This document shows positions 1 through 26,504 of a stretch of DNA of 26,504 bases, piece after piece. This stretch comes from a virus. The position numbers and the translations under genes are program-made. The notes below the pieces were generated by a model, which saw nothing but the letters and a program-made list of their open reading frames with translations, was not told the DNA's origin and ran no database searches. The stretch covers positions 3,671 through 30,174 of the IMG/VR virus record IMGVR_UViG_3300029787_000012. The stretch is one strand, 5' to 3'. Within the stretch, counting starts at the first letter, position 1; every line of letters starts with the position of its first letter.

Positions 1-1150
1 AATCATACACACCTGGCACAGGCTCTTTCACATATGCACCTGCATACTTGTCGTCCTTCTCTGCTGTATGCTTAGGGGGCACAACAATATTCTTTGCACT
101 CAGGTCATTATAGATGAGAGTATCCCACATCTTTACCTGTGAGAATACATCATCGATATTTACTTTAGCATCGTATGCCATAGTGATTGCCAACTCTACA
201 AGTTTCATCTTGCTTTCTAGTTGATCAACCAACTCAACGTCATGGATGTTATAATCTACAAACTTTTGCCAGTCAGATGTATAGAAGTCTTTAAAGTTTT
301 CATACATGCTGTGGTCTAGTTTATGCTCCCCCAATTCAACAGTGGATATATGCTCTAGACTATATGATTCTTGTGCAGAATAAGTAAACTTCCTGTATAG
401 ATCAAGGTAATCTAGGATAGTGACACCAAGAATATCATAGACAAGATTAGTCCGTCCTTGTACAGTTATTGCACGCTCTTTTACTACATTCCAAGGGGAC
501 AAACTCTTCATCCACTTGTTACCTAAAATCTTTTCAATCCTACGACAGATATAAGGCATGTCATAGAAGTTATTATTCCATCCTGTGATGATATCAGGGG
601 TATTATGCACCCAGAATTTATGGAAATCCTGTAGCATCTCATGCTCAGTGTTAAACACACGATACTCTACCTCTTTGGGTGGAGTATACTCTCTTGTCCC
701 CCATGTGATGATCTTCTTAGTCATCATATTCTTCATGGTAATGCATAGCATGTCCTCTTGGCACGCATCTACATCAGGGAAACCATTCTCACATGCAACC
801 TCAATATCAATAGTCCATATACCCATCTTCTTCATGTCATAGTTGACACGAGTAGGGTATTTCTGAGCGATATGTTGGAATACAAACCTCTCATACCCAT
901 GCACTTCCATGCCCTCTACATCAGAGTATCTCTGCAGAAAGTCTCTTGCATCACGGACACCATCAAACTGTTTCTTATGTGCATATCTACCATCTAATGT
1001 CTTATATTTTGACTTCTTCGACTGATTAGCAGGCACTAGAAACAATGAAGGGGATGTCTTCTCACGGTATTGCACACGCTCACCGTTTCGATATCCCCTT
1101 ACCAACGCAGTATCACCAAAGATGATTACGTTAGTATAAAAATCACTCAT
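1..1150 (-). CDS. gp43: DNA polymerase gp43, N-terminal part (cut by window edge)
   Basis: Replicative family B DNA polymerase of the T4 gp43 type. About 383 residues are visible, covering the N-terminal and 3'-5' exonuclease domains; the polymerase palm lies outside the window. Exo I is the DIE triad at residues 115-117, inside WTIDIEVACENGFPD (T4 has the equivalent DIE at 112-114). Exo II is ITGWNNNFYDMPYI near 188-201. Exo III is YNIHDVELV further on. The start is ATG at 1150; it shares 8 nt (ATGAGTGA) with the stop of the preceding small gene, so translation is probably coupled. The Shine-Dalgarno is weak (AGAAAG). No intein or frameshift is seen in the visible part. Identification rests on these motifs and is firm. 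Confidence 0.95.
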   Translation of the reverse strand, partial: MSDFYTNVIIFGDTALVRGYRNGERVQYREKTSPSLFLVPANQSKKSKYKTLDGRYAHKKQFDGVRDARDFLQRYSDVEGMEVHGYERFVFQHIAQKYPTRVNYDMKKMGIWTIDIEVACENGFPDVDACQEDMLCITMKNMMTKKIITWGTREYTPPKEVEYRVFNTEHEMLQDFHKFWVHNTPDIITGWNNNFYDMPYICRRIEKILGNKWMKSLSPWNVVKERAITVQGRTNLVYDILGVTILDYLDLYRKFTYSAQESYSLEHISTVELGEHKLDHSMYENFKDFYTSDWQKFVDYNIHDVELVDQLESKMKLVELAITMAYDAKVNIDDVFSQVKMWDTLIYNDLSAKNIVVPPKHTAEKDDKYAGAYVKEPVPGVYD

Positions 1151-1415
1151 CTGTGTCTTTCTTCTCGGTCTTTGATTCTAGCATGACTAGATACTTCTTC
1201 GCAACCGCAGGTGATGGATCAACAACAGTCAATACATCCTCACTTGCTATGAATACATCGTCTTGATCACTGTAGTATGGATACTTTCTCAGTCCTTCGT
1301 CCGATACTAAGTGGCAGTTTTGTATGAGGTAACTAGGCTCCTCATCCAATTCCACAAGGTCACCCAACAAGAATGCCGTTGGGTGGGACTTCAGAATAAT
1401 CAACTTTAACATCAT
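1143..1415 (-). CDS. Small phage protein, probable paralog of its upstream neighbour
   Basis: Protein of at most 90 residues, function unknown. It starts with ATG ATG at 1415/1412, leaving a 56-nt out-of-frame overlap with the upstream gene, and its stop overlaps the gp43 start, so it sits in a coupled unit just before the polymerase. The segment from YPYY (residues 45-48) to KKY matches the neighbour's C-terminal half closely: FIASEDVLTVVDPSPAVAKKY here against FISLQHVVSIADPHWEVVKRY there. The N-terminal half (LLGDLVELDEEPSYLIQNCH) reads like a strand-turn-strand in a small beta barrel. An Sm-like fold is a guess from the neighbour. The exact start is uncertain because of the overlap and the lack of a strong ribosome binding site. 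Confidence 0.7.
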   Translation of the reverse strand: MMLKLIILKSHPTAFLLGDLVELDEEPSYLIQNCHLVSDEGLRKYPYYSDQDDVFIASEDVLTVVDPSPAVAKKYLVMLESKTEKKDTDE

Positions 1416-1755
1416 CTTTTTGTGGTTTCGATTTTTTAATAGTGGTCAATGCTTCTTCATAACGCTTGACAACTTCCCAATGGGGGTCAGCAATGCTTAC
1501 AACATGTTGCAAAGAAATAAAATTTGCCCCTACTGTTAGTGGGAAGTATGGATAAAATCTCATACGAATGTCACCCAGTGGATTATCTTTTTCTTCGACA
1601 AGGAAATCCTTTTCATTCATTTCCAACTGAATAGAAAATGCATCTTGGAATTCATAAGCAAGGACACGAGCGTCATCACCCTCTTTATCTCTTACTTCTT
1701 TAATGTCGGCAACTACATCTTCGCCGTTTGCCATTCTAGCAATTTTAATACTCAT
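1360..1755 (-). CDS. Small phage protein, possibly Sm-like fold
   Basis: 131-residue protein conserved in style with small marine T4-like phage proteins. It begins MSIKIARMANGEDVVADIKE: a strand, a GED turn and a second strand, the kind of start seen in Sm/Lsm-like small beta barrels. A central hydrophobic region follows, then RFYPYF (67-71) and a helix-like end DPHWEVVKRYEEAL. The C-terminal tail from about residue 105 is lysine- and aspartate-rich. The start at ATG 1755 is preceded, 20 nt upstream, by GATAAATA, a near-match to the T4 late promoter, and by the hsp20 terminator. The next gene downstream appears to be a diverged tandem copy. An RNA-binding role would fit an Sm fold but nothing in the sequence proves it. 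Confidence 0.8.
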   Translation of the reverse strand: MSIKIARMANGEDVVADIKEVRDKEGDDARVLAYEFQDAFSIQLEMNEKDFLVEEKDNPLGDIRMRFYPYFPLTVGANFISLQHVVSIADPHWEVVKRYEEALTTIKKSKPQKDDVKVDYSEVPPNGILVG

Positions 1756-1774
1756 GTTAGAAAGTCTAGTGACC

Positions 1775-1782
1775 TATTTATC
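1775..1782 (-). promoter_or_regulatory. Probable T4-type late promoter (GATAAATA)
   Basis: The minus strand reads GATAAATA, 7 of 8 matches to the T4 late element TATAAATA, placed 20 nt before the ATG at 1755 and just after the hsp20 terminator. It would drive the two small genes and possibly gp43. Confidence 0.55.
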
Positions 1783-1789
1783 TTATCAT

Positions 1790-1815
1790 AAAAAAAGGAG
1801 GTGTCAAGCACCTCC
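1790..1815 (-). terminator. Intrinsic terminator after hsp20
   Basis: The minus strand shows GGAGGTG, a 5-nt loop CTTGA, CACCTCC, then seven T residues. It is a perfect 7-bp GC-rich stem with a U-tract, beginning a few bases after the hsp20 stop codon. Confidence 0.9.
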
Positions 1816-1821
1816 ATAATA

Positions 1822-2265
1822 TTAAGTGATATCGTATACCTTTCGTTTCTGATGATCAGGTATCACCTTGTTTAGGGTAACAGATAGTAATCCGTTAGTG
1901 AATTTAACTTCCCCAACATTTACATCATCACTGAGGTTAAATCCTCGTGCGAATGACCTCTGTGCCACACCTCTGTGGATATACTCCTGACTATCTGTCT
2001 CGTCTTTATCTACTGACTTGACTAGAAGCACGTTAGTCTCTGTTGAGACCTCTACTTCTTTTGGATCCCATCCTGCCAGTGCTAATTCAATTCTCCATGT
2101 CTCTTCAGACTCTTTGACAATATTATATGGTGGGTATTGAGTTTGTGGAGACCCCATTCCATACGCATGTAGTCTGTAAAATAGATCGTCAAACCCTACA
2201 CTGTAGCGATTTGCTGCATCAAAGATTGCATCGACATCCTTAGATGTCCACTTAGTTAGTTTCAT
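1822..2265 (-). CDS. hsp20: Hsp20 family small heat shock protein
   Basis: 147-residue alpha-crystallin (IbpA-like) chaperone, which in this family binds unfolded protein without ATP. The crystallin domain runs from about residue 46 (PYNIVKESEETWRIELALAG) to 133. Its hallmarks are the IHRGVAQRSFARGFNLSDDV stretch (96-115) and the conserved C-terminal G-L-L-S-V-T-L motif at 125-131. A good Shine-Dalgarno, AAAGGAG, stands 6 nt before ATG 2265. The leader carries a hairpin with a UUCG loop and a late-type promoter (GTTAAATA), and an intrinsic terminator closes the gene, so it looks like its own transcript. Small Hsp20 proteins are widespread in marine T4-like phages; a part in capsid or tail assembly under late expression is inference. 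Confidence 0.95.
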   Translation of the reverse strand: MKLTKWTSKDVDAIFDAANRYSVGFDDLFYRLHAYGMGSPQTQYPPYNIVKESEETWRIELALAGWDPKEVEVSTETNVLLVKSVDKDETDSQEYIHRGVAQRSFARGFNLSDDVNVGEVKFTNGLLSVTLNKVIPDHQKRKVYDIT

Positions 2266-2294
2266 AATTCTCCTTTAAAAGCGAGTTTAGTTGT

Positions 2295-2313
2295 GTGTCC
2301 CCGAAGGCGACAC
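2295..2313 (-). promoter_or_regulatory. 5' leader hairpin of hsp20 mRNA
   Basis: The minus strand has GTGTC, a bulged G, CC, a UUCG tetraloop, GG and GACAC. No T-run follows, so it is not a terminator. It lies where a transcript from the promoter at 2317-2324 would begin and could protect the mRNA 5' end. Confidence 0.5.
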
Positions 2314-2316
2314 TAC

Positions 2317-2324
2317 TATTTAAC
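2317..2324 (-). promoter_or_regulatory. Candidate late promoter of hsp20 (GTTAAATA)
   Basis: The minus strand reads GTTAAATA, 6 of 8 matches to TATAAATA and similar to the CTAAATA variant seen before gp18 and gp20. It is about 51 nt before the hsp20 ATG in the divergent region 2266-2434. Confidence 0.4.
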
Positions 2325-2393
2325 TATGAAGTAATGTAACTGTATATGGTGACTACCGTCTCGATTGTTACAGAAAACCGTAATAAAAACTAT

Positions 2394-2401
2394 GCTAAAT
2401 A
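2394..2401 (+). promoter_or_regulatory. Candidate late promoter of the plus-strand island (GCTAAATA)
   Basis: GCTAAATA lies 33 nt before the ATG at 2435, with AGAGGA as a ribosome binding site between them. It contains the same CTAAATA core as the sites before gp20, gp18 and the 5386 gene. This is the only promoter candidate facing right. Confidence 0.55.
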
Positions 2402-2434
2402 AAACTACAATAGACCCCCTCCAAAGAGGATAAA

Positions 2435-2950
2435 ATGAAGAAAGCATTATTCTTTATTATGGCATTGTCCCTAGGATCGGCTGCTAATGCAGGTGGATTG
2501 TCAACTAGACATCAGTCAAGTTTGCAACACACCGTTGATGCACAGCAAGCAACGTATTCAAGAGTTGGAAACTCATATTCCATCTCAGGTTCAAACGTGA
2601 CTACATCTCATACTGCAACAGGTGCATCAAGTGCAACTGCAAATGGTATCGGATTTAATACTTACAGTGCATCAACAGGTGTTGGCACAGTAGGCACCAT
2701 CACAGCATCCCAGTCTGGATCAGGATCATTCTCCTTATCTCAGTCATGGACACAAGGTGATATCGCTGGCACAGGATCCGAATACCTAGATTTCGGTAGT
2801 GTCTCATTGACAACTGCAGGATCTCAGAATAGCTCAGCTAACGCACCAGGTACTCTAACCAACGGACATGCTATTACCCTAACAGGTACTGGTAACGTAG
2901 GTAGCAGCACAACAGGTCAATTCGTAAGCGAAGTAACTATCTTTGATTAA
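2435..2950 (+). CDS. Secreted Ser/Thr/Gly-rich protein, unknown function
   Basis: 171 residues with a textbook signal peptide: MKKALFFIMALSLGSAANA, cleavage expected after ANA (residue 19). The mature part is almost entirely Ser, Thr, Gly, Ala and Asn with alternating polar and small residues, as in beta-rich fibrous or surface proteins. It has no cysteine. It is the first gene of a three-gene plus-strand island, with its own CTAAATA promoter and an AGAGGA ribosome binding site. A short block, GNSYSISGSNVTTS, lines up with GYQWSVTGNGITTT in the next gene, which suggests tandem duplication. I do not recognise the family. A lysis, envelope or adhesion role is possible but not shown. Confidence 0.8.
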   Translation: MKKALFFIMALSLGSAANAGGLSTRHQSSLQHTVDAQQATYSRVGNSYSISGSNVTTSHTATGASSATANGIGFNTYSASTGVGTVGTITASQSGSGSFSLSQSWTQGDIAGTGSEYLDFGSVSLTTAGSQNSSANAPGTLTNGHAITLTGTGNVGSSTTGQFVSEVTIFD

Positions 2951-2954
2951 GATC

Positions 2955-3383
2955 ATGAGGAATATATCTAAACTATTCCTCATGTTTTTAGCGACTGGTG
3001 TAACCCCAGTCATAGCAGTGCCTGTGGTACCAAATTTCCAACAAGGTTCGATGACTACCCACACGGAAACGACTTCCACTGTGACAGAGACCATAAATTC
3101 GATGGACTATAACACAGGCTATCAGTGGTCAGTAACAGGAAATGGAATAACCACAACTGATAATTTATCACCAACCACCACTACATCTAATGTAACCATT
3201 GAGGGAGTGAATACAACATGGACAGGAGTAGGGACAACACCCACCTTCACACAGACAACACCAGGTGCAGCGTTTCAATACACAGAAACGATGCAAGGAC
3301 CAGGCTTGTCGAATCACACAGTAATACAAAGAACCAGCAACGTAACAAGCGTCACAGATACAACCAGTATTTTCTCACAATAG
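2955..3383 (+). CDS. Secreted Thr-rich protein, unknown function
   Basis: 142 residues from ATG 2955; an in-frame TTG at 2943 would add four residues but is less likely. The N-terminus MRNISKLFLMFLATGVTPVIA is a signal peptide with a basic start, a hydrophobic core and an A-x-A-like end. The mature chain is very rich in threonine (for example TTHTETTSTVTETI) and ends VTDTTSIFSQ. It begins 4 nt after the previous gene's stop, so translation is likely coupled; no strong Shine-Dalgarno is visible. It resembles the previous gene in composition and in one alignable block. The family is not recognised and function is unknown. The stop (TAG 3381) falls exactly where the next gene's start is expected. 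Confidence 0.75.
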   Translation: MRNISKLFLMFLATGVTPVIAVPVVPNFQQGSMTTHTETTSTVTETINSMDYNTGYQWSVTGNGITTTDNLSPTTTTSNVTIEGVNTTWTGVGTTPTFTQTTPGAAFQYTETMQGPGLSNHTVIQRTSNVTSVTDTTSIFSQ

Positions 3384-3397
3384 CGACATCCCTTGCT

Positions 3398-4093
3398 ATG
3401 ACTGGGTTTATGCCTTCTGTTAACGCAGAGACTGTTGGTGGTGTAAGTGCCACTGCGTCTCCGATCGCGAATAGTTCGGGCTCAGTGACCAATCAAGCTA
3501 TACAAGTTTTACAAGGACCGTATATAACAAACACATATGGTGGTGGAATACAATGTCAGGGTGCTACCCTCAACATAACTCCATATGCCACAGGTAGTGC
3601 ATCAAGTCAAAAACCTTTTGAGGCTTGGTGGGATTCGCCAGTGTACGACATGTCTGACTTAAATGATGATGGTGTGTTAGACAATCCAGGTAATATTTTG
3701 TACCACGTCCCTACAAGGACAGCTCAGAAAGATAACTATAATATTTCACTAGGTGTCAGTGCTACATGGTCAAAACCACTAGACAAAAAAGCACAACAAC
3801 AATGTAAAGAAGCAGTAGCAACACAGATATCGCTACAAAAACAAGTGACCGCAAATAAAAGATTAGACTTTGAGGTCGCAAGATTAAAAAATTGTGGTGA
3901 GCTGATGAAAGCTGGTATTTCATTCCATCCAAAGTCTCCTTACTATGCTATCTGTGCTGATGTTGTGGTGCAGAACGTTAACACTGTGATTCCACATGCA
4001 CACAGTATCAATAAAAAAAATTATAAAAAATCTAAGTCTTCTTCTTCGGAGCTTTTAAAGGGGGTAAGCCTTTCGATTGGCGATATCGATTAG
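3398..4093 (+). CDS. Putative exported protein with uncertain start
   Basis: About 231 residues if started at ATG 3398. A signal-peptide core (YFLTIATSLAMTGFMPSVNA) spans codons on both sides of that ATG, ending in a clear A-x-A-like cleavage site before ETVGG, so the true start should lie further upstream. The only in-frame candidates are ATA at 3380, overlapping the previous stop as ATAG, and a distant ATG at 3218 preceding a polar stretch. The mature part has a Gly/Ser/Thr-rich N-terminal half (NQAIQVLQGPYITNTYGGG), a central KPFEAWWDSPVYDMSDLN region, then a Gln/Lys-rich helix (about 150-180) and four scattered cysteines. The last 62 nt overlap the convergent gene at 4032. Function unknown. 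Confidence 0.65.
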   Translation: MTGFMPSVNAETVGGVSATASPIANSSGSVTNQAIQVLQGPYITNTYGGGIQCQGATLNITPYATGSASSQKPFEAWWDSPVYDMSDLNDDGVLDNPGNILYHVPTRTAQKDNYNISLGVSATWSKPLDKKAQQQCKEAVATQISLQKQVTANKRLDFEVARLKNCGELMKAGISFHPKSPYYAICADVVVQNVNTVIPHAHSINKKNYKKSKSSSSELLKGVSLSIGDID

Positions 4094-4796
4094 CAGTAAT
4101 CTCACTTTTAGATAACCCACGATGGATACCTGCTTTCTTTTGTAGAGTAGCGATAGCTTTTTTTACAGCAGGTTTAATTAATCTCAATAGTAATGGTGTT
4201 GCTGCAGCTCCTGCTGTTGCAATCACTGCGATTGCTAGTGTCGTGGATGCTTGATTTGGAGAAGGTAAAAATTTTTCAGCAGGTGTAGTAGGTTCGTACA
4301 ATGTTATACAGATCTTACCATCTTGACTTAACTCATGACCTATAACTTTTTCATCACCAGACTGCGTGATGTCACCAACTCTCAGTTGAGCAGGACCTGG
4401 ACATGCAACGTCTGTGGGTATATTTGATGGAACCTCAGGTGAATCTATGTCTGGTGATTCTGGTGGTGGAACAACAGGAGGGACTGGTGCCTCCTGAGTT
4501 ATAGTTAATTGATCTGGTTCATAGTCCATCGCATCATACGATGGATACTCTGCATCACAAAAGACCAAGAGGTTATCAGGATCGTCTTTAATTATCTCAT
4601 TATTTCTATCACTAAACTCATGTGTCTCTACACAACCTGGTATGTCAATAATAGGATTACCTATAATGACAGTGGCAGGAGGCACATTCGGAACAGTCTG
4701 ATTCGGAGTGGTAGTTAACCACTCTGGTATATCGGCACTGTATATCCCTATAGAATTAACATGAGTGCTGTTAATCTGTATGTTAGGGATAGTCAT
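4032..4796 (-). CDS. Proline-rich probable virion or membrane-associated protein
   Basis: 254 residues, family not recognised. The N-terminal half is acidic and proline-rich, with a marked proline run around residues 103-128 (APVPPVVPPPESPDIDSP). It has four cysteines (55, 80, 132, 163). A hydrophobic Ala/Leu segment at 183-207 could span a membrane or insert into one, and is followed by a strongly basic tail ending APKKKT. The start ATG overlaps the stop of the 5386 gene by one base (TAATG), so the two are coupled and probably work together. Its 3' end overlaps the convergent plus-strand gene. A structural role is inferred from the company of late genes only. Confidence 0.7.
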   Translation of the reverse strand: MTIPNIQINSTHVNSIGIYSADIPEWLTTTPNQTVPNVPPATVIIGNPIIDIPGCVETHEFSDRNNEIIKDDPDNLLVFCDAEYPSYDAMDYEPDQLTITQEAPVPPVVPPPESPDIDSPEVPSNIPTDVACPGPAQLRVGDITQSGDEKVIGHELSQDGKICITLYEPTTPAEKFLPSPNQASTTLAIAVIATAGAAATPLLLRLIKPAVKKAIATLQKKAGIHRGLSKSEITANRYRQSKGLPPLKAPKKKT

Positions 4797-5386
4797 TAAC
4801 AGCTCTTATTCAAGTCCTCAGCCATATTTCCACCGATCTCTGCACCTTGATTGCCACCAAACATTGCTAGCCAACCTGCAGCAACCCAACCAACAAAGGG
4901 AATAGAGGAAACAGCAGGAGCAGCAGCAGCACCAACGCTAGTCCCAACCAGTCTCCCAGTTCCTTCTGCACTTCCGACTGCTTTGATACAGGCAAGGTCT
5001 TTCTGTGACAGTTCTGGGTTATCCTTGACAAACTCATCAAGAGGTGCAATCCATGATCTTTGATTAGATACTGGAGCTCCTTGGTTGATCTGACCGTCCA
5101 TGTAGTACTCTTCAACAACCTTTGTTGTTTCTGTTGCTAGTCCTAAGAAACCACCTTTCTCTTTGATGTCCTTAGTTATGTACGCTGTCTTGGGATCGTT
5201 AGCAGTATAACTGATCTTGTATCCTTCCTTATCTGCTTGAACAACATAAGAAGTGTAAGGACCTACAGGTATGTCTAGGTCTGGTAGTTTATCGTTATTT
5301 CGTCTGCTAACCATTCCGATCATACCAATGTGAGTCACACCCACTGCTAATCCTAATATAGCCGCAAACCATTTTATAGGTGACAT
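4796..5386 (-). CDS. Membrane-anchored hypothetical protein
   Basis: 196 residues, family not recognised. It has an N-terminal hydrophobic anchor (residues 5-26, KWFAAILGLAVGVTHIGMIG) followed by RR, then a soluble middle part. A Gly/Ala-rich hydrophobic stretch at about 144-178 (GTSVGAAAAPAVSSIPFVG) has the look of a glycine-zipper membrane segment. Two cysteines occur, at 133 and the C-terminus. The start ATG 5386 lies inside the 3' end of the TauD-like gene (13-nt overlap), and a CTAAATA late motif sits 20 nt upstream within that gene. Coupled to the downstream proline-rich gene. It could be a virion component that inserts into the host membrane, but this is inference. Confidence 0.7.
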   Translation of the reverse strand: MSPIKWFAAILGLAVGVTHIGMIGMVSRRNNDKLPDLDIPVGPYTSYVVQADKEGYKISYTANDPKTAYITKDIKEKGGFLGLATETTKVVEEYYMDGQINQGAPVSNQRSWIAPLDEFVKDNPELSQKDLACIKAVGSAEGTGRLVGTSVGAAAAPAVSSIPFVGWVAAGWLAMFGGNQGAEIGGNMAEDLNKSC

Positions 5387-6405
5387 GATAATATTATCTC
5401 TGTCTTATTTAGGTATTCTCTGTGAAAGGATTCTTGGAAGTATGGTCGATATGGTTCTGGTTGTATGTTTGTATAGTCATAGGCATACCTGTAACACAGT
5501 CTATCATTGATAGCACCCAGTCTTCTGTGCTGTACAATACTATTATCAAATAGTAAAAGATCTCCATCTTCTTTATACCAATGATCGTATGTGTATGGTT
5601 CCAATCCTTTTCTTATCTCTGACAATACTAACTCTGCATCATGATCACTCATACCTTTGATACCTGTGACAGTATTGAAACTATAGTGTAATCCTTTGAT
5701 GCAACCAGGACTTTGAATTACTAATGGTATCTCAGTATCTGGGAAAGGACACATATTTTTATACATCAAATTGTCCTGCATATCATTTAAACCAGGATTA
5801 ATCTTGCCAGGTGTGAAGTTATGAATCAATATCATTTCATCTAGTTCACTACGAAAACTCTCTGAGACCCCCTCATAATAGTCTGTAGTGGTCATAAAAC
5901 CTGTTGCACTCCTAGTTGTACCTTTGACCCCTAGTAATCCAATGCCAGGTGTAAAACATATATCACCACTTTCATTGCTGTGCCATAGCAATTCACCCTC
6001 AGCAAAGATTCCCATCCTCTTTCCATTCTTCTTCATTCCAGTAACATTTAACATGTTACCAAATTGCATAGGATGATTACCAACTCTTATATTATTAAAC
6101 TCTCTGCATATATCTTTGTCTATCGGATCTACATCGTCACTATTCAATATGTTTTCAAAATGCCTATTTGCCCACGGATACTTATTGTACAGATACGCAA
6201 CCCAATTGAGACGATCATCTCCCCACTTCTTCATCAAATTATAAAACGTCGCACGATTTAAGTTAGCACCTCGTATGATGGTAACTAACGTCTTAAGGTG
6301 CAACCTTCCTATTTCATTCCATTCATCGTCTGTGATATGGTTTAGATCTACATCATCAATATAGATACCAAAACTACCAAGACCATTGATATTTGATATT
6401 CTCAT
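5374..6405 (-). CDS. TauD/TfdA-like 2-oxoglutarate dioxygenase
   Basis: 343 residues from ATG 6405. An in-frame ATG at 6423 would lie inside the upstream gene's terminator T-run, so the later start is preferred. The chain follows the TauD/TfdA layout: an N-terminal GSFGIYIDDVDLNHITDDEW region, the first iron motif near 142 (ELLWHSNESGD), and the second block LLLFDNSIVQHRRLGA with His293 and Arg294, plus Arg303/306 as candidate 2-oxoglutarate ligands. The usual H-x-D reads H-S-N here, so the carboxylate ligand is missing or supplied by the next residue, Glu145. Family members hydroxylate small molecules using Fe(II), O2 and 2-oxoglutarate. The substrate cannot be told from sequence. Confidence 0.8.
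   Translation of the reverse strand: MRISNINGLGSFGIYIDDVDLNHITDDEWNEIGRLHLKTLVTIIRGANLNRATFYNLMKKWGDDRLNWVAYLYNKYPWANRHFENILNSDDVDPIDKDICREFNNIRVGNHPMQFGNMLNVTGMKKNGKRMGIFAEGELLWHSNESGDICFTPGIGLLGVKGTTRSATGFMTTTDYYEGVSESFRSELDEMILIHNFTPGKINPGLNDMQDNLMYKNMCPFPDTEIPLVIQSPGCIKGLHYSFNTVTGIKGMSDHDAELVLSEIRKGLEPYTYDHWYKEDGDLLLFDNSIVQHRRLGAINDRLCYRYAYDYTNIQPEPYRPYFQESFHREYLNKTEIILSCHL
5406..5412 (-). promoter_or_regulatory. Candidate late promoter (CTAAATA) inside the TauD-like gene
   Basis: The minus strand reads CCTAAATAAG, 20 nt before the ATG at 5386. It has the same core and spacing as the site before gp20. It would start an independent transcript for the two membrane-associated genes. Confidence 0.45.
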
Positions 6406-6424
6406 ACACTTATATATTAGCATA

Positions 6425-6453
6425 AAAAAAGAGAGGTGTTAACCTCCCTTTTT
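6425..6453 (-). terminator. Intrinsic terminator after the 54-residue gene
   Basis: The minus strand reads AAAAAGGGAGGT TAAC ACCTCTC followed by seven T. It has a GAGGT/ACCTC stem, extended by A/T pairs. The plus strand also ends in five T, so it may stop transcription from both sides. Confidence 0.8.
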
Positions 6454-6469
6454 ACTTTCGTTCATTTGG

Positions 6470-6634
6470 TTACTCCAACATGACTTTGCATATTCTTCGA
6501 CACGAATTAGGTAAGTCTGTACACTCTATTAGGCAGTCAAAGTAATCGTCGATCTTGTCTATTTCTAAATTACTGTTGTTATCGACACTTACACTCCAAC
6601 CGCTTAGTTGATTTTTACTTACTAGATTGTGCAT
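6470..6634 (-). CDS. Small protein (54 residues), unknown
   Basis: 54 residues from ATG 6634, chosen because GAGGA stands 6 nt upstream; a GTG at 6676 would extend the frame but has no such site. The C-terminal half, YFDCLIECTDLPNSCRRICK, has four cysteines spaced C-x3-C-x6-C-x3-C. That pattern could make a helical hairpin or bind a metal. The gene stands alone between two intrinsic terminators, with a GTAAATA promoter-like site inside an inverted repeat upstream. It is real by context (ribosome site, terminator, isolated unit). The function is unknown. Confidence 0.65.
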   Translation of the reverse strand: MHNLVSKNQLSGWSVSVDNNSNLEIDKIDDYFDCLIECTDLPNSCRRICKVMLE

Positions 6635-6674
6635 TAATTCCTCGCTAAGTCTACTATTATGTATGCAAATCAAC

Positions 6675-6688
6675 ACCGTATTTACGGT
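6675..6688. repeat. Inverted repeat ACCGTA-TT-TACGGT
   Basis: A perfect 6-bp inverted repeat with a 2-nt spacer, enclosing the GTAAATA promoter-like motif (minus strand, 6679-6685) about 45 nt before the 54-residue gene. It could be an operator or a chance palindrome. Confidence 0.4.
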
Positions 6689-6699
6689 TACAATTTAAC

Positions 6700-6737
6700 A
6701 AAAAGAAATGCCTACGAGTTTATACTCATAGGCATTT
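6700..6737 (-). terminator. Intrinsic terminator after the ParB-like gene
   Basis: A 14-bp stem (AAATGCCTATGAGT / ACTCGTAGGCATTT with one wobble pair) around an ATAA loop, followed on the minus strand by CTTTTTG. It is placed 7 nt after the ParB-like stop codon. Confidence 0.85.
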
Positions 6738-6744
6738 GGAGAAC

Positions 6745-7761
6745 TTAATCTTCTTCTTCTTGTCGGATTAAGTTTTTGGTTCTGTTAGGATCATCCTTCC
6801 ATTGTGAGAAGGTTCCTCCTTTGTCAGTTCCAATAGTTACGTAGCCTAGTACCTTTGCTACGGTGTTGTATTTCTCAAGTATCCTTTCAATGATGATCTC
6901 GTCTTGTAAAGGTCCTTGAGATTTTTTTGTCAACTCTGCAACTGATTCTTTACCCAAGTGTTTTTGAAGGTATTCTAATATGTACTCTTTTTTCTTACCA
7001 TCACCTACGTAGTTGTCGATAAAGTGGAAAGTTGCTGTGAGTCCACAGATCATATCACCTTTCAAAGTATTCCATCCTTTGAATGCTTTTGTTTCATTCA
7101 ACTGTTTATAGAGGTCAATTGCTTGAGTAGTGTAAGTCAACTTGTACTTTGAAATTGTTTCTTTGACTTGTTTGAAACCGTGGATTTGGTTTGTACCGTC
7201 ATCATCGGCACCAATTAACTCAACATGTACACCAAGTTTTTTGAAGTTATCTTCTATTGTACGAGCGTACTCTGCTCCTTGAGCAAGGTCTGCACGTAAC
7301 TTAGCAACAGAACTAACGTTAGTTCTTGATGTGTTGAACTCTTTGAAGTACTTTGCTTCAGCAATTTCACACTCCTCAACAGTAAACTTAAATGGGTGTA
7401 CTTGTATCTGAACTGGTAATTCAAACTCAGGAGCATCTTCGACATAGATTCCTGCTAATACACAAGTGTGCTGACCATCGACAACCATTAGGTCACCGTT
7501 TGGTCTTTTGAAAACAGAAAGAGGTTTAACCAATTCTGGTTTAAACACCTCTGCTTGTTTTATTAAGTTTGTGTTTATTAATCTCTGGTACTTAGAATCA
7601 ACTTTTAGTTCCTTTAAGGGAACGTATTCTACTTTAATGAACTGATTCTTTTTAAATCTTTTTCTTACGCCCGATATACCTCGACGTATGGTGTGTTCGA
7701 CTAGTTGCCAAACGTCCTGCACAGCAGAACTTACCCTTCTTAGGGGTGCGAATGCGGTCAT
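6745..7761 (-). CDS. ParB/sulfiredoxin-fold domain protein
   Basis: 338 residues from ATG 7761, chosen for CAGGAG 6 nt upstream; a longer in-frame extension to 7842 crosses the promoter and is rejected. The ParB-like core runs from about residue 45 (YVPLKELKVDSKYQR) to 105, with the family's phosphate-binding motif seen as VVDGQHTCVLAGI (DGQH at 95-98). In ParB-type domains this site binds or hydrolyses a nucleotide. The long remainder is mostly helical and charged and ends IRQEEED. A basic stretch, RRGISGVRKRFKKNQ (26-40), may touch nucleic acid. It has a strong late promoter and its own terminator, so it is expressed late next to capsid genes. Its role in the virus life cycle is unknown. 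Confidence 0.8.
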   Translation of the reverse strand: MTAFAPLRRVSSAVQDVWQLVEHTIRRGISGVRKRFKKNQFIKVEYVPLKELKVDSKYQRLINTNLIKQAEVFKPELVKPLSVFKRPNGDLMVVDGQHTCVLAGIYVEDAPEFELPVQIQVHPFKFTVEECEIAEAKYFKEFNTSRTNVSSVAKLRADLAQGAEYARTIEDNFKKLGVHVELIGADDDGTNQIHGFKQVKETISKYKLTYTTQAIDLYKQLNETKAFKGWNTLKGDMICGLTATFHFIDNYVGDGKKKEYILEYLQKHLGKESVAELTKKSQGPLQDEIIIERILEKYNTVAKVLGYVTIGTDKGGTFSQWKDDPNRTKNLIRQEEED

Positions 7762-7829
7762 GATTTTCTCCTGACTATGTGAATTAGCGTCCCTGACTAC
7801 GTTAAAAGTCTTTTGCGAGACGGTAAGAC

Positions 7830-7837
7830 TATTTATA
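7830..7837 (-). promoter_or_regulatory. Late promoter of the ParB-like gene (TATAAATA, perfect)
   Basis: The minus strand reads TATAAATA exactly, 68 nt before ATG 7761 and just after the gp23 terminator. The leader it would produce has a 6-bp inverted repeat (AGTCTT/AAGACT) at its start and two copies of TAGTCAGG, the second forming the ribosome binding site. Confidence 0.8.
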
Positions 7838-7839
7838 CA

Positions 7840-7867
7840 CAAAAAAAGAGACCCCGAAGGATCTCTT
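7840..7867 (-). terminator. Intrinsic terminator after gp23
   Basis: The minus strand shows AAGAGATCC, a UUCG tetraloop, GGGTCTCTT and then five further T. The 9-bp stem has one wobble pair. It starts 27 nt after the gp23 stop and marks the end of the capsid transcript. Confidence 0.9.
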
Positions 7868-7893
7868 AATATTATGTAATATAAGCGTCTTGC

Positions 7894-9261
7894 TTACATT
7901 AGGTTTGCTACTTTAACTCTTCTGTAGTAAGCGTTAGCATTCAAGTTTGAAGAATGCTGTGGGTCACTATTAGATAGAGCTGCAAGTCCCTTAGCAAATG
8001 GGTTAAGAACCATTCCATAACGAGTCTTAAACCCGATACGTGGTTGGAATGTATCCTGACCAATCGCTCTGTACATTTGTAGGGGCACATAAGGACAATA
8101 GAATAATCCTGCATCATATGCATTAGATCCTTTGTAACCTACAACGTAGTACTGATCGCTAGATACGTTTGCTGAGTATGGGTCGATGTATACTTTGAAA
8201 CGTCCGTTAAGTGTACCAACGAATGTGTTTCCTGTATCATCAACTTCTCCGATACCGCCAACTGCACCTTTGATTCCAGAATCGTAGTCAAGAACACCTG
8301 ACATAGCAAGTGCGGATGCAACATCACTAGAAGTGATGATCACATTACCCTTCCCTCTACGAGTCTCGTTTGCAATTGCGTTCGCGTCTCTCTCAATCTG
8401 GAACATAAGTCCTTTGAATTTCTCAACTGACCATCTTCCGTTTGAGTCAACGTCTAGATCGAATACACCAGCGTTTGCAACGTTAGCTTGTGCACCAGGT
8501 TTTGCACCTCTGTACACTGTTCTAACAACTTCTCTGTTGATTTCAGCAAGTATCTCTGTTGAGAGAATGTTTGCTAACTCAGACTCAGCATCCAATCCAT
8601 GGATTGCTTTCAAGTCTTGAGCAAGTTCAACTGAGTAGTCTGCTCTTAGGGCACGACCTTTAGCTTCAACCGCAATACGGTCTATGCTGAATGCCATTTC
8701 CATGAAAGCATTACCAGATGAATCTCCTAAAGATTCTTGCTCTGAAGTTGTGAACTTAGAAGATGCTAGGTCATAGTTACCTTCAGTTGTACCGCCACCA
8801 GTAGCATCGTTGATTAAACCTGGGTTTTTCTCAGTTGTTGCTGTTGGAGGTGTACCACCTTTAGTTCCAGAGAACTGTGCATCTGGTTCGTCGAAGAATG
8901 CTTCGTTTCCAGACTGGTTTGTATACTGAGATCTCATCGCAAAGATAAGTCCAGTAGGTCCTGACATAGGTTGAACGCCAGCAATGTCATAAGCAATAAG
9001 CTTAGGCATAGCACGACGGATCAAGCTAATTAGGATAGGATCGAAACCATCAATGGCTCCAGTTCCTGTTGTTTGTGTGTTGATAGGACCAACGTTTGTT
9101 GGTGCTTCTGTCAAAACTGCACGCTCTTCGCGTAAAGCTTTTTCTTGGTTGTCCAAGAGTATAGCAGTAACAGACTTACGATAGTTATCCTTTATCTCAG
9201 GAAGACCATCATGATTAAGTACTGGTGCCCACTTCTCTTGGAGTTTTTCTGCATTAAACAT
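7894..9261 (-). CDS. gp23: Major capsid protein gp23
   Basis: 455 residues from ATG 9261; a GTG four codons upstream leaves no room for the AGGAG site and is rejected. This is the T4 gp23-type HK97-fold hexon protein of the phage head. Recognisable stretches are FNAEKLQEKWAPVLNHDGLP at the N-terminus, GFDPILISLIRRAMPKLIAY, MSGPTGLIFAMRSQY and the C-terminal PFAKGLAAL region. The N-terminal helix is probably removed by the gp21 protease after LTE (about residue 52, before APTNVG), matching the family rule of cleavage after hydrophobic-x-Glu. It is shorter than T4 gp23 (521 residues). It follows gp22 and ends at a strong terminator; no promoter of its own is visible, so it is read from the gp22 promoter. 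Confidence 0.97.
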   Translation of the reverse strand: MFNAEKLQEKWAPVLNHDGLPEIKDNYRKSVTAILLDNQEKALREERAVLTEAPTNVGPINTQTTGTGAIDGFDPILISLIRRAMPKLIAYDIAGVQPMSGPTGLIFAMRSQYTNQSGNEAFFDEPDAQFSGTKGGTPPTATTEKNPGLINDATGGGTTEGNYDLASSKFTTSEQESLGDSSGNAFMEMAFSIDRIAVEAKGRALRADYSVELAQDLKAIHGLDAESELANILSTEILAEINREVVRTVYRGAKPGAQANVANAGVFDLDVDSNGRWSVEKFKGLMFQIERDANAIANETRRGKGNVIITSSDVASALAMSGVLDYDSGIKGAVGGIGEVDDTGNTFVGTLNGRFKVYIDPYSANVSSDQYYVVGYKGSNAYDAGLFYCPYVPLQMYRAIGQDTFQPRIGFKTRYGMVLNPFAKGLAALSNSDPQHSSNLNANAYYRRVKVANLM

Positions 9262-9300
9262 GCTTTTAAACACTCCTAGTGTTAGTTTGGGTTAACAGTT

Positions 9301-10356
9301 TTACAACCTTTTAGCGAGTTGTTGAACATATGAAGACATGCTCTCGCTAATGGCTTCAACTTTTGCTGGTTGCTCATCAGAAATCTCTTCTTTCACTTCT
9401 GGTTTCTTAGCACCGAAGTAAGACTCCTTAATTTGCTCCAACTTTTCACGATACGACTCCTCTGTTTTGAATTCCACTGCTTCAGCCAAGGATGTAAACT
9501 TGTCCTTCTGAACTTCTGCAAGTCCTCTGGATAGTTCGCTCAAGATCTCATTTTTACGATAGTTACCTACGGCTTCATGTAATGCAATGTTCTTCTCAAC
9601 TTGTTCGTTGAGTCGGGTCTCCATTTCATCAAGTTTGTTGCCCATATCAGCAACTGCATCTAACTGCTCATCTGGCAGATTGATGTTGCTTTCTACGAAC
9701 AATGCTTTTAATCCACCCATGAATGCTTCGGTGACTTCAGCACGTAGTCCTGCTTCAACAGCAAGTTCGTTCTCAGTCATCCACTCTTCACAAGCATATG
9801 AGAGGAAATTCTCTATACGACCAGCGAACTCTTCTTTGATAGTTTCGAGTTCTTCACCGATCCTGCGTTCTGCAGTTTCCTTAAGTGATTCAACCTTTGC
9901 AGAAACCTTTGCAGATACTGCAGCTTCAAATACGGTTGACGCTTTCTTTTGGAATTCTTCGTCAAGGTCTGCACCAGACAATACTGCCTTGATGTCTTCG
10001 TTGACTTCTTCTTCGGAGATTGTCTCTCCTTCAGCTTCTACGTCATCAAAAATCTTTGCAGATAATGCACCAGGCATACTAGATGATGCACCAGATGGTT
10101 TTGTTTTGATTGTAGAATCTCCTGTTGTTGCTACAGGGGCAGCAGCCTTAGCACCGACGTTATCAGGTCCTTCAGGCTTCTCTTTAGTTGAACCACCAAC
10201 CTCTGTTGCACTATTAGATAGTGGAGATGGTTGAGGAGGAACTGCACCTTTTTTGATAGCGGTATCGCCAGTGGCAGCATCTTCCTTTACTGTTTCTGTT
10301 TTAGGAGCCGCGGTTTCTGCGATCACCTTTTTGAATTTTTCATCAATACTTGACAT
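9301..10356 (-). CDS. gp22: Prohead core scaffold protein gp22
   Basis: 351-residue internal scaffold around which gp23 assembles; in T4 it is degraded by gp21 afterwards. The first 110 residues are Ala/Pro/Gly/Thr-rich and low in complexity. The rest is highly charged and helical (for example KVESLKETAERRIGEELETI), typical of a coiled-coil core. The C-terminus, SSYVQQLAKRL, resembles the conserved scaffold tail. T4 gp22 has 269 residues; the extra length is the N-terminal low-complexity part. AAGGAG stands 7 nt before ATG 10356, and a perfect TATAAATA lies 52 nt upstream. Its place between gp21 and gp23 is the T4 order. Confidence 0.93.
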   Translation of the reverse strand: MSSIDEKFKKVIAETAAPKTETVKEDAATGDTAIKKGAVPPQPSPLSNSATEVGGSTKEKPEGPDNVGAKAAAPVATTGDSTIKTKPSGASSSMPGALSAKIFDDVEAEGETISEEEVNEDIKAVLSGADLDEEFQKKASTVFEAAVSAKVSAKVESLKETAERRIGEELETIKEEFAGRIENFLSYACEEWMTENELAVEAGLRAEVTEAFMGGLKALFVESNINLPDEQLDAVADMGNKLDEMETRLNEQVEKNIALHEAVGNYRKNEILSELSRGLAEVQKDKFTSLAEAVEFKTEESYREKLEQIKESYFGAKKPEVKEEISDEQPAKVEAISESMSSYVQQLAKRL

Positions 10357-10407
10357 TTACGTACTCCTTAACGGATAAATTAGACTGCTTTAAGATTTAA
10401 TATTAAT

Positions 10408-10415
10408 TATTTATA
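10408..10415 (-). promoter_or_regulatory. Late promoter of gp22-gp23 (TATAAATA, perfect)
   Basis: The minus strand reads TATAAATA exactly, directly after the gp21 stop codon and about 52 nt before the gp22 ATG. It would give scaffold and major capsid genes a dedicated strong transcript. Confidence 0.85.
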
Positions 10416-10417
10416 AA

Positions 10418-11065
10418 TCACAAGCTTCTGAGTAATTGCTCGAAAGCACGGATCTTTCTTTCAGCAAGTTCCTCATATGAGGGAGCGTTATCCAAAGACT
10501 GTTGGATTGCTTCAATTTGTGCTTCTTTTATCTTGCCATCTACAAGTGTCCATTCCCTACCTTCCATGATGCCTTCAACGAAAGCGTCAGGTGCGGATGG
10601 ATCAGCAACTATATCTGCTGCTGTAGAAAGAACAAAGTCGTCGGCAACAACAGAGACAGCGTTCTCTTTTTTCAAAGAACCTAATCCTCTGGATGAAACA
10701 CCAAGTTGCACCCCTTCCTCTAGCAAGCTCTTTGCGATCTTACCCATTGGGGTTTCAAGTAGTTTTGCCTTACCAATAAAGTTATGACCCTCTGGTTGTA
10801 GTTCAACTATCTTATGCGACACACGATCCAAATTGATGGTAGGACCATCTGGATGTCCAAGTTCACCAAGAGCTCTTCCGCGTTTGATGAAATCTTCGTT
10901 GTACTTTTGAACCTCACGATTCATAGTACCAAACTTGTACATACGTCCATTACGATTAGTAATCTCGGTCTGTAAAAACACACCCTTAATATAGGTGTCT
11001 TTCTTACCGTCTTTTTCTTCTACAAGAATTTCAACGGGTTCAATTTGTTCCGTGATTAACTTCAT
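10418..11065 (-). CDS. gp21: Prohead core protease gp21
   Basis: 215 residues (T4: 212). Serine protease that digests the scaffold and trims the capsid proteins during head maturation. Likely catalytic residues are His71 in GELGHPDGP and Ser124 or Ser125 in QLGVSSRGLG, the arrangement of herpesvirus-assemblin-like prohead proteases. An acidic third member may be among the Asp residues of STAADIVADPSAPD. The N-terminus, GVFLQTEITNRNGRMYKFGT, is typical of phage prohead proteases. The ATG overlaps the previous gene's stop by one base (TGATG), so it is coupled to the gp67-like core gene. Identification is firm. Confidence 0.96.
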   Translation of the reverse strand: MKLITEQIEPVEILVEEKDGKKDTYIKGVFLQTEITNRNGRMYKFGTMNREVQKYNEDFIKRGRALGELGHPDGPTINLDRVSHKIVELQPEGHNFIGKAKLLETPMGKIAKSLLEEGVQLGVSSRGLGSLKKENAVSVVADDFVLSTAADIVADPSAPDAFVEGIMEGREWTLVDGKIKEAQIEAIQQSLDNAPSYEELAERKIRAFEQLLRSL

Positions 11066-11340
11066 CAGTTGGTTTCCTCTTGGTCGGGTTCGACGTTGCG
11101 GTTAATTACTTCCGCTGTTTCTTCTGGAGATGCTTCGCCTTCTGGAGGAAGACCTGTCTCTCTAGAATTTACATTTCCCTCATCAGGGACATGCGGAAAC
11201 ATTCTATTTGCAACATCTAATTTGCTTGCATCAACTGCTGCTGCAGCTTTTACTTGCAGCATATCTTTGAGTTTGTCTAAGGCATCTGCCTGTCCACCAT
11301 CCCAAAGTAGATCTACGATTTCTCGTTCCTGTGTAGCCAT
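11065..11340 (-). CDS. Small prohead core protein (gp67-like by position)
   Basis: 91 residues in the gap between portal and protease genes, where T4 carries gp67 and gp68. It starts MATQEREIVDLLWDGGQADA, has an Ala-rich helix (VKAAAAVDASKLDVANRMF), and ends in a very acidic Glu/Pro tail (PPEGEASPEETAE, then QEETN). A small helical acidic protein fits an internal core protein that is digested during maturation, but similarity to T4 gp67 itself is not evident to me. The ribosome binding site is weak. A candidate late promoter overlaps the gp20 stop just upstream, and the stop is coupled to the gp21 start. Confidence 0.75.
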   Translation of the reverse strand: MATQEREIVDLLWDGGQADALDKLKDMLQVKAAAAVDASKLDVANRMFPHVPDEGNVNSRETGLPPEGEASPEETAEVINRNVEPDQEETN

Positions 11341-11360
11341 AATATATTCTTTGTCTAGAT

Positions 11361-12974
11361 TTATTTATTACCGTTACCGTTTTGAGTTTGCGGAGGTTGC
11401 TTTGCTTGCTTGATTTGTGCCTTCTTCAACTCCTGATCTAATGCAAGATTTTCTGAATCAGCAGCTAACTGATCTCCTTCAAAACCTGTTTGATCTAGAG
11501 GGTCAAGAACCTTTCCGCTTTTTATATCATCTTCCATATCAACATCCATCTCTTCCATCTGTTTCTCAGTGTGTCCAAGAATCTCAGAACGGATGTATGT
11601 AGTGGAGAAATATTTACCAACATAAGGATCCATGGCAGCAATGACATTGAGTTTCTCAGTCATCATTTCAAGATTCTTAAGTTCTGTAAAGTGATTGTCA
11701 TAAAGATAGTCATATTGAATATGCTCCTTCATGTCATCCCAGTCTTCAGGAGTAATAACTCCTTTCAGGATGAGTTGAGTTTTTAGAGTGTCATTAAAAA
11801 CATCACTAAACTTTTTGCGGAGTTTACCCACAAACTTAGTAAACTTTAATTCGTCTCTAGTAATCTCAGATGATCTTCCGAGATTAAATGATGTAGCAGA
11901 ATCCAATCTACCTGCAGGAACATTTAACGCTTTGTAAAGTTTTGTTTGGAAATATTGCACGTCTGTCAATTCTCCAAGGTTCTGACCACCTGGTAATGTA
12001 GTGATTTCAGTTCCTCTGCCACCTTCTCTACGTGGTAACCAGAAGTCTTCCATCATTGACATGTATTTTCTGTCGTCTCTTATCTCTCCAGTGTTAGCAT
12101 CATATACTAATTTGTTTCTATAGCGACCCATTACCTCACGGAGATATTGTTCCGCTTTTACTTTTGGAAGATTACCTACGTCAATATAAAATATTCTACG
12201 CTCTGGTGCTCTGGATATCCTGTAAATTACAAGTGAATCTTCAATCATTCTAAGTTGATTAAGGACCTTTATACCCTTGTGCAAATAAGATAGTACAATA
12301 TTTCTATTAGTATCCATCAATCCAGACACCACATAAGTGATTGCGTCTTTTGCTATTCTAATTCCACTATTTGCAGAGGTGTTATTTAAACCTTTTGGAT
12401 TGTATAGGAAATACTCTTCGCCTTTACCGAAGTCGTACTTCATAAACTCATCAGCAGTTTTTGGTTTTGTTATCTGTCTTACTTTCTTTATCTTATGTGG
12501 ATCAATATATCTTAATTCTTTAATACCTTCTTGTGGTGCATCTAAATCAATTACTTTATGATAATATAAACGCCCATCAATGTACCATCTGCGGAACATT
12601 TCATGAGCTTTACTATCGAATGCTAATAAATTTTTAACATAATCAAACTCCTCGCGAATCATGTTCTTCACACTATCGCTAACTTCAAGGTTGTCAAGGT
12701 TGACTTGAACAGGACTATCGTTCTGATCAGCAACAATTGCCTCATGGATAATATCTTCAATCGCTTCATCCACTTCTGGATGCATAGCCATCTCACGATA
12801 TTTTTTCACCATATCGTATTCGGTCTTGAAATTACCGTCTAGGTCAAGATACTGACCATAGTAACCTCCAGCAATATAACTTGTAGCTCCATCGTCACTC
12901 GAAGGTTGGATAGGGGAAGGTGCCTTCCCCTTTGTCTCCTTCTTATTAAACGAGAAACCGAATAACTCTGCCAT
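11361..12974 (-). CDS. gp20: Portal vertex protein gp20
   Basis: 537 residues (T4: 524). It forms the dodecameric ring at the head vertex through which DNA is packaged by gp17 and to which the neck attaches; it also starts prohead assembly. Recognisable blocks are GNFKTEYDMVKKYREMAMHP with EVDEAIEDIIHEAIV, the FRRWYIDGRLYYHKVID strand, YRISRAPERRIFYIDVGNLP, the EDFWLPRREGGRGTEI region and LYKALNVPAGRLDS. The first 35 residues and the last 30 (KQAKQPPQTQNGNGNK) are low in complexity. AAAGGAA precedes ATG 12974, and a CTAAATA late motif lies 25 nt upstream. The gene is widely used as a marker for marine T4-like phages. Confidence 0.97.
   Translation of the reverse strand: MAELFGFSFNKKETKGKAPSPIQPSSDDGATSYIAGGYYGQYLDLDGNFKTEYDMVKKYREMAMHPEVDEAIEDIIHEAIVADQNDSPVQVNLDNLEVSDSVKNMIREEFDYVKNLLAFDSKAHEMFRRWYIDGRLYYHKVIDLDAPQEGIKELRYIDPHKIKKVRQITKPKTADEFMKYDFGKGEEYFLYNPKGLNNTSANSGIRIAKDAITYVVSGLMDTNRNIVLSYLHKGIKVLNQLRMIEDSLVIYRISRAPERRIFYIDVGNLPKVKAEQYLREVMGRYRNKLVYDANTGEIRDDRKYMSMMEDFWLPRREGGRGTEITTLPGGQNLGELTDVQYFQTKLYKALNVPAGRLDSATSFNLGRSSEITRDELKFTKFVGKLRKKFSDVFNDTLKTQLILKGVITPEDWDDMKEHIQYDYLYDNHFTELKNLEMMTEKLNVIAAMDPYVGKYFSTTYIRSEILGHTEKQMEEMDVDMEDDIKSGKVLDPLDQTGFEGDQLAADSENLALDQELKKAQIKQAKQPPQTQNGNGNK
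11362..11369 (-). promoter_or_regulatory. Candidate late promoter (AATAAATA) at the gp20 stop
   Basis: The minus strand reads AATAAATA, 7 of 8 to the T4 late consensus, overlapping the gp20 stop codon and 21 nt before ATG 11340. It may boost the core protein and protease genes. Confidence 0.5.
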
Positions 12975-12999
12975 AATATGTTAGGTTCCTTTACCTGAC

Positions 13000-13006
13000 T
13001 ATTTAG
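13000..13006 (-). promoter_or_regulatory. Candidate late promoter of gp20 (CTAAATA)
   Basis: The minus strand reads AACTAAATAGT between gp19 and gp20, 25 nt before the gp20 ATG, with an AAAGGAA ribosome site after it. Confidence 0.6.
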
Positions 13007-13011
13007 TTAGG

Positions 13012-13593
13012 TTATATAACCTCGTTATTTCCACCAGTAGATGTATGGTACTGATATGCGAACTCAACATCGAACTCTTCATAAGAATCGTTGTTGTCGT
13101 ATGCAACTGATACCTGAGATACACTTACAGGGAATCCAGCGAATAATTTGTATTCTCTGATTACTTCTAATTCTGTAGCGTTACCACCAAACTTGTTCAA
13201 CTGTGCAACTGTTATATCTTCTAAGATACCACCAGTTGTTACATCTGCAACTGCAGTGTTAGTGTCAACTCCGTTAGTAAGTTCGATCCACTTCTCATAT
13301 GCAGAACGTAATTCAAATGCATCGTCCATATAGAATGTTGCTGTCCATGTTTCATAAGTTCTGTCGCCAGGTACTTTGATTACACGTCCACGAAAAGGAA
13401 GTTCGACTGTTCCTACGTTTGTTGCTGGTAATGCAGCTGCCTTACACATGTAAGCAACCTCTCCACCTTGCACTTCTGTGATTGATGGTGGAGTTACCCC
13501 AGTTGGAAAACCGTGGTTTACTTGGAAGAGATTAGGACGAACACCACCCTTAATCGCTTTTTGAAAGGATAAAAGACCTAATGCTGTTGACAT
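13012..13593 (-). CDS. gp19: Tail tube protein gp19
   Basis: 193 residues (T4: 163). Major subunit of the inner tail tube. The chain opens LGLLSFQKAIKGGVRPNLFQ and VNHGFPTGV, followed by the family's beta-sandwich: PFRGRVIKVPGDRTYETWTA, FYMDDAFELRSAYEKWIEL, then YKLFAGFPVSVSQVSVAYDN and EEFDVEFAYQYH. These are the typical tube-protein blocks (PGDR-x-Y-E-W and the final Y-Q-Y-H strand). CGGAG stands 9 nt before ATG 13593. It lies 18 nt behind the sheath gene and shares its transcript. Firm identification by sequence and by the gp18-gp19-gp20 order. Confidence 0.95.
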   Translation of the reverse strand: MSTALGLLSFQKAIKGGVRPNLFQVNHGFPTGVTPPSITEVQGGEVAYMCKAAALPATNVGTVELPFRGRVIKVPGDRTYETWTATFYMDDAFELRSAYEKWIELTNGVDTNTAVADVTTGGILEDITVAQLNKFGGNATELEVIREYKLFAGFPVSVSQVSVAYDNNDSYEEFDVEFAYQYHTSTGGNNEVI

Positions 13594-13611
13594 TGTTAAT
13601 TGCTCCGTTAA

Positions 13612-15609
13612 TTATCTGCGGGGGACGACTTCTTCAAACGATACGCCAGTGCGTGTCGCTACGAAAGTCAGTGTGATAAAGTTGATTGAGCGTGCAGGCT
13701 TGATATAAAAATCTGCCTTAAACTCATTCGCGTCAATGATTGCACCAGTGTTATTGGTACCGTCACACACAACTAAGAAATCAGTGATACCTCTTTCGGC
13801 TTGAATGCCTCTAAGGTATGGTTCAACAACATTCTTAAAGTTGTTACGTGTGAACTCATCGTTAAGTTCAAAAAGGACTCCCTTCGCAGCGTTGCCGATT
13901 GTCTTTTCTATCACATTGAATAGACGTCTAACATTGATGCGATCAAATGCAGATGGTGAAGCGAGAGCAGTTTTGTCTCCGAAAAGAACAATACCTTGAC
14001 CAGGTAAACTGGTTACTGGATTGATTCTCTTTTGATACAGTGTATCTCTTTCGGATTTAGTTGGTGAGTATGCTAGTTTGATAGCACCTCTAATTGCACC
14101 ACGATTCAATCCTGCTGGAGAGAACCATGGAGTACCGTTTGCAGTTACGCTAGAACATAATCCTGCAACGTCTCCGTTAAGAGGAACGTAACGATACTTG
14201 TCAGCAAATCTGTCGTAGATGTATTTCCATCCATTGTCAAACACACCGAATGATGTGGATGCCATGTTAGAATAGAAACTAACTACATTGTTTGTTTGCA
14301 TTGTGGAACTTGTAACTCCAACAACGTCTCCTCTGTAGGGAGATAAGAAACCAACGCAATCTTTTCTAGCAGCACAGATTGAAAGAACCTGTGTAGCAAT
14401 TGCTTGTGTGTTAGTTTTACTTGATGCGTCACCAGGACCCATAAGTAGATAATCAATATCTAAAGTCTCAGTGTCAGCGAACTCTGCAAGTCCAGTGATG
14501 ATCTCACCTGATGTTGCAGCTAATGTCTCAGCACCTTTTTGGAAAGTGTAAGTCTTAGGAGCAGAAAACAGATCAAATGTTTCTGTAGATGCACTACCAG
14601 CATTGTTTGTACCAGCAATATTACCACCAGTAGCAGTTTGATTAGCACTTACATCATATACATCTGTTTCGTGAGAACCCCAATAGATGTAACTTGACTT
14701 GTCAAGTATAACTGTTGGGTAGTAGTTTACAGAACCAGATGAAGTCTTTGCATTGTTTGACTTAGAAACATATGTATGCTTCTCAAGAAGTGTATTAGGT
14801 TTACCAGTAATTGCACCAGTAGCATCCCAAACTGCGATATGCATTTCATCGTTAGCACCACCACGGTCTCCAACATAAGGAGAAGTGCCAGGTCTAGGAG
14901 CAATAGATGCCCACTTAAGTCCAGTAAATACTTCCTGTTGGTCGTACCACTCAACATTAGCAGTTACGTTAAGGTCAGTAACACCATTTTCAATCTGATC
15001 GGTAGTTGTCCATGTGTCAGAAGTAATAAGAGAAACCTTATTGCTTGCTGAATCCCATGCGTAAATGTAACCTGACTTGGCACCGCCAGCGTTACCACTT
15101 GTAGTTTGTACTTGTGTACCTACTGTTGTTACTGATAATGCACCGTCAAGGGTTAACGTTACATCAGCACCTTTGTCTATTACACCAACTCTTACTGCGT
15201 TTGATTCTACGCCAGGATTAACAGATGCCCATTTGAATGGGTTAGCTGTTGCACTGTAGTATGTTGCCTCGTATACATCTTTTGTTGGAATGGAAAGAAG
15301 ATATGGGGAAGTTACAGAATCATCAGATGCTGTTAACTGTCCACTTGTTGCTACACGAACAACGTCTAGTACTCCACCGTACTGTAGAAAACTTGCTGCA
15401 GTCCACCAACTAGTTGCATTGCCCTCTGCTGGTTCTCCGAATATTTCTATTAGTTGAGCTTCGGTGGATATACGTACAGGTGTTAAAACAGGTCCTTTAC
15501 TAAATGCTCCTGCTATTGCACCTACGTTTACTTCAACCGTCTCAATCGACCCAAGTGTTAAATCCCTTTCTTGGATCTCAACTCCTGGAGATAGAAGCGT
15601 GCTTGCCAT
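13612..15609 (-). CDS. gp18: Tail sheath protein gp18
   Basis: 665 residues (T4: 659), the contractile sheath subunit. It opens STLLSPGVEIQERDLTLGSI, the normal sheath start, followed by VNVGAIAGAFSKGPVLTPVR. The C-terminal domain has the conserved LYQKRINPVTSLPGQGIVLF, DKTALASPSAFDRINVRRLF and GVLFELNDEFTRNNFKNVVE blocks that form the sheath core; the middle part (about 100-370) is the variable surface-exposed region. CGGAG precedes ATG 15609, and a CTAAATA late motif lies 40 nt upstream in the gp17-gp18 gap. Firm identification. Confidence 0.97.
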   Translation of the reverse strand: MASTLLSPGVEIQERDLTLGSIETVEVNVGAIAGAFSKGPVLTPVRISTEAQLIEIFGEPAEGNATSWWTAASFLQYGGVLDVVRVATSGQLTASDDSVTSPYLLSIPTKDVYEATYYSATANPFKWASVNPGVESNAVRVGVIDKGADVTLTLDGALSVTTVGTQVQTTSGNAGGAKSGYIYAWDSASNKVSLITSDTWTTTDQIENGVTDLNVTANVEWYDQQEVFTGLKWASIAPRPGTSPYVGDRGGANDEMHIAVWDATGAITGKPNTLLEKHTYVSKSNNAKTSSGSVNYYPTVILDKSSYIYWGSHETDVYDVSANQTATGGNIAGTNNAGSASTETFDLFSAPKTYTFQKGAETLAATSGEIITGLAEFADTETLDIDYLLMGPGDASSKTNTQAIATQVLSICAARKDCVGFLSPYRGDVVGVTSSTMQTNNVVSFYSNMASTSFGVFDNGWKYIYDRFADKYRYVPLNGDVAGLCSSVTANGTPWFSPAGLNRGAIRGAIKLAYSPTKSERDTLYQKRINPVTSLPGQGIVLFGDKTALASPSAFDRINVRRLFNVIEKTIGNAAKGVLFELNDEFTRNNFKNVVEPYLRGIQAERGITDFLVVCDGTNNTGAIIDANEFKADFYIKPARSINFITLTFVATRTGVSFEEVVPRR

Positions 15610-15648
15610 GCGATTACTCCGTCAGATAAATTAATTTTTGTCTAATAT

Positions 15649-15655
15649 TATTTAG
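15649..15655 (-). promoter_or_regulatory. Candidate late promoter of gp18-gp19 (CTAAATA)
   Basis: The minus strand reads TTCTAAATAATA in the 60-nt gap between gp17 and gp18, 39 nt before the gp18 ATG. This is the promoter position expected for an abundant sheath transcript. Confidence 0.65.
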
Positions 15656-15669
15656 AAAAAGGTCTTTCT

Positions 15670-17352
15670 TTACTTATAGTCCCACATATAACTACGGTCA
15701 CCATACTCATCTAACTTCCATTTCTCTTGGTCTGACTCGTTCATATCAATACTCCAAACAGTTCCACTGTCATCAACTATAGTTTCATCTTCTAACCCAT
15801 CTACTATAAAACCAAATGGTGCCATATCTTGTTCTATCTGGTTCTTTTGCTCTTCATATATCCTTCTTCTAATGTCTTGATCTGTTAATTCTTTAAAATA
15901 TTCCTGTTGCACTAACCAAGCAAAAATAACCAAACACATTACAAGATCGTCATTATATCCTTCATCTGCTTCAAATGATTGCTTGTTTTGTATGAACGTA
16001 GTCAACTCTGCTACGATGTTATAATCCTTAACAAGTAACTTATCATCTTCTATTAATGTCTTGAGGTTTGAACATCCTTGTGCTTTGACAGTCTTACTCA
16101 TCTTCACACCCATCTGTGTTTTGTTACCTGAGAATCCCTGTCCGACTATTTGCCCTGCTCTACCACGCATAGCACACATCAATACATTTTCATATTCTAT
16201 ATCGTAAAATAAACTTGAAGCAACTGCCTCTCCTATATCATTGACCTCTATCAATACATGTGCTTTATTATAATTTGTTGCAACGTTGTAGATAACGTTA
16301 GGGAATAGCATTGGTCTAACATTCTTATCTCTATACTTTGCTACTAATCTCCATGGTGCGTGAGTGATATCTATTACCACAAAGGCAGAGTAATCCTGTG
16401 CGAGACCACGAGATACGTCAACACATATAATATAATCGTGATTAGATATTGGTTGTTCGTATATATCAAGAGATCCATTTGTTGTTAAAACATCATCGTA
16501 GGTCAGTGTTCTAAGTTTAGATGCAGTGATTAGAGTATCAACAGATCCTAAAAATTCACACTCAAACTCCTGCGTGAACTGTCGTTCAGATGTATTAGCA
16601 ATAGTTGTCTCTTTCCACTTCGCATCTCTACCTGGCACTTTTGACCAATGTACTTCAGACCAAGCATATCCATTTCTACCTTTCTGTGCATCTACCCATA
16701 ACTTATAGAAATGGTTCATTCCATTTGGTGTGGAAATAATGATGACTTTTGTGGATGTACCAGAAGTAATAGTAGGATAAACGGAACTAAAGAATTGTTC
16801 TGCAATATGATTAGGTATAAACGCAAACTCATCGAGGAAGATGATGTTGAACGACATACCTCGGACAGCAGATGCTGAAGTAGATGCAGCGAGAATCTTT
16901 GATCCATTCTCTAACTCCATACTTCCTTTGTTATAAACGACAATACCTTGTTGTATCCAAAGAGGTAATTGTTCGTATGCTAGTTGTAATCTACCAAGTA
17001 AATCTCTAGCAGTAGATAACTTGTTAGCAAGAATACCAACGTTAACGTTATCATTAAAAAGTATATAGTGTAAAAGGTATGATACGCAAGTAGTAGACTT
17101 ACCAGTCTGTCTTGGTAGTTTTGCTATATTAAATCTATGTTCGTGAAATGATTCTATAAGTTCTTCTTGAAAATCCCACATCTTAAAAGGGACTATACCT
17201 TCATCAAGAGATATAATCTTAATATAATTCCTAGCAAAATATACAGGATCCTCTTTACACTTGAGGTATTCCTGTACTTGATGCTGAGTAAAATTAATTG
17301 CAGTCCCAACTTTTTTAAGATTGGGGTTGCCTAGATATGCATCGGTTGACAT
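15670..17352 (-). CDS. gp17: Terminase large subunit gp17
   Basis: 560 residues (T4: 610). DNA-packaging motor ATPase and headful nuclease. Walker A is LPRQTGKSTT (79-88), Walker B is IIFLDEFAF with Asp174-Glu175, and the coupling motif is STPNG at 207-211. The RNase H-like nuclease domain follows: Asp312 in ICVDVSRGLAQDYSAF, Glu369 in LIEVNDIGEA, and the late Asp pair in YNDDLVMCLV. All catalytic positions look intact. The ATG overlaps the stop of the oxygenase gene by one base (TAATG), so translation is coupled. Unlike the T4 order, gp16 is five small genes away. Confidence 0.97.
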   Translation of the reverse strand: MSTDAYLGNPNLKKVGTAINFTQHQVQEYLKCKEDPVYFARNYIKIISLDEGIVPFKMWDFQEELIESFHEHRFNIAKLPRQTGKSTTCVSYLLHYILFNDNVNVGILANKLSTARDLLGRLQLAYEQLPLWIQQGIVVYNKGSMELENGSKILAASTSASAVRGMSFNIIFLDEFAFIPNHIAEQFFSSVYPTITSGTSTKVIIISTPNGMNHFYKLWVDAQKGRNGYAWSEVHWSKVPGRDAKWKETTIANTSERQFTQEFECEFLGSVDTLITASKLRTLTYDDVLTTNGSLDIYEQPISNHDYIICVDVSRGLAQDYSAFVVIDITHAPWRLVAKYRDKNVRPMLFPNVIYNVATNYNKAHVLIEVNDIGEAVASSLFYDIEYENVLMCAMRGRAGQIVGQGFSGNKTQMGVKMSKTVKAQGCSNLKTLIEDDKLLVKDYNIVAELTTFIQNKQSFEADEGYNDDLVMCLVIFAWLVQQEYFKELTDQDIRRRIYEEQKNQIEQDMAPFGFIVDGLEDETIVDDSGTVWSIDMNESDQEKWKLDEYGDRSYMWDYK

Positions 17353-17930
17353 TAGAATACTACTCCGAATACTATACTGTATCTATAGATGTGGGGTTCC
17401 ATAGGACCTAATCCTCTATGTGGTAAATGAGATGGGAAGATAATTATTCTACCTGGCACATAATCATGTTCTTCTAACATTTCAGTCTTATCTTCATTAA
17501 AGATTTGAAACTTACCACCCCATTCATCTTTCCATACTGGATTAGGCATTACCATTATAGTATGACCAGACTTATCTGTAGGACCTTCAGAATCTATATG
17601 TAATGATCCATCACATCCAGAGTGTTGTAGATTAACATCTATTCTCTTTAAGTAAACATTTCTAGTATTGACATTTATCAATTCACATAGAAACTCAAAC
17701 ATGCTATAAAAATTTTTAGCATGTACATTGTCCACATAGTCTATAAAATTAGGATGACTCCTACTGAAAATTGTCGAACCAAAAAGTCTGTGACTACCTT
17801 CTTGATGGTATGGCCACGTATGTGAGTTCGCTACATTACAAGCTCTATATCTTAACTTACCCTGTACCAAATCATAAAGTTCGTGCAAGTATTTTGCATC
17901 GAACTTATCATCATAAATTTCACAAATCAT
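17352..17930 (-). CDS. 2OG-Fe(II) oxygenase, prolyl-hydroxylase type
   Basis: 192 residues. The double-stranded beta-helix core has an intact iron triad: His111 and Asp113 in GSLHIDSEG, and His171 in FPSHLPHRGLG. Arg183 in IYRYSIVF is the likely 2-oxoglutarate ligand, and WGGKFQIFNED (137-147) is the usual GGxL-type strand. Enzymes of this group hydroxylate proteins or small molecules with O2 and 2-oxoglutarate. The gene is coupled on both sides (ATGA overlap with the 54-residue gene, TAATG with gp17), so it is made with the packaging motor. Modification of a virion or host protein is a reasonable guess; the substrate is unknown. Confidence 0.9.
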   Translation of the reverse strand: MICEIYDDKFDAKYLHELYDLVQGKLRYRACNVANSHTWPYHQEGSHRLFGSTIFSRSHPNFIDYVDNVHAKNFYSMFEFLCELINVNTRNVYLKRIDVNLQHSGCDGSLHIDSEGPTDKSGHTIMVMPNPVWKDEWGGKFQIFNEDKTEMLEEHDYVPGRIIIFPSHLPHRGLGPMEPHIYRYSIVFGVVF

Positions 17931-18091
17931 TTATTATCTTTTAAATATCTTCTTGCAGATTTCTTGTCATCAAACCAATGTGAGTGGTGATTCAATTGAA
18001 CATGGAACTTATGGGTCATAGGATCATATCCTATCACACCTTCGTAATCCTTCCAATCAGGATCTAATCGGTCTTCGCAAACTGTTGACAT
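17927..18091 (-). CDS. Small protein (54 residues), unknown
   Basis: 54 residues from ATG 18091, with GAGGAA about 8 nt upstream. It overlaps the preceding gene by 35 nt in another frame and the oxygenase start by 4 nt (ATGA). The chain MSTVCEDRLDPDWKDYEGVI ... DPMTHKFHVQLNHHSHWFDD, then KKSARRYLKDNK, looks like a small folded domain: two strands (GVIGYDPMTHKFHV) and a basic helix. It has five histidines. No family recognised. The tight overlaps and the ribosome site support that it is real. Confidence 0.65.
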   Translation of the reverse strand: MSTVCEDRLDPDWKDYEGVIGYDPMTHKFHVQLNHHSHWFDDKKSARRYLKDNK

Positions 18092-18212
18092 GAGACTTTT
18101 CCTCTGCTTTGATTTCGTATTCTAGCATAGAGCGTAGAATAGTTGCACGAGTTGTTTCATTGAACGCTTCCAGAACTCTAAGTTCTGCTTGCAATTCTTG
18201 AACTCTAGACAT
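18057..18212 (-). CDS. Small coiled-coil protein (51 residues)
   Basis: 51 residues from ATG 18212, chosen for AGGAG 7 nt upstream. The chain SRVQELQAELRVLEAFNETT and then RATILRSMLEYEIKAEEK is one or two amphipathic helices with heptad-like Leu/Val/Ile spacing, followed by a basic end, SLRRPIRS. It probably self-associates or binds a partner. It sits 16 nt after the CxxC/basic protein gene, and its 3' end contains the start of the next small gene. Function unknown. Confidence 0.65.
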   Translation of the reverse strand: MSRVQELQAELRVLEAFNETTRATILRSMLEYEIKAEEKSHVNSLRRPIRS

Positions 18213-18228
18213 ATTTAGTCTCCTATAA

Positions 18229-18900
18229 TTAACAGTTCCAAGCACGAAGTGACTTGTTTATACGACTGTCAGGATCCCTAGCAGTCTTAGCACTTGTCAA
18301 CTTCTTCTTCATACCTTTCATTCTAGCACAGAAACTTGCTCTTCGCTTATTACCTTTCTTCTTGCTTGGTGCTTTTAAGTCAGAACCAGGATTATCTCTT
18401 TCGTAAGACTTTCTCCCCTTCTCATTTAAACCACCTTCTTTATTTTTTCCTGCTTTCTTTGTCCATGCTGCACCCTCACTTACCTGATCTTGTGGAAAGT
18501 TAGGAACATCCGTTGCGTGTTGAACTGACTTTTCTTTCTTCTTTATCTTTTTACCTTCGTCCACACTATGTTTCTTACCTTTCATCAATGTACCATCTGG
18601 CATTACGTGATGACCAGCTGGTATTGGTTTACATTTCTGACAATCGTTACAGTAATATTCTCCCTCACCACATTTCTCTTTACCCTCTTTCACCATGATG
18701 ACAGCATCATCTGTAGCATCTGACTCGTGGTATGCTAAAACTCTACTGCCAGGATACATACCATCTACAATTTTTTGTGCTTGAGGTCTTTGCATTTTTG
18801 AAAGACTTGCTCTATACACTGGAACAGTAAACTGCTTACCTCTCCATACTAGAGAGATAACATAGTATCTTCCGTACATTGTTGGTATGCGTGTTGCCAT
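18229..18900 (-). CDS. CxxC-motif plus basic C-terminal domain protein (DUF6321-like)
   Basis: 223 residues in three parts. Residues 1-70 form a compact domain (RYYVISLVWRGKQFTVPVYR ... IVDGMYPGSRVLAYHES). Residues 77-90 hold four cysteines, C-x6-C-x2-C-x2-C, a likely zinc site. From 142 on is a strongly basic domain: EGAAWTKKAGKNKEGGLNEK, KGNKRRASFCARMKGMKKK and DPDSRINKSLRAWNC. I recall that ending as the DUF6321 domain of many phages, often near packaging genes; this is from memory and not checked. Nucleic-acid binding is plausible from the charge. Its ATG overlaps the stop of the 85-residue gene by one base. Confidence 0.75.
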   Translation of the reverse strand: MATRIPTMYGRYYVISLVWRGKQFTVPVYRASLSKMQRPQAQKIVDGMYPGSRVLAYHESDATDDAVIMVKEGKEKCGEGEYYCNDCQKCKPIPAGHHVMPDGTLMKGKKHSVDEGKKIKKKEKSVQHATDVPNFPQDQVSEGAAWTKKAGKNKEGGLNEKGRKSYERDNPGSDLKAPSKKKGNKRRASFCARMKGMKKKLTSAKTARDPDSRINKSLRAWNC

Positions 18901-19157
18901 TATTTTGAGAATGCTATTTTTGCTACCTTAACTGAACTACCGTTAGATGCTACAGACAGTGTATCTGTTGCAACTTTTTCAAATACTTCTACTGCACCAT
19001 TTAGAACTGTCATACTACCAATGGTTGTACCACCAGAGTTCTTCCTTGTAACTACTAACGCAGCACTATGTCCATTATATAAACGAACAAGAGTTGCATT
19101 ACCGACATTAGATGCAGAGGATAGATCCGCTTCAGCTGCTAATAATTTGATTACCAT
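18900..19157 (-). CDS. Small beta-rich protein, possibly structural
   Basis: 85 residues. The sequence alternates hydrophobic and small polar residues (GNATLVRLYNGHSAALVVTR, GSMTVLNGAVEVFEKVATDT), as in a small all-beta sandwich. It has no cysteine or catalytic-looking motif. AAAGGAAG stands 11 nt before ATG 19157, and a GATAAATA late promoter candidate overlaps the gp16 stop upstream, so it may be made in amount. A minor capsid-decoration or head protein would fit. I do not recognise the family. Confidence 0.75.
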   Translation of the reverse strand: MVIKLLAAEADLSSASNVGNATLVRLYNGHSAALVVTRKNSGGTTIGSMTVLNGAVEVFEKVATDTLSVASNGSSVKVAKIAFSK

Positions 19158-19180
19158 GATAGAATACTTCCTTTACTTTG

Positions 19181-19615
19181 TTATTTATCTTTCTTCTTAC
19201 TTGCTTCTTTGAGCATTTTCTGAAGATCAGCAGTACTGCCAACAAATAACGAATTGTTAGTTACTACTTTTTTAGGTCCTTCGTCTTTGATAGCTTTCTT
19301 ATCTTTCTGAAGTGCCATTAATTTATCAGCGACATCACCTACATGTTTGATTAGTTGTCCTGCAACTTCATAAGCACGTGGATGATCAGATGACATAGCA
19401 AGGTCAAGAGCACCATTGACTGCTTCTTGTCCTTTGTCAATTAAAGAGTACAAGTTCCCTCTTGCATAATCATAGTCTTTATCAACATCTTCACCTTTTG
19501 ATAAGTGAAGTTTGTTTTTATCAGAGACTACTTTTGGTGTAGTTGCTCCTTCCATAGTATCAAATACTTGGTCAAGACCTGATGTATCTTTATTGATTGG
19601 GTTTGGGTTATTCAT
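19181..19615 (-). CDS. gp16: Terminase small subunit gp16
   Basis: 144 residues from ATG 19615 (T4: 164); a longer upstream extension lies inside gp15 and is rejected. The ATG overlaps the gp15 stop by 8 nt (ATGAATAA) with no visible ribosome site, so it depends on coupled translation. The chain begins NNPNPINKDTSGLDQVFDTM, like T4-type gp16. A central helical region (ARGNLYSLIDKGQEAVNGAL and HPRAYEVAGQLIKHVGDVAD) forms the oligomerising coiled coil, and the C-terminus is basic (KMLKEASKKKDK). The protein recognises DNA and regulates the gp17 motor. Identification rests on these blocks and on position. Confidence 0.9.
   Translation of the reverse strand: MNNPNPINKDTSGLDQVFDTMEGATTPKVVSDKNKLHLSKGEDVDKDYDYARGNLYSLIDKGQEAVNGALDLAMSSDHPRAYEVAGQLIKHVGDVADKLMALQKDKKAIKDEGPKKVVTNNSLFVGSTADLQKMLKEASKKKDK
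19182..19189 (-). promoter_or_regulatory. Candidate late promoter (GATAAATA) at the gp16 stop
   Basis: The minus strand reads GATAAATA, 7 of 8 to the T4 late consensus, overlapping the gp16 stop codon and 24 nt before ATG 19157. A strong ribosome site follows. It probably starts the transcript running to gp17. Confidence 0.6.
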
Positions 19616-20609
19616 AATAAGAAGTTGTTTCACCGAATCCGAAGTCATCACCAGCAGTTAGTAATGCATCATCTGCAGCAGAGATTACATCAACAGGTGT
19701 TGCTGCATTTGCAGATCCTGCTTTTGTTCCGTTCTGTGCACGACGTACATTTAACTTATCAGGTGAAGTCTTACTCTTCACATACATGACTTCGTTTCCT
19801 ATCTCAATGTATGACTGAGTAGGAATATTACTGTAGTCAAGAACTTGTATAACAAGGTTTCTTGTATTGATAGCACTAACCAATTCAGTGGTACCATCTT
19901 GATCCTTGTCTGTTTTTGCTTTAGGTACAACCTGATATGAAACTTGCCTTGTAGCAGAAAGATCTGTAGTTGTATAAGTATCCACTTTTGCTTTCTTGAT
20001 AGGTCCTTGAGTTCCTACAGGTCCGAAGATGTATGACTTACAAGTAAAATTCATTGTAATCAAAGTAATTTTCTTGTCATCAAATGAACCTTCATAGTCA
20101 TCACTATAGTTTACACTATTGAGTATGATAGGAATGTCTCTGAAGTCACTCATATCATCAACTAATCTGATAGTCATTTGATATGACGGTTGGAATAATG
20201 GTAGTATTTGTTCTGTTATTTCTAACGCTTCATCATTTGTTTTTGATATTACATTTAATTCAAAATCAATATTATATGGTACGGGAGTAAATTGTTTCTT
20301 TACTGTATCCTTATCACTAGATTTTAAAGTAAGTGTAGTGGGAGCAAGTTTTCTAGCAGCATCATATGATATCCCTGTCATTTCAAAAGACAAACGGGGA
20401 ACTGTGATCGCAACCTTTTGGTTTAGATCTGCTTGTTGTTCTAGTCTTGCTAAAAATTTCTGTCGAGGACCGTACGCTAGTGGTACTTTCATCCTACTGT
20501 ATATTGAACCGTCTGCGTTTTCTTTACGACATTCTATGTTATTAAAAAGAGTACCGAATCCAATAACGCACTTTCTAATAATTTTATTGTATGTGTATGC
20601 ACCTAACAT
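19608..20609 (-). CDS. gp15: Tail completion and sheath stabiliser protein gp15
   Basis: 333 residues (T4: 272). In T4, gp15 caps the tail and joins it to the head through gp13/gp14. The N-terminal two-thirds is typical: GAYTYNKIIRKCVIGFGTLF, RMKVPLAYGPRQKFLAR, AITVPRLSFEMTGISYDAAR, TPVPYNIDFELNVISKTNDE and DIPIILNSVNYSDDYEG. Residues 245-312 are extra: SYIEIGNEVMYVKS and NVRRAQNGTKAGSANAATPV look like a beta module found in other phage structural proteins. The chain then closes with DDFGFGETTSYYE. It begins 1 nt after the gp14 stop (TAACATG) and overlaps gp16. Confidence 0.93.
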   Translation of the reverse strand: MLGAYTYNKIIRKCVIGFGTLFNNIECRKENADGSIYSRMKVPLAYGPRQKFLARLEQQADLNQKVAITVPRLSFEMTGISYDAARKLAPTTLTLKSSDKDTVKKQFTPVPYNIDFELNVISKTNDEALEITEQILPLFQPSYQMTIRLVDDMSDFRDIPIILNSVNYSDDYEGSFDDKKITLITMNFTCKSYIFGPVGTQGPIKKAKVDTYTTTDLSATRQVSYQVVPKAKTDKDQDGTTELVSAINTRNLVIQVLDYSNIPTQSYIEIGNEVMYVKSKTSPDKLNVRRAQNGTKAGSANAATPVDVISAADDALLTAGDDFGFGETTSYYE

Positions 20610-20610
20610 G

Positions 20611-21948
20611 TTATAAGTTTCCTGCTATTCCAAATGGGTTTCCTTCACTAAAGTCCATAATGTCATCACCTAGAGATTCAAAAGTTACACTCTCTGAGTA
20701 TTTAGGATCAGCGGTTGCCTGTTCATTTCTATTATCTAGAATCATAGTAGCACCCGAAGTATCACCTACCATGGATTCTCCTATAACAAATGAACCAGTT
20801 GGGGACTTAAGTTTGACCCAACCTTCCTGAGCATCCCACTCAACTAGTTGAGCAGTTGCTGCAGATGTAGCACCAGTGACTTGTTCTGGTACTGCGAATG
20901 TACCAGTTAGACCAGAAGGTGCAGCAGTAAATGCAACAGTTGCACTTGTGTAACCACTACCACCGTTAGTTATATCTATGAGTTTTACACTCTTGTAACC
21001 AGATCCACCTGATAAAATGTTAATTGAAGTTAATACTCCATTAGTAAATGTGGGGACTAAAGTTGCATTAACTCCACCAGTATCAGGTGCTGTTACATTT
21101 ATAGAAACTCTGTCCTCATCATAGTCTGCACCTCCGCTTACTATGTTAACAGATCTTATCTGTCCTTCTTTTACAACTCCTCTAATCACAGCAGATGCAG
21201 TTGGTGAACCACCACTAAGAGTTATATTAACTAAGAATGCTTCTGCAGTTGCACCCGTGCCATCTCCTGTGATAGTTATTAGAGGTGTTTCATTATAACT
21301 GCTACCATTATCAGTAATAAAGATATTACTCAATGCACCACCATCTAGTACAGAAGTGCCTGTTGCTGTGATACCAGCAGTTGTGAGATAGTAATGCTTA
21401 ACAGTGTAACCGTAATCAACAATCTCATCATCTCCAGCAAATACATCGCCTTGCTCGTCGCTGTATTCAAATAATTCTGCTCTAAGTTTGTAGACATATC
21501 CTTTACCTAATTGATAGAATGGTTCTTCATGCTCTACGAATTTAATTTCAAAGTAGTTAGCAGTAAGTGGTAAGTATATTAGATCACCTTCTTGTGGTCT
21601 TTCTGGAGCTTTATAATCTTTGTCTAGTAAAAGAAATTGTGATATAAGATCTGTAAATCTTTGAGATGAAACGACCATAGTTATTTCATCAGTTTGTGCT
21701 ACACCAAACTTTGTAAGTAAATCTCCACCACCTTGGAAACCATCAAAGTTTTCCATATATGCTTCTATAATATATGAGTCATTAAATTGACCTATGACCT
21801 CTTCATTAAATACACCATCAGTTAACATTATTTCTCTAGGGCAATAGAGAATATCCATACCAAACATCTTAATGAATTCCTCAGTAAGATTTTGCTGTAA
21901 GAACTGTTCGTTCCTAGTACCATTTGTGAAGTAGGTGTTTCTTGCCAT
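20611..21948 (-). CDS. gp14: Neck protein gp14, with inserted beta-rich repeats
   Basis: 445 residues against 256 in T4. With gp13 it forms the neck that closes the filled head. The N-terminal 185 residues are typical: YFTNGTRNEQFLQQNLTEEF, MDILYCPREIMLTDGVFNEE, SYIIEAYMENFDGFQGGGDL and FVEHEEPFYQLGKGYVYKL. The C-terminal tail (SVTFESLGDDIMDFSEGNPF) is also typical. Between them, about residues 188-405, lie at least three glycine-rich repeats of the form I-x-I-x-x-x-G-x-x-Y: NIFITDNGSSYNETP, SVNIVSGGADYDEDR and SINILSGGSGYKSV, plus a shorter DITNGGSGYTSATV. These are probably surface-exposed beta structure. The ATG overlaps the gp13 stop (TAATG). Confidence 0.93.
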   Translation of the reverse strand: MARNTYFTNGTRNEQFLQQNLTEEFIKMFGMDILYCPREIMLTDGVFNEEVIGQFNDSYIIEAYMENFDGFQGGGDLLTKFGVAQTDEITMVVSSQRFTDLISQFLLLDKDYKAPERPQEGDLIYLPLTANYFEIKFVEHEEPFYQLGKGYVYKLRAELFEYSDEQGDVFAGDDEIVDYGYTVKHYYLTTAGITATGTSVLDGGALSNIFITDNGSSYNETPLITITGDGTGATAEAFLVNITLSGGSPTASAVIRGVVKEGQIRSVNIVSGGADYDEDRVSINVTAPDTGGVNATLVPTFTNGVLTSINILSGGSGYKSVKLIDITNGGSGYTSATVAFTAAPSGLTGTFAVPEQVTGATSAATAQLVEWDAQEGWVKLKSPTGSFVIGESMVGDTSGATMILDNRNEQATADPKYSESVTFESLGDDIMDFSEGNPFGIAGNL

Positions 21949-22763
21949 TATCCTATCATGTCTAGAGGTGGCATTTCATACTGTGTAAGCATTTCAGTCT
22001 CTAACTTTGCTACCTTTTCTTTACCCTCGTTGTATATAAACTCACCATTCATTGTAATTCCACCTGGCAACTGTGCTCCTTGAAACTTTATTAAGTTAGT
22101 ACCCCACTGCCTTTGAATCAATGCAGTCACATATCTCTTTAACCATACGTCATTATAAACATCCTCAAATTGTGTAGGATCAACTGCACGATAACATTCG
22201 AGAACTAAGAACTGATCTGCAGGAACATCAGTCTTAAAATCTAAATCAAGATATAATCTATCACCACGTCTTTGAAATCTAATCTGTTTCTGTCCCTCTA
22301 ACAGATAGTAGATATCTTCTAATCTTCTATTGACCATTTCATATGTAAGAATCTCTGTCTGTGTAAGATCCCAAAGGTCATTCAATCTCCACTGATATCT
22401 AACATCAAATAAGTTTGTGACATTCTTAGATACAAAATCAAAACACTTAATAACAGATGTCACGTATGGTGGCATCTTGATGTAGTTGTTCTGCTCTTTG
22501 AATGTGACAGTCTGACCAGATGATGTTCCAGAACTTACAGTGGTATCAGTATCTGTTGTCATATCATCCAACATCAACTGACTGTACTGTACTTTTAAAT
22601 GGGTTCTGATGTAACCATCCATATGTCTTTCATTAAAAAACTGGATAGCATCATCCACGAGGTCATTGATTTGATCATCCTCTATGTTTATTTCTAGGAC
22701 TGGTGCACCGTTTTGACGCAATGCATAATCTATAAGTCCTTGTCTGGTTGATGGGGAAGCCAT
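21948..22763 (-). CDS. gp13: Neck protein gp13
   Basis: 271 residues (T4: 309). Head-completion protein that binds the portal after packaging and supports gp14. Typical blocks are TRQGLIDYALRQNGAPVLEI with NIEDDQINDLVDDAIQFFNE at the N-terminus, then IKCFDFVSKNVTNLFDVRYQ, YLLEGQKQIRFQRRGDRLYL, VLECYRAVDPTQFEDVYNDV, WLKRYVTALIQRQWGTNLIK and FQGAQLPGGITMNGEF. The start at ATG 22763 is one base after the stop of the giant Ig-domain protein, so the two are translated together. Firm identification. Confidence 0.95.
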   Translation of the reverse strand: MASPSTRQGLIDYALRQNGAPVLEINIEDDQINDLVDDAIQFFNERHMDGYIRTHLKVQYSQLMLDDMTTDTDTTVSSGTSSGQTVTFKEQNNYIKMPPYVTSVIKCFDFVSKNVTNLFDVRYQWRLNDLWDLTQTEILTYEMVNRRLEDIYYLLEGQKQIRFQRRGDRLYLDLDFKTDVPADQFLVLECYRAVDPTQFEDVYNDVWLKRYVTALIQRQWGTNLIKFQGAQLPGGITMNGEFIYNEGKEKVAKLETEMLTQYEMPPLDMIG

Positions 22764-22764
22764 G

Positions 22765-25700
22765 TTAGGTAGGATTGATGTTGAATCTAATTCTTACATA
22801 GTATGTAGTATTAGCACTTAAGTTTACTGCACCAGGTAAGGTATAAGATAGTAAGTTTGTTGAGTTACCAAGAGATTGGTGAACGATAGTTGCAAAGGTA
22901 TTTGCAGGAGAAAATTGCCAATCACTAGATGAATGTGTGTAACCAGTCTTCATCTGTATACTAGCAACATTTATTGTTGGGTTGAATGCTGGTGTAATAG
23001 TTTGTATATCTGGTTGATCAACTAATGGAGTTGTAAAGTTTACTGCTGATGAGAATGCACTCTCAAGACCAGCGTTATCTCTAAATTTAACCTGTACAGA
23101 GTATGCGGTATCAAAGTCTAGAGTTCCAGATGGAACAGTGATAGATGTTTTATTACCAGTATCACCACTAGCAAATGTGTCTGCTGTGTTATACACAGTG
23201 ACGTTATCACTAACTCTTCTTATTCTCCAGAAACTAGAGAAGTGAACTGATCCAGAATACTCTACAACATATGCTGATGTATTGATTACAGGTTGTCTAG
23301 AGAATGTTTTACTGGTATCAGTATCAATAACAGGAGTGATGGAACTAGGTGCAGATACGAACTCAGACTCATTAACAGTGAGTGTTGCTGCATTCGATGT
23401 AACTGTTGTAGCATTTGGATTACTTAATATACAACGGAATTGTTCTGAGGGGTTTGTTGGATAAACTGTAGCGGGAGTTGTATACGTTGCTGTGTTAGCA
23501 CCATTTATATTACTCCAAGTTGCTGCATTATCAACAGACTTCTGCCACTGATATGTAATAACATCACTTGTTATTGATGCAACTATGTTAAGTGTTGCAG
23601 TCTGTCCTTCAATAACACCAACGTTTTGTGGTTGTGTGCCGATTGATATGACACGTAAGATTGTTAGTAAAGCAAATGTAGATGTGATAGGAGCAGATGA
23701 ACCTACAAGAGATACAGTACATGTATAACGGTCATTGTTGTCTGCAGCAAACGTGGTTGTTGGAGTTGTATACGATGCACTCGTTGCTCCTGCTACCTGA
23801 GTATAATTGTTTCCACCATCATCAGATCTATTCCACTGGTATGTTGGAGTTCCACTACTAGATGTGCTTGATACTGAGAATGTTCCAGTACCACCTTCGT
23901 TAACAGTTGTGTTAGATGGTTGTGCAGTAATAGAAAATGTTCTTACAACTGTAAGATCAACATCATTAGTATATGCCGAAGCAGATGCTCCAACAGCATC
24001 TATCTTACAACGATATGAGTCTTGATGATCTGCAGCGTATGTAGTTGCAGCAGTTGTATATGATGCAGAAGTTGCTCCCGCAACTGTATTCCAAGTTGAA
24101 TCAGCTGTATTCAAAGCATTACCTTGACCTGTATGGAAATGACACCAGTAATAAATGGTGCCAGTCGCACTGCTAGGTATATTCCATATTACTTGACGAG
24201 TAGTAGCAGCGACAAATCCACTAACATAATTTGCCATAGTTACAGTAACGCCATCCAACTTATAGGTAACACCTGTATTGTAATGAGTTCCACCAGCTAA
24301 CTCTCCATCTAAAGTTGTACTGAGCATCAATGGATGATGTTGATTATTGTAATTAGCATTAGAAGAATCTGACTGATCAAAAGTAAAAGTGTGTCCCCTA
24401 TATGCACTAAGGGCAGGTTTTTCTAAACCAAATAAGTAAAATACACCTGTTGCTTGACCACCTACTGTGTCAACTCCAACTGTAACGTTAATAACTTTAT
24501 TACCATGATTAGATTGCTCCCACTGATATGTGACACTAGGACTATGTGATGACTGTCCAGCAGCACCACCTCCACCACCACTAGGAGTATCAAATTGTTC
24601 TGTCTCGAATGATGATGAAGCTGCGTTACCACCAACAGGTGCCATGGTAACATCACCGAGTGTACTGAATGTTGCAGTGGAACCTTCATTTACTGAAGCA
24701 CTGTTTGGTTGAGTTGATACAACCACAGTTACAGTTTCTACTTGTAATGTAGCAACGTTAGACGGTATAGTTGTTGCACCATTTGCTGATAATAAACAAC
24801 GGTATTGATAAGAATCGTATGCTGTAGTTAATGTAGGAGTTGTATAAGTTACTGTTGTACCACCACTTCCCTCAGATACATTAGACCATGAAGCACCAGA
24901 GGTTATTGATACTTGCCACTGGTATGTAATGTCTCCTGCATCATTATCAGATGTAGTTGCAGCAACACCAAATGATGATGTACCACCAACTGCACCAGTT
25001 ATATTAACTGGTTGAGATGTTACATTGATTGTTCTTTGTACTAAGTTTCTTGCAGGATTAGTGAATACTTCAGCAGCACCAGCAACGTTTAATTTACATC
25101 TATAGTAGTCACCGTAGTCATTGTCGTATGATGTACTACCTGTAGTATATGTTGTACTATTAGCACCACCTATATCAGCGTATGTTGTGCCATCTCCATT
25201 CTGTGATATCTGCCATTGATATATAACAGTTGCAGCATCTTTTGTACTAGCAGCAGTGGTAAATGATCCAGCTGCGGGTGCCATTGGTTGAGAATTACTT
25301 GGTTGTGTGTCTACAGTAATTACACGAGTTACAGTAAGTGTTGCAGCAGTAGTTGTGCCTGGTGCAATAGATGTTGATGAAGACATCTTACATCTGTACT
25401 GATAAGTGTTGAGTGAGTATTGATCATCAACACTTAATGTTGACAATGTTGCACCACTATAAAAACCACCGTTAGTTACGTTAGACCAACCAGCACCACC
25501 ATTACTTGAGTATTCCCACTGGTATAAGATAGTAGAACCATCAGAACTTGTAGCAGCAACAGGACCAAAGGTAGCATTGATATTTGCTCCAGCTTCTATT
25601 GTTGTAGATACAGGGTTTCCTGTAACAGTTATTAGAACACCAGTTCCTGTTGTAGTGAATGAGTATGCACGAGCATTTTGAGTTACGTTTTCAGTAACAG

Positions 25701-26504
25701 TAAAGTTGAAAGTAGTATCAAGATAATCTGATGTTACAGTTCCAGATAACTCACCTGTTGAAGTATTGAATGTCAATCCAGATGCACCTAGACCATCTCC
25801 ACTAAGTGTATACGCTTCAAATGTAGGTTCATTAGCAAAAGTTGTTCCAGCAAGTCCTAATTGCACACTAACAGTTGCACCGTTTGCATATGGACTACCA
25901 TTTAATGCACCACTGGATGTTGTCCATGTTACACTGCTATCAACATATGGGAAGAATGCACCTATTTTTTTAGTGAGTGTAGAACCAGTTCCTGAATAAT
26001 CAAAATCAACACCTGAATCTAATGGGTAGTATGCTACGTTGGTATATGAACCTGTACCAGCTGCTTCTTGTGCATCTGTCTGCGAACGTAATGTAGTTGA
26101 TGTATAGACTACGCCATCAATACTTTCGTGGGTTTTTGCTTCTGGATCTATTAGTGCTAAGTAATTATTTGAACCACCACCTGTTGTACCAGCAGTAGCA
26201 TTTGAACTATTCTGTACAGTAATACTATTATTAACTCCACTTTCTGCTTGTATAGTTAACCATCCAGATTGTGCTAAACCTGAGACATCTATACCACCAA
26301 CAGTAATACCACCTGATCCACCAGATGCTGATTGAACTGTAACAGCTCCATACATTGAGTTATGGGCAGAGCATTGGTAATAGTAAGTTCCTGTAGCGTT
26401 TGGTGTCCATGATAGAACAGAGTTTCCAGTGGCACCTTGTCCTGTTGCAGCTGGTGTGTTTACTTGATTACCAGTTCCAGTTCCTTGAACTGTTTTAAAG
26501 TATG
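22765..26504 (-). CDS. Giant Ig-domain virion protein (5' end outside the window)
   Basis: At least 1245 residues; the frame is open to the right edge, so the true start is missing. Numbering from the Met at 26355, the layout is: the end of a cupredoxin-like module (TGTYYYQCSAHNSMYGAV, crossing that Met); a putative-Ig He_PIG-like domain at 155-243 (GLTFNTSTGELSG); Ig-like repeats at 240-343, 344-439, 440-540, 541-803, 804-899 and 900-994, each with YQW near the middle and an (Y/F)RC or YTC strand near the end; and two fibronectin-like segments at 1001-1110 and 1111-1196. The fourth repeat is split by a cupredoxin-like insert. Tight linkage to gp13 suggests a neck, whisker-like or other fibre protein. 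Attachment to host or particle surfaces is inference. Confidence 0.85.
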   Translation of the reverse strand, partial: YFKTVQGTGTGNQVNTPAATGQGATGNSVLSWTPNATGTYYYQCSAHNSMYGAVTVQSASGGSGGITVGGIDVSGLAQSGWLTIQAESGVNNSITVQNSSNATAGTTGGGSNNYLALIDPEAKTHESIDGVVYTSTTLRSQTDAQEAAGTGSYTNVAYYPLDSGVDFDYSGTGSTLTKKIGAFFPYVDSSVTWTTSSGALNGSPYANGATVSVQLGLAGTTFANEPTFEAYTLSGDGLGASGLTFNTSTGELSGTVTSDYLDTTFNFTVTENVTQNARAYSFTTTGTGVLITVTGNPVSTTIEAGANINATFGPVAATSSDGSTILYQWEYSSNGGAGWSNVTNGGFYSGATLSTLSVDDQYSLNTYQYRCKMSSSTSIAPGTTTAATLTVTRVITVDTQPSNSQPMAPAAGSFTTAASTKDAATVIYQWQISQNGDGTTYADIGGANSTTYTTGSTSYDNDYGDYYRCKLNVAGAAEVFTNPARNLVQRTINVTSQPVNITGAVGGTSSFGVAATTSDNDAGDITYQWQVSITSGASWSNVSEGSGGTTVTYTTPTLTTAYDSYQYRCLLSANGATTIPSNVATLQVETVTVVVSTQPNSASVNEGSTATFSTLGDVTMAPVGGNAASSSFETEQFDTPSGGGGGAAGQSSHSPSVTYQWEQSNHGNKVINVTVGVDTVGGQATGVFYLFGLEKPALSAYRGHTFTFDQSDSSNANYNNQHHPLMLSTTLDGELAGGTHYNTGVTYKLDGVTVTMANYVSGFVAATTRQVIWNIPSSATGTIYYWCHFHTGQGNALNTADSTWNTVAGATSASYTTAATTYAADHQDSYRCKIDAVGASASAYTNDVDLTVVRTFSITAQPSNTTVNEGGTGTFSVSSTSSSGTPTYQWNRSDDGGNNYTQVAGATSASYTTPTTTFAADNNDRYTCTVSLVGSSAPITSTFALLTILRVISIGTQPQNVGVIEGQTATLNIVASITSDVITYQWQKSVDNAATWSNINGANTATYTTPATVYPTNPSEQFRCILSNPNATTVTSNAATLTVNESEFVSAPSSITPVIDTDTSKTFSRQPVINTSAYVVEYSGSVHFSSFWRIRRVSDNVTVYNTADTFASGDTGNKTSITVPSGTLDFDTAYSVQVKFRDNAGLESAFSSAVNFTTPLVDQPDIQTITPAFNPTINVASIQMKTGYTHSSSDWQFSPANTFATIVHQSLGNSTNLLSYTLPGAVNLSANTTYYVRIRFNINPT
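23374..25638 (-). repeat. Six tandem Ig-like repeats coding region
   Basis: Each unit of about 95-100 codons follows the pattern QP(S/N)...G...F...YQW...W/Y...(G)A..(A/T)(S/T)YTT...(Y/F)RC...N.A.L.V. They are diverged in sequence, so they are old duplications and not recent DNA copies. The units run 25638-25327, 25326-25039, 25038-24736, 24735-23947 (interrupted), 23946-23659 and 23658-23374. Confidence 0.8.
24118..24504 (-). other. Cupredoxin-like module inserted in the fourth Ig repeat
   Basis: About 129 codons that replace the short loop between the YQW strand and the NTVAGATSASYTT strand. The insert has HTFTFDQSDSSNANYN, HHPLMLSTT, a TGVTYKLDGVTVTM strand and the end YYWCHFHTGQG. His, Cys and His occur where blue-copper folds place ligands. 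Whether metal is bound is not known. Confidence 0.6.

Follow-up and report, generated by a model that had tools for sequence, protein, structure and literature searches.

A candidate exchangeable cupredoxin cassette nested in an Ig-like repeat of a virion-type protein of a marine T4-like cyanophage

A large virion-type protein encoded in the analysed window (26,504 nucleotides of a viral genome record) carries a cupredoxin-like domain inside one loop of its fourth Ig-like repeat. The same loop is empty, or occupied by a different cupredoxin, in closely related phages. We are fairly confident of the overall explanation, namely that this domain is an exchangeable nested cassette, likely copper-binding and likely exposed on the virion.

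The domain is encoded within an open reading frame on the minus strand (22765-26502) that is open at the window edge. The window contains the C-terminal 1245 residues; the 5' part lies beyond it, and the full frame (G000:C1:26435-32341) encodes 1968 amino acids in a virus record of 90,647 bases. The protein is a homolog of T4-GC_519 (phrog_27200, E 0 in the PHROG search) and is 58-63% identical to the T4-GC_519 proteins of Prochlorococcus phages P-HM1, P-HM2 and MED4-213, where the gene order is the same. It is followed immediately by a gene for a gp13-like neck protein (head-tail adaptor Ad2; 21948-22763, minus strand), in the same order as in loci L001-L003, and then by gp14, gp15, terminase, tail sheath and portal genes. 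The presence of a T4-GC_519 homolog beside this set of genes points to a T4-like cyanophage close to the Eurybiavirus isolates. Other matches of the protein are to Peptidase_S8, Ig-like and Copper-bind-like domains and to head/tail families of PHROG. The latter, together with the annotation of a P-RSM6 homolog as a structural protein, make it a putative virion protein; virion proteomics data for it were not found in the open-access literature. Identification as fibritin (wac) was considered and dropped, as no fibritin family of Pfam or PHROG matched and only the position and the domain swapping are alike. T4 likewise has wac ahead of gene 13. Identification as a plain tail fibre was dropped as well, for want of family matches.

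Several further features of the protein and its neighbourhood were observed. The N-terminal third of the protein, beyond the window, is a subtilase (Peptidase_S8, E 1.3e-25; L011:1858-7737) with intact Asp, His and Ser motifs (VIDTG, GHGTH, GTSFSAP), and this protease is flanked by two cupredoxin-like copies. Residues ~190-340 of the gp14-like neck protein (20611-21948) match baseplate wedge and tail fibre families, and this middle region is perhaps another inserted module. By PHROG matches, the window also contains a taurine catabolism dioxygenase-like gene (5374-6423) and an endonuclease V-like gene (17352-17930).

The original prediction was that a full domain separates two strands of repeat 4 that lie close together in other repeats. 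The YQW strands start at residues 327, 428, 527, 659, 888 and 984 of the window part of the protein, and the YTT strands at residues 452, 553, 815, 911 and 1007. The distance between the two is about 20 residues in repeats 5 and 6 and about 155 residues in repeat 4. The motifs HHPLMLSTT (24339-24313) and YYWCHFHTGQG (24153-24121) were found at the predicted positions of the minus strand, read from 26502. The YQW and Y-x-C strands characteristic of the Ig fold recur along the protein, and Ig_3 matches it with E 5e-5, under the gathering score.

Comparison with homologs lacking the insert bears out the domain-in-domain arrangement. In P-HM1, P-HM2 and MED4-213 about 130 residues are missing exactly between SVTYQWE and ATSASYTT, and both halves of the Ig repeat are conserved around this one clean gap, so that the absence falls in one loop of the repeat and not between domains. 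In MED4-213, SVTYQWEKSDNGG is directly followed by GSWNPIG, whereas in the window SVTYQWEQSNHGN and STWNTVAG are separated by about 130 amino acids. The distance from YQWE to ATSASYTT is 147 amino acids in the window and 13-14 in the empty-site homologs. By this comparison the enlarged loop is a little wider than first noted, at about 24516-24076. Repeat 4, all on the minus strand, is composed of a first half ending in the SVTYQWE strand (24517-24735), the enlarged loop of 147 amino acids with the nested cassette (24076-24516), and a second half (ATSASYTT...YRCKID, 23938-24075). The core of the cupredoxin-like domain (GNKVINV...TGQGN) occupies 24118-24504, corresponding to residues 667-795 of the window part. 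A second, unrelated expansion of a repeat-4 loop was observed at ~24540-24630; it is Gly-rich, has pLDDT below 50, and is conserved in relatives (SSSFEVDQFDTPSGGGGG).

Modelled alone by AlphaFold2 with 53 related sequences, the insert forms an independent beta sandwich (pLDDT 95.1, pTM 0.89), as anticipated. In the model of repeat 4 together with the insert (pLDDT 83.8), Ig strands are located both before and after it, and among solved structures this model matches Ig proteins and rusticyanin/McoA. The segment is almost certainly a nested homolog of cupredoxins.

The assignment to cupredoxins is supported by the four-ligand set and by transitive homology to plastocyanin and pseudoazurin. In a structure search of the insert alone (Foldseek against PDB), the first 30 matches were blue-copper or multicopper proteins, but they were weak, with E about 0.02 (0.019 for the best) and query TM-scores of 0.36-0.50 among the blue-copper matches. 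A fold class drawn from this search alone was rejected as too weak a proof. No Pfam family matched the insert, and both phmmer and the insert profile (A2) produced only chance-level matches in PDB. Since sequence searches of PDB with the insert remained at chance level, a profile of sister copies was needed. This profile (A5), built from aligned shorter sister copies from marine phages, matches pseudoazurin (E 2.2e-4) and plastocyanin (E 5e-4) in PDB with the His and Cys-x2-His motifs in register. It also matches copper nitrite reductase and, less strongly, amicyanin. The insert profile in turn matches the A5 profile with E 2.4e-37. The plastocyanin family TIGR02656 was found in the best sister copy (E 1.9e-5), and Pfam Copper-bind also matches some sister copies.

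The segment is not a chance similarity, as it is matched by the structural protein of P-RSM6 (54% identity, E 7e-37), by 230 phage records below E 1e-5, and by other marine viral contigs in which it is 79-100% identical. In BFVD, the same fold is found across cyanophage virion proteins. The tested pattern occurred in just 13 contigs from ~85,000 cellular species genomes, all of them marine MAG or SAG records, and these contigs are probably phage-derived. Within the cupredoxin (blue copper) superfamily, the cassette falls in a large marine-phage branch whose domains serve as modules of virion proteins. The cupredoxin-like modules of a baseplate wedge (phrog_708), a tail fibre (phrog_30742) and the structural proteins in BFVD are of the same domain family, and relatives with Gln as the fourth residue also occur in other tail-type proteins. 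However, those of phrog_708, phrog_30742 and BFVD are arranged in series or between other segments, whereas the cassette is polymorphic and sits nested within an Ig loop. With the type-1 blue copper proteins (plastocyanin, pseudoazurin, amicyanin, rusticyanin), to which it is homologous by profile via the sister copies, it shares a predicted beta sandwich and the register of His, Cys-x2-His and axial Met or Gln. Those proteins are stand-alone electron carriers, whereas the cassette is built into a large protein of virion type; its middle region is longer, and its TM-scores to solved structures do not exceed 0.5.

The four predicted copper ligands are the second His of HHPLM (residue 723, 24334-24336), a conserved column that aligns with the His of plastocyanin; the Cys of YYWC (residue 787, 24142-24144); the second His of CHFH (residue 790, 24133-24135); and an axial Gln (residue 793, 24124-24126), replaced by Met in most sister copies, all on the minus strand. 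Gln is also the fourth residue of stellacyanins, and the short Cys-x2-His-x2 spacing is that of amicyanin. Among 147-149 distinct copies, the quartet HCHM is found in 82-86 and HCHQ in 30-32. When copies are limited to those below 90% identity (116), 92 retain Cys together with the second His and 21 have lost the pair; three keep only Cys and none only His. When corrected for ancestry, joint loss leaves four supported pairs, three concordant and none discordant, which is not significant at this low power. These counts are suggestive of Cys and His being kept or lost together as one functional unit.

Altogether, the virus record has five cupredoxin matches, at least three with Cys and His intact. 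One is a non-nested copy in the same protein, of which the C-terminal part (26341-26502, minus strand; YYYQCSAHNSM, axial Met) is cut by the window edge and matches Pfam Copper-bind at the sub-threshold E 0.036. The N-terminal copy of this protein (G000:C1:31649-31882, residues ~150-235 of the full frame) has lost Cys and His (LYFYNVTTAGM); P-HM1, P-HM2 and MED4-213 retain both there. Elsewhere in the same phage, an intact copy with Cys-x2-His-x3-Met (G000:C1:53457-53699) is found in an ORF of 2426 amino acids, and a degenerate one (G000:C1:76701-76919) in an ORF of 4266 amino acids.

The existence of ligand-less copies, one of them in the same protein, means that the cupredoxin fold can serve without metal. 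One could thus suppose that the cassette is a pure scaffold or adhesin that holds no metal in nature, its ligands retained through recent ancestry or because folding requires them, and the fact that the cassette can be wholly absent fits this as well. However, this sits poorly with His, Cys and His being invariant in all aligned nested copies while the Gln-type and Met-type inserts are just 34-42% identical. Moreover, copies that retain Cys nearly always retain the second His, and in these the fourth residue is almost exclusively Met or Gln, which occupy the axial position in natural type-1 sites. We consider a metal-free scaffold unlikely, and copper binding by the mature domain probable on the pattern of its residues. 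With the complete type-1-like set (His and Cys-x2-His-x2-Gln), the domain would most likely bind one copper ion, which would stiffen and stabilise the small sandwich.

The occupancy of the repeat-4 site was surveyed in 52 distinct relatives gathered through the conserved C-terminus. The site is empty in about 32 of them (L127 being one), contains a Gln-type cupredoxin in 18, and a Met-type in two. On a tree of the flanks, with the insert left out, at least eight changes of state are needed, and at least four are forced by strongly supported branches alone. The nearest backbone, L030, is 98% identical, and its insert is only 63% identical to that of the window; the nearest insert comes from another phage, L013 (84%, with a backbone of 77%). 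At the DNA level the window and L030 are 94-100% identical over most of the gene, drop to 73-75% across the insert, and recover at once. L085 has a Met-type cupredoxin in the same loop, though its C-terminus is 94% identical to that of the window, and L110 lacks the insert outright, with 85-99% identity over most of the flanking DNA.

Synonymous divergence follows the same boundaries. Between the window and L030, dS is 0.54 in the insert and 0.07 in the flanks, and between L035 and L036 it is 0.78 and 0.06, respectively. The pattern is inverted between the window and L014 (0.18 in the insert, 0.86 in the flanks). Neither simple divergence nor positive selection was accepted as the reason for the lower identity, as dS rises too. 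The raised dS excludes selection at the protein level alone, and the direct reading is that a divergent allele has been imported through homologous flanks. The alignments show the Ig loop behaving as a docking site, where homologous recombination between the conserved Ig sequences on either side removes, adds or replaces the cassette. From such comparisons, we have little doubt that cassettes are exchanged by recombination.

Most of these loci are metagenome contigs, and the isolates P-HM1, P-HM2 and MED4-213 all have the empty site, as they would if the mosaic states were assembly chimeras and the insert an ordinary inter-domain module. However, the occupied site recurs in many separate samples and at many levels of divergence, in frame and in the same loop; three other contigs carry the insert at 100% identity; and one occupied copy is located on a contig of 189,106 bases (L038). 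An assembly artefact is extremely improbable.

The original prediction placed the putative metal site on the outside of a fibre. This is not supported, as the gene adjoins that of the neck protein gp13. Because of this adjacency and the resemblance of the protein to head/tail decoration families, the cassette would most likely project from the neck or collar or from some other exposed region of the virion. The position next to gp13, the head/tail PHROG matches, and the parallel with the modular, Ig-bearing fibritin make a decoration role, or one at an exposed neck or collar, plausible. Fibritins (wac) of T4-like phages undergo modular swapping and can carry Ig domains (PMC3797505), and the likeness lies in exchangeable domains of an environment-facing protein. 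However, fibritin swaps its C-terminal end, mostly in the distant past (PMC3797505), whereas the unit swapped here is a domain lying within an Ig loop, and the swap occurs between phages that are nearly identical. Exchangeable tips of this kind would alter weak contacts with host surfaces, an effect that has been proposed for fibritins bearing Ig domains. The cassette may thus have a role in host-surface contact or in virion stability; the host-contact role, argued by analogy, is offered tentatively.

A further possibility is that the cassette is redox-active, so that copper-loaded virions pass electrons, or scavenge or deliver copper, at the host surface during entry. The full type-1-like ligand set with the short, amicyanin-like spacing in most copies and the several cupredoxin copies per phage would agree with this. 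On the other hand, no partner protein is evident, most relatives lack the cassette, and the open ocean contains little dissolved copper. As the cassette can be wholly absent, no essential redox function hangs on it. Related cyanophages do carry cargo genes of electron transfer, namely PTOX and the plastocyanin gene petE, an auxiliary metabolic gene (PMC3037559). The fold is the same blue-copper one; however, PetE, at about 110 amino acids, is a metabolic protein that stands alone, whereas the cassette forms part of a virion-type protein. A redox role is quite improbable, and the reading that we retain is an exchangeable, exposed cassette that likely binds copper.

Cupredoxins, Ig domains of phages and modular swapping are each already known. 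Searches of the open-access literature found no earlier account of cyanophage virions with cupredoxin modules, and what appears to be new is the combination of a nested, polymorphic docking site for cupredoxins with a widespread family of virion-type cupredoxins retaining intact type-1 ligand sets. Blue-copper domains are known as electron carriers, and their copies in virion-type proteins of phages suggest metalloproteins on virions, while the exchange of cassettes between otherwise near-identical phages suggests a precise site of swapping at the level of domains. It is conceivable, though rather doubtful, that the virions of cyanophages abundant in the ocean bear redox-competent blue-copper domains, with Met-type, Gln-type and copper-free versions exchanged at a dedicated docking site in an Ig loop. 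If so, the chemistry of metal sites, and not the shape of receptors alone, would be among the things that phages exchange.
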